Of a stretch of 64,000 nt of DNA, positions 1 to 64,000 are shown piece by piece. The DNA is from Pukyongia sp. (GTDB lineage Bacteria > Bacteroidota > Bacteroidia > Flavobacteriales > Flavobacteriaceae): positions 1 through 64,000 of the forward strand of contig JASBSY010000006.1 in assembly GCA_030148705.1 (NCBI GenBank). The letters run 5' to 3'. Every line of letters starts with the position of its first letter. Position 1 is the stretch's first letter. The position numbers and the translations under genes are program-made. Below the pieces are notes generated by a model. That model was not told the origin of the DNA. It searched no databases and saw only the letters and a program-made list of their open reading frames with translations.

Positions 1-381
1 ATTCACCGAATGCAGATAGTGATTCGGGCCTACGGCTCCGGTTGGATCGGGAGGAAATACACCTCCGGACTCTGAAGCAGATGCTCCGATAAAATTTTGT
101 TCCAACGGCATGGATTCGATCTGTCCGTTCTCGGTTTGAAGGTTGGGTATTACCGTGGTGGTTGGTACAGGCTGGGCCTGGGTATTTACACGCTGGTCCA
201 GGACCATGGTAGGCACGGTTTTTCCTTCATCATTTGTTTCCATCAGCGGAAATTCATCAAGACGTCCTGTCTGCCCCATATAGGTCCCGGTGATTATTTC
301 CTCGGGTGGAAATGTTTGCTGTGCACTAAGGGTGGCAGAAAGTACCAATCCGAGCACAAAAAGTAAGCTTTTTAGTCTCAT
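1..381 (-). CDS. Secreted protein, N-terminal part (gene runs off the left edge)
   Basis: The reverse strand is open from an ATG at 381-379 to the window edge, giving the first 127 residues. It begins with a clear signal peptide (MRLKSLLFVLGLVLSATLSAQ, cleavage expected after SAQ). A low-complexity Thr/Pro/Gln linker follows, and then the segment FPPDPTGAVGPNHYLHSVN. A P-DP-GAVGPNHY segment is familiar from the start of large secreted or cell-surface proteins of Bacteroidota, many of which carry a T9SS tail, but the tail would lie outside the window. It is transcribed divergently from purL, with 169 bp between the two starts. The function is unknown; export is well supported, the family only weakly. 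Confidence 0.75.
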   Translation of the reverse strand, partial: MRLKSLLFVLGLVLSATLSAQQTFPPEEIITGTYMGQTGRLDEFPLMETNDEGKTVPTMVLDQRVNTQAQPVPTTTVIPNLQTENGQIESMPLEQNFIGASASESGGVFPPDPTGAVGPNHYLHSVN

Positions 382-491
382 AGTTAATGTTTTGGGTTAG
401 AAATGTCGCACAATATACATGGAATATTTGATTCCAAAAACCCACTAGATTTGTAGGGAAATAAGTTGTTTTAATTACTTCAAATAATTCC

Positions 492-518
492 TTGTTATTA
501 TTAATTTAATTATTTTTG
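492..518 (+). promoter_or_regulatory. Candidate Bacteroidota promoter for purL
   Basis: TTG at 492-494 and TATTTTTG at 511-518 match the Bacteroidota -33 (TTG) and -7 (TAnnTTTG) elements with a 16-nt spacer, slightly shorter than usual. The purL ATG lies 32 nt downstream of the -7 box. Inferred from sequence match only. Confidence 0.35.
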
Positions 519-550
519 CCCTTTGTTAAATACACCCAAAACACCTTGAG

Positions 551-3500
551 ATGATCCACTTTTTTGGAGACGTTAAAAACACCGTTTTCGCAGTCCAGGC
601 TTCAGGCGAACTTTCTTCAGAAACCATAAATAAATTATCCTGGTTATTTGGTCATCAGAGTAAAATTGAGCAATCCGCAATCGCGGATTTTTTTGTCGGT
701 CCGAGAGCTGCCATGGTGAGTCCATGGAGTACCAATGCGGTTGAGATCACGCAGAATATGCAGATTTCAGGTATAAGTCGGATTGAATCGTTTGAGCATG
801 TCACCGAAGATTATACGGATTACGACCCCATGCTCTCTCAGAAATATTCCTGCCTGGATCAGGACATTTTCAGGATAAATGTCCAACCTGAGAATATTAT
901 AGAGATAGATGATATTGCCGCCTACAACCTAAAAGAAGGCTTAGCTTTAAACGCAGAAGAAGTAAAATATCTTGAAAACCTTTCTGTAAAGCTGAACAGG
1001 AAACTCACAGACAGCGAGGTGTTTGGTTTTAGCCAGGTAAATTCTGAACATTGCAGACATAAGATCTTCAACGGCACTTTTGAAATCGACGGTAAAACAA
1101 TGGCGTCTTCCCTCTTCAAACTAATAAAGAAGACCTCGGAGGAAAATCCCAACGATATTGTTTCGGCTTATAAAGACAACGTGGCCTTTATTAAAGGGCC
1201 GGAAGTGGAGCAATTTGCACCAAAATCTCCGGACGTACCGGATTACTACAAAAAATCACCATTTCAAAGTGTGATTTCACTCAAGGCCGAGACCCATAAC
1301 TTTCCCACTACAGTCGAACCCTTTAACGGGGCTGCTACCGGAAGTGGTGGAGAAATTCGCGACAGGCTGGCCGGCGGAAAAGGATCCTTACCCCTGGCCG
1401 GTACGGCAGTCTATATGACCTCCTATTCCAGGCTGGAAGAGAACCGCCCCTGGGAAAAGGCTATGGACGCCCGGCCCTGGCTCTACCAGACGCCTATGGA
1501 TATTCTTATCAAGGCGAGTAACGGGGCATCCGATTTTGGAAATAAATTCGGACAGCCGTTAATTTCGGGTTCTGTATTAACATTCGAACATGAAGAAGAT
1601 GCTCGGCAGCTCGGATTCGACAAGGTCATTATGCTGGCCGGAGGAATTGGCTACGGAAAGGCTTCGCAGGCAATAAAAGATACGCCTCATGCCGGAGATA
1701 AGGTTGTCCTACTCGGTGGGGAAAACTATCGCATAGGAATGGGCGGTGCCGCGGTTTCATCGGCAGATACAGGCGAATTCGAGAGTGGAATAGAACTCAA
1801 TGCCATTCAACGCTCCAATCCCGAAATGCAGAAGAGGGCCGCAAATGCCATAAGGGGCATGGTAGAAAGCGAGGACAATCCTATCGTTTCCATTCACGAT
1901 CACGGAGCCGGTGGTCATTTGAACTGTCTGAGTGAACTAGTTGAAGATACCGGAGGCCATATCGATTTGGATAAATTACCGGTAGGCGACCCTACCCTAT
2001 CTGCCAAAGAACTCATAGGCAATGAATCCCAGGAACGTATGGGTCTTATCATCGGCGAAAAGGATATTGCCCGTCTGAAACGGGTGGCAGACCGTGAGCG
2101 ATCTCCGATGTACGAAGTTGGTGTGGTTACCGACGACCAACGATTCTGTTTCGAAAGTGAAACCACCGGTGAAAAACCCATGGATTTTGCCCTCGAGGAT
2201 ATGTTTGGGAGTTCCCCTAAAACCCTAATGCAGGACAGGACGATCGCCCGCCGCTATGCCGACCTAACTTACGACAAGTGTAAAATTCACGAATATCTGG
2301 CAGCTGTTCTTCAACTTGAAGCCGTTGCATCCAAAGACTGGCTTACCAATAAGGTCGATCGTTGTGTTACCGGAAGGGTGGCAAAACAGCAATGTGCAGG
2401 ACCCCTGCAACTTCCGCTTAACAACTGTGGCGTAATGGCCCTGGATTATCACGGAAAAGAAGGTGTTGCAACATCAATTGGACATTCCCCTGTAAGTGCC
2501 CTGGTAGATCCGGTGGCAGGGTCGCGAAATTCGGTTGTTGAGGCTCTAACAAACATAGTATGGGCCCCGCTTGAGAAAGGCTTAAAGAGTGTGTCTCTGT
2601 CGGCTAACTGGATGTGGCCCTGTAATAATGAAGGCGAAGATGCACGACTGTACGCAGCCGTTGAGGGGATCAGCGAATTTGCCATTGAATTAGGGATTAA
2701 CATTCCTACCGGAAAAGACTCCCTTTCCATGAAGCAGAAATACAAGGACGGCGAGGTAATTGCTCCGGGTACGGTAATCGTATCTGCTGCGGGGCATTGC
2801 AGCGATATAAGAAAGGTGGTTGAACCTGTGTTAAAAAGAAATGCCGGAAGTATATATTATATCGATTTTTCCGGGGACTCCCTTAAACTGGGCGGCTCTT
2901 CCTTTGCACAAACCCTGAACCGAATTGGTTCAGAAGTTCCGGGGGTAAAAGATGCTTTCTATGTAAAAAAGGTGTTCAATAGCCTTCAGCAGTTGATAAA
3001 AGATGAAAAGATCGCGGCCGGGCATGATATAGCTTCAGGTGGATTGATTACGACTTTACTGGAGATGTGCTTTTCAGAAGTAAATCTCGGCGCGGACCTC
3101 GATCTTACCAAGCTGGATAAAGACCTTATAAAAGTATTGTTTACCGAGAACAGCGGGGTGGTTATTCAAGCGAATATGGATGCTGAAATAGAGGCTGAAC
3201 TGGAAAAACAGCAGATTCAATTTCACAAAATAGGAAGTGTGAAAGCAGGTGATAGTCTAAGCATTCGCCACGGCGACACGCTTGAAAGTTTTGATATTCC
3301 GAAATACCGCGATATCTGGGCTCGAACTTCCTATTTGCTGGATAGAAAACAGAGTGGTGAGAAGAAAGCCAAAGAACGTTACGAAAATTTCAAGAAACAA
3401 CCCCTGGAATTTAAGTTTCCCGAAGGATTTACCGGGGCCTTACCGGCAATAGACCCGGCCAAGCGGAGAATTAAAGCTGCTGTACTCCGCGAAAAGGGCA

Positions 3501-4213
3501 GTAACAGTGAGCGCGAAATGGCCTATGCCATGTATATGGCGGGCTTCGATGTAAAGGATGTTCATATGACCGACCTTATCGAAGGTCGGGAAACCTTGGA
3601 AGACATCCGTTTTATAGCTGCCGTGGGCGGATTTTCAAATAGTGATGTCCTGGGAAGTGCAAAGGGATGGGCTGGCGCTTTTCTTTACAATGAAAAGGCA
3701 AATAGCGCTTTAAAAGGATTCTTCGCCAAGGACAACACCTTGTCCTTAGGAGTTTGTAATGGGTGTCAGCTTTTTATCGAACTAGGCCTTATCAACCCCG
3801 AACACGAGCAGAAACCCCGAATGCTACACAACGATACGGGGAAATTTGAATGTTCCTTTACTTCGGTTCATATTCCTGAGAATAATTCGGTCATGCTTTC
3901 GAGCCTGGCGGGCTCCACCCTGGGAATTTGGGCGGCACACGGGGAAGGCAAATTCGACCTGCCACTTCCTGAAGACCAATATCAGATTGCGGGGAGATAC
4001 GCCTACAGCGAGTTACCTTCAAACCCGAACGGCAGTGGTTATGGCACTGCATTCCTTGCCGACAGCACGGGCCGGCACCTGGTAATGATGCCGCATCTTG
4101 AGCGGTCCACCTTCCAATGGAACTGGGCTCATTATCCTGAAGGACGAAAAGACGAGGTTTCTCCATGGATGGAGGCTTTTGTAAATGCCAGAAAGTGGCT
4201 GGAGTCTAATTAA
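551..4213 (+). CDS. purL: Phosphoribosylformylglycinamidine synthase, single-chain form (PurL)
   Basis: Fourth step of de novo purine synthesis: converts FGAR plus glutamine and ATP to FGAM. At 1220 residues it is the large single-chain form of Gram-negative bacteria, with an N-terminal domain, two AIR-synthetase-like halves and a C-terminal glutamine amidotransferase. Visible marks are FSQVNSEHCRHKIFNG near residue 160, the glycine-rich GAATGSGGEIRDRLAGGKGS near 260, and the amidotransferase nucleophile in SLGVCNGCQLF (Cys1069), with PHLERS and the final His/Glu region close to the C-terminus. No frame breaks. It stands alone: the upstream gene is divergent and a hairpin terminator follows directly. 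Confidence 0.97.
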   Translation: MIHFFGDVKNTVFAVQASGELSSETINKLSWLFGHQSKIEQSAIADFFVGPRAAMVSPWSTNAVEITQNMQISGISRIESFEHVTEDYTDYDPMLSQKYSCLDQDIFRINVQPENIIEIDDIAAYNLKEGLALNAEEVKYLENLSVKLNRKLTDSEVFGFSQVNSEHCRHKIFNGTFEIDGKTMASSLFKLIKKTSEENPNDIVSAYKDNVAFIKGPEVEQFAPKSPDVPDYYKKSPFQSVISLKAETHNFPTTVEPFNGAATGSGGEIRDRLAGGKGSLPLAGTAVYMTSYSRLEENRPWEKAMDARPWLYQTPMDILIKASNGASDFGNKFGQPLISGSVLTFEHEEDARQLGFDKVIMLAGGIGYGKASQAIKDTPHAGDKVVLLGGENYRIGMGGAAVSSADTGEFESGIELNAIQRSNPEMQKRAANAIRGMVESEDNPIVSIHDHGAGGHLNCLSELVEDTGGHIDLDKLPVGDPTLSAKELIGNESQERMGLIIGEKDIARLKRVADRERSPMYEVGVVTDDQRFCFESETTGEKPMDFALEDMFGSSPKTLMQDRTIARRYADLTYDKCKIHEYLAAVLQLEAVASKDWLTNKVDRCVTGRVAKQQCAGPLQLPLNNCGVMALDYHGKEGVATSIGHSPVSALVDPVAGSRNSVVEALTNIVWAPLEKGLKSVSLSANWMWPCNNEGEDARLYAAVEGISEFAIELGINIPTGKDSLSMKQKYKDGEVIAPGTVIVSAAGHCSDIRKVVEPVLKRNAGSIYYIDFSGDSLKLGGSSFAQTLNRIGSEVPGVKDAFYVKKVFNSLQQLIKDEKIAAGHDIASGGLITTLLEMCFSEVNLGADLDLTKLDKDLIKVLFTENSGVVIQANMDAEIEAELEKQQIQFHKIGSVKAGDSLSIRHGDTLESFDIPKYRDIWARTSYLLDRKQSGEKKAKERYENFKKQPLEFKFPEGFTGALPAIDPAKRRIKAAVLREKGSNSEREMAYAMYMAGFDVKDVHMTDLIEGRETLEDIRFIAAVGGFSNSDVLGSAKGWAGAFLYNEKANSALKGFFAKDNTLSLGVCNGCQLFIELGLINPEHEQKPRMLHNDTGKFECSFTSVHIPENNSVMLSSLAGSTLGIWAAHGEGKFDLPLPEDQYQIAGRYAYSELPSNPNGSGYGTAFLADSTGRHLVMMPHLERSTFQWNWAHYPEGRKDEVSPWMEAFVNARKWLESN

Positions 4214-4233
4214 AACACCGCTTACGAAAATTT

Positions 4234-4268
4234 AAAACCGTTGTGATAGGTATCCAACGGTTTTTTTT
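4234..4268 (+). terminator. Intrinsic terminator of purL
   Basis: Stem AAAACCGTTG / CAACGGTTTT around an 11-nt loop, followed by a T run. It sits 20 nt after the purL stop. Confidence 0.85.
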
Positions 4269-4374
4269 ATTTCCGCTTTTTCCAACTATCAATCCAAAAC
4301 TACCATTTGTCAATTTGGGGCTCGGTTCACTGCGGGTCGAATATACTTTTACACCAAAATCAAATAACACAATC

Positions 4375-5535
4375 ATGAAAACTAGATTTACAGTATTAAA
4401 ATGCTTTTTAAGTATTGCATTCTTAACATCACTCAACGCTTTAGGAAGCAACCCGGTGATGCTTGCCCCTCCGGTTAACGACCTTATCGAGAATGCCATC
4501 GACCTATCTCAGGTTCCCACCTTGTTTACCCACAGCAACGTCAATTTTCCGGAAGCCACCACTCCCGGAGACGGCGGGCAGCAAGGCTGTACGACAGGGG
4601 TGGCGGGTATATGGTATAAATTCACCCCAACGGCTGCAGGCGATATAGGTGCCGGCCTGGCCAACGATAACGGACCTATAATCGTATTCTACTCATCTCC
4701 AAACCCGAATGCGACTTCAGGGCAGGAACTTACGCACGTCGACCAGGTAAGTAACCCCTGCGACAACGGTAATTTTGCGCTCATATCGGCTAGCGTAGGT
4801 GTACATTATTATATCTATGTTAAGAATAATGTGATATCGGATGTGTTGATAAATTCGGAAGAGGTCTTTGCTCCACCGCTTAATGATTTTGTTAGCAACG
4901 CCACAGACCTGAATGGTCTGGAAGATTACTTCGATGAGGATGTACATTTTATGGTGGCTACCGGTATTGATGATGCAGGACAAACCGGGTGCGACACCCA
5001 GGGAGTGATCGCTGTCTGGTATAAATTTACAGCAGCTATCGAAGGACAGGTTGTGGCAGGGATCGACCTCAATGCAGGAATTGGAGGGGTTGTCTTCTAC
5101 TCGGCTGTCGATGAAAACGCTACTTCCGGTAGTGATCTCACCTGGGTAGACCAACCTGGGAATGGATGCGACACCAATAGTATTGCCTCAATTATTGCAA
5201 GTCCGGGAACTACGTATTACCTGATGGCCGGGGTTGCTCCAAACGTGCCAATGGCCAGTGTTTCAGTTAATCTGGCGGGAATACTGGGGACAGGAGAGCA
5301 AACCATCGAAGGTTTCAGCTTCTATCCTAATCCGGTGAGTGATATCATTCAACTGAAAGCAATATCGAATATAGAGACAGTGGAATTGTTCAACCTTTCA
5401 GGCCAACGGCTGTTATCGGAAAACATAAACTCTACCGCCCATAGTATCGATTTTTCATCCTTACGAACGGGTAATTATATAATGACTGTCGTTTCAGAAG
5501 GAAAGAAAGGAAGTTATAAAATAGTAAAGCAATAG
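4375..5535 (+). CDS. Secreted two-repeat protein with T9SS sorting domain
   Basis: 386 residues. The frame is open from 4243, but that would place the start inside the purL terminator, so the ATG at 4375 is chosen; it gives a signal peptide (MKTRFTVLKCFLSIAFLTSLNALG). The body is two tandem copies of a ~130-residue domain, each running PP.ND...NA.DL, then GC-T/D...G...WYKFT, FYS...NATSG.(E/D)LT.VDQ and C(D)xN...I.AS.G..YY. The end is a type A T9SS sorting domain (FYPNPVSDIIQL ... GNYIMTVVSEGKK ... KIVKQ), so export by T9SS and surface anchoring or release is expected. Paired cysteines in each repeat suggest disulfides. No enzymatic motif is visible. Confidence 0.85.
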   Translation: MKTRFTVLKCFLSIAFLTSLNALGSNPVMLAPPVNDLIENAIDLSQVPTLFTHSNVNFPEATTPGDGGQQGCTTGVAGIWYKFTPTAAGDIGAGLANDNGPIIVFYSSPNPNATSGQELTHVDQVSNPCDNGNFALISASVGVHYYIYVKNNVISDVLINSEEVFAPPLNDFVSNATDLNGLEDYFDEDVHFMVATGIDDAGQTGCDTQGVIAVWYKFTAAIEGQVVAGIDLNAGIGGVVFYSAVDENATSGSDLTWVDQPGNGCDTNSIASIIASPGTTYYLMAGVAPNVPMASVSVNLAGILGTGEQTIEGFSFYPNPVSDIIQLKAISNIETVELFNLSGQRLLSENINSTAHSIDFSSLRTGNYIMTVVSEGKKGSYKIVKQ

Positions 5536-5550
5536 CGTAAAACACTTAAA

Positions 5551-5597
5551 GTTGGGGAAAGCTGTGCATGTTTAATGTTGTACGGCTTTTCCTAATT
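5551..5597 (+). terminator. Possible terminator after the T9SS protein gene
   Basis: An imperfect hairpin pairs GGAAAGC (about 5557) with GCTTTTCC (about 5585-5592), followed by TAATTTTAT. The stem has a bulge and a long loop, so this is a weak call. Confidence 0.3.
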
Positions 5598-5607
5598 TTA
5601 TATTCAT

Positions 5608-6318
5608 ATGTGTGATGATCTAAATCCAACATTAGCCATTTTGAAGACCTCCCCTAACCCTAAGAATGTATCGAACCGGCATCACAGCGATGAAATGGTT
5701 CAGCTGAAACTGAGAGCGTTCAGGTCGCAGCTCAATCCGCACTTCATCTTCAATTCACTAAGTGCTATTCAATACTTTATAACTACTGAAAACAAACGAC
5801 TGGCCGTAATTTACCTTTCGGTTTTCAGCAAACTCATTCGCTTTTATTTAAAACACATGGAGCAGGAGTCGGTTAACCTGGCAGATGAGATAGAAATGCT
5901 GAAAGCCTACTTCAGTCTTCAGAAACTTCGGTATAATGAACAATTTAGTTATGAGATCTTACAGGATGAAACCACATCTCCTTCCGAAGCAATCATTCCT
6001 TCCTTTATTCTGCAGACACTATTTGAGAATATCATCGAACACGCCATATACAATCAATACAGGGAATACAGCATCGTTATTAAATTCAAGGTCTCCGAAC
6101 AAAACGTAATTGTTCATACCGATTTCAATTACCTTGCGGGAAGAATCTCCAAAGCAGGGTACACTCCCGAATACCGCGCTAAGATAATGTTGTGGCAGGA
6201 TCAGATAAGGCTGCTGAACCAACTTCGGAATTATAAAATCAAAAAACGCGTTAGCTTCTTTAAAAACAGTATCTTAAATGGCGGAAATATAGTCGTTACC
6301 TTACCTAATCTGCAATAG
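5608..6318 (+). CDS. LytS-type histidine kinase module with degenerate ATP-binding region
   Basis: 236 residues, no membrane segment. The His_kinase (LytS/YehU type) phosphoacceptor region is intact: RSQLNPHFIFNSLSAIQYF with His45. The expected ATPase follows only in part: the N-box resembles LQTLFENIIEHAIYN (canonical LQP.VENA..HG), while the D-G-G box and the GxGL-N box cannot be found, and the chain ends with a strand-like VVTLPNLQ. Three nucleotides separate it from the next gene, a full-length kinase with nearly the same phosphoacceptor motif, and a LytTR regulator follows, so the three form one operon. Seen: intact His motif, missing G boxes. Inferred: it may be phosphorylated by, or pair with, the full kinase rather than act alone. 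Confidence 0.85.
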   Translation: MCDDLNPTLAILKTSPNPKNVSNRHHSDEMVQLKLRAFRSQLNPHFIFNSLSAIQYFITTENKRLAVIYLSVFSKLIRFYLKHMEQESVNLADEIEMLKAYFSLQKLRYNEQFSYEILQDETTSPSEAIIPSFILQTLFENIIEHAIYNQYREYSIVIKFKVSEQNVIVHTDFNYLAGRISKAGYTPEYRAKIMLWQDQIRLLNQLRNYKIKKRVSFFKNSILNGGNIVVTLPNLQ

Positions 6319-6321
6319 GAT

Positions 6322-8172
6322 ATGCCTGTTAAAACTAGGTGCCTTACCGTAATTATTGCAGTCCTGTGGCTTAATTGGGGCGCAGCGGGAGCGCAGGAAG
6401 CTTTAGACAGGAACGGTAAGGGTGTTTCCTTCTCCTTGTTTAAAACCAAGGACACTTCACTTACAATCGAGAGCATTATATCCGGCAATTACTACTTCAA
6501 AGACGGAAATGAGTTTACTGAAAGGTCGATGCCTTCAGACATATTCTGGATAAAGTTAGATTTCGGCGATGAATTTGCCAGGCTTGATACTGAAGAAAAA
6601 TGGTTTCTTCGCACGCCTGGTTTCGAATATGCCAGCCTGTATTTTCAAGAAAACGATATTATAAAAGAGATGAAATTTGGCAGGTTTCTGAACGAGAATC
6701 CCGAAAAAAGGTCGATCATGTACCTGGCAGGCATTCCATTTGAAAGCAATTCGCTTATCGATGGCAGGTACTTGTTTCTGAAGGTTAGGCGGGTAGTGTT
6801 ACTGGACCGCATAGACAAATGGAAAATAGCATACGGCTCGACGCTGCAGAATGATATAATAAAGGGATTCTACTCAAGTCGCGACATGGACGTGATGATT
6901 CCTATCTTTGTTTTCAGCGGAATCTGTTTGGTGATGTTTATCTTTACGCTGGGTTTCTATTTTTATACCAAACGCCAGGAATTCCTTTTCTATGCCGGCT
7001 ATGTGCTTTTTCTATTCCTTTACCTCACCGGGGACCTCTTCAGGCTTCCCCAATTGATTTTCGGTGAGTTCAACCTAATTAGCTATACCTTCTTCCAGGT
7101 GAATCAGGTTACTATTAACCTGGCTTATATCCTGTTTGTGATATACTATCTTGAAACCAAAGATTTTTACCCAAGATTGCATGTCGCCCTGAAGTGGATA
7201 GCCTATGTGCTGACGTTGGTGATTGTCCTCGATATCGCATTTCTATTGGCAGAATATTTTATCGGACATATTTATTTACTGGACCTCGAGCGGGTTATCA
7301 TGACGGTTTTCGGTCTGGTGGGAATGACCTATCTGCTCTTTAAGAGAAAGGACAAACTTGCCGTGTTTATAGTAACAGGCTCCTTCTGTTATATGCTTGG
7401 GGCATTGGGATTATTATTCCTCCGTCACCGCTTGTATATGGTAGTTGGATCTTCCCTGGAAATACTCATTTTCGCTTACGGACTTACCTATAAACTGCAG
7501 TTGGAGTACAAAGAAAGAATGCAGTTTCAAAAGGATTCGTTTGTGAATCAGAGCAGAGCCCTTCGCGCGCAGATGAACCCTCACTTTATTTTTAACTCCC
7601 TTAGTTCCATCCAGTATCTAATAAGTAATGAACAGAAAGAATCGGCGATCAAGTATCTCAATAAATTCAGCGCCCTGATGCGCAATCTGCTGGAGGGTTC
7701 TATCGAATCGAACAATCTACTGGCTAACGAGATCTCGCTGCTGGAAAAATATCTCGAACTGGAATCCCTGAGATTCGATTCTTCTTTCAATTATAAAATC
7801 ATTATAGACGAGAATATAGATACCAGTGCGATCGAGATTCCTACCCTAATTCTGCAGCCATTTGTTGAAAATGCAATCCTTCATGGCTTGCTGAATCGAT
7901 CACAGGCCGATAAGTTACTCCTATTGAGTTTTGCATTGGAAGATTCGTACCTGGTATGCAAAATCGAGGACAACGGGATTGGCAGAGAAGCAGCCGAAGA
8001 AATGAAATCTGCCCTGGTTGGATCGAAAAAATCACGCGGCATAGAGGTCACGGAAAAACGACTGCAAATGCTAAATAAACACCAGAATAATCATTTTCAA
8101 ATCATCGATAAGAAGGATAACAAAGGAAACTCCCTGGGAACGCTGGTGATAATTAAAATCTATATAGAATAA
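6322..8172 (+). CDS. 7TM-DISM sensor histidine kinase, LytS type
   Basis: 616 residues. Order: signal peptide (about 1-25), an extracytoplasmic all-beta sensor region resembling 7TMR-DISM extracellular domains (about 30-180), seven hydrophobic helices (about 190-400), then the kinase core. The phosphoacceptor motif is AQMNPHFIFNSLSSIQYL with His421. The ATPase has the N-box LILQPFVENAILHGL, the G1 box EDNGIGREAA and a late GTLVIIKI strand, so unlike its upstream neighbour it should bind ATP. DISM kinases are thought to sense small ligands such as carbohydrates at the cell surface. Partner: the LytTR regulator 12 nt downstream. Confidence 0.93.
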   Translation: MPVKTRCLTVIIAVLWLNWGAAGAQEALDRNGKGVSFSLFKTKDTSLTIESIISGNYYFKDGNEFTERSMPSDIFWIKLDFGDEFARLDTEEKWFLRTPGFEYASLYFQENDIIKEMKFGRFLNENPEKRSIMYLAGIPFESNSLIDGRYLFLKVRRVVLLDRIDKWKIAYGSTLQNDIIKGFYSSRDMDVMIPIFVFSGICLVMFIFTLGFYFYTKRQEFLFYAGYVLFLFLYLTGDLFRLPQLIFGEFNLISYTFFQVNQVTINLAYILFVIYYLETKDFYPRLHVALKWIAYVLTLVIVLDIAFLLAEYFIGHIYLLDLERVIMTVFGLVGMTYLLFKRKDKLAVFIVTGSFCYMLGALGLLFLRHRLYMVVGSSLEILIFAYGLTYKLQLEYKERMQFQKDSFVNQSRALRAQMNPHFIFNSLSSIQYLISNEQKESAIKYLNKFSALMRNLLEGSIESNNLLANEISLLEKYLELESLRFDSSFNYKIIIDENIDTSAIEIPTLILQPFVENAILHGLLNRSQADKLLLLSFALEDSYLVCKIEDNGIGREAAEEMKSALVGSKKSRGIEVTEKRLQMLNKHQNNHFQIIDKKDNKGNSLGTLVIIKIYIE

Positions 8173-8184
8173 ATAAGGCAACCT

Positions 8185-8943
8185 ATGAAATTAAAAGCAA
8201 TAGTGGTAGACGATGAACAGCACAGCCGGGAAACCCTCAAGGCAATGCTCGATGAATTTTGTCCGGATATAGAAGTGCTGCAGGCCCTTAGTTCGATAGA
8301 AGAAGCCCTGGTGGTAATTCCTAAACTAGACCCCGACGTGGTTTTCCTAGACATTGAATTGCAAACCGGGACAGGCTTCGATCTGCTGGAGCGATTAAAA
8401 ACTATAAATTTCGAGGTCATATTCACCACTGCCTTCGAACAGTTCGCAATCAGGGCAGTTAAATTCAGTTCGCTGGATTATCTGCTAAAACCCATCGACC
8501 TGGAAGAATTACTGATGGCAGTTGAAAAAGCCAAGAAAATTAAAGATAAGGACGTTTACAACCGGCAGTTGGAAACGCTGATTCAAAATTTAAAACAACA
8601 ACAGTCCGATTTGAAGAAAATTTGCCTTTCGACCTCTGAAGGCTATGAATTCATAAACGTGGAAGACATTATCTACTGCAAGGCCGAGGGGTCGTACACC
8701 CACTTTCAGCTTAAGAATAAAACCCGGCATCTGGTAAGCAAACATCTTAAAGAATACGAAAATTTGTTGTCTGAATACGCTTTTTTAAGGGTTCACAACA
8801 CCTATCTCATCAACCTGAAGGAGGTTAAGAAGTATATTAAATCCGATGGTGGATATATTTTGATGAACAACGACGAGGCTGTTGCTGTTTCAAGAACCAA
8901 AAAAGAGCTGTTCTTCGAAATGATGCGTACCATGTCCACCTGA
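8185..8943 (+). CDS. LytTR-family response regulator
   Basis: 252 residues: receiver domain (acidic pocket D9/D10, phospho-acceptor D56 in VVFLDIEL, switch Thr in IFTTAFEQFA, Lys in LLKPID) and a LytTR DNA-binding domain from about residue 145 (ICLSTSEGYEFINVEDIIYC ... RVHNTYLINLKEVKKY ... AVSRTKKELF). It closes the operon that starts at 5608 and is the expected target of the 7TM kinase. LytTR proteins bind direct repeats upstream of target promoters; none could be assigned here. Confidence 0.94.
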   Translation: MKLKAIVVDDEQHSRETLKAMLDEFCPDIEVLQALSSIEEALVVIPKLDPDVVFLDIELQTGTGFDLLERLKTINFEVIFTTAFEQFAIRAVKFSSLDYLLKPIDLEELLMAVEKAKKIKDKDVYNRQLETLIQNLKQQQSDLKKICLSTSEGYEFINVEDIIYCKAEGSYTHFQLKNKTRHLVSKHLKEYENLLSEYAFLRVHNTYLINLKEVKKYIKSDGGYILMNNDEAVAVSRTKKELFFEMMRTMST

Positions 8944-9017
8944 AACTCAAACCAACCGTCTGCATCCCTGAAAACCGGATTATTTTTTATATTTTGCTAT
9001 TCTGAAATTATCACTGC

Positions 9018-10805
9018 ATGACTGAGGTAAAACGACTTTTCGACTTCCCCTATTATCAACTAGAGCACTATCCCCTCCAGTCTTCACTGGTAAGCAAAAA
9101 AAACGGCGAGTGGGTTTCAACTTCCACAGCTGAGTACATAGATAAGGCCAATGCAATTAGCCGGGGGTTAATACAATTGGGGGTTCAACCCAACGATAAA
9201 ATAGCCATTATCTCGATGACCAATCGCACCGAATGGAATATATGCGATATCGGTATCCTTCAGCTTGGAGCCCAGGATGTTCCTATCTACCCTACGATTT
9301 CGGAAGAAGATTACCAATATGTGCTAAACCACAGTGAATCGAAATTTTGTTTTGTCTCATGTGAAGAAGTGCTGAAAAAGGTGAACCGTATCAAGGATAT
9401 GGTACCTACCTTGCAGGGCGTCTATTGTTTCGATGAATTACGCGATTGTCCGCATTACAGTGAAATTATCCGCTTGGGAAATGAAAATCCCCACTTACAG
9501 GAAGAGGTGGAAAAACGGATGGCTTCAATCGATGAAAACGATCTTGCTACGCTTATTTATACTTCAGGAACCACAGGAAGACCCAAAGGAGTAATGCTGA
9601 GTCATAAGAATATCACCTCCAATGCCATTTACAGTGCCGAACGTCTCCCGATCGACCTTGGCCACACCAAGGCGTTGAGTTTTTTGCCTGTTTGCCATAT
9701 TTATGAGCGCATGTTACTCTATATGTATCAGTACTGCGGGGTTCAGATTTATTTTGCTGAATCTTTGGAAACCATTAGCGAGAATTTAAAGGAAATACAG
9801 CCGGAAGTTATGACGGCCGTTCCCCGTTTACTGGAGAAAGTCTACGATAAGATTTACGCAAAAGGGACAGAATTAAGCGGGATAAAGAAAAAATTATTCT
9901 TCTGGGCCGTCAACCTGGGGCTGGATTACGAACCCTATGGCCAGAACGGCTGGTGGTACGAATCCAAACTAAAACTGGCGCGAAAACTGATATTCAGTAA
10001 GTGGCAGGAAGCTCTTGGTGGCAATCTAAAGGCCATCGCATCGGGCAGCGCTGCCCTGCAACCCAGACTGGCCAGGGTTTTCAATGCTGCCGGAATTCCC
10101 GTCATGGAAGGATATGGCCTTACAGAGACCTCCCCTGTGGTAAGTGTTAACGACATGAGGAATGGAGGATTTCGAATTGGAACCGTGGGGAAACCCATCC
10201 GGGAGACAGAAGTGAAAATTGCGGAGGATGGCGAGATCCTTATTAAGGGCCCGCAGGTAATGATGGGATACTACAAGGATCCGGAAAAGACAAGCGAAGT
10301 ATTGGTAAACGGGTATTTCCACACAGGCGATATCGGGATAGTAGACCGGGACGGGTTTCTCAAGATCACCGACCGCAAGAAAGAAATGTTTAAGACTTCC
10401 GGTGGAAAGTATATTGCACCACAGCTAATCGAGAATGCGATGAAACAATCGCGATTCATCGAGCAGATCATGGTCGTAGGCGAAGGAGAAAAAATGCCTG
10501 CTGCCCTTATTCAACCGAACTTCGAATTTATACATGACTGGAATATCCGCAAAGGGATGAAGTTGAGTGATGACCCGCACGAATTGGTTAACAATCCGAA
10601 GTTAATTGCGCGCATTCAGGAGGAAGTAAACCATTTTAATAAACGTTTTGGAAAGTGGGAAAAGATCAAGAAATTTGAACTTACCCCGGAGGTATGGTCC
10701 ATAGATTCCGGACTGCTCACCCCAACCATGAAGATGAAACGCAAAGTGATAAAGGAGCGATATATTCACCTGTATAATAAGTTGTACGGCCACGAGGCGG
10801 AGTAA
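9018..10805 (+). CDS. Long-chain fatty acid-CoA ligase (AMP-forming)
   Basis: 595 residues of the ANL superfamily. The phosphate-binding motif is YTSGTTGRPKGVMLSH near residue 182; GYGLTETSPVVS supplies the adenine-binding region, TGDIGIVDRDGFLKITDRKKE the core motif and hinge. The C-terminal lysine region ends in TPTMKMKRKVI, typical of long-chain acyl-CoA synthetases (FadD15/FAA type). It activates free fatty acids with ATP and CoA, feeding the beta-oxidation genes that begin 257 bp downstream on the same strand. No signal peptide; cytoplasmic or membrane-associated. Chain length preference cannot be read from sequence. Confidence 0.93.
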   Translation: MTEVKRLFDFPYYQLEHYPLQSSLVSKKNGEWVSTSTAEYIDKANAISRGLIQLGVQPNDKIAIISMTNRTEWNICDIGILQLGAQDVPIYPTISEEDYQYVLNHSESKFCFVSCEEVLKKVNRIKDMVPTLQGVYCFDELRDCPHYSEIIRLGNENPHLQEEVEKRMASIDENDLATLIYTSGTTGRPKGVMLSHKNITSNAIYSAERLPIDLGHTKALSFLPVCHIYERMLLYMYQYCGVQIYFAESLETISENLKEIQPEVMTAVPRLLEKVYDKIYAKGTELSGIKKKLFFWAVNLGLDYEPYGQNGWWYESKLKLARKLIFSKWQEALGGNLKAIASGSAALQPRLARVFNAAGIPVMEGYGLTETSPVVSVNDMRNGGFRIGTVGKPIRETEVKIAEDGEILIKGPQVMMGYYKDPEKTSEVLVNGYFHTGDIGIVDRDGFLKITDRKKEMFKTSGGKYIAPQLIENAMKQSRFIEQIMVVGEGEKMPAALIQPNFEFIHDWNIRKGMKLSDDPHELVNNPKLIARIQEEVNHFNKRFGKWEKIKKFELTPEVWSIDSGLLTPTMKMKRKVIKERYIHLYNKLYGHEAE

Positions 10806-11003
10806 ATTACAAATAACAAGCCCCGTAAGATCTCCAAACTGCGCTTGCTTGGGTCAATTCAATTAAACTCCTATAAGTGTAACTGTATTGCCGGACATAT
10901 CGTCAAAGGGGTGCATTTTGAGATAACCTTCTAATATTATAGTTATCTAAACCCCGCTGTTCCGCGCTGTTTTCAATATTAAAAAATTGTCAAAATTTTG
11001 TTA

Positions 11004-11025
11004 TTTATTATGCATGCATAATAAA
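11004..11025. promoter_or_regulatory. Perfect 22-bp palindrome, likely MarR operator
   Basis: TTTATTATGCATGCATAATAAA is a perfect palindrome centred between 11014 and 11015. It lies just upstream of a TAnnTTTG -7 element (11032-11039) and 38 bp before the start of the MarR gene, where a bound repressor would block transcription. MarR proteins bind palindromes of this size as dimers. A second, interrupted repeat (AGATAAC 10921-10927 / GTTATCT 10942-10948) lies further upstream. The rest of 10806-11062 shows no gene. Confidence 0.65.
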
Positions 11026-11031
11026 ATTATG

Positions 11032-11039
11032 TATATTTG
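11032..11039 (+). promoter_or_regulatory. -7 element of the beta-oxidation operon promoter
   Basis: TATATTTG matches TAnnTTTG exactly. No good TTG sits at the usual -33 distance; that space is occupied by the palindrome. Transcription would start near 11046, 17 nt before the MarR start codon. Confidence 0.45.
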
Positions 11040-11062
11040 GAATCATCTAAAAGTGATTTCCA

Positions 11063-11512
11063 TTGAAAGAAAAAACAATAGACTACCTGCTTCGGGCAAC
11101 CTGGATGGCGGTTACCAAAATGTATAACGAAGAAGCCGGCAAAAAAGACAGTACCATGGCAACAGGATTCGCACTTATAAGTATCGATCCTGAAGAAGGG
11201 ACGCCTTCAACGGCCCTGGGCCCGAAAATGGGCATGGAGGCCACCAGTCTTTCCCGCACCCTTAAGAACATGGAACAAAAGGGTCTTATAGAAAGGAAGC
11301 CCAATCCTGCCGATGGCCGCGGTGTTCTTATTCACCTCACCCCTTTCGGCAAGGAAATGCGCAACTTCTCCAAGAACGTGGTATTACAGTTCGACGAGGC
11401 AGTAAGAGACCATATTCCTCCCGAAGATTTGCAAACATTTAAAAAGGTAGCCAATTCCATCCTGGATTTGGTAACCTCGAAGAAGATATACACAACAGAA
11501 AAAATTCAGTAA
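11063..11512 (+). CDS. MarR-family regulator of fatty-acid degradation
   Basis: 149 residues with a winged-helix MarR fold: the helix-turn-helix region covers GPKMGMEATSLSRTLKNMEQ and the wing ERKPNPADGRGVLIHLTPFG. The start is a TTG at 11063. The first ATG (residue 15) would remove the first helix, and the N-terminus MKEKTIDYLLRATW fits what I recall of flavobacterial homologues, so TTG is preferred. It is first in an operon with FadN, thiolase and acyl-CoA dehydrogenase (2 nt to the next gene). It probably represses this operon, released by an acyl-CoA, and probably binds the 22-bp palindrome upstream; that link is inference. Confidence 0.9.
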   Translation: MKEKTIDYLLRATWMAVTKMYNEEAGKKDSTMATGFALISIDPEEGTPSTALGPKMGMEATSLSRTLKNMEQKGLIERKPNPADGRGVLIHLTPFGKEMRNFSKNVVLQFDEAVRDHIPPEDLQTFKKVANSILDLVTSKKIYTTEKIQ

Positions 11513-11514
11513 AA

Positions 11515-13923
11515 ATGTCGAAACGAAGAATAGAAAAAGTTGCTGTTATAGGATCCGGAATTATGGGTAGTGGGATCGCATGTCATTTTGCCAATATTGG
11601 CGTGCAGGTGCTGCTGCTCGATATAGTACCACGCGAATTAACTGAAAAAGAGAAATCGAAGGGACTAAGTCTTAACGATAAAGCTGTGAGAAACCGTATT
11701 GTTAACGATTCACTGGCTGCAGCCATTAAAAGCAAACCGGCACCTCTTTACCACAAGGACTTTGCATCCAGGATTACCACCGGAAACCTGGAAGACGATA
11801 TTAGTAAAGTAAAAGATGTAGACTGGATTATCGAAGTGGTTGTTGAACGCCTCGATATTAAAAAACAGGTGTTCGAAAATATTGAAAAATACAGGACTCC
11901 GGGCACCCTCATCACATCGAATACCTCCGGAATTCCAATTAAATTTATGAATGAAGGTAGGTCGGAAGATTTCAGGCAGCACTTCTGCGGAACCCACTTT
12001 TTCAACCCGCCGCGCTACCTGAAGCTCTTTGAGATCATCCCGGGTCCTGATACAAAACAGGAAGTTCTTGATTTCCTGGATGGCTATGGAGAGAAATTTC
12101 TCGGGAAGACCACCGTAATTGCAAAAGACACCCCGGCTTTCATCGGAAACAGAATAGGAATCTATGGCATTCAAAGTCTGTTTCATCTGGTTGAAGAAAT
12201 GGGACTTACCATCGAGGAAGTCGATAAACTTACCGGGCCCGTTATAGGACGCCCCAAGAGCGCCACCTTCCGTACAGTCGATGTGGTAGGCCTCGATACG
12301 CTTGTACACGTGGCGAACGGTATCTTTGAAAATGTCCCTGAAGATGAAGAGCACGAAGTCTTTGAGCTTCCCGACTTTATCAATTCGATGATGGACAACC
12401 AATGGCTTGGAAGCAAATCGGGCCAGGGTTTCTATAAAAAAGTAAAGAAAGAAGACGGATCCAGCGAAATCCTTGGCCTCGACCTTAAATCGATGGAATA
12501 TCGCAAGGGGAAACGCGCCTCCTTCCCTACCCTGGAACTAACCAAATCTGTAGACAAAGTCATAGACCGCTTTAAAATCCTGATCGGCGGAAAGGATCGG
12601 GCAGCTGAATTCTACCGAAAGAACTTTGGCGGCCTTTTTGCCTATGTTTCCAAACGTATTCCCGAAATAACAGATGAACTTTATAAAATTGATGATGCCC
12701 TCAAGGCCGGATTTGGCTGGGAAAATGGGCCGTTCGAGATCTGGGATGCCGTTGGCCTGGAAAAAGGGCTTGAATTAATAAAGGAACAAGGCAAGGAACC
12801 GGCCCCCTGGGTTCGAGAAATGATGGATTCCGGAATCTCGAATTTCTATACGGTAAAAGACGGAGCCACCTATTATTACGATATCCCTTCGAAATCTCAT
12901 AAAAAAGTTCCCGGGCAGGATGCGTTTATTATTCTGGATAACATACGAGAAAACAAGCAGGTTTTCAAGAACAGCGGGGCTGTAATTGAAGACCTGGGCG
13001 ATGGAATCCTTAACGTGGAGTTCCAAAGTAAGATGAATTCCATTGGAGGCGACGTGCTGGCCGCAGTTAATAAGGCCATTGATATAGCCGAAAAAGATTT
13101 CGACGGCCTGGTAATTGGTAACCAGGGCACGAATTTCTCTGTAGGAGCAAATATCGGCATGATCTTTATGATGGCCGTGGAACAGGAATACGACGAGCTG
13201 AACATGGCCGTAAAGTATTTCCAGGACAGCTGTATGCGTATTCGTTACTCATCCATTCCGGTGGTCGTCGCACCTCATGGGATGACTTTAGGAGGCGGAT
13301 GCGAAATGACGCTGCATGCAGACCGCGTTGTGGCAGCTGCTGAAACCTATATCGGATTAGTGGAATTTGGCGTGGGTGTAATCCCCGGAGGTGGCGGTAG
13401 TAAGGAAATGACCCTGCGCGCCAGCGATACGTTTGAGAAGAACGACGTTGAACTAAACCGACTTCAGGAGTACTTCCTCACCATCGGAATGGCTAAAGTA
13501 GCTACTTCGGCTTATGAAGCTTACGACACCGGCATACTCCAACACGGGAAAGATATAGTTGTAGTAAATCGCGACAGGCAAATCGCCACTGCCAAGGCCG
13601 TAGCCAGGCAAATGGCCGACCGGGGATATACCAAACCAATTCAGCGGAAGGACGTAAAAGTACTGGGGAAACAAGCCCTGGGAATGTTCCTGGTAGGAAC
13701 CGATTCCATGGAAGCCGGAAAGTATATCAGTGAACATGACAAAAAGATTGCAAATAAACTGGCCTATGTAATGGCCGGTGGTGACCTGAGCGAACCCAGC
13801 CTGGTGTCTGAACAATATCTTCTCGACCTGGAGCGCGAAGCATTCCTAAGTCTAACCGGAGAACGAAAGACCCTGGAGCGTCTGGAACACATGATAAAAA
13901 AAGGAAAACCACTAAGAAATTAA
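11515..13923 (+). CDS. fadN: 3-hydroxyacyl-CoA dehydrogenase / enoyl-CoA hydratase, FadN type
   Basis: 802 residues combining two steps of beta-oxidation. The dehydrogenase is N-terminal, with the NAD loop VAVIGSGIMGSGIACHFAN (GxGxMG at 13-18) and the helical C-terminal dehydrogenase segments. The hydratase/isomerase-like domain follows at about 490-720, with NQGTNFSVGANIGMI, PHGMTLGGGCEMTLHADR and GLVEFGVGVIPGGGG providing oxyanion-hole glycines and the acidic residue. This domain order (dehydrogenase first) is that of Bacillus FadN, opposite to E. coli FadB. The next gene, a thiolase, starts 4 nt after its stop, as in a classical fadN-fadA-fadE operon. Confidence 0.94.
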   Translation: MSKRRIEKVAVIGSGIMGSGIACHFANIGVQVLLLDIVPRELTEKEKSKGLSLNDKAVRNRIVNDSLAAAIKSKPAPLYHKDFASRITTGNLEDDISKVKDVDWIIEVVVERLDIKKQVFENIEKYRTPGTLITSNTSGIPIKFMNEGRSEDFRQHFCGTHFFNPPRYLKLFEIIPGPDTKQEVLDFLDGYGEKFLGKTTVIAKDTPAFIGNRIGIYGIQSLFHLVEEMGLTIEEVDKLTGPVIGRPKSATFRTVDVVGLDTLVHVANGIFENVPEDEEHEVFELPDFINSMMDNQWLGSKSGQGFYKKVKKEDGSSEILGLDLKSMEYRKGKRASFPTLELTKSVDKVIDRFKILIGGKDRAAEFYRKNFGGLFAYVSKRIPEITDELYKIDDALKAGFGWENGPFEIWDAVGLEKGLELIKEQGKEPAPWVREMMDSGISNFYTVKDGATYYYDIPSKSHKKVPGQDAFIILDNIRENKQVFKNSGAVIEDLGDGILNVEFQSKMNSIGGDVLAAVNKAIDIAEKDFDGLVIGNQGTNFSVGANIGMIFMMAVEQEYDELNMAVKYFQDSCMRIRYSSIPVVVAPHGMTLGGGCEMTLHADRVVAAAETYIGLVEFGVGVIPGGGGSKEMTLRASDTFEKNDVELNRLQEYFLTIGMAKVATSAYEAYDTGILQHGKDIVVVNRDRQIATAKAVARQMADRGYTKPIQRKDVKVLGKQALGMFLVGTDSMEAGKYISEHDKKIANKLAYVMAGGDLSEPSLVSEQYLLDLEREAFLSLTGERKTLERLEHMIKKGKPLRN

Positions 13924-13927
13924 GACA

Positions 13928-15118
13928 ATGAAAACAGCATATATCGTACAGGCATACAGAACAGCGGTTGGAAAAGCACCTCGCGGACTCTTCAGGTTCA
14001 AGAGGCCTGATGAACTGGCGGCAGAAACCATTCAATTTATGTTGAAGGAAGTACCTCAGCTCGAAAAGACCCGTATAGACGATGTAATGGTAGGAAATGC
14101 CATGCCGGAGGCCGAACAAGGCCTGAACATGGCCAGGCTCATCTCGCTGATGGGTCTGAAGATAGACGACGTGCCGGGGGTAACCGTAAATCGCTACTGC
14201 GCCTCAGGTGTTGAAACCATTGCCATGGCCACTGCCAAGATACAGAGCGGAATGGCCGAATGCATCATAGCCGGGGGAGCCGAAAGCATGAGTTTTATTC
14301 CTATGGGCGGATACAAACCGACTCCCGATTACGAGATCGCCAAAGAGGGTCATGAAGATTATTACTGGGGAATGGGCCTTACGGCGGAAGCGGTGGCAAA
14401 CCAGTTTAACGTCTCCAGAGAAGACCAGGATGAATTTGCCTTTAACTCGCACCAAAAGGCTCTTAAAGCACAGGCCGAAAATCGTTTCGAAGAGCAGATC
14501 GTCCCGATTGAAGTGGAACATACCTTCGTGAACGAAAATGGTAAGAAGGAAACGACTCATTATACAGTAAAACAGGATGAAGGCCCCAGGGCCGATACCT
14601 CTAAAGAAGTGCTGGCCAAACTAAGACCTGTCTTTGCCGCCAACGGCAGTGTTACGGCAGGAAATTCCTCCCAGATGAGCGATGGCGCCGCCTTTGTACT
14701 GGTAATGAGTGAGGAGATGGTAAAAGAACTAAACCTGGAACCCATAGCACGCATGGTAAATTTTGCAGCCGTGGGTGTAGAGCCGCGGATTATGGGGATA
14801 GGACCTGTAAAGGCGATTCCAAAAGCTTTAAAACAGGCAGGACTTAAGCAAGAGGACATTGAACTGATAGAGTTAAACGAAGCCTTTGCCTCCCAATCTC
14901 TGGCTGTTATCAGGGAACTGGATTTAAATCCTGATATTATCAATGTTAACGGAGGCGCGATTGCCCTGGGCCACCCACTTGGCTGTACAGGAACCAAGCT
15001 TTCGGTACAACTTTTCGACGAGATGCGTAAACGCAAGATGAAGGGAAAATACGGCATGGTTACCATGTGCGTTGGAACCGGCCAGGGTGCTGCCGGCATT
15101 TACGAGTTTTTAAACTAA
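13928..15118 (+). CDS. fadA: Acetyl-CoA C-acyltransferase (thiolase)
   Basis: 396 residues, normal thiolase length. The acyl-accepting cysteine is Cys91 in VNRYCASGVETI; the C-terminal catalytic pair is GHPLGCTGTK (His) and TMCVGTGQGAAG (Cys); the NEAFA motif is present in LIELNEAFASQ. It cleaves 3-ketoacyl-CoA to acetyl-CoA and a shortened acyl-CoA. Position between FadN and acyl-CoA dehydrogenase supports a degradative rather than a biosynthetic role. Confidence 0.95.
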   Translation: MKTAYIVQAYRTAVGKAPRGLFRFKRPDELAAETIQFMLKEVPQLEKTRIDDVMVGNAMPEAEQGLNMARLISLMGLKIDDVPGVTVNRYCASGVETIAMATAKIQSGMAECIIAGGAESMSFIPMGGYKPTPDYEIAKEGHEDYYWGMGLTAEAVANQFNVSREDQDEFAFNSHQKALKAQAENRFEEQIVPIEVEHTFVNENGKKETTHYTVKQDEGPRADTSKEVLAKLRPVFAANGSVTAGNSSQMSDGAAFVLVMSEEMVKELNLEPIARMVNFAAVGVEPRIMGIGPVKAIPKALKQAGLKQEDIELIELNEAFASQSLAVIRELDLNPDIINVNGGAIALGHPLGCTGTKLSVQLFDEMRKRKMKGKYGMVTMCVGTGQGAAGIYEFLN

Positions 15119-15157
15119 GGCAGAGGAATTAGAAATAAACAGCAGAAAGAAATTGAT

Positions 15158-16966
15158 ATGAATACAGCAGCAGAAACTAACGAGGATCTATTACGAGGCG
15201 GACAATTCCTGGTAAAAGAAACCAAATGTGAAGATGTCTTCACCCCCGAAGACTTTTCAGAAGAACAAAAAATGATGCGCGATTCGGTAAAGGAATTCGT
15301 AGACAGAGAGATATGGCCCAAAAAGGATCGCTTCGAAGCCCACGACTATGGGCTTACCGAAGAGATCATGAAAAAAGCCGGGGAGCTCGGATTATTGGGT
15401 GTAGCAGTCCCGGAAGAATACGGCGGACTGGGCATGGGCTTTGTAACAACCATGCTGGTGTGCGATTATATTTCGGGAGCCACCGGATCTATTGCCACTG
15501 CCTTTGGAGCCCATACCGGAATTGGCACCATGCCGATTACCTTATACGGAACCGAAGCTCAGAAAAAGAAATTCGTACCTAAACTGGCAACCGGCGAATG
15601 GTTCGGGGCTTATTGTCTTACCGAGCCTGGTGCAGGTAGCGATGCCAACAGCGGAAAAACCAAGGCAGTACTCTCTGAAGATGGTAAACACTACCTTATA
15701 AGCGGTCAGAAGATGTGGATCTCAAACGCCGGATTCTGCGATATTTTTATAGTCTTTGCTCGTATCGAGGACGATAAGTATATCACCGGGTTTATCGTCG
15801 AGAATGATCCTGAAAATGGCATCAGCCTGGGAGAAGAAGAAGAAAAGTTAGGCATACATTCCTCTTCCACGAGACAGGTCTTCTTTAACGAGACCAAAGT
15901 ACCCGTAGAAAACATGCTTGCCGAGCGGGGCCAGGGATTCAAGATCGCCATGAATGCCCTGAACGTAGGAAGAATAAAATTGGCCGCGGCTTGCCTGGAT
16001 GCGCAGCGCCGGGTTATCTCCAATTCGGTTAAATACGCTAATGAGCGCATACAGTTTAATACGCCTATCGCCAAGTTTGGGGCCATAAAGTCCAAACTTG
16101 CAGAAATGTCTGCTTCAGCCTATGCCGGGGAAAGTGCCAGCTACAGGGCAGCCAAGAATATTGAGGACCGGATCGCCATTAGAAAAGCCGAGGGTAATTC
16201 GCATCAGGAAGCCGAATTAAAGGGCGTTGAAGAATACGCCATTGAATGTTCCATCCTGAAGGTAGCGGTTTCTGAAGATATACAGAACTGCAGCGATGAA
16301 GGGATCCAGATTTTCGGGGGAATGGGCTTTAGTGCCGATACGCCCATGGAGGCGGCCTGGCGTGACGCCCGAATCTCGCGAATCTACGAAGGGACCAATG
16401 AGATCAACAGAATGCTGGCCGTTGGAATGCTGGTAAAAAAGGCCATGAAAGGGCATGTAGACCTCTTAGGCCCGGCTACAGCCGTGGGAGAAGAACTCAC
16501 AGGCATACCATCTTTCGATACCCCCGATTACAGTGAAGTGCTTTCGGAAGAAAAAGCCATGATTGCTAAAATGAAAAAGGTCTTTTTGATGGTAGCCGGT
16601 TCTGCAGTACAGAAATACGGGCCACAGCTGGAAGAACACCAGCAATTGTTATTGGCTTCTGCCGATATCCTTATTGAGATATATTTAGCTGAAAGTGCCG
16701 TGCTGCGAGCGGAGAAGAACGCAAAACGAGCCGCCAAGAATTCGGCCGAACAAGTAGCCATGGCGCAATTGTACACCTATCACGCAGTGGATACCGTCAC
16801 GCTCAGAGCCAAAGAAGGTATTGCCTCTTTCGCCCAGGGTGATGAACAACGCATGATGCTCATGGGGCTTAAGCGCTTTACAAAATACCAGAACCTGCCG
16901 AATATCGTTGAGCTGAGAAACACAATAGCGGCCAAGGTAACTTCCGAAAACACCTATCCGTATTAA
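15158..16966 (+). CDS. Acyl-CoA dehydrogenase (FadE-like)
   Basis: 602 residues, longer than the ~380 of short/medium-chain enzymes because of a C-terminal helical extension (about residues 430-602), as in very-long-chain acyl-CoA dehydrogenases and Bacillus FadE. FAD-binding and signature segments are YCLTEPGAGSDANSGKT and GQKMWISNAGFCDIF; the catalytic base is the Glu of RISRIYEGTNEINR. It carries out the first oxidation of beta-oxidation. Last gene of the MarR operon, 39 nt after the thiolase, followed by a strong terminator. Confidence 0.94.
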   Translation: MNTAAETNEDLLRGGQFLVKETKCEDVFTPEDFSEEQKMMRDSVKEFVDREIWPKKDRFEAHDYGLTEEIMKKAGELGLLGVAVPEEYGGLGMGFVTTMLVCDYISGATGSIATAFGAHTGIGTMPITLYGTEAQKKKFVPKLATGEWFGAYCLTEPGAGSDANSGKTKAVLSEDGKHYLISGQKMWISNAGFCDIFIVFARIEDDKYITGFIVENDPENGISLGEEEEKLGIHSSSTRQVFFNETKVPVENMLAERGQGFKIAMNALNVGRIKLAAACLDAQRRVISNSVKYANERIQFNTPIAKFGAIKSKLAEMSASAYAGESASYRAAKNIEDRIAIRKAEGNSHQEAELKGVEEYAIECSILKVAVSEDIQNCSDEGIQIFGGMGFSADTPMEAAWRDARISRIYEGTNEINRMLAVGMLVKKAMKGHVDLLGPATAVGEELTGIPSFDTPDYSEVLSEEKAMIAKMKKVFLMVAGSAVQKYGPQLEEHQQLLLASADILIEIYLAESAVLRAEKNAKRAAKNSAEQVAMAQLYTYHAVDTVTLRAKEGIASFAQGDEQRMMLMGLKRFTKYQNLPNIVELRNTIAAKVTSENTYPY

Positions 16967-17007
16967 GACATCAGATGCTGTTTCAAGCATTTGGTTAGTT
17001 AGTTGAG

Positions 17008-17045
17008 AGAAACCGCCGTTCTTCGCCGAGCGGCGGTTTTGTCTT
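17008..17045 (+). terminator. Terminator of the beta-oxidation operon
   Basis: AAACCGCCG / CGGCGGTTT stem with a 12-nt loop followed by TTGTCTT, 43 nt after the acyl-CoA dehydrogenase stop. Confidence 0.88.
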
Positions 17046-17055
17046 AAATAGTGAG

Positions 17056-17063
17056 TATATTTG
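17056..17063 (+). promoter_or_regulatory. -7 element upstream of the propeller protein gene
   Basis: TATATTTG, an exact TAnnTTTG match, lies just after the terminator and 16 nt before the ATG at 17080. A TTG at 17039-17041 is closer than usual (14 nt), so only the -7 box is called. Confidence 0.4.
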
Positions 17064-17079
17064 AGCAAATTAATCTTCT

Positions 17080-17970
17080 ATGAAATTTTCAATTGGCATT
17101 CTGGCCTTACTGAACACTATTTTAATCACTGCTCAGCCAAATACCGAAGTTTTTCTGGCCGAGATCGACCTGGCCAATGAAGAAATTTCGGTAACCAACC
17201 TCAAAAACATCTCGGAAGACGAAGGCTACGACAGTCAGCCCTCATTCCAAAGCAATAACTTAGTATTATTCGCCGGCAATAACAACGGACAGACTGATAT
17301 CGCCCAATACAACATCCGGTTCGATAAAAAATTTTGGTATCACTCAGGCTCGGCCTCCAGTCAGTACTCCCCCCAGCGAATTCCCAACTCTCAGCATGTA
17401 CTCAGTGTGCATCTTGATACCACAGGACGACAGCGTCTATTCCACCATCACCTCACCACTGCAGAATACAAAGAAGCACATCCCGATTTACAGATCGCTT
17501 ATTTTGTGATGTACGACGAACACAATCTGGTGGGATCGGTTTTGGGCGAGGACGACCTGGAAATGGTAGTGACAAACCTGCAGACCAAAGCTGTTGATAC
17601 ACTGTTCCGGGGTGCAGGCAGATCCTTTCACAACATCCCGGGAAGTAAATCTGTTAGTTATACCTTAAAGAATGAAGAAGGTAATTACGACATCTATCAG
17701 CTGGAAATGGAAACCTTCGAAAGCTTTTTTGTCACCCAATTGCCAATTGGGGTGCAAGATCATATCTGGCTAAGCGATACGAAATTATTGTTGGGCAGCG
17801 GCAGTAAACTTTATATCTATGATCTCTATGAGGGCGGAGACTGGAAGGAAGCAGCAGATCTTTCAGAATATAAGATTTCCGATATTACCCGACTTGCATT
17901 GAGTCCGGATGGGAAACATCTTGCGCTAGTTGCCATGCCTGCAACCACTTCTTCCGAAGTAAAGCAATAA
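17080..17970 (+). CDS. Secreted TolB/WD40-like beta-propeller protein
   Basis: 296 residues with a signal peptide (MKFSIGILALLNTILITAQ). The rest shows blade-like repeats of the TolB/PD40 kind: DSQPSFQSNNLVLFAGNNNGQTDIAQYNI, SPQRIPNSQHVLSVHLD and LALSPDGKHLALVAM. No catalytic residues can be recognised. It stands alone between the beta-oxidation terminator and an M23 peptidase gene, both on the same strand. Possibly a scaffold or ligand-binding protein of the periplasm; substrate unknown. A small hairpin (TCTTAT-CGAA-ATAAGA, 17982-17997) follows the stop without a T run. Confidence 0.75.
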   Translation: MKFSIGILALLNTILITAQPNTEVFLAEIDLANEEISVTNLKNISEDEGYDSQPSFQSNNLVLFAGNNNGQTDIAQYNIRFDKKFWYHSGSASSQYSPQRIPNSQHVLSVHLDTTGRQRLFHHHLTTAEYKEAHPDLQIAYFVMYDEHNLVGSVLGEDDLEMVVTNLQTKAVDTLFRGAGRSFHNIPGSKSVSYTLKNEEGNYDIYQLEMETFESFFVTQLPIGVQDHIWLSDTKLLLGSGSKLYIYDLYEGGDWKEAADLSEYKISDITRLALSPDGKHLALVAMPATTSSEVKQ

Positions 17971-18053
17971 AGAATAATTATTCTTATCGAAATAAGAGTT
18001 GCTGGATCCCTTCACCCCTATATATCCTGACTATATTTCCCGAAAAAACAGTC

Positions 18054-18686
18054 ATGAATATTAGTATTTTTTCTACTACACTATTGATTCTTTTATTGAA
18101 TTGTTCGGGCAATGACGAAAACTCCGGCCAGAACAATAACCAAAACCCGGTCAACCAGTCTACTTCGGTAGGGTGTTCCGGGGTAACCTATCAGCCATGG
18201 CATGAGTCCGATTACGTCCTACCCTATCCCGTTGGCAAAACCTATCAGGTTCATTTAAGTCAGTGTAGCAGTTCTTACCACAGTCAGGGACAACCCGATC
18301 AGTTCGCAGTAGATTTTGGAATGCCAATAGGTACGCTCATCACGGCCAGTAGAAGCGGATTGGTGGTGTATACGGAAGAATCGGGTATAGACGGCGATTT
18401 CCCTAATAACCTGGTAGTGATTAAACACAGTGATAACAGTTATGCCCAGTATATGCATCTTACTCAAAACGGTGTCATTCCTGAGATAGGAGATTTAGTT
18501 GAACAGGGAGACAGTATTGGTTACAGTGGCTCCACGGGCCTTGCCGGTTACCCCCATTTGCATTTTGTAGTTACCAAAGACCGCTGGGAATACCCCTATG
18601 AATCCATTCCTCATAATTATAAGAATACCAGTCCGAATCCCAGAGGGCCTAAATCGCAGCATGAATATACAGCAGAACCTTATTAG
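18054..18686 (+). CDS. M23-family (LytM/DUF-like) peptidase lipoprotein
   Basis: 210 residues. Lipoprotein signal with lipobox LLNC (Cys17). The peptidase_M23 fold is shown by DQFAVDFGMPIGTLITASRS (zinc-binding Asp), YAQYMHLTQNG and the H-x-H pair in GYPHLHFVVT. The first histidine of the usual H-x-G-x-D is not in its standard place; a His lies further upstream in SSYHSQGQ and may take that role. Such proteins cleave peptidoglycan cross-links, or are non-enzymatic activators if the zinc site is incomplete. Monocistronic by appearance. Confidence 0.85.
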   Translation: MNISIFSTTLLILLLNCSGNDENSGQNNNQNPVNQSTSVGCSGVTYQPWHESDYVLPYPVGKTYQVHLSQCSSSYHSQGQPDQFAVDFGMPIGTLITASRSGLVVYTEESGIDGDFPNNLVVIKHSDNSYAQYMHLTQNGVIPEIGDLVEQGDSIGYSGSTGLAGYPHLHFVVTKDRWEYPYESIPHNYKNTSPNPRGPKSQHEYTAEPY

Positions 18687-18741
18687 GTAAAGCCACAGCT
18701 GAAATATTTTCTTTTCGTTATTTTAGTGTAAATTTAGATCA

Positions 18742-20073
18742 ATGAGACTTCTATTTGCACTAATTTTTACGATCAGCTTTTGTACACCTTATGCCCAGAC
18801 CGATTCGCGTATCTACGATATCATATCGGACGTTTCGCCTGAAAGGATCGAATCGGATATCGCAACCCTCGCAGATTTTGGCACCCGTCATACCCTAAGT
18901 GATACAACCAGTAACACCCGGGGAATTGGTGCCGCCCGAAGATGGATTAAAGCTGAGTTCGACAAGATTTCGGCCGAGTGCGGCGAATGTCTGGATGTTT
19001 TTTATCAAAAGGACCTGGTAAAGGAAGGTGCCAATAACAGGATCACCAGAGATGTTTGGGTAGTGAACGTAGTTGCAGTTCAGAAGGGAACCAAATATCC
19101 TAACCACTATATAATCATGAGTGGTGATATAGACAGCAGGGTAAGTGATTCTAACGATTACACCTCTGATTCTCCGGGGGCTAACGACAATGCCAGTGGC
19201 ATGGCCGGAACCATAGAAGCTGCGAGAGTGCTAAGCAAATACAAATTCGAAAAAAGTATAATCTACCTGGGATTGAGCGGAGAGGAACAGGGCTTGTTTG
19301 GCGGCAAGGGTTTTGCAGAATATGCCACTGTGAATAATTGGGACATTGTTGGTGTATTCAATAACGATATGATTGGCAATATTCGAGGGGTGAATGGTGT
19401 GATCAGCAATCGGGATTTCAGAATCTTTTCTGAACCCGTTCCTCCTACCGAATCGGAAAGCGAGCGAAACAGAAGACGGTTTTACGGGGGAGAAGTCGAT
19501 GGCATAAGCCGGCAACTGGCCCGCTATGTACACGCCACCACCCGTAAATACATGCCGGAAATGAATCCCATCCTAATCTACAGACTGGATCGGTTTGGCC
19601 GGGGCGGACATCACCGTCCGTTTAACGATGCCGGATTTGCCGGTATCCGGATCATGGAAGCCCACGAGAATTATACCCAGCAGCACCAGGATATCCGCAT
19701 GGAAGATAATATTGAATACGGAGACCTCTTAAAATTCGTAAATTTCGATTATGCCGCCAGATTAACGGCAGTGAATGCCATTTCGCTGGCTTCCCTGGCC
19801 TGGGCTCCTCCTGCTCCTACCAGTGTTGCCATTGGAGGTATCGTTGAACCTTCAGCAAAACTGAAATGGAGAAAAAGTGAAGGTGCCACGGGTTACAAGG
19901 TCTATTGGCGGGAGACCACTTCTCCTACCTGGGATAACAGCCGATATGTAGGCGATGTGAATGAATTCACCCTGGACGGTATTGTTATTGATAATTACTT
20001 CTTTGGAGTTTCTGCCGTTGGACCCGGAGGTCATGAGAGTGTTGTGGTTTTCCCCTCGGCTATATTCAGATAA
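18742..20073 (+). CDS. M28-family metallopeptidase with fibronectin-like C-terminus
   Basis: 443 residues with a signal peptide ending at YAQ. The M28 core is visible: PGANDNASGMAG (bridging Asp), LGLSGEEQGLFG (catalytic Glu and zinc Glu), NNDMIGN (zinc Asp) and RGGHHRPF (zinc His). The first ligand, normally the His of GH.DS, is Asp here: SGDIDSR. Similar D-containing versions seem to exist in relatives, so the enzyme may still be active. A fibronectin type III-like region (about 355-443) follows. The M1 peptidase gene begins 2 nt downstream, suggesting a shared role in extracellular or periplasmic peptide breakdown. Confidence 0.88.
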   Translation: MRLLFALIFTISFCTPYAQTDSRIYDIISDVSPERIESDIATLADFGTRHTLSDTTSNTRGIGAARRWIKAEFDKISAECGECLDVFYQKDLVKEGANNRITRDVWVVNVVAVQKGTKYPNHYIIMSGDIDSRVSDSNDYTSDSPGANDNASGMAGTIEAARVLSKYKFEKSIIYLGLSGEEQGLFGGKGFAEYATVNNWDIVGVFNNDMIGNIRGVNGVISNRDFRIFSEPVPPTESESERNRRRFYGGEVDGISRQLARYVHATTRKYMPEMNPILIYRLDRFGRGGHHRPFNDAGFAGIRIMEAHENYTQQHQDIRMEDNIEYGDLLKFVNFDYAARLTAVNAISLASLAWAPPAPTSVAIGGIVEPSAKLKWRKSEGATGYKVYWRETTSPTWDNSRYVGDVNEFTLDGIVIDNYFFGVSAVGPGGHESVVVFPSAIFR

Positions 20074-20075
20074 TT

Positions 20076-21701
20076 ATGCGTGATTCACTAAGACTTACCC
20101 TAATCGTCAGCCTGTTCATATCTTTTTGTTACGGGCAAAACTTCACACAAAAAGATTCCCTGTTCGGAAGTATTACCCCTGAACGTGCGTGGTGGGATGT
20201 ACTTCATTACGAATTGCAGGTTGATGTGCTGCCGGAAACATTCCAAATAAAAGGAACCAATAAAATAACTTACAAGGTATTAGAGCCCAATCAGCTTATG
20301 CAAATAGACCTGCAGGAGCCGATGACTATCGAAAAAGTTACTCAGAACGGCAAAGAACTAAAAGTTACTTCTGAAGGAATGTTCCATTATATCCAGCTCG
20401 AAAAACGGCAGCGTGTCAATAAGACTTATACTCTGGAAGTATCGTTTTCCGGAAAACCGCGTACAGCAAAGCGACCTCCCTGGGACGGTGGCTTTTCATG
20501 GGAACGCGATACTAATGACAACCATTTTATTGCGACATCCAACCAGGGTATTGGATCGAGTATATGGTGGCCTAACAAGGATCATCCGTACGACGAACCG
20601 GATAATGGCCTGGATCTGTATATTGGTGCTCCAAAAGACCTGGTAGCGGTAGGCAACGGTCGGTTAATAGGTAAAGGTGAGGAAAACGGAACTACGCGTT
20701 GGCACTGGCGGGTTATCAACCCCATCAATAATTACGGAGTAAACATAAATATCGGTGACTATGTGAATTTCTCGGAGGTTTACCAGGGATTAAACGGTCC
20801 CCTAGACCTGGATTACTGGGTGCTGCGTGAAAATCTTTCAAAAGCAAGGGAGCAGTTTAAGCAGGCGCCAAAGATGATAGAGGCTTTCGAGCACTGGTTT
20901 GGGCCCTATCCGTTCTATGAGGACAGTTTTAAGCTGGTGGAAGTACCTTATCTGGGAATGGAACACCAAAGCAGTGTAACGTATGGTAACAGGTATATGA
21001 ACGGATACCTGGGTGGCGACTTGAGTCGGAGCGGCTGGGGTTTAAAGTTCGATTTTATCATTATCCATGAAGGGGGACACGAGTGGTTTGCAAACAATAT
21101 CACCAACAAGGATGTAGCCGATATGTGGATTCACGAAGGCTTCACCGCCTATTCGGAGAACCTGTACCTGGACTACTGGTTCGGGAAGCAGGCTGCTTCC
21201 GAATATGTTATAGGTACCCGTGTTAATATCGCGAACGACCGACCGTTAATTGGATTCTATGGAGTACGAAACAGCGGCAGCAGCGATATGTATTACAAAG
21301 GTGCCAACATCCTGCACACGCTAAGGCAATTGATCGAGAATGACGACAAATGGAAGGACATCCTTCGCGGCTTGAACCGCGATTTCAGGCATCAGACAAT
21401 TAGCAGTGCGCAGCTGGAAGCCTATATAAGTGAAAAGAGCGGGATCGATCTCACCGAATTCTGGCAACAGTATCTACGAACTACCATGGTGCCGAAAATT
21501 GAATATAATATTAACGAAGCAACGGTGAAATTCCGATACGTAAACATTATCGATAAATTCGACATGCCTGTTATAGCCATTATTAATGGCGAAGAAACCT
21601 GGATTTACCCAACTGCGGAATGGAAAGAGATAACAACCGAATCGGAATTTGAATCCTTCGAAATAAAAAAGGATTTTTATGTAGACCTGATGTCTAAATA
21701 A
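20076..21701 (+). CDS. M1-family aminopeptidase
   Basis: 541 residues with signal peptide (cleavage near CYGQ). The zinc site is HEGGHEWF (His331, Glu332, His335) and the third ligand Glu354 in WIHEGFTAYSE, matching HExxH-x18-E. The substrate motif normally GxMEN appears as LGMEHQSS: Met-Glu is kept while Asn is replaced by His. The N-terminal beta domain is present; the C-terminal helical domain of large M1 enzymes is absent, which gives the shorter length. It probably removes N-terminal residues from peptides in the periplasm. Its stop overlaps the next ATG by one base. Confidence 0.93.
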   Translation: MRDSLRLTLIVSLFISFCYGQNFTQKDSLFGSITPERAWWDVLHYELQVDVLPETFQIKGTNKITYKVLEPNQLMQIDLQEPMTIEKVTQNGKELKVTSEGMFHYIQLEKRQRVNKTYTLEVSFSGKPRTAKRPPWDGGFSWERDTNDNHFIATSNQGIGSSIWWPNKDHPYDEPDNGLDLYIGAPKDLVAVGNGRLIGKGEENGTTRWHWRVINPINNYGVNINIGDYVNFSEVYQGLNGPLDLDYWVLRENLSKAREQFKQAPKMIEAFEHWFGPYPFYEDSFKLVEVPYLGMEHQSSVTYGNRYMNGYLGGDLSRSGWGLKFDFIIIHEGGHEWFANNITNKDVADMWIHEGFTAYSENLYLDYWFGKQAASEYVIGTRVNIANDRPLIGFYGVRNSGSSDMYYKGANILHTLRQLIENDDKWKDILRGLNRDFRHQTISSAQLEAYISEKSGIDLTEFWQQYLRTTMVPKIEYNINEATVKFRYVNIIDKFDMPVIAIINGEETWIYPTAEWKEITTESEFESFEIKKDFYVDLMSK

Positions 21702-22273
21702 TGAGTGAAAAACCCGAATTATATTTTCCCAGAGATATCGAATGGAGGGAGTGGCTAGAGCAAAATCACAAGCTGTACCCGCAAGGCGTCTATCTGATCT
21801 TTTACAAGCTTGACACCAGGATCCCCACCATGAGATGGGAGGAAGCAGTTCGAGTTGCGCTTTGTTTTGGGTGGATCGACAGCACGGTTCAAAGCCTCGG
21901 ACAGGGAAAACGCCGTCAGTATTTTTGTAAACGGAATCCCAAAAGCAACTGGAGCGCCCTAAATAAAAAACATATTGCCGAATTGGAAAATGCAGGCCTA
22001 ATTCATGAAACAGGTTACGAGAGCATATCCATTGCCAAAGAAAATGGGAGCTGGAGTGCAATGGACGATGTAGAGAATCTGGTGGTTCCTTCCGATCTTC
22101 AGCAGGCGTTCAAAGCAAATCCGGAGGCTTATAAAAATTACAAAAATTTTGCACCCGGTTACCGCAAGTCTTATCTTTCTTGGTTGTTCCAGGCTAAACG
22201 TCCGGTCACACGGGAAAAGCGGTTGCAGCAGATAATCGAACTCTGTGCAGAAAACAAGAGGTCCCGGCAATAA
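21701..22273 (+). CDS. YdeI/OmpD-associated family protein
   Basis: 190 residues, cytoplasmic. The signature runs EWREWLEQNH...GVYLIFYK, then WEEAVRVALCFGWIDSTVQSL and the basic FCKRNPKSNWSALNKKHI, with the helical tail GYRKSYLSWLFQAKRPVTREKR. These are the marks of the YdeI/OmdA family, named from Salmonella; some members have been linked to protection against antimicrobial peptides or bacteriocins, but the biochemical activity is unknown. It is translationally coupled (TAATG) to the M1 peptidase gene. Two further members of the wider family lie at 38256 and 60618. Confidence 0.88.
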   Translation: MSEKPELYFPRDIEWREWLEQNHKLYPQGVYLIFYKLDTRIPTMRWEEAVRVALCFGWIDSTVQSLGQGKRRQYFCKRNPKSNWSALNKKHIAELENAGLIHETGYESISIAKENGSWSAMDDVENLVVPSDLQQAFKANPEAYKNYKNFAPGYRKSYLSWLFQAKRPVTREKRLQQIIELCAENKRSRQ

Positions 22274-22316
22274 ACCCTTTAAAAATGATATCTTTAAATT
22301 TCCAAAAATTATAAAC

Positions 22317-25300
22317 ATGCGTATATACTGTACAATTCTAATCGTTCTGTTATCGTTCACAACCTTTGCTCAGAAGAAAAAGGATAAATCAGATTCCAAG
22401 GAGGAAGATAAGTGGAACGTAGCCGATCCGGGAAAGGATTTTAACTTCAAGACTCACACCTTTACAACGAATGAAGGTACCTGGATGAACCTGGATGTTA
22501 GTCCCGATGGTCGCCTTATCGCTTTCGACCTGCTTGGTGATATCTATACCATGCCCATCAGCGGTGGAAAAGCCACGGCTATTCGAACCGGTATCCCTTT
22601 CGAAATTCAACCCAGGTTTAGTCCTGATGGCAGCAAGATCTCCTTCACCAGCGACGCTGCGGGTGGCGATAATATTTGGGTGATGAACGCCGATGGCAGT
22701 GACGTACAACAGGTTACCAAGGAAGATTTCAGATTGCTGAACAATGCTTACTGGACGGCGGACGGTAACTATCTAATCGCCCGAAAGCATTTTACTTCCC
22801 AGCGCAGTGCAGGGGCCGGTGAAATGTGGCAGTATCACATCAGTGGCGGAAGCGGACTGCAGATCACCGAACGGAAAAATGATCAGCAGGATGTGAACGA
22901 ACCCTTTGTTTCCAATGATGGTCGCTATCTGTATTATTCTGAAGATATGTATCCCGGGGGATTCTTTCAGTACAATAAAGACCCAAACGATCAGATCTAC
23001 GTGATAAAGCGATACGATTTTACAACGGGAGAAACTGAAACCGTAACCGGGGGACCCGGAGGTGCAGCACGGCCAACAGTATCACCCGACGGAAAAAAAC
23101 TGGCTTTTGTGAAGCGGGTCAGAGAAAAGAGTGTGCTGTACATTCACGACCTGGACACCGGAGAGGAATGGCCGGTCTACGATAAACTGAACAAAGACCA
23201 GCAGGAAGCCTGGGCTTTATTTGGAGTTTACCCGAATTTCGATTGGATGCCGGACAATAAAACCCTAGTATTCTGGAGTGGAGGAAAGATACAACGCCTG
23301 GATACAGAATCCCTGGCTGTTAGCAGCATTCCTTTCGAGGTGGACGTTGCCATTGATCTGGCCGAGACTGTGCATTTCACCAACCCCATAGAGGACGACA
23401 GTTTTACCGCCAAAGCAATACGGAATGCCGTAACCTCACCAAACGGCAGGTATTTGGTATTTTCTGCCCTCGGATATATCTGGTCGAAAGAATTGCCCAA
23501 CGGCAATCCGAAGAGATTAACAACCGGCACCGATTTTGAGTTCGAACCCGCCTTTTCGCCGGACGGTAACAGCATAGTGTACGTTGGCTGGAGTGATCTT
23601 GAAAAAGGTTCCATATACAGAGTGCCCCTCAGCGGAGGTACTCCGGTTAAAATAACCGATGAAAAAGCGATCTACCGAACTCCTTCCTTTTCACCAAACG
23701 GACGGCAGATTGTATTTGCCAGGGAAAGTGGCAATTTCGACCAGGGCTTCAATTATACAAAAGATCCGGGAATCTATATGATGAATTCCGACGGTTCGGA
23801 TATGAAAAAAGTAACCGACAAGGGCGAGTATCCCGAATTCAGCAAAGACGGTAAACGAATTTTCCTTCAAACAGGCGGAACTTACTTTGGTAACCTCACC
23901 AAGAAGCTAATCAGTGTAAACCTTAATGGGAACGATGAAAAGGAACATGTTGAATCCAAGTATGCCAACAGGATTGTTATAAGTCCCGATAATAAATGGG
24001 TTGCTTTTTCAAACCTGCATAAGGTTTATGTAGCTGCACTGCCCATGAATGGTAAGACACTTTCCCTGGGTCCCTCTTCCAAGGAAGTGCCTGTTCAGCA
24101 AATGGCAAGGGACGCAGGAATCAACATACATTGGTCTCCGAACAGTCAGAAAGTGATGTGGACCCTGGGAGATGAATACTTTAGTAATACATTAAATGAA
24201 AAATTTACTTTTCTTCCCGGTGCGGGGGAATCCCCGGCCGAAATGCCTGAATCAGGGATAAAGATAGGACTTACATCTAGTGTTGATAAACCTGCTGGGA
24301 AGCTTGCGTTTACCAATGCACGTATCATCACTATGGAGGGTGACCAGGTGATCGAGAATGGAACCCTGATCGTAAACAATAATAAGATTGAAGCCCTTGG
24401 GCAAGATGTTTCGGTTCCCGCCGATGCGATGGTTTTCGATTTAAGCGGAAAGACAATCATGCCCGGGATGGTGGATGCACACGCTCATATAGGTGCATTT
24501 CGTTATGGGCTTACAAGTCAGCAATACTGGCCGTTCCTGGCAAATCTCGCTTTCGGTGTTACAACCGCACACGACCCCTCGGCAAATACCGAGACAGTTT
24601 TCACCCTTTCCGAGCTTCAGAAATCCGGAGCCCTGGTGGGGCCAAGATTGTTTTCAACCGGATTTATCCTATACGGGGCCGACGGTGATTTCAAGGCGGT
24701 TATCAACAGCCTGGATGATGCAAGGAGCAGCATTAGACGAACCAAGGCTTTCGGGGCTAAGAGTGTTAAAAGCTACAATCAGCCAAGACGGGAGCAGCGA
24801 CAGCAGGTATTGAAAGCAGCCAGGGAACTGGGCATTAACGTAGTTCCTGAGGGCGGCTCTAACTTCTTTCACAATATTACGATGGTTATCGACGGCCATA
24901 CCGGCATTGAACACAATATCCCGGTTACACCGGTTTATAAGGACGTATTGGAAATATGGGGCAAAAGTGGTACAGGCTATACTCCTACCCTAATCGTGAA
25001 TTACGGAGGCTTGAACGGTGAGTTCTATTACTATGAGCGGGACAACGTATGGGAAAATGAACGCTTGCTGAGATTTACGCCAAGAGCCATTATCGATGGC
25101 CGTTCCAGGCATCGTATGAAAATACCTCAGGAAGAATACGAGAATGGCCATATCCTTGTAGCGGAGACAGCAAAAGCGTTAAACGATGTGGGAGTGAAGG
25201 TAAATATGGGAGCACACGGACAATTGCAGGGGCTGGGTGCCCATTGGGAAACCTGGATGCTTGCCGCAGGTGGGATGACCAACATGGAGGCTTTAAAAGC

Positions 25301-25610
25301 CGCAACTATCAATCCCGCAATTTATATTGGAGCAGGGAACGATATTGGATCGCTCAAAAAAGGGAAGCTGGCAGATCTCCTCATCCTGAATAAAAATCCT
25401 TTAGATGATATTGAGAATACGGAAAGCATCGAAATGGTAATGGTAAATGGAAGGCTGTACGAGGCCGAAACTATGAACGAAGTTGGTACGCGGAAAAAGG
25501 AACGGATGCCTTTTTGGTGGGAACTGTCAAAAAACTCCGAAGTGTTTCCCTGGCACGGAACTTCACATTCCTTTATAGACGGAGGCTGTACCTGTGGGAC
25601 CGGTCATTAA
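22317..25610 (+). CDS. Secreted TolB-propeller amidohydrolase
   Basis: 1097 residues from the ATG at 22317, chosen over an in-frame ATG at 22245 (inside the previous gene) because it gives a clean signal peptide (MRIYCTILIVLLSFTTFAQ). The first ~650 residues are PD40/TolB-like blades (LDVSPDGRLIAFD, QPRFSPDGSKISF, EPAFSPDGNSIVYVGW). A metal-dependent amidohydrolase follows, with the H-x-H pair in MPGMVDAHAHIG (His722, His724), later histidines in DGHTGIEHNI and MGAHGQL, and the closing IGSLKKGKLADLLILNKNPL. The tail ends in a Cys pair (GGCTCGTGH). Probably a periplasmic hydrolase of peptide-like or cyclic amide compounds; the substrate is unknown. Confidence 0.9.
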   Translation: MRIYCTILIVLLSFTTFAQKKKDKSDSKEEDKWNVADPGKDFNFKTHTFTTNEGTWMNLDVSPDGRLIAFDLLGDIYTMPISGGKATAIRTGIPFEIQPRFSPDGSKISFTSDAAGGDNIWVMNADGSDVQQVTKEDFRLLNNAYWTADGNYLIARKHFTSQRSAGAGEMWQYHISGGSGLQITERKNDQQDVNEPFVSNDGRYLYYSEDMYPGGFFQYNKDPNDQIYVIKRYDFTTGETETVTGGPGGAARPTVSPDGKKLAFVKRVREKSVLYIHDLDTGEEWPVYDKLNKDQQEAWALFGVYPNFDWMPDNKTLVFWSGGKIQRLDTESLAVSSIPFEVDVAIDLAETVHFTNPIEDDSFTAKAIRNAVTSPNGRYLVFSALGYIWSKELPNGNPKRLTTGTDFEFEPAFSPDGNSIVYVGWSDLEKGSIYRVPLSGGTPVKITDEKAIYRTPSFSPNGRQIVFARESGNFDQGFNYTKDPGIYMMNSDGSDMKKVTDKGEYPEFSKDGKRIFLQTGGTYFGNLTKKLISVNLNGNDEKEHVESKYANRIVISPDNKWVAFSNLHKVYVAALPMNGKTLSLGPSSKEVPVQQMARDAGINIHWSPNSQKVMWTLGDEYFSNTLNEKFTFLPGAGESPAEMPESGIKIGLTSSVDKPAGKLAFTNARIITMEGDQVIENGTLIVNNNKIEALGQDVSVPADAMVFDLSGKTIMPGMVDAHAHIGAFRYGLTSQQYWPFLANLAFGVTTAHDPSANTETVFTLSELQKSGALVGPRLFSTGFILYGADGDFKAVINSLDDARSSIRRTKAFGAKSVKSYNQPRREQRQQVLKAARELGINVVPEGGSNFFHNITMVIDGHTGIEHNIPVTPVYKDVLEIWGKSGTGYTPTLIVNYGGLNGEFYYYERDNVWENERLLRFTPRAIIDGRSRHRMKIPQEEYENGHILVAETAKALNDVGVKVNMGAHGQLQGLGAHWETWMLAAGGMTNMEALKAATINPAIYIGAGNDIGSLKKGKLADLLILNKNPLDDIENTESIEMVMVNGRLYEAETMNEVGTRKKERMPFWWELSKNSEVFPWHGTSHSFIDGGCTCGTGH

Positions 25611-25654
25611 TTCGAAAATTCGAAGCGGAAATTTCGTAACCGGACATATACAAT

Positions 25655-25686
25655 AAAAAAGACCCCGAATATCGGGGTCTTTACTA
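25655..25686. terminator. Bidirectional terminator between convergent genes
   Basis: AAAGACCCCGA-ATA-TCGGGGTCTTT is a perfect stem with A and T runs on either side. It serves the amidohydrolase gene (+) and the fasciclin gene (-), which converge here. Confidence 0.9.
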
Positions 25687-25703
25687 TTTATTAGGGCAAT
25701 ACC

Positions 25704-26333
25704 TTAGTGTTTCGGCATTACTACTTTGTCGATGGCATGGATCACACCGTTTGAAGCATCGACATCTGTCATAACAACTGTTGCCTTCCCTCCTTTAGCA
25801 TCTGTGATCATTACTTTATCGCCACTTAGGGACAATACAATATTCTCTCCTTGTACGGTAGTTACATTGTACTTGCCATTATTGTCTTTTATTGCTTTTA
25901 CAACATCTGCAGCCATAAATTCTCCCGATACCACGTGATATTTAAGCAGATTCTGAAGCGCCGTTTTGTTTTCCGGCTTTAAAAGGCTATTCATTTTAGC
26001 AGCAGGAACCTTTGCAAAGGCTTCATTGGTTGGAGCGAATACAGTATATGGCCCTTCTCCTTGAAGTGTTTCAACAAGATCAGCAGCAGTTACCGCACTT
26101 GTAAGTGTTGAAAAATTCTCGTTTGAAGAGGCGATAGCAACAACAGTGCTGGCATCGTATTCTGCCTTAGCTTTTGCAGCTGCCTCCATATCGGCCTGGG
26201 CTTGAGCCGTAGCTTCCATTTCCATTTTTTCCTCTTCTGCTCTCGCGGCTTCTTCTTTCTTTTTCGAATCATCGCAGGAGATAAAGAGCATACCTACTAC
26301 TGCTAATGACATAACAATTGTGTTTAATTTCAT
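25704..26333 (-). CDS. Fasciclin-domain lipoprotein
   Basis: 209 residues. Lipoprotein signal with lipobox FISC (Cys20), a charged Lys/Glu/Ala-rich linker that may form a coiled coil (about 24-65), then one fasciclin (FAS1) domain: FSTLTSAVTAADLVETLQGE, YTVFAPTNEAFAKVP (H1 box), LLKYHVVSGEF and the H2-like NGVIHAIDKVVMP. FAS1 domains act in adhesion or polymer binding. Lipid-anchored, probably facing the periplasm or cell surface. Divergent from the LysM gene. Confidence 0.93.
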   Translation of the reverse strand: MKLNTIVMSLAVVGMLFISCDDSKKKEEAARAEEEKMEMEATAQAQADMEAAAKAKAEYDASTVVAIASSNENFSTLTSAVTAADLVETLQGEGPYTVFAPTNEAFAKVPAAKMNSLLKPENKTALQNLLKYHVVSGEFMAADVVKAIKDNNGKYNVTTVQGENIVLSLSGDKVMITDAKGGKATVVMTDVDASNGVIHAIDKVVMPKH

Positions 26334-26361
26334 TATAAAAGTTTATTATTTGGTTTTGACA

Positions 26362-26369
26362 CAAATGTA
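26362..26369 (-). promoter_or_regulatory. -7 element of the fasciclin gene
   Basis: On the reverse strand TACATTTG matches TAnnTTTG, 28 nt before the start codon. No clear -33 TTG was found. Confidence 0.4.
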
Positions 26370-26486
26370 CTTGCAGGAGTGTGAATAATATATTAAATAG
26401 AATTAATACTTTGTTAAATATATAGGACTGAGAGACTAAGGTTTTGTATTGTCGTAACTTTAAACAAACCTTAAAAAAATCAACAA

Positions 26487-26864
26487 ATGGTAAAAGAAAA
26501 ATATCAAAGTGTCCTCAATTTAGGTGAGAAGCTCAAGATCCAACAAGGAGATGTTCAAGTAAAGGATAATAAGCTGAAAGTCCGTGGCGTGGCAAACACC
26601 CAGTATGAAAAAGACCTTCTTTGGGACGAAATTAAACGGGTTGGCGGTGAGAATCCTTCAGACATCATGGCCGATATTAAGGTAGCAGATACCAGCGTGT
26701 ACACCAGGCACACTGTTGAAAGCGGAGAAAGTCTCAGTAAAATTGCCAAACAATATTACGGGGATCCTATGAAGTACAATGAAATATTTAAAGCCAATCG
26801 CGACAAATTAAAAAACCCGGATCTAATTCATCCCGGTCAGGAGTTAGTTATTCCTCATTTGTAA
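26487..26864 (+). CDS. Small BON/LysM protein (YgaU/Kbp-like)
   Basis: 125 residues, no signal peptide. The N-terminal half resembles a BON domain (QQGDVQVKDNKLKVRGVANTQYEKDLLWDEI), the C-terminal half is a LysM domain (HTVESGESLSKIAKQYYGD ... IFKANRDKLKNPDLIHPGQELVIP). The order is that of E. coli Kbp (YgaU), a potassium-binding protein, though slightly shorter at the N-terminus. Whether this homologue binds potassium is unproven. Followed by a hairpin with a T run. Confidence 0.9.
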   Translation: MVKEKYQSVLNLGEKLKIQQGDVQVKDNKLKVRGVANTQYEKDLLWDEIKRVGGENPSDIMADIKVADTSVYTRHTVESGESLSKIAKQYYGDPMKYNEIFKANRDKLKNPDLIHPGQELVIPHL

Positions 26865-26886
26865 ATTCTGTAAAAGCATTACTTTT

Positions 26887-26930
26887 AAACTGTCGACGCT
26901 TCGTGTTAAACTTAGCGTGGCAGTTTTTTT
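26887..26930 (+). terminator. Terminator-like hairpin directly abutting the next start codon
   Basis: AAACTG (26887-26892) pairs with CAGTTT, with ACGCT/AGCGT pairing further in and a run of seven T at the end. It is 22 nt after the LysM gene stop and its T run touches the ATG at 26931. Confidence 0.65.
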
Positions 26931-27692
26931 ATGTTTGAATTAATCGCTGATATTGCTCCCGAATTGGTAATCCTCTTCTTTTTCCTCGGAATGGGAACCT
27001 TTACCCTTTCAACTATAAGTGGCGGGGGCGGTGCCATGATGCAAATTCCAATCCTGAATTTCTTGATAGGCACCTCTCAGACAGCTCCGGTGATTAACCT
27101 GGGAGCACTTGTAAGCCGGCCTTCACGAATAATCATATTTTGGAACAATATAGTCTGGAAGGTTTTCTGGTATTATGTGCCTTCGGCTATTACAGGTGCT
27201 GTTATTGCAGGTTATCTGTTTTCGGAAGTAAAAATCGTCTGGATACAGATTCTGGTAGGACTATTCCTGGTTAGCACAATCTTTCAATATCGGTTTGGAA
27301 AGGCATCCCGGTCGTTTCCGGTGAAGACCTGGTATTTTATTCCCCTTGGGTTTATTATTTCAGTGATTGGAACCTTTACCGGGGGGATGGGACCCATCTT
27401 AAATCCTTTTTTACTGAATGCGGGAATAGACAAGGAAGAGCTGGTGGGTACCAAGGCGGCTCAATCGCTTTTTCTTGGCCTTGCCCAGGTAGGCAGTTAT
27501 ACCTTTTTCGGCCTGCTTACCAAAGAATTGTGGATATACGGCATCGCACTGGGACTTGGAGCTACGATAGGAAATTTAATTGGTAAGAAGCTGCTCTCGC
27601 GAATGAGCAAACTAAGTTTTAGACGCTGGGTGATCGTTATAATGGTTATAAGTGGCCTGGTGCTTATTGTTAAAGGAGTTTCCGATCTTTAA
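26931..27692 (+). CDS. TauE/SafE-family membrane permease
   Basis: 253 residues, about eight hydrophobic helices. The family marks are the glycine-rich TFTLSTISGGGGAMMQIP in the first helix region and its second-half counterpart GFIISVIGTFTGGMGPILNP, reflecting the internal duplication typical of the family, which exports sulfite, sulfoacetate or related organic anions. The specific substrate cannot be inferred. The ATG sits directly after the hairpin of the preceding gene, so its leader is either extremely short or includes that hairpin. Confidence 0.9.
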   Translation: MFELIADIAPELVILFFFLGMGTFTLSTISGGGGAMMQIPILNFLIGTSQTAPVINLGALVSRPSRIIIFWNNIVWKVFWYYVPSAITGAVIAGYLFSEVKIVWIQILVGLFLVSTIFQYRFGKASRSFPVKTWYFIPLGFIISVIGTFTGGMGPILNPFLLNAGIDKEELVGTKAAQSLFLGLAQVGSYTFFGLLTKELWIYGIALGLGATIGNLIGKKLLSRMSKLSFRRWVIVIMVISGLVLIVKGVSDL

Positions 27693-27720
27693 TAAAAAAA
27701 GGCCGGATTTACCGGCCTGT
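27692..27720 (-). terminator. Terminator of the hsp20 gene (probably bidirectional)
   Basis: On the reverse strand GGCCGG-TAAAT-CCGGCC is followed by TTTTTTT. It lies 17 nt after the hsp20 stop and directly after the converging permease gene. Confidence 0.85.
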
Positions 27721-27737
27721 ATTAATCCTGTATTAAT

Positions 27738-28253
27738 TTAGGAGATATCGATCTTCCTCGGTGGCTGACGCTTGGCTTCTTCTTTTTTCGGAAGCTCAAT
27801 ATTTAAGATCCCTTCATTGTATTTTGCTTCGATCTTGTCGTCGTCCACAGATTCGGGTAGTGTAAAACTTCTTTGGAATGAAGCATATCCGAATTCTCTG
27901 CGAGTATAGTTCGAATCGTCATCTTCTTTTTCGTTCTCAGTTCTGGTTTCCGAAGAAATAGTGAGAACCTGATTTTCGATCTCTATATTAAAATCGGACT
28001 TTTTCATACCCGGAACTGCCATCGATACCTTATACGAGTCAGCTGTTTCCTGAATGTTTACTTTAGGTAAGCTCATTCCGGTGTTAAAATTCGAGCGGAA
28101 GATACCCGGCAAATCATTGTGAAAATATTCATCTATCCATGACGACCAGGACGGGAAGGTCCCGGACAATCGTGATTCTTGGTTTGCCAAACTTCCATTT
28201 CTGTTAGATTTCACTAATGAATTCATAATATAAAAATTTAAGTTAGACATCAT
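27738..28253 (-). CDS. Hsp20/alpha-crystallin small heat shock protein
   Basis: 171 residues from the outer ATG. The alpha-crystallin domain spans about 65-160: LPKVNIQETADSYKVSMAVPG, DFNIEIENQVLTISSE, FQRSFTLPESVDDDKIEAKY and NEGILNIELPKKEE, the last being a canonical G-L-type motif. It is an ATP-independent chaperone that holds unfolding proteins. The start is uncertain: tandem ATGs at 28253 and 28250 have an A-rich leader with AAGAG upstream, while an inner ATG at 28226 (MNSLVKS) looks more like the N-terminus of homologues. Confidence 0.94.
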   Translation of the reverse strand: MMSNLNFYIMNSLVKSNRNGSLANQESRLSGTFPSWSSWIDEYFHNDLPGIFRSNFNTGMSLPKVNIQETADSYKVSMAVPGMKKSDFNIEIENQVLTISSETRTENEKEDDDSNYTRREFGYASFQRSFTLPESVDDDKIEAKYNEGILNIELPKKEEAKRQPPRKIDIS

Positions 28254-28425
28254 TTTTTGTTACTCTTTTAAATGCAAAAAGATTGCCATTCGAGTGTTAA
28301 TAAAAGAATTTTAACATCCAAACAGAAAAAAATCTTATCTGGGACTAAGGAATTAACGTATGGGACGCTACTTTCTGAAAAAATGTCACCCTGGATTCCA
28401 GTTCTCAAACTGCCAAATTGTACCC

Positions 28426-29889
28426 TTAGATCCCACTGATATACCCTCCGTAAATATCTTTGAACCTCATTCCGTCGGTGAGCGAATACTTGCTTAATTT
28501 CTTATATTCTACAAGTGCCCAGAGAACGAATTCCTTAAAGAAATACACATCAGATTCCGGGATATCCTGAAGGTATTCCTCTATCAGGCTATTCAAGGGT
28601 TCAATGCGGTTTAACTGCGCTCTGTATTCCTTATCGGATAGGGTATCCAGTAGTTCGAATCCGCTTTCTTCAAAGAACCAGGCAACTATATCGGTATAGG
28701 GATCCTTATCCGATTCCTTCTGAAGTTTTTCAATGCGCGGAAAATACTCGTTGAACTGTGCTTTGATCGCATCGGCTATAAGTTGCTGAGCAACTTCAGT
28801 AGCTCCTTCCTGTTCACCTTCATATACCAGTTCAACTTTTCCGGTCACTGCGGGAATCACTCCCATAAAATCTCCCATGCGCACCGTAGTCTTCGATTCA
28901 CCATTTTGCAATGCCCTGCGTTCGGCCGTACTCAGCAAATTCTCGAAAGCCGAAATACTCAGTCGGGCACTAACGCCACTCTTGGTATCGATAAATTCGC
29001 TTTCCCTTGCCTGGAAACTAATTTCCTCCAGTAAATCTTTGGCCAGTTCCGGCACATAGATATGCTGCTTTTCTTCCACTGCCATCCGGGTTTCCTGTTC
29101 TGTGATGGATCGGGCAATGGCAATATCATCCGGGTAATGCGTGAGTATCTGCGACCCTATCCTGTCTTTTAACGGAGTTACAATGCTGCCCCTGTTCGTA
29201 TAATCTTCAGGATTGGCAGTAAAGACGAATTGAATATCCAGAGGTAATCGCAGTTTAAATCCCCGAATCTGTACATCGCCTTCCTGTAAGATATTGAAGA
29301 GAGCCACCTGAATTCGCGCCTGGAGATCGGGAAGTTCATTGATTACAAAAATACTTCGGTTTGCACGAGGGATCATACCGTAATGAATCACCCGGTCGTC
29401 GGCATAGGTGAGCTTAAGATTAGCAGCCTTAATAGGGTCGACATCTCCAATTAGGTCTGCCACCGTCACATCCGGGGTTGCCAGTTTCTCGGAAAATCGC
29501 AAGTCCCTGTGTATCCATTCAATAGGGGTCTTATCTCCTTTTTCCCCAAGCAACTCTTTGGCGTACCTCGAGATAGGCTTGAACGGATCGTCGTTGATCT
29601 CACTACCCTCCACCACGGGGATAAATTCGTCAAGCAATGATACCATTTGGCGGGCAAGTCTTGTTTTAGCCTGACCACGCAATCCCAACAGGTTAATATT
29701 GTGCTTAGACAGTATGGCTCTTTCAAGTTCCGGAATTACAGAGAATTCATAACCGTGGATTCCGTCGAATGTCTTCTCCTTGGACATCAGCTTCTGAAGT
29801 AGATTCCTCCGTAGTTCGTCCTTGATAGTTTTATATTCATAACCCGCAGATTTGAGCTGTCCGAACGTTTTTATTTGATCAATTTTCAT
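28426..29889 (-). CDS. MoxR-type AAA+ ATPase
   Basis: 487 residues. Walker A is GLRGQAKTRLARQM (about 63-76). The Walker B segment reads SIFVINELPDL, with Asn-Glu where Asp-Glu is usual. IQFVFTANPEDYTNRGSIVTPLKDR supplies sensor 1 and the arginine region. It belongs to the MoxR/magnesium-chelatase-like AAA+ group, which works with VWA-domain partners as metal-insertion or remodelling chaperones. The VWA gene ends 8 nt upstream, so the two form an operon. The client protein is unknown. Confidence 0.9.
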   Translation of the reverse strand: MKIDQIKTFGQLKSAGYEYKTIKDELRRNLLQKLMSKEKTFDGIHGYEFSVIPELERAILSKHNINLLGLRGQAKTRLARQMVSLLDEFIPVVEGSEINDDPFKPISRYAKELLGEKGDKTPIEWIHRDLRFSEKLATPDVTVADLIGDVDPIKAANLKLTYADDRVIHYGMIPRANRSIFVINELPDLQARIQVALFNILQEGDVQIRGFKLRLPLDIQFVFTANPEDYTNRGSIVTPLKDRIGSQILTHYPDDIAIARSITEQETRMAVEEKQHIYVPELAKDLLEEISFQARESEFIDTKSGVSARLSISAFENLLSTAERRALQNGESKTTVRMGDFMGVIPAVTGKVELVYEGEQEGATEVAQQLIADAIKAQFNEYFPRIEKLQKESDKDPYTDIVAWFFEESGFELLDTLSDKEYRAQLNRIEPLNSLIEEYLQDIPESDVYFFKEFVLWALVEYKKLSKYSLTDGMRFKDIYGGYISGI

Positions 29890-29897
29890 ATTCTGTT

Positions 29898-31043
29898 TTA
29901 TCTAATTCGTTTTTGTCTGTTGGTTTCGTAATCCGAAAAGATCATCTCTCCCAGACCTTGTAAGCCGGTATATAATGCCTTCCCCTGGTTGGCAGCGGTA
30001 AATTCCTCCACAAAGCGAATGAGGTAGGGGTCCTGTGCGATCATAAAGGTGGTAATGGGAATATGAAGTTTTCTTGCCTGCCGTGCCATCATATAGCATT
30101 TGTTTACGATATGCGGATCGAGCCCCACACTGTTTTTATAGTATTCCCCGTTACTGAGTTGCATGCAACTGGGTTTCCCATCGGTGATCATGAAGATTTG
30201 CTTATTGGTATTTCGCTTCCTTCTTAACATATCCATGGCTAATTGTAATCCAGCAACCGTATTGGTATGGTAGGGGCCTACATTTAAATACGGCAGGTCT
30301 TTTACCTCAATCGGCCAGGCATCGTTGCCAAATACCAGGATGTCCAGCGTATCCTTTGGATAGCGAGTGGTAATAAGTTCGGAAAGTGCCATGGCTACTT
30401 TTTTGGCCGGGGTAATACGATCTTCACCATACAATATCATACTGTGACTGATATCGATCATTAGCACGGTACTCATCTGTGCCTTATACATGGTTTCTTC
30501 AACCACCAGGTCGCGTTCTTCGATGTGAAAGTCGGATATCCCGTGATTTATCTGGGCATTCTTCAAACTCTCGGTCATGGAAATACTGTCCAGCGGGTCG
30601 CCAAACTGATAATTCCTGTATTCGCCGGCCAGTTCGTCGCCCTGCCCGGTATATTTCGTTTTGTGATTTCCACTTCCGCTTCGCCTGATCTTCCCGAACA
30701 CCTGGTCGAGAACTCTTTTGCGCAGGGCCTGTTCCAGCTTTTCAGTTAACCGCATAGCTCCTGCACCACTCCCCTGTCCGTCACCATTGCCTTTTGAATC
30801 GAATTCCTTACGGATATACCCCTTCTTTTTCAGGTCTTCGATAAAATCATCTATGCTGTATTCCGCGGTGGTGATTTGGTACTCTTCATCGAGCTGCCGC
30901 AACCAATCGATGGCCTCATCGAAATCGCCCGATGTATGGATAATGAGTTCCTGAAAAATCTCGAAAAGTTTTTCAAAAGGAGTTTGTTCTTCAGGAATAT
31001 GCTGGGTAAAAACATATCCGGAAGGCCTGTCTTTCTTCTTCAT
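29898..31043 (-). CDS. VWA-domain protein, partner of the MoxR ATPase
   Basis: 381 residues, no signal peptide or membrane helix. The N-terminal half is helical and charged; the von Willebrand A domain occupies about 185-370 with an intact MIDAS site: TVLMIDISHSMI (DxSxS) and MITDGKPS. Together with the ATPase just downstream this is a classic MoxR-VWA pair, in which the VWA protein binds a metal ion and the client. First gene of the two-gene operon, divergent from the Asp-box protein gene. Confidence 0.9.
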   Translation of the reverse strand: MKKKDRPSGYVFTQHIPEEQTPFEKLFEIFQELIIHTSGDFDEAIDWLRQLDEEYQITTAEYSIDDFIEDLKKKGYIRKEFDSKGNGDGQGSGAGAMRLTEKLEQALRKRVLDQVFGKIRRSGSGNHKTKYTGQGDELAGEYRNYQFGDPLDSISMTESLKNAQINHGISDFHIEERDLVVEETMYKAQMSTVLMIDISHSMILYGEDRITPAKKVAMALSELITTRYPKDTLDILVFGNDAWPIEVKDLPYLNVGPYHTNTVAGLQLAMDMLRRKRNTNKQIFMITDGKPSCMQLSNGEYYKNSVGLDPHIVNKCYMMARQARKLHIPITTFMIAQDPYLIRFVEEFTAANQGKALYTGLQGLGEMIFSDYETNRQKRIR

Positions 31044-31102
31044 AAGCTAAAGATAGTATAATTAGAAACAACAAGGAAGCCGTATTAACAGCCTTTTAAG
31101 AC

Positions 31103-31134
31103 TTGAATATCTTCGTATAAATTTAGTACCTTTA
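31103..31134 (+). promoter_or_regulatory. Candidate promoter of the Asp-box protein gene
   Basis: TTG (31103-31105), a 21-nt spacer and TACCTTTA (31127-31134), one mismatch from TAnnTTTG, lie 33 nt before the ATG at 31168. Confidence 0.35.
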
Positions 31135-31167
31135 ATTTTCTTAAAATCCAAAACTCAACCCTTTCAC

Positions 31168-34100
31168 ATGAGAAGATTCCTCTTACTGTTATTTGTATTT
31201 TCTGCATTTTCAACCTATTCACAAAAAGTATCCATGGACCTGATGAAGGACATGAAACCTCGCAATATCGGACCCGGGGGTATGTCGGGTCGTGTTACCG
31301 CCATCGATGTGGTGGTAAGCAATCCCGATGTGATGTTCGTAGGGACAGCTTCGGGTGGATTGTGGAAATCGACCAGTGGGGGAATTAAATGGTTTCCTGT
31401 ATTCGATGATCAGCCTACGGCTTCGATTGGTGCCGTAGCCATACAACAAAGCAACCCTTCCGTAATTTGGGTTGGTACGGGTGAAGGAAACCCAAGGAAC
31501 AGTCTTAACGGAGGATACGGGGTTTATAAATCCATGGATGGCGGAAAGTCATGGAAGTCCATGGGGCTTGAAAACACCCGTCACATTCACCGGGTGGTTA
31601 TTCATCCCGACGACCCGAACACCGTATACGTAGGTGCCATTGGTAGTCCGTGGGGCGTACACCCCGAACGCGGGGTATTTAAAACCACCGATGGCGGGGA
31701 GACCTGGAAAAAGATATTGTATGTTAACGACAAAACAGGGGTTGCCGATCTGGTGATGGATCCTCATAATCCCAACAAATTAATCGCCGCCATGTGGGAA
31801 CATAAGAGAGACCCCTGGTTCTTTAACTCGGGTGGTGAAGGCAGTGGTTTATATATAACCCATGACGGAGGTCGCAGTTGGGAAGAACGCACTCATGAGG
31901 ATGGGCTTCCGAAAGGTGAGCTTGGGCGAATCGGGGTCGCAATAGCCAGAAACAAGCCTGATATAGTATATGCCCTTGTAGAAGCCAAAAAGAATGCCCT
32001 TTATAAAAGTGAGGACGGCGGCTTTAACTGGAAAAAGATAAACGACAAAGACGATATTGGAAACAGACCTTTCTACTATTCCGAAATATACGTCGATCCC
32101 CAAAACGAAAATCGGGTATATTCTGTCTTCACTTACGTGAATGTATCCCAGGATGGCGGCAAGAATTTCGATGAATTAATGCCTGCCTATGGGGTGGATA
32201 ACGGAGTACATCCCGATCATCACGCATGGTGGATACATCCGGAAGACGGTAGTTTTATGATAGACGGAAACGACGGGGGGATGAACATCACCCACGATGG
32301 GGGTAAGACCTGGCGCTTTATTGGCAATCTTCCGGTGGCCCAGTTTTACCATATTGCAGTAGATAATGAGTTTCCCTATAATGTTTATGGCGGTATGCAG
32401 GACAACGGAAGCTGGCGTGGCCCGGCCTATGTGTGGAAATCGCAGGGAATAAGAAATAGTTACTGGCAGGAAATTTCATTTGGAGATGGCTTCGATGTAG
32501 TACCAGATCCCGACGATAGCCGCTACGGCTGGAGTATGAGCCAACAGGGATATGTTAGTCGGTACGACTGGATAACCGGTAACAATTATACGGTACGACC
32601 CACCCATCCGGATCCGGAGGTGGAATTGCGCTTTAACTGGAACTCGGCTATTAACATCGATCCTTTCAACAGTAATACGCTTTATTTCGGCAGTCAGTTC
32701 GTACACAAAAGTACCGATAAGGGCCTTACCTGGCAGGTGATCTCTCCTGATCTCACTACCAACGATCCTGAAAAACAAAAACAATCCGAAAGTGGCGGAC
32801 TAACAATGGATGCTACAGGAGCGGAAAACCATACAACCATTCTGGTGATTGAGCCTTCCGTCCTGGAACCCAATATGCTGTGGGTGGGGACCGACGACGG
32901 GCGGGTACATTATACGCAGAACGGCGGACAAAGCTGGACAGATGTTTCTTCCAATGTCAAGGGCTTGCCTGAAGGCAGCTGGATTGCGCAAATTAAAGCT
33001 TCCAACAAGAATAAGGGCGAAGCCCTGCTGATCGCAAACGATTATCGGCGTTTTAATTATACACCTTACGCCTACAGGACCACAAATTATGGCAAAAGCT
33101 GGGAACGCATAGTCGATGGTGATGACGTACTGAGTTATGCGCTGAGCATAGTGGAAGATCCCGAAGAAAAGCGATTGCTGTTCCTGGGAACCGATGACGG
33201 TTTATATGTTAGTATTGACGGAGCTGCGAGCTGGACCAAGTGGACCAGTGGCTTTCCCACCACCTCGGTCAAGGACCTTGTTATCCATCCCAGGGAGCAC
33301 GATCTGGTGATTGGAACCTTCGGACGTGCAGCCTGGGTAATGGATGATATTCGGCCCTTACGGGAAATGGCGAGAACCTCGGGACTGCCCTCCGATCCGG
33401 TGAAATTATATACTCCTCCCACTGCCTACCAGGCGGCCTACCAGCAGCCAACCGGCAGCAGATTTGGGGCAGATGCGATTTACAACGGTGAAAACCGCCC
33501 CTATGGTGCAAGGTTTAAGTACTACTTCAAAAAAGAGGAGAAGTCGGTAGAAGAAAATAAGTCCTCTGAGACTGATGACGATAAGGAAACTGAAACCGCT
33601 TCAGAAAAAACCGATGGAAAACACAAGGATAGCCTGTACCTGCGAATCTATGATGGTGACCGACTGATACGTACATTAAAGCAAAAAACTCCCGATAGCA
33701 GTGGTATTTATCAGTGGCGATGGTTTATGGATGAAGCCGGAGTAGAAAGGCCCAGTCGCAAATCTCGGGAGCGCAAAAACGAACCTGGTGGTGTAACCGT
33801 TAAACCGGGAACCTATAGGGCAGTACTTAGTTATCGGGACCATAGTTCCACGGCCAATATTAAGGTAGAAAGTGATCCGCGATTGGACATTTCCCGCAAG
33901 AGTATTGATGAAGCCTATTCGGCTTCCAAGCAGATTGAAGACATGACAGCCGTGGCTGCCAATGCGGTAAAGCAACTTGTTGAAAGTAAGGCAACAGTGG
34001 AGGAGTTTCAGAAGAAATTAAAAGAAAAGGATTCCGAAACATATAAAGATGATATCAAAGCGGGTAAGGAATTGATCGAGAAAATAGACGAATTGATTGC

Positions 34101-34380
34101 ACTTTATCTCGGTAAGGAAGACAAACGACAGGGGATTACAAGAAACCCGGAAGTCACGGTTATGCAACGCATAGGTACCGCGAACTGGTACAGCGGCAGC
34201 CGACCTGATGGGCTGACGGCTACAGAACAAGTGCTTATCGAGCACGCCAGGAACGAATTAAACGATGCACTTTCCAAAACCAACGACTTTTATGTAACCC
34301 AATGGCCTGCTTATAAGTCTAAAATGGAAGGATTGAATTTATCTCCATTCAAAGAAACAAAAACCTTTAAAACCAATTAA
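31168..34380 (+). CDS. Large secreted Asp-box (BNR/sortilin-like) propeller protein
   Basis: 1070 residues with a signal peptide (cleavage near TYSQ). About ten Asp-box motifs of the S-x-D-G-G-x-x-W type are visible, for example SMDGGKSWKS, TTDGGETWKK, THDGGRSWEE, SEDGGFNWKK, THDGGKTWRF and TQNGGQSWTD, giving one or two VPS10/sialidase-like propellers. A Lys/Glu-rich linker (about 790-820) leads to a C-terminal beta-sandwich and helical region. These proteins are often named glycosyl hydrolase, but no catalytic residues are visible and a binding role is as likely. The S9 peptidase gene follows after 10 nt, so co-expression is probable. Confidence 0.9.
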   Translation: MRRFLLLLFVFSAFSTYSQKVSMDLMKDMKPRNIGPGGMSGRVTAIDVVVSNPDVMFVGTASGGLWKSTSGGIKWFPVFDDQPTASIGAVAIQQSNPSVIWVGTGEGNPRNSLNGGYGVYKSMDGGKSWKSMGLENTRHIHRVVIHPDDPNTVYVGAIGSPWGVHPERGVFKTTDGGETWKKILYVNDKTGVADLVMDPHNPNKLIAAMWEHKRDPWFFNSGGEGSGLYITHDGGRSWEERTHEDGLPKGELGRIGVAIARNKPDIVYALVEAKKNALYKSEDGGFNWKKINDKDDIGNRPFYYSEIYVDPQNENRVYSVFTYVNVSQDGGKNFDELMPAYGVDNGVHPDHHAWWIHPEDGSFMIDGNDGGMNITHDGGKTWRFIGNLPVAQFYHIAVDNEFPYNVYGGMQDNGSWRGPAYVWKSQGIRNSYWQEISFGDGFDVVPDPDDSRYGWSMSQQGYVSRYDWITGNNYTVRPTHPDPEVELRFNWNSAINIDPFNSNTLYFGSQFVHKSTDKGLTWQVISPDLTTNDPEKQKQSESGGLTMDATGAENHTTILVIEPSVLEPNMLWVGTDDGRVHYTQNGGQSWTDVSSNVKGLPEGSWIAQIKASNKNKGEALLIANDYRRFNYTPYAYRTTNYGKSWERIVDGDDVLSYALSIVEDPEEKRLLFLGTDDGLYVSIDGAASWTKWTSGFPTTSVKDLVIHPREHDLVIGTFGRAAWVMDDIRPLREMARTSGLPSDPVKLYTPPTAYQAAYQQPTGSRFGADAIYNGENRPYGARFKYYFKKEEKSVEENKSSETDDDKETETASEKTDGKHKDSLYLRIYDGDRLIRTLKQKTPDSSGIYQWRWFMDEAGVERPSRKSRERKNEPGGVTVKPGTYRAVLSYRDHSSTANIKVESDPRLDISRKSIDEAYSASKQIEDMTAVAANAVKQLVESKATVEEFQKKLKEKDSETYKDDIKAGKELIEKIDELIALYLGKEDKRQGITRNPEVTVMQRIGTANWYSGSRPDGLTATEQVLIEHARNELNDALSKTNDFYVTQWPAYKSKMEGLNLSPFKETKTFKTN

Positions 34381-34390
34381 ATCGACAACA

Positions 34391-36334
34391 ATGAAAAAAG
34401 CGGCATTATTAGTATTGATGGCTTTTCTCTTCTTTTCCTGTAAGGACAGGGATAATAGTGAGATGGCCGATACTACGGAAATCGAACAGTATACCATAGA
34501 GCAATTTATGGATAATGAAAACGCATTTGCCAATGGGTATTCATCAGACAATTCAAAAGTCCTGATAACGAGCAATCGATCGGGCATCTACAATATTTAC
34601 AGTATCTCGGCCACTGGCGGAGAACTCACTCCTATTACCCAATCCGACAGCGCTTCTGTATTCGGCATCGGGTATTTTCCGAAAGATGACCGTATCCTGT
34701 TTCGTATGGATGGCAACGGCGACGAAATATACAAGATCTTTATGAAGGAGGGGGAAGAGATAAAAAGATTAACGCCGGCCGAAAATGTAAGGGCTTTATT
34801 CAGGGGTTGGGCCAAGGACGGTAACAGTTTTTTCTATGGCAGTAATGAGCGAGACTCCAGATATATGGATCACTACGAAATGAAGCTGGATGATTTTTCT
34901 TCAGAAATGATCTACCGGAATAACGACGGCATGGAGTTCGGGGGGATGTCTGACGATCGCAAATATATTCTGCTTGTGAAAGCTGTAAATACCAACGACA
35001 GCGACCTCTACCTACTGAATACAGAAGATAAAACCACGGTTAAGATCAACGATAACCTCAGTGCAAATTCGCCTGAGGATTTTGCACCCGACGGTAAATC
35101 ATTTTATTATACAACAGACGACGGTGCTGAATTCAGTTATGTTATGCAGTACAATATTGAAGATGGAAGCAAAACCAAAGTGTTGGAGAAGAATTGGGAT
35201 ATAAATTCCTATTACTTTACCGAAAACGGCAAATACCAGATTACGTTCTCGAACGAAGATGCCAAGACCGTAATGACTGTTACTGAAGTTGCTACTAACA
35301 AAAAGGTGAAATTCCCCTCTTTTGAAAATAAGGAAGTGAGCAGCGCGAATTTTTCCGATGATGAATCAATGGCTTTGCTCTCGGTAGGCGGTTCCCATAC
35401 ACCGAGTAATGCCTATTCATACAACCTTGAAACCAAGGAACTGCATCAGTTAACCGATGTTTTAAACGACGAAATCGACCCCTCCCACCTGGTTGCTGCG
35501 GAGGTAATTCGCTATAAATCCTTCGACGGGTTGGAGATTCCTGCTATATTCTATGTACCCAAGCAGGCTTCTGCGGAAAACCCTGTTCCCGCTCTGGTAT
35601 GGGTTCACGGGGGTCCCGGCGGACAATCGCGGCAAAATTTCAATTCCACTATTCAATACCTGGTGAATCACGGCTATGCAATATTAGCGGTAAACAACCG
35701 TGGTAGCAGTGGTTACGGTAAGTCTTTCTATAAAATGGACGATCGCAATCACGGCGATAAGGACCTGAAAGACTGTATCGCCGGTAAGGACTGGTTAAAA
35801 GCTCAACCCATGATAGACGGCGAGAAAATAGGGATCATTGGAGGATCGTATGGGGGTTATATGACCATGGCTGCACTGGCCTATGCTCCGGAGGAGTTTA
35901 AGGTTGGAGTAAATATCTTTGGTGTTACTAACTGGCTGAGAACTCTGAAAAGCATCCCGCCATGGTGGGAATCGTTTAAGGAAGCCCTTTATACCGAAAT
36001 GGGCGACCCCAACACCGAAGATTCGGTAAGGTTGCGGGCTATCTCTCCTTTGTTTCATGCCGAAAATGTTACAAAACCCCTTATTGTATTACAGGGAGCT
36101 CAGGACCCGCGCGTACTGAAAATTGAAAGTGACGAAATTGTTGAAAGTGTAAAGAACAACGGAGTGCCGGTAGAATATGTACTTTTTGAGGATGAAGGCC
36201 ACGGGTTCGTGAAAAAAGAGAATCAGATCGAAGCCTATGGCAGGATCAAGGAATTCCTCGATAAATACCTTAAAGGGGAAGGCCTGGAAACCATGGACAC
36301 AGGTGAAAAAGAAACATCGGAAGCTAAAGTTTAA
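34391..36334 (+). CDS. S9-family prolyl oligopeptidase-type lipoprotein
   Basis: 647 residues. Lipoprotein signal with lipobox FFSC (Cys17). The N-terminal half is a beta-propeller (blades such as NSKVLITSNRSGIYNIYSIS); the C-terminal half is an alpha/beta hydrolase with nucleophile Ser486 in GIIGGSYGGYMTMAAL, acid in QGAQDPRVL and His in EDEGHGF. The family includes dipeptidyl peptidase IV and acylaminoacyl peptidases, cutting short peptides. Lipid anchoring suggests action at the outer or inner membrane. It lies 10 nt after the Asp-box protein gene. Confidence 0.94.
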   Translation: MKKAALLVLMAFLFFSCKDRDNSEMADTTEIEQYTIEQFMDNENAFANGYSSDNSKVLITSNRSGIYNIYSISATGGELTPITQSDSASVFGIGYFPKDDRILFRMDGNGDEIYKIFMKEGEEIKRLTPAENVRALFRGWAKDGNSFFYGSNERDSRYMDHYEMKLDDFSSEMIYRNNDGMEFGGMSDDRKYILLVKAVNTNDSDLYLLNTEDKTTVKINDNLSANSPEDFAPDGKSFYYTTDDGAEFSYVMQYNIEDGSKTKVLEKNWDINSYYFTENGKYQITFSNEDAKTVMTVTEVATNKKVKFPSFENKEVSSANFSDDESMALLSVGGSHTPSNAYSYNLETKELHQLTDVLNDEIDPSHLVAAEVIRYKSFDGLEIPAIFYVPKQASAENPVPALVWVHGGPGGQSRQNFNSTIQYLVNHGYAILAVNNRGSSGYGKSFYKMDDRNHGDKDLKDCIAGKDWLKAQPMIDGEKIGIIGGSYGGYMTMAALAYAPEEFKVGVNIFGVTNWLRTLKSIPPWWESFKEALYTEMGDPNTEDSVRLRAISPLFHAENVTKPLIVLQGAQDPRVLKIESDEIVESVKNNGVPVEYVLFEDEGHGFVKKENQIEAYGRIKEFLDKYLKGEGLETMDTGEKETSEAKV

Positions 36335-36346
36335 AAACAAGTGCAT

Positions 36347-37042
36347 ATGCGAGGTATTTATGTATTGCTTATTATCTTTTGTTTTACGTCAACATCAAAT
36401 GCCCAGGCCACCGGAGAGGATAAATTTGGGACCTGGGCAATATATTTTGGCACAAACAGGGTAAGTGAAGATTTTAGTCTTTACACCGAATTACAGCTCA
36501 ATCACTACGAGTTTTTCAAAAATTACAATCAGTTCTGGGCTATTTTACTTTTAAATTATCACCTCAGTGATAATGTAGTGGTGTCTGGGGGATATGGCTA
36601 TTTCAATAACGACCCTACCTTCCTTGAGAATACAGAGTTCAAGGATGTAGATGAAAACAGACTTATGGAACAAATTGTGGTTAACCAATCTTTCGGGAAC
36701 CTCAATATGCAACATCGCTACCGGTTCGAACAGCGATTTCTGAACACAGCCAATGGCACCCCTACCCGACACAGGTTTCGTTACCGGCTGCAACTTACAC
36801 ATCCGATAAGCCGGAAATGGTTTGTGAATGTATTCGATGAAATTTTCCTGAACCTGCAGGAACCCACCTTCGATCAAAACCGATTATTCCTGGCATTAGG
36901 TTTCAACATTTCCGATCAAGTAAATATGCAGGCAGGATACCTGAAATTGCATTTTACAGGCAGACATTACGATCGTGTTCAATTTGTCCTGAACATAAAC
37001 ACCGATTTTCGAAAAAAGCAAAGTGATACCATTGAGCCATGA
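36347..37042 (+). CDS. DUF2490 outer-membrane beta-barrel-like protein
   Basis: 231 residues from the ATG at 36347; a GTG two codons earlier is possible but less likely. Signal peptide MRGIYVLLIIFCFTSTSNAQ, then the DUF2490 pattern WAIYFGTNRVSEDFSLYTELQ and alternating strands with aromatic girdles (HHRYRFEQRF-like segment, FRYRLQLTHPISRKWF). The function of DUF2490 is unknown; a small barrel is likely. Its stop overlaps the next start by 4 bp (ATGA), tying it to the hydrolase-OsmC gene. Confidence 0.85.
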   Translation: MRGIYVLLIIFCFTSTSNAQATGEDKFGTWAIYFGTNRVSEDFSLYTELQLNHYEFFKNYNQFWAILLLNYHLSDNVVVSGGYGYFNNDPTFLENTEFKDVDENRLMEQIVVNQSFGNLNMQHRYRFEQRFLNTANGTPTRHRFRYRLQLTHPISRKWFVNVFDEIFLNLQEPTFDQNRLFLALGFNISDQVNMQAGYLKLHFTGRHYDRVQFVLNINTDFRKKQSDTIEP

Positions 37043-38259
37043 AAACCAAGAAAGTAAATTTCACCAATGCTTTGGGGCATCAGCTTGCAGGCAGGCTCGA
37101 ACTGCCGGTGGATCAGCAGCCGCATAATTTTGCGATCTTCGCTCATTGCTTTACCTGCACAAAGAACCTGGGTGCCGTGAGGAATATTAGTGAGGCCCTC
37201 ACTTCTAAGGGTATTGGGGTGTTACGTTTCGATTTTACCGGTCTGGGTGAAAGTGAAGGCGATTTTGAGAACACCAACTTTTCCGGCAATGTGGAAGACC
37301 TCTTAGCCGCATCTCAATACATTTCGGATACCTTTATGCCTCCTTCCCTGATTGTAGGTCATTCTCTAGGCGGAGCTGCCGCCATTTTTGCCGCTGCCAA
37401 ACTGGATCATATTAAGGCAGTTGCAACCATAGGCACACCCAGTAGTCCCGCTCATGTCCAACATTTGTTTAAGTCGGATTTGGATACTATAGCCGAAACA
37501 GGTCTGGCCGAGGTGCAACTAAGCGGGCGGACGTTTACAATTACCAAACAATTTGTGGAGGATTTGAAATCCAATGCGCTTCCCGAAGTTATCAGGCCCA
37601 TGAGAAAGTCGCTGCTTATAATGCATTCTCCCCAGGATGAATACGTGGGTATTACGAATGCCGAAGAAATCTACCGGGCTGCTCACCACCCTAAAAGTTT
37701 TATTTCATTGAACGGGGCCGATCACCTATTATCTAATAAGGCCGACAGTCTTTATGCGGGCAGGGTGATCGCCGAATGGGCTTCCCGCTATATAAAGCAG
37801 GGCAAAAGCGTCGACCTGAAGACTTCAAAAGATGTGGTTGCCAGTTTAAGCGATGATACCATGTTTACCACTGCGATGAAACTTGGGGATCACTATCTTA
37901 CGGCCGACGAACCCGAGAGTTTCGGAGGAAATAATTTCGGCCCCAGCCCTTACCAGCTGGTTTCGGCCGGTTTATCGGCCTGTACTGCTATGACCATACA
38001 AATGTACGCCCGAAGGAAGAAATGGAAGGTGCAAAATGTGGAGGTTCATACTTCGTATAGCCGGGATCATGCGGTTGACTGTGAAAACTGTGAAACAGAA
38101 AACAGCAAAATTGATACTTTCAGAAGGGAAATCATTTTGGAAGGTGAATTGGATGCAAAACAGAAGAATCGACTGCTCGAGATCGCCGACAAATGCCCTG
38201 TTCATAAAACCTTGCACAGTAAAACTCAAATCATCACAACGCTCAGAGACGGCATATGA
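37039..38259 (+). CDS. Alpha/beta hydrolase-OsmC fusion protein
   Basis: 406 residues. An alpha/beta hydrolase covers about 1-255 with Ser109 in IVGHSLGGAAAIF, an Asp in SPQDEYVG and a His in GADHLL. An OsmC-like domain covers about 265-406 with its two reactive cysteines in SACTAMTIQMYARRK and CPVHKTL. OsmC domains reduce organic hydroperoxides. Such fusions occur widely in Bacteroidota. Start and stop each overlap the neighbours by 4 bp (ATGA), so the three genes 36347-38753 are one coupled unit. The hydrolase substrate is unknown. Confidence 0.93.
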   Translation: MKTKKVNFTNALGHQLAGRLELPVDQQPHNFAIFAHCFTCTKNLGAVRNISEALTSKGIGVLRFDFTGLGESEGDFENTNFSGNVEDLLAASQYISDTFMPPSLIVGHSLGGAAAIFAAAKLDHIKAVATIGTPSSPAHVQHLFKSDLDTIAETGLAEVQLSGRTFTITKQFVEDLKSNALPEVIRPMRKSLLIMHSPQDEYVGITNAEEIYRAAHHPKSFISLNGADHLLSNKADSLYAGRVIAEWASRYIKQGKSVDLKTSKDVVASLSDDTMFTTAMKLGDHYLTADEPESFGGNNFGPSPYQLVSAGLSACTAMTIQMYARRKKWKVQNVEVHTSYSRDHAVDCENCETENSKIDTFRREIILEGELDAKQKNRLLEIADKCPVHKTLHSKTQIITTLRDGI

Positions 38260-38753
38260 GTAATTCTGGGGTAGGACATACCGCCAGGGTGCAACTTAGG
38301 GGATCGCATAGTGTGGTAATTCCTTCTGAAATCGCTGAGTACTATAAACAGAAAGGACAGGACAGGATTAAATGCTTAGCTACCTTGAGGGATAAGGAAC
38401 TTGAGTTCCACGCCGCCCTGCGAAAATATCAGGGGCGCTATATCATCAGTTTCGGAAAGAGATACCAGAAGGAACTCGGGCTTAATTCAGAAGACGAATT
38501 TACTCTTACTTTTAGCGAAGACGATTCAAAATACGGGGTGGATATGCCTGAAGAATTTGAAGCTGTGCTAGCCAGCGATCCTGAAGCAAATGAGATTTTC
38601 GAATCGTTCAGCGACGGAAAAAAACGCAGTCTGATCTATTTTGTGCTGCGGGTTAAAAGCTCTCAAACCCGCATTGATAAATCCCTGATGGTAGCCGAAA
38701 ACATGAAAATGGGGATTCAAAAAACTCAAGATTTGTTAAAAGACCATCGATAA
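38256..38753 (+). CDS. YdeI/OmdA-family protein with N-terminal DUF1905-like region
   Basis: 165 residues, cytoplasmic. The N-terminal part (about 1-85) is a small beta domain (RVQLRGSHSVVIPSEIAEYY ... FGKRYQKELGLNSEDEFTLT) like DUF1905, and the C-terminal part (about 90-165) is the helical OmdA-type region: MPEEFEAVLASDPEANEIFE, KKRSLIYFVLRVKSSQTRID. Function unproven; the family is linked in name to bacteriocin resistance. Coupled by a 4-bp overlap to the hydrolase-OsmC gene, so a stress-related role is plausible. Confidence 0.85.
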   Translation: MSNSGVGHTARVQLRGSHSVVIPSEIAEYYKQKGQDRIKCLATLRDKELEFHAALRKYQGRYIISFGKRYQKELGLNSEDEFTLTFSEDDSKYGVDMPEEFEAVLASDPEANEIFESFSDGKKRSLIYFVLRVKSSQTRIDKSLMVAENMKMGIQKTQDLLKDHR

Positions 38754-38845
38754 GGCGCTTCAAATGCTAACATTTATTTAAATTTTTGCTGAAAAGATTG
38801 AATGGTGTTACCTTAGATGAAGAAAATAACCGAAAAAAAATAGCA

Positions 38846-39421
38846 ATGAAAACTTTATCACTTTATCTGGCAACATTAAGTCTAATCTTTATAAGCTGCA
38901 AAGACGAGAACAAAGAAAAAGAAATGGAGGAATCTGCGGATGTGGAGGTCGTTGAAACCGTAGATAAAGAAAAGCGGATCACCTTTGTTCTGGAATCCAG
39001 AAGTGGAAGTACAGCCACCGGTAAAGTTTCTTTTGCCGAAATGGACGGCAAGGTTTCCATGGAAGCCAGTTTATCCGGATTGGAGCCCGGGACACATGCC
39101 ATTCACATACACGAAAAAGCCGATTGTAGTGCGGCCGATGCAACCTCTTCGGGCGGACACTGGAACCCTACCTTCGAAAATCACGGAAAATGGGGCGATG
39201 AAGAAGGCTTTCACAGGGGCGATATTGGAAACTTCGAAGCCGATGATGCCGGGAATGGTAGTATAAGGCTTACAACCGATCTGTGGTGTCTTGGATGTGA
39301 TGATGAAAATAAAAATGTGCTGGGCAAAGCCATCGTTGTACACCAGGGTGCCGACGACTTTACCAGTCAGCCAAGCGGAGCAGCCGGAGCAAGAGTTAGC
39401 TGTGGTGGAATAATCGAATAA
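38846..39421 (+). CDS. sodC: Cu/Zn superoxide dismutase lipoprotein
   Basis: 191 residues from the ATG at 38846, chosen over an upstream in-frame ATG because it gives a lipoprotein signal with lipobox FISC. After an acidic linker, the SOD fold shows its metal site: HAIHIHEKADC (Cu His pair and disulfide Cys), GGHWNP, FHRGDIGNF (Zn His and Asp) and IVVHQGADDF; the second disulfide Cys is in RVSCGGIIE. It converts superoxide to peroxide outside the cytoplasm. An extra cysteine pair (WCLGCDDEN) lies in the loop before the last metal His, which is not standard. Confidence 0.95.
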   Translation: MKTLSLYLATLSLIFISCKDENKEKEMEESADVEVVETVDKEKRITFVLESRSGSTATGKVSFAEMDGKVSMEASLSGLEPGTHAIHIHEKADCSAADATSSGGHWNPTFENHGKWGDEEGFHRGDIGNFEADDAGNGSIRLTTDLWCLGCDDENKNVLGKAIVVHQGADDFTSQPSGAAGARVSCGGIIE

Positions 39422-39443
39422 GAAATTCAGAAAAAGAATATAT

Positions 39444-39472
39444 TAAGCCACTTTTTGAGTGGCTTTTTTTTT
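39444..39472 (+). terminator. Terminator of the superoxide dismutase gene
   Basis: AAGCCACT-TTTTG-AGTGGCTT followed by a long T run, about 25 nt after the stop. Confidence 0.88.
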
Positions 39473-39518
39473 GCGAATTCAATTCTATTTATAGATTTAC
39501 TCCATAAAACCTTTTGCA

Positions 39519-39974
39519 ATGTTATTGCTTAAAAGAACCACTTCAAAGGATTCCGATTTCGTAGTGCTGGTACAGCTGCTGGATCAGGAACTGGCGGTAA
39601 GGGATGGTGATGAGCACGCCTTCTACGATCAATTCAACAAGCTCGATGACATAAAACATACTGTGGTGGCCTATTGGGAGAATCGTGCAGTTGGCTGCGG
39701 GGCAATTAAATTGTTCGATACAAATTCCATGGAGATAAAGCGCATGTACGTTATGGACGAATTCAGGGGAAAAGGCTTGGCTACGGCCGTGCTTTTTGAA
39801 CTGGAAAAATGGACAAAAGAACTAAAATTTGAGCATTGCGTGCTAGAAACCGGGGTCAGGCAGCCGGAGGCTATTGCTTTATACGAGAAAAACGGTTATA
39901 AGCGCATTTCCAACTACGGACAGTACAAAAACATGAAGAACAGCCTTTGTTATAAGAAAGCCTTTCAGAATTAA
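39519..39974 (+). CDS. GNAT-family N-acetyltransferase
   Basis: 151 residues. The acetyl-CoA binding motif A is IKRMYVMDEFRGKGLATAVLFELEKW (R-G-K-G-L-A) near residues 83-108, followed by CVLETGVRQPEAIALYEKNGYKRI, the usual end of the GNAT fold. The substrate is unknown. Monocistronic, between two terminators. Confidence 0.92.
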   Translation: MLLLKRTTSKDSDFVVLVQLLDQELAVRDGDEHAFYDQFNKLDDIKHTVVAYWENRAVGCGAIKLFDTNSMEIKRMYVMDEFRGKGLATAVLFELEKWTKELKFEHCVLETGVRQPEAIALYEKNGYKRISNYGQYKNMKNSLCYKKAFQN

Positions 39975-39983
39975 CTGAAAGGC
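39960..39983 (+). terminator. Hairpin overlapping the GNAT stop codon
   Basis: GCCTTTCAG-AATTAA-CTGAAAGGC is a perfect 9-bp stem whose loop contains the stop codon. No T run follows, so termination is uncertain; it may protect the transcript end. Confidence 0.45.
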
Positions 39984-40090
39984 CTTGTATCTGGAAGCAA
40001 ATGTTTCTTTTTAGGGACACTAGGTGTTTACTTTATGTTTCATCTACTTATGCTTGATAACTGTAGTATATAATATACAAAAAGGATGCC

Positions 40091-40129
40091 AAAAAAACCA
40101 AAGCCCGCTTCAATCGAAGCGGGCTTTTA
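40091..40129. terminator. Bidirectional terminator, end of the first M36 gene
   Basis: AAAGCCCGCTTC-AATC-GAAGCGGGCTTT is a perfect 12-bp stem flanked by an A run and a T run. It lies 22 nt after the stop of the reverse-strand metalloprotease gene. Confidence 0.9.
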
Positions 40130-40150
40130 GTTAAACATTAACGAATTCTA

Positions 40151-43100
40151 TTATTGCTTTACAATTCGTTTAACAATACTGCTTGACTCTGATTCAATTT
40201 GTACAAAGTATAATCCGGCAGCCAGACTTTCAACTGAAAGTACTGTCGATTCATTCATATCCTGTAAATCGAATTTTTGGATTATTCTTCCATTAACATC
40301 TATGACCGTAGCCATTACAAGCTGTTCCGAACTTGTATTGACCAAAGTAAGGTCGCCTTGTGTTGGATTTGGATACAATTCGATACTGTTAGATAAGCTA
40401 CTGTCATCGTTTCCGAGTATCTCTACCACTTCCACCTCGAAGGTACAATCGGCATCATTTCCTGCTGCGTCGGTAGCCGTAATTGTCACAGTTGTTATTC
40501 CAGGTCCTACATCTGTTCCCGCTGCCGGGCTTTGAGTAAGGATAGGCGATGCGGTACAATTATCTGTTGCCGATGCCATCCCTGTATAATCGGGTAAGGT
40601 GAAGGGAACACCAACCGGAGTTGTTTCGGTCATATCTGCCGGACAGGTAACTGCCGGGTCTTCCGAGTCTACAGTGACGATCGTCTCGGTTCGAGATGCA
40701 AGACAACCCATATATCCTAGTCCGATGTCGTCATTAGCCACTCCATAGGATGCGGTAAGACAAACATCCGGCCAGTCGGCACTTGTGTCCGATTCTCCGT
40801 TTCTGTGGAAGGAACCTGTACATTCAGCAAGGAAATCGGTGCCATCGCCGGACCAGTCGAGGTCGGCAGCGGTAACATTAAACCCACCGATTGTAACATT
40901 TAATCCGGCGATCTCGGCGCTTGTAAAGCCCCAGAAGACAGAATCCACTACATTACCCGATCCATCGACGATAATGATCCAACCGGTCTCTGCATTGTTC
41001 CACCAGATGTTAGAGCCCCAATATCCTGCACCACCGTCGTCATTGAATGCTATTACACCGTCCTGGCCAATAACTCCAAGGTTATTTTGATCAGAATTTA
41101 CACTGTTTATATCAGTATATGGTTGTTCACTAACTGCTACTGTATAATCTGAATAATCTGCTGCCACTCCCACGTTTTGAATTTCAAACTGATCCGGAGT
41201 CTCAAGAGTGATCTCGGAAATAACCAGTTGATTCAATGGTCCGGGAGGGTTTTCCTGTGCCCAAAGGGTTATGTCGGCTGTCGGGTTGAAGGTATAATCG
41301 GTTCCTTCGAAAAGGAAATTTCCTTCAGTTTCCGCATCGAACCATCTAATGACATTTCCAGGATCGTCCGGTACTGCCGTAACGGTAACCGAATCGCCAA
41401 CACAAACATCCATGGCTCCTGTTGTCACCGGGCTGTTTGGTACAGCTAATACTTCAATGTCGTCTGTTGCGGTTGATGCTACAGAGCAAGTACCCGCCTG
41501 TACTTCATAAGAAACTGTGTGTACACCTACTCCGGCAGCTGCAGGATCGAATGAGTAAGTTGAACCGTTTCCATCGTCGGTTACTCCGGGTCCGCTGTAT
41601 ATTCCACCAAATGGAGTTCCTCCGCCAAGACCGGTTTGTACACCGTCCGACAAACATAAATCGTCGGGAGCTGTGAAGGCAGCTACTCCTGAAGGCGTGT
41701 CGAAAGCTTCAGTTCCGTCGGAACGACTACCTGAAGATCCCTGGTCAGCACTTAGACCCAGCCCTCGGGCTGCGAAAGTGTCCCAGATAATACATTCATT
41801 TGTTCCCCCGTATAGGGCTACATCGGCAGCGAGAATCGCATCACGGCCGTCGACAAAGCCTGGGCTACAGGGCTGTATCTTAAGTCCTTCAATAACAAGC
41901 GCTAATGCCTGTACGTTTCCGGCATCCTGTGAAGGATCTCCGGTAAAGTTGTAGATATCTGCATCCCAGCCGTGTTCATCGATCAGGGCCCAGGTAAGGT
42001 CCCAAAGCATGGTTGCCCATACAGATCCAACTCCGTGGGGTACGCTTTCTGTTTTAATATCATCGTAAGTAAACGGGTTAATCCCTGTATCGGTACTATA
42101 TGGATATGAGCGGATTCCTCCACCTCCGGGTCCCTGACCAAACAGGTAGGTTCCAACACCTCTGGCATCGGTTCCCATATCTCCGGGTTCGATGGTCATC
42201 ACAGCTCCAAAATAATCACTCCATCCTTCTCCCATCTGCTCCGAATTCCCCAAACATCCCGATGCACCGGGGCCTCCGGTAAGTCGGTTGGAAATTCCAT
42301 GTCCGTATTCGTGAACTATAACCAAATTGTCGAAGTCACCGTCCTTATCGCCACAAACATACATCTGCATACGAGGATTGCCTCCATCGGCGGGTGTACC
42401 GAAGTTAGCATTACAGGTTCCGGAACCATCCTGTGCTTCAGCATCTACCGAATCACTTCCTATTCCGCCGTTTCCGTAATTATTCTCCTGGAAATTTCCG
42501 CTGGCCTCGTCGAAACCATACATATACATTACATCGTGTATGATATTGTTCCAGTAAAACAGGTTTGTAATGGCTGCATCTTCGTATTGATTGGCAGCAC
42601 TGTACACCTGGTTAAACGGATAGCCTGTAAAATCGAGCGTTGCCCCTCCATCCGGTTGATAACCGGGATTGTTTCCATCCTCATAGGCATCAACGTTATT
42701 TCCTTTTGTTACTGTGTGCTCTGCACCCGGAACACCATTGGTGTCGTGCCATCCGAAGGGTGAAGCCGTCAGGTTGGCCGGTGACATTGCGTTGGTATGT
42801 GCTCCGTAATAAGGGCTCTCTATAGGCATTTCGAAGGCCTGGTAACATTCGCTGCAACCTGCTTCTGCATTGGCAGCCACTAATTCATCATAGTTAGGAA
42901 TGTCGTATAAGTTTGCGTTGAAGTCCAGGACTTCTTCCTTATGTGTACTGTGGTCATGCTCAAAACTACATGAGACGATCCAGTTTATCTTGTCGATAAT
43001 TGTACCTGTTGTAGCATCCACACGAACACTATACCATTCGGTTTCATTCTGAACCGACTCGATCGAGAGGTCCCATGAAAGCACAAGGTTGTTATTCTGA

Positions 43101-43606
43101 TCCAGTTGGTAAACCAATTTTGCCGGGATCTCAGAACGAGATAGACCGGCTTTGCTGATCAGCGTTTCCTGGGTGGCAGTGGATTTTCGCTCCAAAATAC
43201 TCAGTGTACCCGGGATATCATAATTTAACTGACTGGCTGCTGCCTGTACTGCCTGTATGGCTGTTAAACCGGGAGTGGTTGCCCCCGAGGCTCTTGTAGC
43301 CGTATTGGCTATAAAACGGTCGTTTGCTGAAAGCAATTCACCGTTGGGCATAAAGTGAACGCCCGATTCGGTTCCGTAAATCGGGATACCATTCAGCAGC
43401 TGGCGGAAATACACATGGTGTACTCCACTGGTGCGGCTTTGGTGTTGGTCGGTAATTTCCCACTGAACATCCTGGGATTTCAGCAGACTGTTCTCCAGCT
43501 TTTGTTCAAGGTAATTGTTGATTTGGGTTACCCCGGTTTGTGCGGATAATTGGGTGGTAATCGCACAGCAAAAAACAAGTAGGATTAGTTGGGTAAATCT
43601 TTTCAT
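40151..43606 (-). CDS. M36 (fungalysin-type) metalloprotease with HYR domain and T9SS tail
   Basis: 1151 residues. Signal peptide (cleavage near LSAQ), fungalysin/thermolysin propeptide (about 50-215, SGVHHVYFRQLLNGIPIYG), M36 catalytic domain with HEYGH (His432, Glu433, His436) in VIVHEYGHGISNRLTGG, then a series of Ig-like domains, a lamin-tail-like domain (about 815-960, ISEITLETPDQFEIQNVG), a HYR domain (about 990-1075, PAVTCPADMTETTPVGVPF) and a type A T9SS sorting domain (LYPNPTQGDLTLV ... IVKRIVKQ). A secreted or surface-bound protease degrading external protein. A shorter paralogue lies directly upstream. Confidence 0.95.
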   Translation of the reverse strand: MKRFTQLILLVFCCAITTQLSAQTGVTQINNYLEQKLENSLLKSQDVQWEITDQHQSRTSGVHHVYFRQLLNGIPIYGTESGVHFMPNGELLSANDRFIANTATRASGATTPGLTAIQAVQAAASQLNYDIPGTLSILERKSTATQETLISKAGLSRSEIPAKLVYQLDQNNNLVLSWDLSIESVQNETEWYSVRVDATTGTIIDKINWIVSCSFEHDHSTHKEEVLDFNANLYDIPNYDELVAANAEAGCSECYQAFEMPIESPYYGAHTNAMSPANLTASPFGWHDTNGVPGAEHTVTKGNNVDAYEDGNNPGYQPDGGATLDFTGYPFNQVYSAANQYEDAAITNLFYWNNIIHDVMYMYGFDEASGNFQENNYGNGGIGSDSVDAEAQDGSGTCNANFGTPADGGNPRMQMYVCGDKDGDFDNLVIVHEYGHGISNRLTGGPGASGCLGNSEQMGEGWSDYFGAVMTIEPGDMGTDARGVGTYLFGQGPGGGGIRSYPYSTDTGINPFTYDDIKTESVPHGVGSVWATMLWDLTWALIDEHGWDADIYNFTGDPSQDAGNVQALALVIEGLKIQPCSPGFVDGRDAILAADVALYGGTNECIIWDTFAARGLGLSADQGSSGSRSDGTEAFDTPSGVAAFTAPDDLCLSDGVQTGLGGGTPFGGIYSGPGVTDDGNGSTYSFDPAAAGVGVHTVSYEVQAGTCSVASTATDDIEVLAVPNSPVTTGAMDVCVGDSVTVTAVPDDPGNVIRWFDAETEGNFLFEGTDYTFNPTADITLWAQENPPGPLNQLVISEITLETPDQFEIQNVGVAADYSDYTVAVSEQPYTDINSVNSDQNNLGVIGQDGVIAFNDDGGAGYWGSNIWWNNAETGWIIIVDGSGNVVDSVFWGFTSAEIAGLNVTIGGFNVTAADLDWSGDGTDFLAECTGSFHRNGESDTSADWPDVCLTASYGVANDDIGLGYMGCLASRTETIVTVDSEDPAVTCPADMTETTPVGVPFTLPDYTGMASATDNCTASPILTQSPAAGTDVGPGITTVTITATDAAGNDADCTFEVEVVEILGNDDSSLSNSIELYPNPTQGDLTLVNTSSEQLVMATVIDVNGRIIQKFDLQDMNESTVLSVESLAAGLYFVQIESESSSIVKRIVKQ

Positions 43607-43897
43607 CGAGAAAGTAAATTAGATTAGTAATGTCCTGGGAATTCCAGTATTGCGCGTAAATCTATTAAAATAAAGGCATTAATCAAATAATTAGATTGAT
43701 TCAATCGGTTTTTAACATAATTATGAATTAATTGAAATAAGCGAATTATAGTAAATATATCGTAAAACTTCATTGTAATTCCTTGGAAGAATTTCGAAAA
43801 AAACAGAAATTATACGATATTTATAAGAATCTTATAATTTGGAATTAATACCGTTGCCAACAAACTGGCATTTATAATTGCACATCATTGGATTGTG
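43607..43897. other. AT-rich spacer between the two M36 genes
   Basis: No gene is visible in this stretch. It is AT-rich, with short T and A runs and a 5-bp repeat TGCCA/TGGCA at about 43855-43871. The promoter of the downstream M36 gene must lie here; no exact TAnnTTTG box was found on the reverse strand. Confidence 0.5.
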
Positions 43898-46528
43898 TTA
43901 TTCTCGAATCAGACGCTTTATCCGATTCTCATTGGCGAATTTAAAATCTACAAAATAGACGCCCTGAACAAGACTTTCAATGTTGAGTTCGGTCCGATAT
44001 TGTGTTTTACTAAGGTCGTACGACTTAACCAACCTTCCCACCAGGTCGTATATATAAATGCTTTCTATTTTTTGCAAAAAACCATTCTCGATAAAGAGCC
44101 TGCCGTCATTTGGGTTTGGGTACATTCCAATATCGAATCCAAGCTGATTCCGAATACGTATATCAACAAGTAATTTACAGTTTGAAGTATTTCCGGCTAA
44201 ATCACTCACGCTTATTTCAATCGTATTGAATCCTGTTGTCGTTGGAGAGTCCGTGGGAGGCGACTGCTCGACCGTCAGATCGTTCGCGCAATCGTCATAA
44301 GCTGCAATATAGCCTGTGAAATCCCTGAGAGTTAATGCTTCGCCTTCGTCATAATAATGAGTAAGAAGAAGCTGCGGGCACGTTACAACCGGAGGTTCAA
44401 CGTCCTCAAATATATTTACATAACCCACATCCTGTGAAGCAATGTAACAATCCGGTGTTTCTTCTATTGAATAGATTATTTCATGGCGGCCAGCTGTCAA
44501 CTGGTTGGTATCCACAAAAAACGAGCTTCCATTTCCACTATCAATTATACCTACTCCACTGTAAACCCCTCCAATGGGTTTTCCTTCCCCTTTAAACCAC
44601 ACCAAACCGATATCCCTACACACATCCTCTTCAAACTGAAAGATTGCTTCTCTGGGGTTTTCTGTGAAATCTTCCACTTCATCGCCAATGATTGTACTGT
44701 CGCCCTGAGCAGCATAGATGCCCAAGCCGCGTTTGGCAAATGCATCCCACAAATAGCAGTCACTTTCACCACCGTAAATATTGAAATTAGCCTGCAGGAT
44801 GGCATCCCGGCCATCCACAAATCCCGGGTCGCATGGCATAAGCTTATGTGCTTCAGTAATTATAGCCATTGCCCTGATGTTCCCGGCATCGGAAGCTGTC
44901 CCGGTAAAGTTGGTAATATTCGGGTCGAAGCCATGTATATCGATCAATGCCCAACTTAGTTCCCATAAAATGTTCCCCCAGACAGCACCTACTGCATGTT
45001 TACTGCCGGGATTATCCTGAATATCCAGATAGGTAGAAGGGTTAATCGCCATGTTGGTGGAATAATAATATCGGTTTGTTCCTATACCCTCAGGCCCCTC
45101 ATTAACCAAATAATTACCATATCCTTTGGGATCGGTTCCTTGGTCCCCGGGCTTGATATTAATAATCTTGGCGTACCAATCGCTTATACCTTCCAGGAGA
45201 TTCTCTCTGTTGCGAAAGCACAAATTTGTACCGGGACCTCCAATTAGTCTGGATTGAAGGCCGTGGGTGTATTCATGGATCAACACATCCGAATCGATGG
45301 CCGCATCTCTGTTATTACAAACTCCCAGGAAAACCGTACCATTATTCCCGTCTACATGGGGGCGGTAAGAAGAACCGCAACGTCCTTCATTATGCATCAG
45401 CACGAGCATTTCATCCCCTGCAATTCCACCCCTGTCGAAGTTATTATGCTGAAAATTCCCTGCAGCCTCATCGAAACCATAGATATAAAGTAGATCATGC
45501 AGTTTATTTAGTACAAAAAAGGCATTGGTACCTGCTGCATCTGTAGAAGGGTTCTCATGCGTGTAGTTTATGTCCAACGGAAATCCGGTAAAGTCTAAGG
45601 TACTGCCTCCATTAGGGGCATACCCTTGATACATTGTCTGTAGATCAATATTATTCCCCTTGGTAATCTGATAGGTCGAACCGGGCAAGGCGTCCACCTT
45701 ATGCCAGCCATAGGGCGAAGCCACCGGGTGAGCAGGATCTACCGCAATTTCTCGGTCCCCGTAATACGGATTTTCTACCGGCCAGACGAAGGCTTCATAA
45801 CATTCTGTACACCCTGCCGGAGCATTTAAGATCAGCGGTGTGGATTTGGCCTTTGAGATATTATTCGATAGGGACTTGTTTTTATGATCCGATTCTTTTT
45901 TATCAACATGGCAATACATTGTTAGATCCTGCTGAGTTAGTATCTCAGCTGTTAAGGAATTAACCGTGCTGTGCCAATACTCCCCGCCTTTATTACTTGC
46001 TATTGCTGTTTTCCACACCAATACTATTTCCCCGGAAGGGAGCAGTTCGTAACAGAGGGATGCCTCCCTGGGCTGTTCCAGCAAATCCGATCTAAACGTG
46101 TAGTTTGTACCGGCCGCATCCACAGCTTCTAATTTCAACCGCGAGGATAAGTCGAAACCCAGAGAGGTCGCAACGTTTTTTACTGCCTCTTCAGCAGAAA
46201 TGCCCGGCTTTGATTTTCCTGAGCTTCTTGCTGAAATATTCTGAACAAAACGGAGATGATCAGACAGCAGCGTATCGCTTTTAAAATGAACCGAGGATTC
46301 AGTACCTAAAATGGGAAGCGAATTCAGGGTTTGTATAAAATATACATGATGGATTCCACTGATACTACTCGAATGTTCAGCGGAAATCGTATAATGACAA
46401 TCAGTATTCGTTAACTCACCCCTCTCCTGCAGCGAGGTAAAATAGCCCGTAAGCACATCGTCAGTTTGACCATGTAACAGTGTCCAACTCGCGAAAATTA
46501 AAGCTATTATGTACCACTTCTTTTTCAT
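43898..46528 (-). CDS. Second M36 metalloprotease with HYR domain and T9SS tail
   Basis: 876 residues with the same plan as the neighbour but shorter: signal peptide (near LLHGQ), propeptide (SGIHHVYFIQTLNSLPILG), catalytic domain with HEYTH (His418, Glu419, His422) in VLIHEYTHGLQSRLIGG, one Ig-like domain (GGVYSGVGIIDSGNGSSFF), a HYR-like domain (VVTCPQLLLTHYYDEGEAL) and a type A T9SS sorting domain (MYPNPNDGRLFIE ... KRLIRE). It lacks the lamin-tail segment and some Ig-like domains of the longer copy. Clear tandem duplicate; the copies have diverged enough that this is not a recent event. Confidence 0.95.
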   Translation of the reverse strand: MKKKWYIIALIFASWTLLHGQTDDVLTGYFTSLQERGELTNTDCHYTISAEHSSSISGIHHVYFIQTLNSLPILGTESSVHFKSDTLLSDHLRFVQNISARSSGKSKPGISAEEAVKNVATSLGFDLSSRLKLEAVDAAGTNYTFRSDLLEQPREASLCYELLPSGEIVLVWKTAIASNKGGEYWHSTVNSLTAEILTQQDLTMYCHVDKKESDHKNKSLSNNISKAKSTPLILNAPAGCTECYEAFVWPVENPYYGDREIAVDPAHPVASPYGWHKVDALPGSTYQITKGNNIDLQTMYQGYAPNGGSTLDFTGFPLDINYTHENPSTDAAGTNAFFVLNKLHDLLYIYGFDEAAGNFQHNNFDRGGIAGDEMLVLMHNEGRCGSSYRPHVDGNNGTVFLGVCNNRDAAIDSDVLIHEYTHGLQSRLIGGPGTNLCFRNRENLLEGISDWYAKIINIKPGDQGTDPKGYGNYLVNEGPEGIGTNRYYYSTNMAINPSTYLDIQDNPGSKHAVGAVWGNILWELSWALIDIHGFDPNITNFTGTASDAGNIRAMAIITEAHKLMPCDPGFVDGRDAILQANFNIYGGESDCYLWDAFAKRGLGIYAAQGDSTIIGDEVEDFTENPREAIFQFEEDVCRDIGLVWFKGEGKPIGGVYSGVGIIDSGNGSSFFVDTNQLTAGRHEIIYSIEETPDCYIASQDVGYVNIFEDVEPPVVTCPQLLLTHYYDEGEALTLRDFTGYIAAYDDCANDLTVEQSPPTDSPTTTGFNTIEISVSDLAGNTSNCKLLVDIRIRNQLGFDIGMYPNPNDGRLFIENGFLQKIESIYIYDLVGRLVKSYDLSKTQYRTELNIESLVQGVYFVDFKFANENRIKRLIRE

Positions 46529-46743
46529 AGACTAGGTTGAAAAGTCGGAGGTTTCTATTAACCTGATTACCAGACAATTTAAAGTTACGAAATTTTGGGC
46601 GGTATTGGGGATAAAACCATACTACGGATAATTCGGTGCATTTTTCATCGTCTCCTGTTCTGAATACAAATTCGATTAAGTATTTAATTATCATTTTCAC
46701 CGCCTCGTTTATTATCATTACTTTAGTTTTTTATAATTATCCT

Positions 46744-47277
46744 ATGAAACAGCCGGATGAACTAATTGCGGCCATGCAGGCCGGGGATGAAAAAGCCTTT
46801 TCCAAACTGTACAGCATGTATTCCGATGCGTTGAACGGCATTATTTACAGCATTGTTCTGGACGAAGAAATTGCCCAGGAAGTACTGCAGGATGTCTTTA
46901 TAAAGATCTGGAACAAATCGTCTTCATACAATACAACAAAAGGACGCTTCTTTACATGGATCCTCAATATTGCACGGAACAGTGCTATCGATAAGACTCG
47001 TTCAAAATCCTATAAGAATAGGAAGAAAAACCTTTCAACCTCCAATTTCGTAGATATATTGTCGTCGGCTGATGACCTCAACATAAAAACCAATGCCATC
47101 GGGATCAGAAAACTCGTGGAAGCCTTGAAACCGGCTTGTATTAAGATAATCGATCTGCTGTTTTTTAAAGGATTCACCCAGGCGGATGCCGCAAAAGAAC
47201 TGGATATCCCGCTAGGAACACTTAAAACCAGAAACCGCAATTGTATAAACGATTTACGAACTATTGTATTAGGATAA
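46744..47277 (+). CDS. ECF-type RNA polymerase sigma factor
   Basis: 177 residues from the ATG at 46744; an earlier in-frame ATG would add a hydrophobic stretch foreign to the family. Region 2 is seen in DEKAFSKLYSMYSDALNGI and EIAQEVLQDVFIKIWNKSSSY with GRFFTWILNIARNSAIDKTR; region 4 in GFTQADAAKELDIPLGTLKTR. This is sigma-70 family with the region 2/4-only layout of ECF factors. It is followed after one base by its anti-sigma gene. Its own regulon is unknown; the DUF4331/TPR operon that converges with it is a candidate. Confidence 0.93.
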   Translation: MKQPDELIAAMQAGDEKAFSKLYSMYSDALNGIIYSIVLDEEIAQEVLQDVFIKIWNKSSSYNTTKGRFFTWILNIARNSAIDKTRSKSYKNRKKNLSTSNFVDILSSADDLNIKTNAIGIRKLVEALKPACIKIIDLLFFKGFTQADAAKELDIPLGTLKTRNRNCINDLRTIVLG

Positions 47278-47278
47278 G

Positions 47279-48085
47279 ATGACTACTGATGAAATAATCG
47301 CTTCCGGAGACCTGGAATTATATGTAAGCGGATCCCTGCAAGAGAAGGAAGCAGCCGTTCTTGAACAGGCCATTGCGGACGATCCACGTCTACAGCGGGA
47401 GGTAGAGGCTATTGAAGCTTCCCTTATCACCTTAGCGTCTGGTGTTTCTCCCGGTATACCTGCCATGGTTTGGACTTATATCCTTAATTCGGTTCGAGGC
47501 GTTAAAAGGATGGAAAGCAGCAAGACCAACTGGGGCGCAATTAGCGGATGGGCAGCGGCCGTATTGGCAATTGCAGGTATCTTTTGGTTACTCAACCAAA
47601 ATGCAGGCTTGGAAGATGAGGTTCAGCTAACCACCACCGAAAATTCAAAATTGAAACAACAGTTAGACTTTACCGAAAACGAATTGGAAGCAACCGAAGA
47701 TGACCTTGCGGAAACAACCGATATCCTCGACCTAATACGATCTAAAAATTACGAGGCCTATACCCTACCGGGTAACCAGGCAGTAGCCCCTTCGGCATTT
47801 GCCAAGGTTTATTACAATGCAAAGCTGAAGGTTGCATTTATCGATTCCAGGGGACTCCCGAACGCGCCGGCCAACAACGTCTACCAGGTCTGGTCGGTAA
47901 AGCTGGATCCCTTATCGGCTGAAAGCGTAGGGTTGCTGGAAAAAGCAAGCGAAGTTACGGAAGGGTTGTATCGATTCGATAATATCCCGGACCCGGAGGC
48001 CTTCGGAATTACTCTGGAACCTGCCGGAGGTAGTGAAGCCCCTACACTAAATCAGCTTTATATACTGGGTGCCGTTTCCCCCTAA
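47279..48085 (+). CDS. Anti-sigma factor, RskA type
   Basis: 268 residues. N-terminal cytoplasmic anti-sigma domain (IIASGDLELYVSGSLQEKEA, typical helical start), one membrane helix at about residues 93-108 (GWAAAVLAIAGIFWLL), a coiled-coil segment (about 115-155, LKQQLDFTENELEATEDDLA) and a RskA C-terminal domain (about 160-268, YYNAKLKVAFIDSRGLPNAP ... YQVWSVKLDPLSAESVG). It holds the adjacent ECF sigma inactive at the membrane; release would follow an extracytoplasmic signal. Confidence 0.93.
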   Translation: MTTDEIIASGDLELYVSGSLQEKEAAVLEQAIADDPRLQREVEAIEASLITLASGVSPGIPAMVWTYILNSVRGVKRMESSKTNWGAISGWAAAVLAIAGIFWLLNQNAGLEDEVQLTTTENSKLKQQLDFTENELEATEDDLAETTDILDLIRSKNYEAYTLPGNQAVAPSAFAKVYYNAKLKVAFIDSRGLPNAPANNVYQVWSVKLDPLSAESVGLLEKASEVTEGLYRFDNIPDPEAFGITLEPAGGSEAPTLNQLYILGAVSP

Positions 48086-48106
48086 GTACAAAACCTCCCC
48101 CAAAAA

Positions 48107-48134
48107 GAAAGCGCCGCAAATTGTGGCGCTTTCA
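48107..48134. terminator. Terminator between convergent anti-sigma and TPR genes
   Basis: GAAAGCGCC-GCAAATTGT-GGCGCTTTC, a perfect 9-bp stem. The reverse strand continues TTTTTGGGG, a modest T run. It is close to the anti-sigma stop (22 nt) and 110 nt from the TPR stop. Confidence 0.65.
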
Positions 48135-48243
48135 GCTAACAAAAAAACTCTGAAACCGACTTTCGTCGGCGATCGATTCGCTGTCCGTATGGACAAACAT
48201 TCAAACCGTCTATCTTATATACGAAAGCAAGGTGTCTTTGGTT

Positions 48244-49530
48244 TTACAGTTCCTCAATTTTGGCTGCCAAAACCGGCCCTAGTTCGAAAGCAGCTTCAGC
48301 CAATTCATCCTTTGCAGCTTTCAACCTCTCGTCCAATCCATTAGCTTTATAAACAAGTGCCGAGTGATACTGAGCCATGGGTTCAAAAGTCTTTCCCTCT
48401 ACTTCGGCTTCAATTATATCCAGTGCGGTCTCGGTATTGCCGGCTTTAAGATTAGCCAGCGCCAGCAGATGATAGGTTTCGGGAGTAGCCCGGTTCTGCA
48501 CTTCCGCTTCGGCCAGTTTCATTGCCTCCTCCGGATTGCGGTCTGCCAGTATTTCGATGAGATATGCATTGTACATACTCCCGTAATTACCTTTATCAAC
48601 GGCCTCTAAAAACATATCAATTTGTACTTTCGCTTCTGCGAAGTCGTCCTCGTATTCGGCGAATTCGGCCAGCAAGAGGTAATAGTCCGGAATGCTGTGA
48701 TCCTTCATCAACTCGGTAATAATCCGGCGAGCCTCGGGTACATTCTTTTCGTGCGAATACGCTATCCAGGCTATCCCTTTTAAAACATAGGCATTATCAG
48801 GTTGTAGCTCAAGCGTTTTAAGGTAGTGCTCATAGGCATCATCAATTCGGCCGGCGTGACCATAATAATCCCCCAGATTACTGTATGTCCAGATCTTTAA
48901 ACCTTTACTGTCTCGGGATTCGGCTATGGCCTTTGCATCTTCCATATAGTTTATGGCCTCGTCGAGGTCACCCACATGATCACTCCATTTTGCCTTTCGG
49001 ATAAGGTAGTTGTAATCGGAAGTATTCTGTACTTTCTTAAGCACTTCTTCTGCTTGCTCGAATCGGCCCAGCTCCATAAATACATCGAAGAGCATCAGTT
49101 CTGTTGGACGCTTTTCCGAATTCGGGTCGTTATAAGTATCCGTCAGTAAGTTGGCGGCTTCACGGAATCGATGCTGGGAAATATAATTCCGCGCCAGAGC
49201 TCTGGCATAGATATCGGGGTGATTGGCTGAGATGGCCATTGCTTTTTTATACAGTTTTTCGGCGCTGTATAAATACTCCGATTTCCCGCTTGCTTCAAAC
49301 AGACTGGTATAGGCAGCGGCCAACGGCCCCAAATCCCCTACTCCGCTGCTGTCCGGTCGCAATCGTTGAGACCAGAACTGCACTTCGTTTAAGGCCTCTT
49401 TTTGGCTGGGCTTTTCGGTACTGACCAAATAGTTATCATAATCGGCCGGATTCGTAACTTTCGGAAGCGTTTCTTCTCCGCAGGAGAGTAGTAGCACACT
49501 GATTCCGAATAATAAAAATCTTAGTTTCAT
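48244..49530 (-). CDS. TPR-repeat lipoprotein, probable partner of the DUF4331 pair
   Basis: 428 residues. Lipoprotein signal, lipobox LLSC (Cys17). Several tetratricopeptide repeats from about residue 90 on: YLYSAEKLYKKAMAISANHP, RFREAANLLTDTY, RIDDAYEHYLKTLELQPDNA and NTETALDIIEAEVEGK. TPR proteins organise other proteins, here at the membrane. It is downstream of two DUF4331-type genes on the same strand, with a hairpin (49545-49572) between them that may reduce read-through. Confidence 0.88.
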   Translation of the reverse strand: MKLRFLLFGISVLLLSCGEETLPKVTNPADYDNYLVSTEKPSQKEALNEVQFWSQRLRPDSSGVGDLGPLAAAYTSLFEASGKSEYLYSAEKLYKKAMAISANHPDIYARALARNYISQHRFREAANLLTDTYNDPNSEKRPTELMLFDVFMELGRFEQAEEVLKKVQNTSDYNYLIRKAKWSDHVGDLDEAINYMEDAKAIAESRDSKGLKIWTYSNLGDYYGHAGRIDDAYEHYLKTLELQPDNAYVLKGIAWIAYSHEKNVPEARRIITELMKDHSIPDYYLLLAEFAEYEDDFAEAKVQIDMFLEAVDKGNYGSMYNAYLIEILADRNPEEAMKLAEAEVQNRATPETYHLLALANLKAGNTETALDIIEAEVEGKTFEPMAQYHSALVYKANGLDERLKAAKDELAEAAFELGPVLAAKIEEL

Positions 49531-49544
49531 ATCTCGATTAAAGC

Positions 49545-49572
49545 AGAAAAGAGCAACGAATTGCTCTTTTCC
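49545..49572 (-). terminator. Hairpin between the DUF4331 pair and the TPR gene
   Basis: AAAAGAGCAA-CGAA-TTGCTCTTTT is a perfect 10-bp stem with a tetraloop, starting 20 nt after the DUF4331 stop. The T run is short, so it may act as a partial terminator inside an operon. Confidence 0.65.
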
Positions 49573-49590
49573 TGTAGGTTAAACTTACAC

Positions 49591-50280
49591 TTACTGATTG
49601 GGAGCTTCTAAATAGGGAAACGGCAGTCCGAAATCCCGGTCTCCACTGTCCACACCGTCGCTGGTGAGTTGCGGAGTACCGTTGTTTCCATCAAACCGTG
49701 TACCTGTAGTACCCCCGAACATCAGGATGAGGGAAATATCGATTACGTCGTCACTAAGGGTTCTTCCTGTAAGCGCTACACCTGTATTCGGATCGAAATA
49801 GGTAGTTTGTGCATCCGGAGCAACTTGTAATGCATCGAATTGCGCCAGTACTGTAGTAAAGGTAGGAGCGTCCAATCCAAGGATGTTAGTTTCGTAATCG
49901 AGCATAACCCCCAGGGCATCTCCGTATACATCGTGATAGGCTTCCAGGGTCGCTTCAAATATCGGCTGGAATGAAGCCCTGTCTGAAACCACAGAGGTAT
50001 TGAAATTATTCTTTACGGTACCATTTCCGCTGAAAACAGTGTTGATTCCGGGTCTGCCCATTATGTCTTCCTGTGCGTACATTCCGCTAAAGTCTAAACC
50101 TTGTGCACACGGATCGCAGGCACTTCCGCCGCAATCAACTCCTTCTTCGTCTCCGTTCTGGAGGCCGTCATCGCAGGTTTCCTGTACGATCACATTCCCA
50201 TTCTCATCGTCGTCGCATTGAACAAAAAGCAGCGTCGTGAAAATTGCTAGTATTACTGTTATATATTTATATGCTTTCAT
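49591..50280 (-). CDS. DUF4331-like lipoprotein, C-terminal type
   Basis: 229 residues. Lipoprotein signal with lipobox FVQC (Cys22), then a cysteine-rich segment TCDDGLQNGDEEGVDCGGSA, common as a linker in Bacteroidota surface lipoproteins. The remainder (about 65-229: MYAQEDIMGRPGINTVFSGN, then a helical stretch and SDDVIDISLILMFGG) looks like the C-terminal part of DUF4331 proteins, where MGRP.(I/V)N.V is characteristic. It carries what the following reverse-strand neighbour (50306-51016) lacks. Function unknown. Confidence 0.75.
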   Translation of the reverse strand: MKAYKYITVILAIFTTLLFVQCDDDENGNVIVQETCDDGLQNGDEEGVDCGGSACDPCAQGLDFSGMYAQEDIMGRPGINTVFSGNGTVKNNFNTSVVSDRASFQPIFEATLEAYHDVYGDALGVMLDYETNILGLDAPTFTTVLAQFDALQVAPDAQTTYFDPNTGVALTGRTLSDDVIDISLILMFGGTTGTRFDGNNGTPQLTSDGVDSGDRDFGLPFPYLEAPNQ

Positions 50281-50305
50281 GTTTTTCTTTTTTTCGAATT
50301 ATTTT

Positions 50306-51016
50306 TTATTGCTTACGTTTTGCTGAGACCCATACATTATAAGCCGGGGGTAGTCCGTCAATGCCCACTGCGGCTCCCACGTGAGGAGGAGCTGTACCCA
50401 GCATCGAATTCGGAATCTCCACAGCTATGGCCAGGACATTCAGGTCTTCAAAGAAATCCTCTGCAGTTCCCGGAGGAAAGAATCCGTCCGGTGCGGCAGC
50501 ACCGGAAACCACTTCATTAAATCTGTTGAAATCGAAATAAAAAGCATCGCGTCTCGGACCTGCAAAGAAGTTCATCCCGTTGTTACTGCTGGTCTGAAAA
50601 TCGTCGCTGGTGGAGATTTTTACGCTGTTGCGCTCTGCAAAAACAGCAACTTCCGAATTAAGTCCCGTTTGAGAAGGAGCTGCCGGTCCGAAGAAATACA
50701 TAGAATCACCTCGTTTGATGGCCTGGATCACCAGGTCCTCTATAAAATCACCCGTATTGTCAATATTGAATTCGATTAATACGTCTTCATCGAAAACTGC
50801 ATTCTCTGTTACGGTACCTGGCGCCAAGGGGCCCTGCACGGTTGCGATAAAGACGGTCTTGTTAGGATTATCACCTTCGAAGGCATAGAAATCGGCTATA
50901 TCGGTAGTTGTCCCGGCGACTGCAGGGGCATCGATGTGGTCGGCTGCGACGAACACGATCGTAAAGAAGGCCAGAGCTACTATTGTAATCCCGGCAAAAA
51001 TTTTGGTTTTTTTCAT
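50306..51016 (-). CDS. DUF4331-family protein, N-terminal type
   Basis: 236 residues with a signal peptide (cleavage near VFVAA). It opens with ADHIDAPAVAGTTTDIADFYAFEGDNPNKT, the DUF4331 start (S/D-H-x-(D/E)-AP followed by TDI.D.Y.F), and then beta-rich segments (VFDEDVLIEFNIDNTGDF, DAFYFDFNRFNEV, LNVLAIAVEIP) ending at the point where a standard DUF4331 protein would continue with the MGRP segment found in the next gene. First gene of its operon, 24 nt before the next. Function unknown; members are often near ECF sigma systems. Confidence 0.82.
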   Translation of the reverse strand: MKKTKIFAGITIVALAFFTIVFVAADHIDAPAVAGTTTDIADFYAFEGDNPNKTVFIATVQGPLAPGTVTENAVFDEDVLIEFNIDNTGDFIEDLVIQAIKRGDSMYFFGPAAPSQTGLNSEVAVFAERNSVKISTSDDFQTSSNNGMNFFAGPRRDAFYFDFNRFNEVVSGAAAPDGFFPPGTAEDFFEDLNVLAIAVEIPNSMLGTAPPHVGAAVGIDGLPPAYNVWVSAKRKQ

Positions 51017-51178
51017 AATTATTGTTTTTTAGTATTAATTGCCTGCTTTGGTGATTATATACGACGAAATTAAGTGTATGGTTTTTTACTTCCAACTAAA
51101 GTTTTGTAAATCTGTCTTTTTTCACATAGCTTGCTGCCAGTAATATCTCTTCTAACCAACTAAAAAAAACCGACTCTC

Positions 51179-52384
51179 GTGAACCCTTCTGCCTCCGACT
51201 GGATCCCGAAATATCTTAGTCTTATCGATCCGGATTCCTTTGAAGAGAATTCGAGAACGCATGAATTTATTTATAAAAAACTGAAGGCAACGGGTTTTAT
51301 CTACGGAATTTCGCTCGAAACGGTCACCAATGATCCTCAAAGCCAGTTGAAGCTAACCCGAGAGGAGTTTACCAAGGTCAATTTGTTCCACGGGCTGTTG
51401 CATACGTATGTTGTTGAAACCAACGACCTCAACTTCGATAAGGCGCTGCTAAGTATAATTCGGTTCTATGAAGCTCTTAACAAAGCTAAAACCGGCTTTT
51501 TTAATAAGATTTCCTTCTCCTCATCAAAGTCGCAAAAGCTGGAAAAAATGTTGGCCGCGCGGATCCATGAGACCAACACTTTTCTCAATAGAGGTGTTAC
51601 GGGTGTCTTAACCTATGCACTTCTATATGTTGATATCCTGGCGTACAAGAAATCACTCCACCGACCAACTTCAGTAAAACTACATGCAGAGGAGATCGAA
51701 AAAACCGTAATTACCAGTTGTTACCTTGCATTGAGCTCAAAAAGAAAGAAGAACAAATACGACCGCTTACTAATCGATCTCTTCGAGTCTTCTGCCCTTT
51801 ACCTTGGAGATATATCAAATGCAGGAGAAATAACCTTGGATTCCCTTAAGTTTCCGGCATCGGCCGATTTGGTTGAAAAATCCTACATTCTGGATATCTG
51901 CACCATCAGCATATGGGACGACCATAAGATGGATGAGGACGAACACGAATTTCTGCTTAAGTTAACAAACCGACTGCAGCTAACCCATAAAGAAGTTGAG
52001 CAAAGTTTGGCAAGCCTGGCGAACTTTACGGCCTCTAATTCCACTTCAATAAAATTATTCGAATACGCCAACCCCGTTAAGTTATTTTATCGGCAATCGA
52101 CCGCAACCGTAAAACTCCTAATACTTCGAAATAAAAAAAGGCTGTTAAAGGAATTGGCTGAAAGCGGTGAATTGTTGTTATTGCTTACGGAATCTACGGT
52201 GCGGGAATTATCTGAAGAGGAGAAAACCAAGGTTAAGGACCAGATACTCGACATTTGCAAGACTATTCCCTCGCTCACGATTTTCCTGTTACCGGGAGGT
52301 ACGGTTTTACTGCCCATCCTAATTAAATTCATTCCGAAGTTACTGCCTTCGGCTTTTAATGAGAATAGGATAAAGAAAAAGTAA
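51179..52384 (+). CDS. LETM1-related protein, GTG start
   Basis: 401 residues. The start is GTG at 51179: the N-terminus MNPSASDWIPKYLSL matches what I recall of flavobacterial LETM1-related (biofilm-associated) proteins, and no ATG lies nearby upstream. The C-terminal region contains the LETM1 stretch IPSLTIFLLPGGTVLLPILI with KFIPKLLPSAFNENR; the rest is mostly helical. In mitochondria LETM1 concerns cation exchange; in these bacteria the role is not settled. It is divergent from the DUF4331 operon and converges with the LytTR gene, only 5 nt apart. Confidence 0.82.
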   Translation: MNPSASDWIPKYLSLIDPDSFEENSRTHEFIYKKLKATGFIYGISLETVTNDPQSQLKLTREEFTKVNLFHGLLHTYVVETNDLNFDKALLSIIRFYEALNKAKTGFFNKISFSSSKSQKLEKMLAARIHETNTFLNRGVTGVLTYALLYVDILAYKKSLHRPTSVKLHAEEIEKTVITSCYLALSSKRKKNKYDRLLIDLFESSALYLGDISNAGEITLDSLKFPASADLVEKSYILDICTISIWDDHKMDEDEHEFLLKLTNRLQLTHKEVEQSLASLANFTASNSTSIKLFEYANPVKLFYRQSTATVKLLILRNKKRLLKELAESGELLLLLTESTVRELSEEEKTKVKDQILDICKTIPSLTIFLLPGGTVLLPILIKFIPKLLPSAFNENRIKKK

Positions 52385-52389
52385 ATACC

Positions 52390-53145
52390 TTATTCCAACC
52401 AGAGTTTAAAATCCTTTACTCGTTCCCGGGCTACAATGATCTCTTGTTGGGTAAAATTGTTAAGCTTGAGCTTTAAACGACTGTTTGTGTATGAGATTAT
52501 ATCCCTGATGGCACGAATACTTATAATAAAGGTCCTGTTTACACGAAAGAAATTCTGGGGTTCCAGCTCTTCCTCCAGTTGCTCCAGCGTGGTGTCCAGC
52601 AGATAATCCCGGCCATCGGTTGTATGGGCATAGGTGCCTTTATTCTCCGAATAAAAGCATTCTATCTCGTCCACGGTAATCATCTTAATATGCTGCCCGA
52701 TCTTAGTGGTAAATCGCTTTTTATACACCCGTTCTACCGGGTTTGTAAGCAGTTTCCTGATATCGTCGAAGTTAATCTGCACATCTTTTCGCTGTGGAAT
52801 ACGGGCTTTGTATTTAGAAATGGCGGCCACCAGTTCCTCCTCATCTATAGGTTTTAAAAGGTAATCGATGCTGTTCAGCTTAAAGGCCTGTAAAGCGTAT
52901 TCGTCGAAAGCCGTGGTGAAAATTATTGCGCTGTTTACGTCCACTTCATCGAAGATCTCAAAAGACAAGCCGTCACTTAACTGTATGTCAAGGAAGATTA
53001 GGTCCGGATGTTCATTGTTTGAAAACCATTCCACGGCTTCGCCAACACTGTGAATCATCTCGTTAACGGCTACATCCTGTTTTTCGAGTAAACGCTGAAG
53101 TCTTCTGGCAGATGGTTTTTCGTCTTCGATGATAATTACGTTCAT
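52390..53145 (-). CDS. LytTR-family response regulator of the 2TM operon
   Basis: 251 residues: receiver domain with acidic E7/D8, phosphoacceptor D53 in LIFLDIQLSDG, IIFTTAFDEYA and LLKPID; LytTR domain from about 150 (FTTKIGQHIKMITVDEIECF ... RVNRTFIISIRAIRDI ... VARERVKDFKLWLE). It is the last gene of the seven-gene operon and is the expected partner of the kinase at 54571. Twenty-one nt separate it from the last 2TM gene. Confidence 0.94.
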   Translation of the reverse strand: MNVIIIEDEKPSARRLQRLLEKQDVAVNEMIHSVGEAVEWFSNNEHPDLIFLDIQLSDGLSFEIFDEVDVNSAIIFTTAFDEYALQAFKLNSIDYLLKPIDEEELVAAISKYKARIPQRKDVQINFDDIRKLLTNPVERVYKKRFTTKIGQHIKMITVDEIECFYSENKGTYAHTTDGRDYLLDTTLEQLEEELEPQNFFRVNRTFIISIRAIRDIISYTNSRLKLKLNNFTQQEIIVARERVKDFKLWLE

Positions 53146-53166
53146 ATCCTTGTAGCTCTTAAGTTG

Positions 53167-53502
53167 TTATTGCTCATCTTTATATTTTTCCAGTTCTTCC
53201 TTATCGCGTTCCATGAATTCACGGATCTTCCGTTCCTCCCACTTTTTAAACAGCCCCGATTTGAATTTAAAGACATACAGGCCGTGAAACAATACCCCAA
53301 TACCCCAGAAGAAGGGCGTGGTAAAATGGGCCCAATCCGGCATATACAGGCCAAAGTTTCCTTTGAATATCCCCATGGCTGCCAGCAACAGGAAGATATT
53401 CACCAGTATATAGATAATAAGGTGAGTGTAAAAACCTTTAATTTCCTCGACCCGTTTTTTGGCCTGTTCAAACTTCTTCTTTTCGTTATCGGAAATTTTC
53501 AT
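53167..53502 (-). CDS. 2TM-domain protein, copy 1
   Basis: 111 residues: charged N-terminal helix with KKFEQAKKRVEEIKGFYTHL, first membrane helix (about 26-46), a short loop, second helix (about 62-78, FFWGIGVLFHGLYVF) and a basic/acidic tail with WEERKIREFMERDK. This is the flavobacterial 2TM domain. Both conserved histidines (FYTH and FHG) are present. Its first codons overlap the stop of copy 2 by 4 bp. Function unknown; the location in a kinase/regulator operon suggests a role in signalling. Confidence 0.9.
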   Translation of the reverse strand: MKISDNEKKKFEQAKKRVEEIKGFYTHLIIYILVNIFLLLAAMGIFKGNFGLYMPDWAHFTTPFFWGIGVLFHGLYVFKFKSGLFKKWEERKIREFMERDKEELEKYKDEQ

Positions 53503-53840
53503 AGCAGATCGTTTATGTCTTTATTCTGTTGGTTCATGTACTCACGTATCTTGCGGTCTTCCCATCGCTTAATAAAGCCAAAGTTAAACCTATAGACATA
53601 CAAACCGTGTAGTACAAGTGCGATACCCCAAATTACAAACGTACCCCATACATTCCAGTCGAGCCATCGCTCAAACTGAGGGTCGAAGGAGTCTATTTTA
53701 AAAAGTGAGAGGAAATTTGCACGGATGAGTAAAATAATGAGGTTGATTATGATAAATGTCTTGAGATGGGAGTGAAACCCTTTGATAGCATCCACCTTCT
53801 TTTTTGCGCGTTCGTACTTTTCTCTATCGAATGATTCCAT
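53499..53840 (-). CDS. 2TM-domain protein, copy 2
   Basis: 113 residues with the same plan: YERAKKKVDAIKGFHSHLKT, first helix about 27-45, second helix about 67-85 (VWGTFVIWGIALVLHGLYVY) and tail WEDRKIREYMNQQ. It has the longest loop between the helices of the set. Both conserved histidines are present (HSH and LHG). It starts 10 nt after copy 3 ends. Confidence 0.9.
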   Translation of the reverse strand: MESFDREKYERAKKKVDAIKGFHSHLKTFIIINLIILLIRANFLSLFKIDSFDPQFERWLDWNVWGTFVIWGIALVLHGLYVYRFNFGFIKRWEDRKIREYMNQQNKDINDLL

Positions 53841-53850
53841 TGTTTTGCCT

Positions 53851-54156
53851 TTATTTCCACGTATTGGTTTTGTTATCTTCTTCCTCCATAAATTTCTTTA
53901 ATTGACGTTCTTCCCAGTCGCTGCTCAGGAAAGGGTTCCATCTGAAGGCCTTGGCCGCCTGAAAGAGCAACCCGATTCCCCAGCCGAAGGCAGCCCATAA
54001 AAACCACATATATCGCCACTGGTTGGTGTAGTAATTAAGAATTGCCAGGAAGCCTATGAACAATACATAAAAAATAAGCCCTGTATAGAATTTCTTAACC
54101 TGCTCTACGCGTTCTTTGGCTTTCAGATACCTGTTTTCTCTTTCGTTTAAGTCCAT
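53851..54156 (-). CDS. 2TM-domain protein, copy 3 (histidines lost)
   Basis: 101 residues: RYLKAKERVEQVKKFYTGLI, two helices (about 24-42 and 52-68, AFGWGIGLLFQAAKAF) and the tail WEERQLKKFMEEED. The two histidines shared by the other four copies are Gly (FYTG) and Gln (LFQAA) here, while the WEER tail and NPF motif (RWNPFLSSDW) are kept. It follows copy 4 by 13 nt. This copy may have a modified role; see findings. Confidence 0.9.
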   Translation of the reverse strand: MDLNERENRYLKAKERVEQVKKFYTGLIFYVLFIGFLAILNYYTNQWRYMWFLWAAFGWGIGLLFQAAKAFRWNPFLSSDWEERQLKKFMEEEDNKTNTWK

Positions 54157-54169
54157 AACTTTGATATGT

Positions 54170-54466
54170 TTAGAATGAGTTCAATTGGTCCTTATCAATG
54201 AATTCCTTGATCTTACGCTCTTCCCAACGCCTTCCGAAGAAAGGATTCCACTCGAATACTTCCGAAGCATGCCCCGCTACTCCAAGTCCCCATCCTAAAA
54301 TTGGAAAAAGTGCCCAGGGAAAACCCCCGCTTTTAATATTCAGATAAATAAATACCGGGATAAAAATCAGGTAAATTACAAAATGCGTGTAAAATCCTTT
54401 AAGTCTTTCAACTTTAGCCCTTGCTTTTTCAAGGCGAGAATATTGGTAGTCTGATTCTGGTTTCAT
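54170..54466 (-). CDS. 2TM-domain protein, copy 4
   Basis: 98 residues: RLEKARAKVERLKGFYTHFV, helices about 26-44 and 51-68 (PILGWGLGVAGHASEVF), then FEWNPFFGRRWEERKIKEFI. It is the free-standing copy most similar to the domain fused to the kinase (shared SGGFPWALFP/SSGFPWAIFP loop and NPFFG.RWEE tail), which suggests that one arose from the other. It is the first 2TM gene after the kinase, 104 nt downstream; that gap holds no gene. Confidence 0.9.
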   Translation of the reverse strand: MKPESDYQYSRLEKARAKVERLKGFYTHFVIYLIFIPVFIYLNIKSGGFPWALFPILGWGLGVAGHASEVFEWNPFFGRRWEERKIKEFIDKDQLNSF

Positions 54467-54570
54467 AATGCTCTTTTTAAAATTATAGTATAAAATTACG
54501 AGCTGTGATTCCTTCAGGAAAAAAAAACAGACTGAACTGTAAAAAGTATTGCCCGAATTGTAATCCGGGG

Positions 54571-55896
54571 TTAATCTTCGTTCATATACTTCCGAATCTG
54601 CTCCTCTTCCCAGCGCTTTCCAAAGAAGGGATTCCAGTTGAACACCTCAGCCGCATGGCCGAATACACCCAGTCCCCAGCCACCAATAGGAAAGATGGCC
54701 CATGGAAAACCGCTGCTGATAATATTCAACCAAATAAATACTGGTACCATAAACAAATAAATGCTAAAGTGAACATAAAAACCCTTTAATTCCTCTACCT
54801 TCTTTTTAGCTCTTTCATATCGCTTTCCACTAATGTAAGTATCCTGGTTTTTCAGAGTCATAGTCGCCCTGGTAAGCATGGGAATTGCAACTTCAAACTC
54901 TGTAGGCGACTTGGAAATGGTTACGGACCTGTCGGTTAACAAACTGTACCGCTGGCGAATATTCTGCAGTCCAACTCCACTGCTCTCCTTTACAACGTTC
55001 TTAGGCTGAACGTTGTTCTTTATGATAAGACATCCATCCCGCTCGAAGATTTCGATATGCAGTTTCCTGCCCGGGGTAACCTGGTTGTGTTTAACCGCAT
55101 TTTCCAGCAGTAACTGCAAGCTGAGCGGCACCACCTTTGCTTCGGGATTACTTATGGTGTCCGGTACGGTAAACACTATACTGTCCTCAAATCGCATATC
55201 GATAAGAGACATATAAAGTTTGGCGAACTTCAATTCCTCCTCCACAGTAATTAAGTCTTTATTCTTCTGTTCGAGTACGTAGCGGTACACTTTCGACAGC
55301 GAGGTGGTAAAGCGGGTTGCAGCTTCCGGGTTTTCTTCGATAAGGCTGGTAAGTACATTCAGGCTGTTAAAAAGGAAGTGAGGATCCAGCTGATTTTTAA
55401 GGGCATCGAACTGGGCAGAGGCCGATCGGGCGATGAATTTCTGTTCCTTTACTTTAGACTCCTGCCGGTGGCGATAATAATAGATCGCATAAAAAAGTGA
55501 GATCATTATCATCGAAATGATGAATCCCACATAATAATAATCGTATTGTTCTTCCGAAATAAACTGAAAAAACGCTTTCCCTTCAATTATGACCTCGGTA
55601 ATTATGCGTACAAAAAACAGGCCTATAAGGGTAACCAGCATCCCTCCCAAAATCGCTTTAATCAGATTTTTTTGCTTAAAGATGTCCGTTCTATACCGCC
55701 TCACCAAATAGGTGATTAATGCAGCATTGACCATGTACAGGACTATGGTATAAATCTGATTGTAAAAAAAAGCCGTAAGTAGTTCGCTTCCTGTTAGATC
55801 AAAATTGCCAACAAAAAACTGTATCAGGCCTAAAACAATAAATATTACGACCCCTGCAAAAAATGCTCTCCCTAGCTCTTTAAATACTCTAATCAT
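54571..55896 (-). CDS. LytS-type sensor kinase with fused 2TM domain
   Basis: 441 residues. Four membrane helices at the N-terminus (about 10-150), then the LytS-type core: phosphoacceptor LKNQLDPHFLFNSLNVLTSL, N-box LQLLLENAVKHNQ and G box SSGVGLQNIRQRYSLL; the usual D-x-G-x-G box reads as KNNVQPK, as in many LytS kinases. A 2TM domain is attached at the C-terminus (about 350-441, YERAKKKVEELKGFYVHFSI ... GWGLGVFGHAAEVF ... RWEEEQIRKYM). The fusion ties the free 2TM proteins to this pathway. Its start overlaps the stop of the upstream gene by one base. Confidence 0.93.
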   Translation of the reverse strand: MIRVFKELGRAFFAGVVIFIVLGLIQFFVGNFDLTGSELLTAFFYNQIYTIVLYMVNAALITYLVRRYRTDIFKQKNLIKAILGGMLVTLIGLFFVRIITEVIIEGKAFFQFISEEQYDYYYVGFIISMIMISLFYAIYYYRHRQESKVKEQKFIARSASAQFDALKNQLDPHFLFNSLNVLTSLIEENPEAATRFTTSLSKVYRYVLEQKNKDLITVEEELKFAKLYMSLIDMRFEDSIVFTVPDTISNPEAKVVPLSLQLLLENAVKHNQVTPGRKLHIEIFERDGCLIIKNNVQPKNVVKESSGVGLQNIRQRYSLLTDRSVTISKSPTEFEVAIPMLTRATMTLKNQDTYISGKRYERAKKKVEELKGFYVHFSIYLFMVPVFIWLNIISSGFPWAIFPIGGWGLGVFGHAAEVFNWNPFFGKRWEEEQIRKYMNED

Positions 55897-56522
55897 TAAT
55901 TACCACAATTTTCCTGGAGTACCTGTGCCGCGTATTCACCTCCTCCCCGAGGATGAAACTCACCGGCTGGCACTTCCGATTCGAATAATGCAATGGCTTT
56001 CTCAATGTCGGCACAATATTTATCGGTTGGTTGGCCGAAAAATCTCGCCGTACCTATATCCCATTGAGCCTTCCCCAGGACTACCCTTGGGTTTTCAGGA
56101 GCAAGTACGCTGGCCTGCTGGTACAATTCAGCGATCTTGGGCGAATACTTCATCCCGTATTGTTGTCCGTCGTAGACCACCCAGGCGGTGAGTAACTGGG
56201 CTTCGAGTACCAGTATTTCGGGATTGTCTTTAGTTAAGGACTTGGCGTCATTCAGAAAATCGCGGGCCTTGTTCATCTGTGCTATCATCTTTTCTTTATC
56301 GCTTTCTCCAAAACTATTGAACACATTTATTTGCGCCACATAAAAAGGTGGCAGCCAGTTCTCCGGTTCGGCCTGGGCTATACGTTCAAACAGATTGGCA
56401 GCTTCCCAGGGCTTGTCCGCCCCCCAAAGTTCGAAGGCCTTTTCCATGCCTTGCTGATATTTTGACTGTGCGAAGGTCCCTGTCGAGATCAAAACAACGC
56501 ATACTAATAGTAGTTTTTTCAT
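55896..56522 (-). CDS. Secreted TPR-like protein, first gene of the 2TM operon
   Basis: 208 residues from the ATG at 56522; an earlier in-frame ATG at 56561 would spoil the signal peptide MKKLLLVCVVLISTGTFAQ. The rest is helical with TPR-like repeats (GMEKAFELWGADKPWEAANLFERIAQ, KIAELYQQASVLAPENPRVV) and ends in YAAQVLQENCGN. It is exported, probably periplasmic, and coupled to the kinase gene (TAATG). It may be the sensing or accessory protein of the kinase, but this is inference. Confidence 0.85.
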   Translation of the reverse strand: MKKLLLVCVVLISTGTFAQSKYQQGMEKAFELWGADKPWEAANLFERIAQAEPENWLPPFYVAQINVFNSFGESDKEKMIAQMNKARDFLNDAKSLTKDNPEILVLEAQLLTAWVVYDGQQYGMKYSPKIAELYQQASVLAPENPRVVLGKAQWDIGTARFFGQPTDKYCADIEKAIALFESEVPAGEFHPRGGGEYAAQVLQENCGN

Positions 56523-56676
56523 AATTAGGAGTTTTGAAAAAGCAACCAAAATCCCAAACATATAGCGGAAATGCTAACTATTGTAAGATACTTGATCGAT
56601 TTGTTACGGTTTAAAATTTTAAGGATTATTCCAAGCATTGATGTATAATTTCCAGTTACTAAACTAAAGTTTTTAA

Positions 56677-57090
56677 TTATAATCGGATCGTCAGTTTCCT
56701 AGATTCGCCTCCCTTCAATTCGAATTTTGCATCTTCCCACTTGGGCGGACCAAAATATCCTCTGGCATTGTTCGATATACCATAGGGTTCGGTGGGAAAT
56801 AATCCGGCGAACATATTTAAAGAATTGCTGCCGTCTTGGTCGTGATAACAGGAGATTGCTTAGACCCCGTCTGTAATTCCCGTAAAGGTCACCACGGCCC
56901 TTCCGTCTACAATGTCAGCGCGTTTGGCCAAAATATACTGCTCGAGGAATTTTTCTTCACTATCATACAGGCCCACATGAACCTGTCCGTTGTTATTTTC
57001 GAAGTTGGTCATTGTAACTTCGATGGAGTTCTGTGCCTGCATTACCAGGCCGGTAAGCAACAGCATTAAATAAGAGATAACTACTTGCAT
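56677..57090 (-). pseudogene. DUF2141 protein gene with one in-frame TAA
   Basis: Starting at 57090 the reverse strand encodes a signal peptide (near VMQAQ) and the DUF2141 start (EVTMTNFENNNGQVHVGLYD, ... FTGITDGV), then TAA at 56862-56860. The same frame continues without another stop to 56677: AISCYHDQDGSNSLNM, then EPYGISNNARGYFGPPKW and FELKGGESRKLTIRL, all expected in this family. Family members read G.YAIS..HD here, so a tyrosine codon (TAT or TAC) has become TAA. As written, only 76 residues would be made. DUF2141 genes often sit by TonB-dependent receptors, as here. Confidence 0.85.
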
Positions 57091-57208
57091 GAGATTGTGT
57101 TTTTAGATTATTCAAATGTCCCTCGATTGGCAGACACTTTAAAAGTTTTTCGGTTGAACTGTTGAATTACTGTCCTGAACTGTGAAAATAAAAACAGACC
57201 GTGATGAC

Positions 57209-59383
57209 TTAGAGGTTGTCAAGTTGATTGTCACTACCATCTTTACTGATCGTCCAGAAGAAGCCCACAAAAAAGAACTGGTCGGCCGCAGGTCGTACGG
57301 TCCTGCGGTTAAAATTACCGTTGGCATCGGCCGTACTCGGATACTGATAGCCGTTTATATTTTTTGTACCCAACACATTGTTGACCGAAAAGTAAAGGAT
57401 CTTCTGCTGGGAGATTAAATATGCCCAGTTAAAGCTCAAACTGTTATATGCCTTAGTCTTTTCCTGAAGAAACCCGGGAACATTTGGGTTGGTGTATGTA
57501 CGTCCGCTGGCGAACTGGTGGCTGAAGCCAATCTGACTCTTCCAATCGTTAATCCACCATTTTACCACCGTAGAGAGATTGTGTTTATTCGCGAAGGAAG
57601 GTGTTGCGGCCACAGGATAATTCCGGTACATCCGTTCTGTATCCAAGAACGAATAACTTATCCAGTAATCTACGTTTTTAATGGTGTTATTATCGCGCCA
57701 AAAGAGGTCAAAACCCCGGGCATAACCATCGCCGTTGTTCTGAATTACGGAGTTGGTAACAGGAAATTCTGTATCGTAAGTGACTAGCTTATCATAGGTT
57801 TTCCGATATGCCTCTGCCCGCAGTATCCTATTGTTGGCAACGTATTGGTAATTCAGAATATAGTGTTGGGTATGTTGCGCCTCAAGGTTCCGTTCAAACT
57901 TCAATACATCATTAAAGGGCTGCTGATAGAAATCGCCGTAGGCCACAGACAGCTGACTGTTCTTTCCGGTCTTATAAGCCACTGAAGATCGTGGTGAGAG
58001 GGTGTATTGATCGAATAAGTCGCTGTATTCTCCTCTTAAACCAAGCTTTAGGGCAAATTTCCTGCTGAAGATAATATCCGATTCTGCGAAGACTGCTGAA
58101 AGATTGTTGTTAAAACCGTAGTTGTCGGAAAATTCGGGGTTTCGAAAATCTTCGGTAAAATCGGTGATAAATTGCTCTGCTCCGAAGCTTAATTTAAACC
58201 GGTTACTGAAACGCTTTCTGAGCTTAACTTTCAAATGGGCCGAATTTTCCCGGTTCTCGATATTATTATCCAGGAATAAAATATCGTTTTTGGAAATTGT
58301 AAAGCTCCCCCCCGCATCCAGTTTCCAGCTATCGTTTATATCTGTGCTGTAGCTGGTGTTGGTGTAAAAATTGTAATTCTTCAATTGGAAATCCAGGCCC
58401 TCCGGCAAATCGATATCTTCCTGGGTAAGTTTAAAGTTCGTACTGTCGAAAGCCGCATATACTTTTAAAAGTCCACCTTTAAGTTGCTGCCGATAAACAG
58501 CTTCTCCCGCAACAGCTTCAAAAGGTTTATCCCAGTCGTTCCTGTCGGGGAAAATCGCAATGTAGGGAGCCAAGTTGATATAAGAGGTGTTAAAACTCAA
58601 AGAACTCTTTTCCCATTTCTGGGTATTACCTATACCCCCACCCACAGTCATAACCGCCACGTCTGTCTTTTCCTGGTCCGGTTCGTCCACAGTGTTCAGA
58701 AGTAGTACCGAAGAGAGTGCCTGGCCGTATTCGGCAGAATAGCCTCCAGTGGAAAAAGTTATTCCGTCGAAGAGGAATGGACTGTAACGCCCCCGGGTAG
58801 GAATGTTGTTTGTTGTGGGAGAATAAGGTGTGAATACGCGTATCCCGTCGATAAAGATCTGGGTTTCCCCGGCGTCTCCTCCCCTTACGAACAAGCGTCC
58901 GTCTTCGGCAACCGTTGTCGTTCCCGGAAGGGTTTGCAATGCACCCACAAAATCCCCGAGAGCACTTGCCGTGGTCACCACATCCAGCGGTTTTAGCACC
59001 GAAACCTTGCTGTTATCGCTGGCTTCCAGGGTTCCCGCCGAAATTACTACGGTGTCGAGCGAGTTCACATCTTCACGAAGTGCAATTTTCAAGTTTTTCA
59101 TTTGGGAAACATCGGCTGCCATCATAAACGGCTCGTAGGAAACATAAGAGATCACCAGGGTTTGCACCCCTTCTTCTTCAGTTACAAATGAAAATGCCCC
59201 GCTGGCATCGGTAGAAGCCCCGTCGTAAGTTCCGTCAAGATAAATATTCGCCCCTTCAATGGGTGTTCCGTTCTTTGCGGTAACTATACCCGAGATTGTT
59301 GTTTGCGCGCCAACCCAGGCTGTAGCAAGCAGCGTGAATAAGTTTACAAGGATGCTTTTTAACGGTGACTGAATCAGGATCAT
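57209..59383 (-). CDS. TonB-dependent receptor with carboxypeptidase-like N-domain
   Basis: 724 residues from the ATG at 59383, which gives a signal peptide ending near WVGAQ; an in-frame ATG 32 codons earlier is not credible. A CarboxypepD_reg-like domain (about 28-112, ISGIVTAKNGTPIEGANIYL) leads to a plug domain (GDFVGALQTLPGTTTVAEDG, RLFVRGGDAGETQIFIDG) and a beta-barrel with repeated strands, ending WTISKDGSDNQLDNL. It imports a substrate across the outer membrane with TonB energy. There is no SusD partner, so it is not a glycan-utilisation pair; the ligand is unknown. The barrel end is not the usual aromatic-terminal residue. Confidence 0.93.
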   Translation of the reverse strand: MILIQSPLKSILVNLFTLLATAWVGAQTTISGIVTAKNGTPIEGANIYLDGTYDGASTDASGAFSFVTEEEGVQTLVISYVSYEPFMMAADVSQMKNLKIALREDVNSLDTVVISAGTLEASDNSKVSVLKPLDVVTTASALGDFVGALQTLPGTTTVAEDGRLFVRGGDAGETQIFIDGIRVFTPYSPTTNNIPTRGRYSPFLFDGITFSTGGYSAEYGQALSSVLLLNTVDEPDQEKTDVAVMTVGGGIGNTQKWEKSSLSFNTSYINLAPYIAIFPDRNDWDKPFEAVAGEAVYRQQLKGGLLKVYAAFDSTNFKLTQEDIDLPEGLDFQLKNYNFYTNTSYSTDINDSWKLDAGGSFTISKNDILFLDNNIENRENSAHLKVKLRKRFSNRFKLSFGAEQFITDFTEDFRNPEFSDNYGFNNNLSAVFAESDIIFSRKFALKLGLRGEYSDLFDQYTLSPRSSVAYKTGKNSQLSVAYGDFYQQPFNDVLKFERNLEAQHTQHYILNYQYVANNRILRAEAYRKTYDKLVTYDTEFPVTNSVIQNNGDGYARGFDLFWRDNNTIKNVDYWISYSFLDTERMYRNYPVAATPSFANKHNLSTVVKWWINDWKSQIGFSHQFASGRTYTNPNVPGFLQEKTKAYNSLSFNWAYLISQQKILYFSVNNVLGTKNINGYQYPSTADANGNFNRRTVRPAADQFFFVGFFWTISKDGSDNQLDNL

Positions 59384-59536
59384 TAGTTGTATGGTGTTTT
59401 TGATTTCGACTTCAAAAATGACACTTTTTGTGAGAGCGTTTACAGAATTCTGTCTCAAATGTTGGATTTTATATCTCAATTGTTAATGGCATGAATTGAT
59501 TTGAAAAAGCCGTATATTTAAAAAAAGATAATTCTC

Positions 59537-60544
59537 ATGAAACGATTTTACACACTGCTTTTTACGATTATAATTTGTGGTTGGGCGTACAGCCAGGACA
59601 CATTTTCCATCATTGCCGTCGATCCGGCTACCGGAGAAGTAGGGTCAGCAGGGGCATCCTGCGTCACGGGGGTTGGTCCAATGGGTATAATCGATATAAT
59701 CACCGACATCATTCCCGGTCGGGGTGGGGTGAATTCACAGGCCTATGTTTGTATTCCTAACGTGAATCTACAAAATGCCATGATCCGAATGGAAGCCGGT
59801 GACGATCCATCCATGATCATAGACTGGTTGATAAACAATGATGCCTGCAGTTCCCAGAATTTCGATCCCGCATTTCGCCAGTACGGAATTGCGGACCTGG
59901 ATGGAACAATGAACCCGCGAACAGCCGGTTTCACAGGAAATATGTGTGATGATTACAAGGAGGACCGCCAGGGTGCTACCTACAGTATCCAGGGCAATAT
60001 TCTCCTAAACCAGTCGGTAATTGATAATATGGAGGACAACTTCAATAATACTGCCGGCACCCTGGCTGATAAACTAATGGCAGCCCTGCAAGGAGCGAAT
60101 TTCCCCGGCGCCGATCAACGTTGTCTGGCTGCAGGCACTTCCTCAACAACAGCATATTTACTGGTATATAAAGCAGATGACGAACCCAACGATCCATGGT
60201 TAAGGCTTAATGTGGGCCAGCAGTCCCCCGGGGTGGAACCTATCGATCTGCTTCAAACCATGTACGATGATTTCCTCACGACAGGCGATTTCGACCCGTT
60301 TCCGGGGTTGAAATTATATCCCAACCCCGTAACCGATACGCTAATGTTGTCCTTCAACACTGAAACGAATATTGAAACAATGGAGATCTTCGATATCTAT
60401 GGTAAATTAGTGCTGACTCAAAAAGCCGATCAAACCGGCGGAAACTCCATTCAGCTGAAGGTTAACACACTTACAGGCGGCCTGTATTTCTTAAAGGTTT
60501 CTAAAGGGAATATGGAAACTACCCTGAAGTTTGTAAAGCAGTAG
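59537..60544 (+). CDS. DUF1028 protein with T9SS sorting domain
   Basis: 335 residues. Signal peptide (cleavage near WAYSQ), then a DUF1028 domain (about 21-235): TFSIIAVDPATGEVGSAGAS, GRGGVNSQAYV and TYSIQGNILLN. DUF1028 has an Ntn-hydrolase-like fold and is sometimes listed as a putative peptidase, without proof. The C-terminus is a type A T9SS sorting domain (LYPNPVTDTLMLS ... GGLYFLKVSKGN ... LKFVKQ), so the domain acts outside the cell. Divergent from the TonB receptor gene. Confidence 0.9.
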   Translation: MKRFYTLLFTIIICGWAYSQDTFSIIAVDPATGEVGSAGASCVTGVGPMGIIDIITDIIPGRGGVNSQAYVCIPNVNLQNAMIRMEAGDDPSMIIDWLINNDACSSQNFDPAFRQYGIADLDGTMNPRTAGFTGNMCDDYKEDRQGATYSIQGNILLNQSVIDNMEDNFNNTAGTLADKLMAALQGANFPGADQRCLAAGTSSTTAYLLVYKADDEPNDPWLRLNVGQQSPGVEPIDLLQTMYDDFLTTGDFDPFPGLKLYPNPVTDTLMLSFNTETNIETMEIFDIYGKLVLTQKADQTGGNSIQLKVNTLTGGLYFLKVSKGNMETTLKFVKQ

Positions 60545-60617
60545 CAATTTTATCATTTTAATAGGACTTTTTTACCAATTAAGCCTTTAAATTTGGCTCG
60601 GATTAAGATCAGCAGTT

Positions 60618-61214
60618 ATGAAGGATACTGAAAAAGTTTCAGCCTATATCGAGAAGCATGATAAATGGACCGCACAGCTCGGGCAGTTGCGAAACGTATT
60701 TCAACGTACCGAGCTTGTTGAAGAAGTAAAATGGGGTAGCCCCACTTATACCCTCAACGGTAAGTTGGTAGCCGGGATGGCAGCCTTTAAGAACCACTAT
60801 GCGATATGGTTTCACCAGGGCGTGTTTCTCAAAGACAGGCAGAATAAACTGTTAAATGCCCAGGAAGGAGTTACCAAAGCACTGCGACAGTGGCGGTTTG
60901 ATGAAAACGACACCATAGACGAGGATTTGGTATTGGAATATATTCAGGAATCCATAGAGAATACCCTTGCCGGAAAAGAGTTAAAACCTCAAAGAAAAAC
61001 AGGAGTAAGTATTCCCGAGTTGCTAACCACTACATTTAAAGAAGATGCCGAACTGCACAAAGCCTTCAAAAAGCTCACCCCGGGAAAGCAGCGGGAATAT
61101 TCCGAATATATCGAATCGGCTAAACGAGTGGACACCAAGTTGCGACGTCTCGAAAAGATCCTGCCCATGATCAAGTCCGGACAGGGCCTGCACGATAAGT
61201 ATAAGAACTGTTAA
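60618..61214 (+). CDS. DUF1801/YdeI-family protein
   Basis: 198 residues, cytoplasmic. The N-terminal half is a DUF1801-like domain (VEEVKWGSPTYTLNGKLVAG, YAIWFHQGVFLKD) and the C-terminal half a YdeI-type helical region (FKKLTPGKQREYSEYIESAK, RLEKILPMIKSGQGL). Some members are linked to stress or bacteriocin resistance, but the activity is unknown. The next gene, a nucleotide cyclase, begins 2 nt after its stop, so both are probably co-transcribed. Confidence 0.88.
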   Translation: MKDTEKVSAYIEKHDKWTAQLGQLRNVFQRTELVEEVKWGSPTYTLNGKLVAGMAAFKNHYAIWFHQGVFLKDRQNKLLNAQEGVTKALRQWRFDENDTIDEDLVLEYIQESIENTLAGKELKPQRKTGVSIPELLTTTFKEDAELHKAFKKLTPGKQREYSEYIESAKRVDTKLRRLEKILPMIKSGQGLHDKYKNC

Positions 61215-61216
61215 TC

Positions 61217-62329
61217 GTGAGACTCCCCAAATTTTCCAGATATTCCATAAGACGGTTTGTATTCTACACCAGACGGGCCATATGGATAATAGTTGCCTGG
61301 TGGTTGATTTCCAATGTGCTCTTCTTCTACGAATATTTCACCTTGATCAATAAAGGCGTCCTGAGCTCTTCCTACGATTTCCGATCGGCTTTTGCAGCTA
61401 ATTCCATTGCAAGTGTAATTGCGGGAATTCTGGGAGGTGTTATAACCGTAAACCTCATGGAGCGTTGGTTGCGGATGCACGAATTCTGGAAAGCCTTATT
61501 GTACATCGTCCTGGTATATGTGGCCACGGCCCTGCTTGTCAGTACGGTTGGTGCGTTGTACCTTAAGAGTGACGACCTGGGCTTGCCGTTTTATCATCCG
61601 GATGTGGTAATCACCTTACCCGAGTTTTTTCTATCCTGGCTGTTTATAAAAAATTTCATTATCTGGTTGTTTATTGTAATCGGTACATTAATCGTACTAA
61701 TGGTAAACGATAAATTTGGTCCGGGGGTTTTCCCCGATTATCTCATGGGTCGCTATTTTATGCCCAAGCGAGAAAGACGCATCTTTATGTTTGCCGACAT
61801 CAAGGATGCCACAGGTATAGCAGAGCGGTTGGGGGAAAAAAAATATTTTAATTTTCTGAAGGACTTTTTCAGGGATATCGCTCCCGCTATCGTACAGACG
61901 CGTGGAGAAGTTTATCAGTACGTAGGCGACGAGATCGTGGTAAGCTGGAAGATGAAATGGGGTCTTAAAAATGCAAATGCCCTGCTGTGCTTTTACAGCA
62001 TGAAATACATCATGGCCTATAAAAAAGGGAGGTATCTGAAGAAATACGACGTATATCCCGAATTCAAGGTTGGGTATCACTGCGGAACGGTGATGGTGGG
62101 TGAAATAGGCCAGATAAAGAGAGAGATTGCGTTTTCAGGTGATGTACTGAATACAGCTTCGAGGATACAGTCTATGTGTAACGAATTGAATGTTGAGATA
62201 CTCGCATCCAAAGAATTTGCCAATATTGCATATAAACTTCCGAAAGGTGTGAAAAAAGTCGAAATGGGAGAAGAAAAATTGAAAGGAAAACAATCGGAAA
62301 TTAGTTTAGTGACCTACGAACGAATCTAA
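61217..62329 (+). CDS. Membrane class III adenylate/guanylate cyclase
   Basis: 370 residues with a GTG start at 61217; no ATG is available nearby without losing the first helix. Four membrane helices (about 17-38, 52-75, 84-110 and 121-153) precede a class III cyclase domain (about 190-350). Metal-binding Asp residues are in FMFADIKDATG and QYVGDEIVVSW; the transition-state Asn and Arg in SGDVLNTASRIQ. The domain therefore looks active and should make cAMP or cGMP; specificity cannot be read reliably. No obvious target protein is adjacent. Regulation would come through the membrane part. Confidence 0.92.
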   Translation: MRLPKFSRYSIRRFVFYTRRAIWIIVAWWLISNVLFFYEYFTLINKGVLSSSYDFRSAFAANSIASVIAGILGGVITVNLMERWLRMHEFWKALLYIVLVYVATALLVSTVGALYLKSDDLGLPFYHPDVVITLPEFFLSWLFIKNFIIWLFIVIGTLIVLMVNDKFGPGVFPDYLMGRYFMPKRERRIFMFADIKDATGIAERLGEKKYFNFLKDFFRDIAPAIVQTRGEVYQYVGDEIVVSWKMKWGLKNANALLCFYSMKYIMAYKKGRYLKKYDVYPEFKVGYHCGTVMVGEIGQIKREIAFSGDVLNTASRIQSMCNELNVEILASKEFANIAYKLPKGVKKVEMGEEKLKGKQSEISLVTYERI

Positions 62330-62411
62330 TACCTTTCAATTAGGGAATGAAATTTGATGCCTGCTAAAGAAATAATCCTGAACTTTCTATGAATTTCAAA
62401 TTTCTTCTCTT

Positions 62412-62777
62412 ATGAAAACAGATCTATACACCAAATCCGTTTTAACCATCATTGCTGTTTGTCTCACATTGAATGCGGTAAAAGACTTCGATCTTATTCC
62501 TTCGGCTTATGCCGCCGATAACAGCGTCGATCCTGCATCCCTTTCCACCGATTATGCCCTGGTGCCTATTTCGGCAGCAAACACCATGGATGTTCGTATA
62601 GTGGACATTAATACTTACGACGAGCTCAATGTAAACCTGAAAAGTGTGGATACCTACGACGAGGTAAAAGTGAATATCAAAAGTATAGACACCAGCGACG
62701 AACTCGATGTGAATCTGGATGAAATTGGCGGAGGTTGGGTTACCCACGGAGGCCCTATCCGTGTAAAATTGGACTAG
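62412..62777 (+). CDS. Small exported protein made of 13-residue repeats
   Basis: 121 residues. A hydrophobic N-terminus (SVLTIIAVCLTLNAV) suggests export, with a possible cleavage near SAYAA. Residues 60-105 consist of three and a half 13-residue repeats: DVRIVDINTYDEL, NVNLKSVDTYDEV, KVNIKSIDTSDEL and DVNLDEI, of regular strand-like character. I do not recognise the family with certainty; similar V-N-I-x-x-I-D repeat proteins occur in flavobacteria. It ends in a shared CTAG with the converging NADH dehydrogenase gene. Confidence 0.8.
   Translation: MKTDLYTKSVLTIIAVCLTLNAVKDFDLIPSAYAADNSVDPASLSTDYALVPISAANTMDVRIVDINTYDELNVNLKSVDTYDEVKVNIKSIDTSDELDVNLDEIGGGWVTHGGPIRVKLD
62589..62726 (+). repeat. 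Tandem 39-bp coding repeats
   Basis: Three full and one partial unit of 39 bp encode the consensus xVNIKSIDTYDEL (residues 60-105). Unit sequences have diverged at the DNA level more than in protein, which suggests selection for the protein repeat. Confidence 0.75.
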
Positions 62778-64000
62778 CTCTTTTTAAAGGGCCTGATAAT
62801 TAATCGCGCCGCCCTGTCGTAATTGATATAGTTATAGGTCCAATTAAAAAAGGTGACAACCCGGTTTCTAAACCCTACCAGGAACCAAAGATGGACGAAG
62901 ATCCAAAGGAACCAGGCGAATGCACCGGCAAAATGCATGCCCCTGATATCGCAAACTGCCTTGTTTCGGCCAATTGTGGCCATAGTTCCCTTATCAAAGT
63001 ATTTAAAGGGTTTTAGCCCTTTGTCGGCTAACATCCTTTTGAAATTCTTAGCCAAACGCTTCCCCTGCTGAATTGCAGGTTGTGCAACCTGCGGGTGCCC
63101 CATGGGGTAATCTTCAGTCTCCATCAGGGCTATATCTCCCAGCGCAAAAACATTCTCAAATCCTTCTATGCGGTTATAGTTGTCTACCTTGTACCGCTTT
63201 TCTCTTTCAATCATGGCTGCCGCATCGATGCCGGCTACCGGGGCTCCCGTTACACCTGCTGCCCATATGAACGTAGCCGCCCTAAAGGTTTTGTTGTTAC
63301 GGGTCTTTACCGTGGTACCATCATAGCTTTCTACCAAAGTGTGCAGGTGAATCTCAACCCCCAGATCCTTAAGAAATTTTGTCGCCTTCTTAGAAGCGTA
63401 ATCACTCATTGGAGAAAGTACCTTCGCACCGCCTTCAAGCAGGTGAATCTGCATATCGTCGGTATTAAGTTCGGGGTAATCGTGACCCAAAATACCTTTT
63501 TTGAACTCGGCCAAAGCACCTGCAAGTTCAACCCCTGTGGGTCCGGCTCCGGTAACAACGAAAGTCAGTAATTTACTCCGCTCTTCCCGGTCCGGGGTCA
63601 TATCGGCCTTTTCGATATTCTGGAGCATCAGGCTTCTGATATCCAGCGCCTGGGGTACTGTTTTCATAGGCATACCATTGGATTCGATGGATTCATTTCC
63701 GAAGAAATTAGTCCGGGTTCCGGTGGCAATGATAAGATAATCGTATGAAAGTGAACCAATGGAAGTTTCCAGGGTGTTTGCTGCGGTATCTATGTGAAGG
63801 ACCTCGGCCATCCTGAAATGAAAATCTTTGTGATTCCTCAATATCTTGCGGATGGGATATGCGATAGAATCCGGCTCCAGTCCGGCGGTGGAAACCTGGT
63901 ATAACAACGGCTGAAAGGTGTGGTAATTATGTCGATCGAATAATACCACCTGGGCCTTCAGTTTTCGGATATTCCGAAGAAAAGAAATTCCGGCAAATCC
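62774..64000 (-). CDS. ndh: Type II NADH dehydrogenase (NDH-2), N-terminus outside the window
   Basis: The reverse strand is open from the window edge to the stop at 62774 (408 residues seen; the N-terminal dinucleotide-binding start, about 15-25 residues, is missing). FAD/NAD marks: LFDRHNYHTFQPLLYQVSTA, TFVVTGAGPTGVELAGALAE (second GxGxxG) and NVFALGDIAL. The C-terminus has a membrane-anchoring stretch (FAWFLWIFVHLWFLVGFRNR) usual in bacterial NDH-2. It passes electrons from NADH to the quinone pool without pumping protons. Its stop and that of the repeat protein share the palindrome CTAG. Confidence 0.95.
   Translation of the reverse strand, partial: GFAGISFLRNIRKLKAQVVLFDRHNYHTFQPLLYQVSTAGLEPDSIAYPIRKILRNHKDFHFRMAEVLHIDTAANTLETSIGSLSYDYLIIATGTRTNFFGNESIESNGMPMKTVPQALDIRSLMLQNIEKADMTPDREERSKLLTFVVTGAGPTGVELAGALAEFKKGILGHDYPELNTDDMQIHLLEGGAKVLSPMSDYASKKATKFLKDLGVEIHLHTLVESYDGTTVKTRNNKTFRAATFIWAAGVTGAPVAGIDAAAMIEREKRYKVDNYNRIEGFENVFALGDIALMETEDYPMGHPQVAQPAIQQGKRLAKNFKRMLADKGLKPFKYFDKGTMATIGRNKAVCDIRGMHFAGAFAWFLWIFVHLWFLVGFRNRVVTFFNWTYNYINYDRAARLIIRPFKKS

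Follow-up and report, generated by a model that had tools for sequence, protein, structure and literature searches.

Gene content of the operon

The question raised by this locus is what four small membrane proteins do in one operon with a LytS-type kinase that carries a fifth copy of the same domain. That domain is 2TM (PF13239), a Pfam family for which we know of no function. The window, a 64,000-nt stretch of a Pukyongia sp. contig (JASBSY010000006.1), contains the following operon genes:

52390..53145, minus strand: LytTR response regulator (REC + LytTR), 251 aa (Pfam)
53167..53502, minus strand: free 2TM protein D, 111 aa (Pfam); membrane histidines H1/H2 present (class by profile)
53499..53840, minus strand: free 2TM protein C, 113 aa (Pfam); H1/H2 present (class by profile)
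53851..54156, minus strand: free 2TM protein B, 101 aa (Pfam); of a class in which H1/H2 are usually both absent, replaced here by G and Q (profile)
54170..54466, minus strand: free 2TM protein A, 98 aa (Pfam); H1/H2 present (profile)
54571..55896, minus strand: LytS-type kinase, 441 aa, with N-terminal membrane part, His_kinase/ATPase core and C-terminal 2TM (54580-54816) (Pfam)
55896..56522, minus strand: exported TPR-like protein, 208 aa (signal peptide by eye, sub-threshold TPR)

In a preliminary description, the region had been read as a seven-gene operon with a LytTR regulator, a LytS-type kinase ending in 2TM and five 2TM copies (four free, one kinase-fused), the genes overlapping or lying a few bases apart except for 104 nt after the kinase. 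All of this was confirmed: the seven genes lie on the minus strand at the coordinates described, with intergenic gaps of -1, 104, 13, 10, -4, and 21 nt, and Pfam recovered REC and LytTR in the regulator and His_kinase (PF06580) as well as 2TM in the kinase. All five 2TM domains exceed the Pfam cut-off of 24.8 bits (68.3 to 99.8 bits for the free proteins and 93.4 bits for kinase residues 361-439), and the family here gains a context; the genome holds six such domains, five of them in this operon. Protein A is the free copy nearest to the kinase-fused one (62% identity). For the first protein, export agreed with a signal peptide seen by eye, whereas the TPR assignment drew sub-threshold matches only; the protein is conserved, being in view in 87 of 103 relative operons.

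The phospho-acceptor histidine motif of the kinase, DPHFLFNSLNVL, was invariant in the 73 kinases compared. One solved structure was matched by the kinase sequence, the histidine kinase 6swj/6swk, which the fold search names as the kinase domain of GanS; among the 50 matches listed in that search, all were histidine-kinase entries save one phytochrome and one BceAB-S complex. Sequence searches for solved-structure relatives of 2TM, and of the TonB receptor and DUF2141 protein encoded nearby, returned none.

Operators and promoters

As read from its sequence, the 104-nt gap contains a promoter and, with it, an operator of LytTR type made of two 9-bp repeats, 12 bp apart. Three such operators, and the further genes that they precede, were located in the window:

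54532..54561, minus strand: operator 1, ACAATTCGG-N12-ACAGTTCAG, within the 104-nt gap after the kinase, 0 mismatches; 65 bp before the free-2TM/regulator unit
54491..54498, minus strand: -7 promoter element TAATTTTA, 34 bp downstream of operator 1 (sequence reading and spacing rule)
56677..57090, minus strand: DUF2141 secreted protein gene, broken by an in-frame TAA, first 76 codons open
57113-57120, minus strand: -7 element GACATTTG of operator 2 (sequence reading)
57154..57183, minus strand: operator 2, ahead of the DUF2141-TPR-kinase unit, 63 bp from the ATG, 1 mismatch
57209..59383, minus strand: TonB-dependent outer-membrane receptor with CarboxypepD_reg_2, Plug and beta-barrel (Pfam; start from comparison with relatives)
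59413-59420, minus strand: -7 element CATTTTTG of operator 3 (sequence reading)
59454..59483, minus strand: operator 3, ahead of the TonB receptor, 70 bp from the ATG, 1 mismatch

The co-regulated cluster putatively reaches past 56522, where the preliminary description had ended, to 59483. The DUF2141 gene is intact in same-genus genomes. By count alone, the sites of the window's own genome are not significant (three against two control matches); its four DUF2807 genes carry no operator site (best 4-5 mismatches), and a search of it for the second DUF2141 of six sister genomes found none.

Relatives gave a much larger sample. The gap operator scored at least 10 of 12 in 54 of the 69 operons whose gap is at least 45 nt (shuffle expectation, 1.7). 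A scan of 135 operon loci, 1.80 Mb in total, gave 304 sites at up to two mismatches against 8 for the reversed pattern; 246 of the 304 stand 20-160 bp ahead of a gene for 2TM, TonB receptor, DUF2141, TPR or kinase. Of 200 distinct sites, 191 have the -7 core AnnTTT exactly 34 bp past the operator; other offsets gave a mean of 3.5, the next best being 45 (offset 7). No clear operator site was seen in either scanned region of 50 of the 136 operons. In four Dokdonia-type genomes the free-2TM/regulator unit is on a different contig from the kinase, and each split unit still has a -7 element 34 bp past its operator (0-1 mismatch).

Sites distant from a kinase also precede TonB receptor, TPR, DUF2141 and DUF2807 genes. 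Of 26 exact sites of this kind, 21 were retrieved (in 20 regions), and the -7 match at 34 bp is missing at seven of them. DUF2807-type lipoproteins appear among the operator targets in five genomes, Pfam having been run on three of the five. Site comparison thereby shows the promoter geometry and the predicted gene targets of the regulator. Because the operator stands before several gene types in the window and in relatives, a self-inducing regulon of several units is predicted, which suggests that the sensor would turn on its own genes together with an outer-membrane receptor. The operator-promoter rule is precise and predicts regulon members in Flavobacteriales, DUF2141 and DUF2807 proteins included.

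The promoter and operator in the 104-nt gap, the other operators and the TonB receptor and DUF2141 targets go beyond the preliminary description. A carotenoid role for DUF2141 was considered and dropped: PMC5989583 and PMC9241875, in excerpt, give co-location only, and the five proteins scanned around DUF2141 at one relative locus (L319) include no carotenoid gene. In the excerpt of PMC3597751, DUF2141 is merely listed.

Complementary 2TM copies in relative operons

Relatives were collected by their fused kinase. From 126 fused-kinase loci, 22 were removed as short duplicates and L105 as a repeat of L044, leaving 103 operons; 39 more were retrieved later, any near-duplicates among them included. 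A regulator is in view beside the kinase in 88 of the 103 and 38 of the 39, and the copy count below covers these operons (n = 126), leaving out the 15 and one (L250) with no regulator in view. Nine of the 15 lie on loci of at least 17 kb. Four of the 103 operons, outside the count, have no free 2TM in view: in L068-L070 the free set is elsewhere in the genome, and in L020 the contig ends 0.2 kb past the kinase and the genome has one other 2TM.

At least one copy with and at least one without the first membrane histidine were found in 122 of 126 operons, whichever copy is fused, and a stricter form of this complement rule held in 118; shuffled maxima, from shuffles that ignore phylogeny, were 114 and 113, respectively. 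All 13 two-domain operons obey the rule, and no operon of the 126 has a lone 2TM domain. The eight strict-rule exceptions comprise seven from one other family (f5) plus L261; H1 and H2 were assigned by MAFFT column, and alignment error may account for a few of these. On the kinase tree, at least four changes on the starred branches are needed to account for the Q-type fused copy. Opposite-charge replacements at the two histidine positions in four genomes (K/D, K/E, R/D) hint that the two positions touch. Co-loss of the histidines was dropped as covariation evidence, the paired loss being mostly of one clade; the supported independent pairs number only 6-7 and settle nothing.

Three loci are of particular use. 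In L080 (one metagenome contig), kinase and both 2TM types form one kinase+2TM+2TM protein, the second 2TM having been compared with free B copies on a tail-only alignment, as MAFFT on full length could not place B. In L173, from another family, a free 2TM adjoins a LytS kinase without a fused copy, and L264 is without any copy, fused or free, the sole other 2TM of its genome adjoining DHFR. With pTM values of 0.45 and 0.44, AlphaFold models of the kinase and of the L080 2TM-2TM tail support no contact of 2TM with the kinase, and no particular packing of the two tail hairpins.

Together with the recurrence of the kinase-2TM gene in the 103 and 39 operons, nearly always with free 2TMs, and with fused and free copies that differ in type and swap roles, these loci uphold the earlier proposal that 2TM proteins are part of the signalling path. 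The neighborhood survey set beforehand was divided. In a phylum sample of 123 2TM domains, 78 belong to LytS operons that include a fused kinase, one is beside an unfused LytS, one is ~3.7 kb from a kinase/regulator pair, 16 are beside or fused to DHFR and 27 are elsewhere; distant kinases and regulators may have escaped notice, since the profiles used for them were derived from the kinase-2TM family. Beyond Flavobacteriales, the majority of the 2TM genes found lay away from LytS/LytTR genes. 2TM thus occurs outside signalling too, with DHFR.

Proposed mechanism and alternative readings

These comparisons support the free 2TM proteins as predicted membrane subunits of the kinase. The wording of the preliminary description, that they tune kinase output, is set aside: a heteromeric and probably obligate subunit is the better fit, because nearly every operon retains a copy of His type and one of non-His type, also where both are fused to the kinase. 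Overall, we think it fairly probable that the cluster encodes a LytS/LytTR two-component system that regulates its own genes and activates three units, with a membrane sensor assembled from the kinase and small 2TM hairpin subunits. In the inner membrane, free 2TM proteins would pack with one hairpin tethered by the kinase, so that every assembly would have one or more hairpins bearing the membrane histidines and one or more that lack the first. An envelope signal would switch the kinase, leading, as its family suggests, to phosphorylation of the LytTR regulator. The regulator would then bind the 9-12-9 direct-repeat operator, which the -7 element follows at 34 bp, and activate the TonB receptor, DUF2141-TPR-kinase and free 2TMs-regulator units. 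Since the free 2TMs and the regulator share the responding promoter, more free 2TM should be made as the response grows, a built-in feedback that could be of either sign.

Three other readings were weighed. The free 2TMs could be inducible membrane inhibitors, like LiaF or the membrane components of LytTR Regulatory Systems (LRS): produced in step with the response, they would switch off the kinase, or restrain the regulator, and thereby reset the system; they share a gene row and operator with the regulator, and LRS membrane inhibitors offer a precedent with 9-12-9 repeats and autoregulation (PMC6193735, in excerpt). We regard this as unlikely, as a diffusible titrating inhibitor is impossible in L080, no counted operon has a lone 2TM domain, and LRS work without a kinase, whereas the regulator here has a receiver domain. 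It is less plausible still that the free proteins are effectors stabilizing the membrane under envelope stress, the kinase copy being a mere anchor. Such a role would suit the envelope proteins among the targets, the DUF2807-type lipoproteins included, and the 2TMs that are DHFR-linked or stand alone elsewhere, but role swaps with the fused copy and the complement rule argue against it, as do L264, where both kinds of copy are absent alike, and L173, where a free copy adjoins an unfused kinase.

Least credible is binding of the repeats by another LytTR protein, with the operon's own regulator not controlling the cluster. A second LytTR regulator does exist in the window, at 8185, but exact sites track the kinase-2TM gene (39 of 89 kinase-positive versus 4 of 207 kinase-negative genomes, 296 genomes in all), and 32 of 63 exact sites lie within 10 kb of the kinase.

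The subunit reading gives a membrane family of no known function a testable role. A bolder extension of it, which we hold as possible yet rather doubtful, is that PF13239 proteins are intramembrane signalling subunits that act as paired hairpins: every sensor would need one whose histidines face each other near the inner membrane face and one without histidines, and either could come fused or free. Sensing would be done by the histidine pair, as a metal, haem or proton site, in a new class of multi-subunit histidine kinase guarding the TonB and outer-membrane machinery in Flavobacteriales. Were the paired-hairpin rule to hold, these would be kinases that recruit exchangeable membrane subunits.

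Comparison with known systems

A literature search, in which subscription journals were thinly covered, found no description of the kinase-2TM system or of His and non-His 2TM classes, and the excerpts of PMC9425974 and PMC5395568 contain nothing on the system. The cluster is, by its gene content, a variant of LytS/LytTR signalling: as in BtsS/BtsR, YpdA/YpdB and LytSR, a His_kinase-type membrane kinase is found beside a REC-LytTR regulator, and BtsSR likewise has a transport gene under control (PMC10653868, in excerpt). Unlike those systems, this one has a C-terminal 2TM on the kinase, free 2TM genes, and TonB receptor, DUF2141 and TPR targets behind one operator.

In LRS (HdrRM, BrsRM), an autoregulated promoter is preceded closely by two repeats of 9 bp, in most cases with 12 bp between them, and small membrane proteins are described as sharing an operon with a LytTR regulator (PMC6193735, in excerpt); the direct-repeat operator at the target promoters here has similar geometry. 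LRS work without a kinase and pair the regulator with a membrane inhibitor, whereas the window cluster has a kinase gene and a receiver domain on its regulator; the relatives were chosen by kinase. LiaFSR/Psp resembles the cluster in having a kinase with a partner membrane protein but differs in kinase type, regulator and membrane protein (PMC11237479, in excerpt). The same excerpt places DUF2807 in the Toastrack group.

The operon in the window and in its genome

Reading of the sequence confirmed the seven minus-strand genes of the preliminary description, and the computed intergenic distances (−1, 104, 13, 10, −4 and 21 nt) agreed with it. In Pfam searches the regulator (REC plus LytTR), the four free 2TM proteins and the His_kinase protein with its C-terminal 2TM domain (PF13239) all scored above the cut-off. 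Six 2TM domains were found in the genome, five of them inside the operon. The features concerned are as follows.

52390–56522, minus strand: operon for an exported TPR-like protein, a LytS-type kinase with fused 2TM, four free 2TM proteins and a LytTR regulator
Contig C16:52408–52653 of the same genome (G000): sixth 2TM gene (L005), overlapping a dihydrofolate reductase (DHFR) gene
51179–52384, convergent: LETM1-like gene, found close by in 54 of 103 operon loci
5608–8940: another pair of LytS-like kinase and LytTR regulator genes, with no 2TM gene
56677–57090: DUF2141 gene with an in-frame TAA

Copies of this DUF2141 gene are intact in same-genus genomes, and the TAA may reflect either a genuine loss or a fault in the assembly; no second DUF2141 gene was found in the genome.

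Operator and promoter

Alignment of the 104-nt gap, which separates the kinase gene from the free-2TM/regulator unit, in 12 relatives including the window revealed two direct repeats. The gap is 45 nt or longer in 69 operons, and 54 of these match at least 10 of 12 operator positions, versus 1.7 in shuffles. The search pattern was ACARTTSRK-N12-ACARTTSRK. At one mismatch or none, the genome has three sites, all on the minus strand of the window: one ahead of the free 2TMs, one ahead of the DUF2141 gene and one ahead of a TonB receptor. Versus two sites for the reversed-pattern control, this is not significant by count alone. Six sister genomes gave 31 sites versus 2 for the control. Each of the six repeats the window's three sites and adds a fourth, ∼15 kb off or on another contig, that precedes a second DUF2141 gene. 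Of these 24 sites, 21 lay 63–80 bp upstream of the start codon; at the remaining three, an in-frame Met occurs upstream of it. Across 135 operon loci, 304 sites with at most two mismatches were counted versus 8 for the control, 246 of which precede 2TM, TonB receptor, DUF2141, TPR or kinase genes at median distances of 60–77 bp.

The promoter consensus of Bacteroidota is TAnnTTTG. Of 200 distinct sites, 191 have a −7 core (AnnTTT) precisely 34 bp downstream of the operator, a spacing that played no part in selecting the sites; other offsets had a mean of 3.5, the runner-up being offset 7 with 45, a T-rich stretch. On this sequence evidence, the 104-nt gap is a promoter. Its operator has the same layout, a 9-12-9 repeat just upstream of the promoter, as described for LytTR regulators (PMC6193735). 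No clear site was seen in the gap or scanned upstream region of 50 of 136 operons.

Sites beyond the cluster

A search of 296 genomes from the order located 63 exact sites, spread over 43 genomes. They occur in 39 of the 89 kinase-positive genomes and in 4 of the 207 that lack the kinase (Fisher p ∼2e-19, uncorrected for genome size or kinship). Thirty-two sites were within 10 kb of the kinase and 26 elsewhere in kinase-positive genomes; the 20 regions fetched cover 21 of these 26. Genes within 85 bp encode TonB receptors (three), TPR proteins (two), DUF2141 proteins (two), DUF2807-type lipoproteins (five) and other proteins (two), and seven of the 21 sites had no gene start within that distance. 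A strict −7 match was absent at seven of the 21, including one site that precedes a DUF2807-type gene. The operator-preceded DUF2807-type (Toastrack-group) lipoproteins, at L333, L335, L338, L345 and L347 in five genomes (Pfam was run on three of the five), hint at an envelope-stress regulon; the DUF2807 genes of the window's own genome had no site.

Copy number and histidine classes

Of 126 fused-kinase loci, 22 were short duplicates and L105 repeated another locus (L044); their removal left 103 operons, to which 39 were added later. With some of the 103 cut by contig ends, free 2TM copies numbered none in 5, one in 7, two in 35, three in 35, four in 19 and five in 2. A regulator was not in view in 15; since nine of these are on loci of at least 17 kb, their regulator must sit elsewhere. 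In operons near the window's own, copy classes A, B, C and D follow the kinase copy in order.

Two histidines characterize the 2TM domain, the first where TM1 begins and the second toward the end of TM2. Both are present in 272 of 430 aligned domains, and 64 have Ser and Gln instead; class B is the copy usually lacking both. A strict complement rule asks that an operon combine one or more two-histidine copies with one or more that lack the first histidine. Among operons with the regulator in view, 86 of 88 in the first set and 32 of 38 in the second follow this rule, 118 of 126 in all; scored on the first histidine alone, 122 do. When domains were shuffled between operons, with kinship ignored, the mean was 98 by the strict rule (maximum 113) and 100 by the first histidine (maximum 114). 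The strict-rule exceptions were L098, L153, L229, L230, L231, L234 and L235, all of family f5, which we take to be Weeksellaceae, and L261. All 13 two-domain operons pair a copy with and a copy without the first histidine. The Q-type fused copy requires at least four changes on starred branches of the kinase tree, and all eight first-set operons with such a copy have both-histidine free copies.

Association of 2TM domains with the kinase

2TM was present in 20 of 31 close genomes and in 45 of 198 sampled over the phylum. Neighborhoods of every 2TM place in these 45 were fetched. Of the 123 domains counted there, 78 belong to operons whose LytS-type kinase carries the fusion, 16 adjoin or are fused to DHFR, one adjoins an unfused LytS kinase (L173), one is ∼3.7 kb away from a pair of kinase and regulator genes (L186) and 27 are in other settings; distant kinases and regulators may escape this count because the two profiles were built from the operon's own family. 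On this tally, the expected proximity of 2TM to LytS/LytTR genes held as a rule in Flavobacteriales and not outside that order. In a strict search, 89 of 296 genomes of the order had the kinase, one of them (G430) without the 2TM part.

Three loci bear on whether the genes are chance neighbors. At L080, a single metagenome contig, one 544-aa protein joins the kinase to two 2TM domains, one with both histidines and one of S/Q type, and there is no free copy; L173, from another family, has a free 2TM in a row with a LytS kinase that lacks the fused domain and with a LytTR regulator; and L264, in G430, has kinase and regulator without fused or free 2TM, the sole 2TM found in that genome adjoining DHFR. 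These arrangements argue that the products would form one membrane assembly.

Free 2TM genes were not in view at four of the 15 regulator-less operons (L020, L068, L069 and L070). The L020 contig stops 0.2 kb past the kinase, and that genome showed only one other 2TM. The other three genomes each carry, on another contig than the kinase, three tandem free 2TMs and then the regulator, the outer two copies having both histidines and the middle one K/D, K/E or R/D; a fourth (L071) has a similar set in addition to linked copies. The detached sets are led by the same operator (0–1 mismatch, −7 core at 34 bp) and, together with the sole DHFR-side 2TM of the L264 genome, support the overall interpretation without raising its odds. 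Their middle copies (L356, L357, L358 and L359), with Lys or Arg at the first and Asp or Glu at the second histidine position, show an opposite-charge pair. In two Dokdonia contigs (L068:6477 and L070:6483) the operator precedes a 222–223-aa protein, without a Pfam match in L068, that by eye appears membrane-bound.

At the level of sequence comparison, the gene set, fusion, operator, promoter spacing and targets are demonstrated. From their families, the kinase would transfer phosphate to the regulator; the 2TM hairpins probably assemble with the kinase in the membrane, and free copies made from the responding promoter may set its composition or output, a feedback that could be positive or negative. 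An envelope signal is the likely input, given that the target genes encode outer-membrane proteins, secreted proteins or lipoproteins. AlphaFold models gave helical hairpins with long flanking helices, packed without confidence. LytS/LytTR systems and LytTR repeats are already known; the literature searched contained no description of a kinase with exchangeable 2TM subunits or of its regulon, and the system is regarded here as a new form of LytS/LytTR signaling with both.

A second 2TM type linked to DHFR

A second Flavobacteriaceae 2TM type adjoins, overlaps or is fused to DHFR at 25 of 26 non-operon loci examined (L005, L088–L097 and L154–L167), nine of them fusions; L168 is the sole exception. 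This linkage suggests a membrane-tethered DHFR. In a further 2TM class from other families of the phylum (L187, L191 and L193–L195), aspartate replaces the second histidine, and two of these proteins, examined over their whole length, carry an additional segment at the N-terminus.
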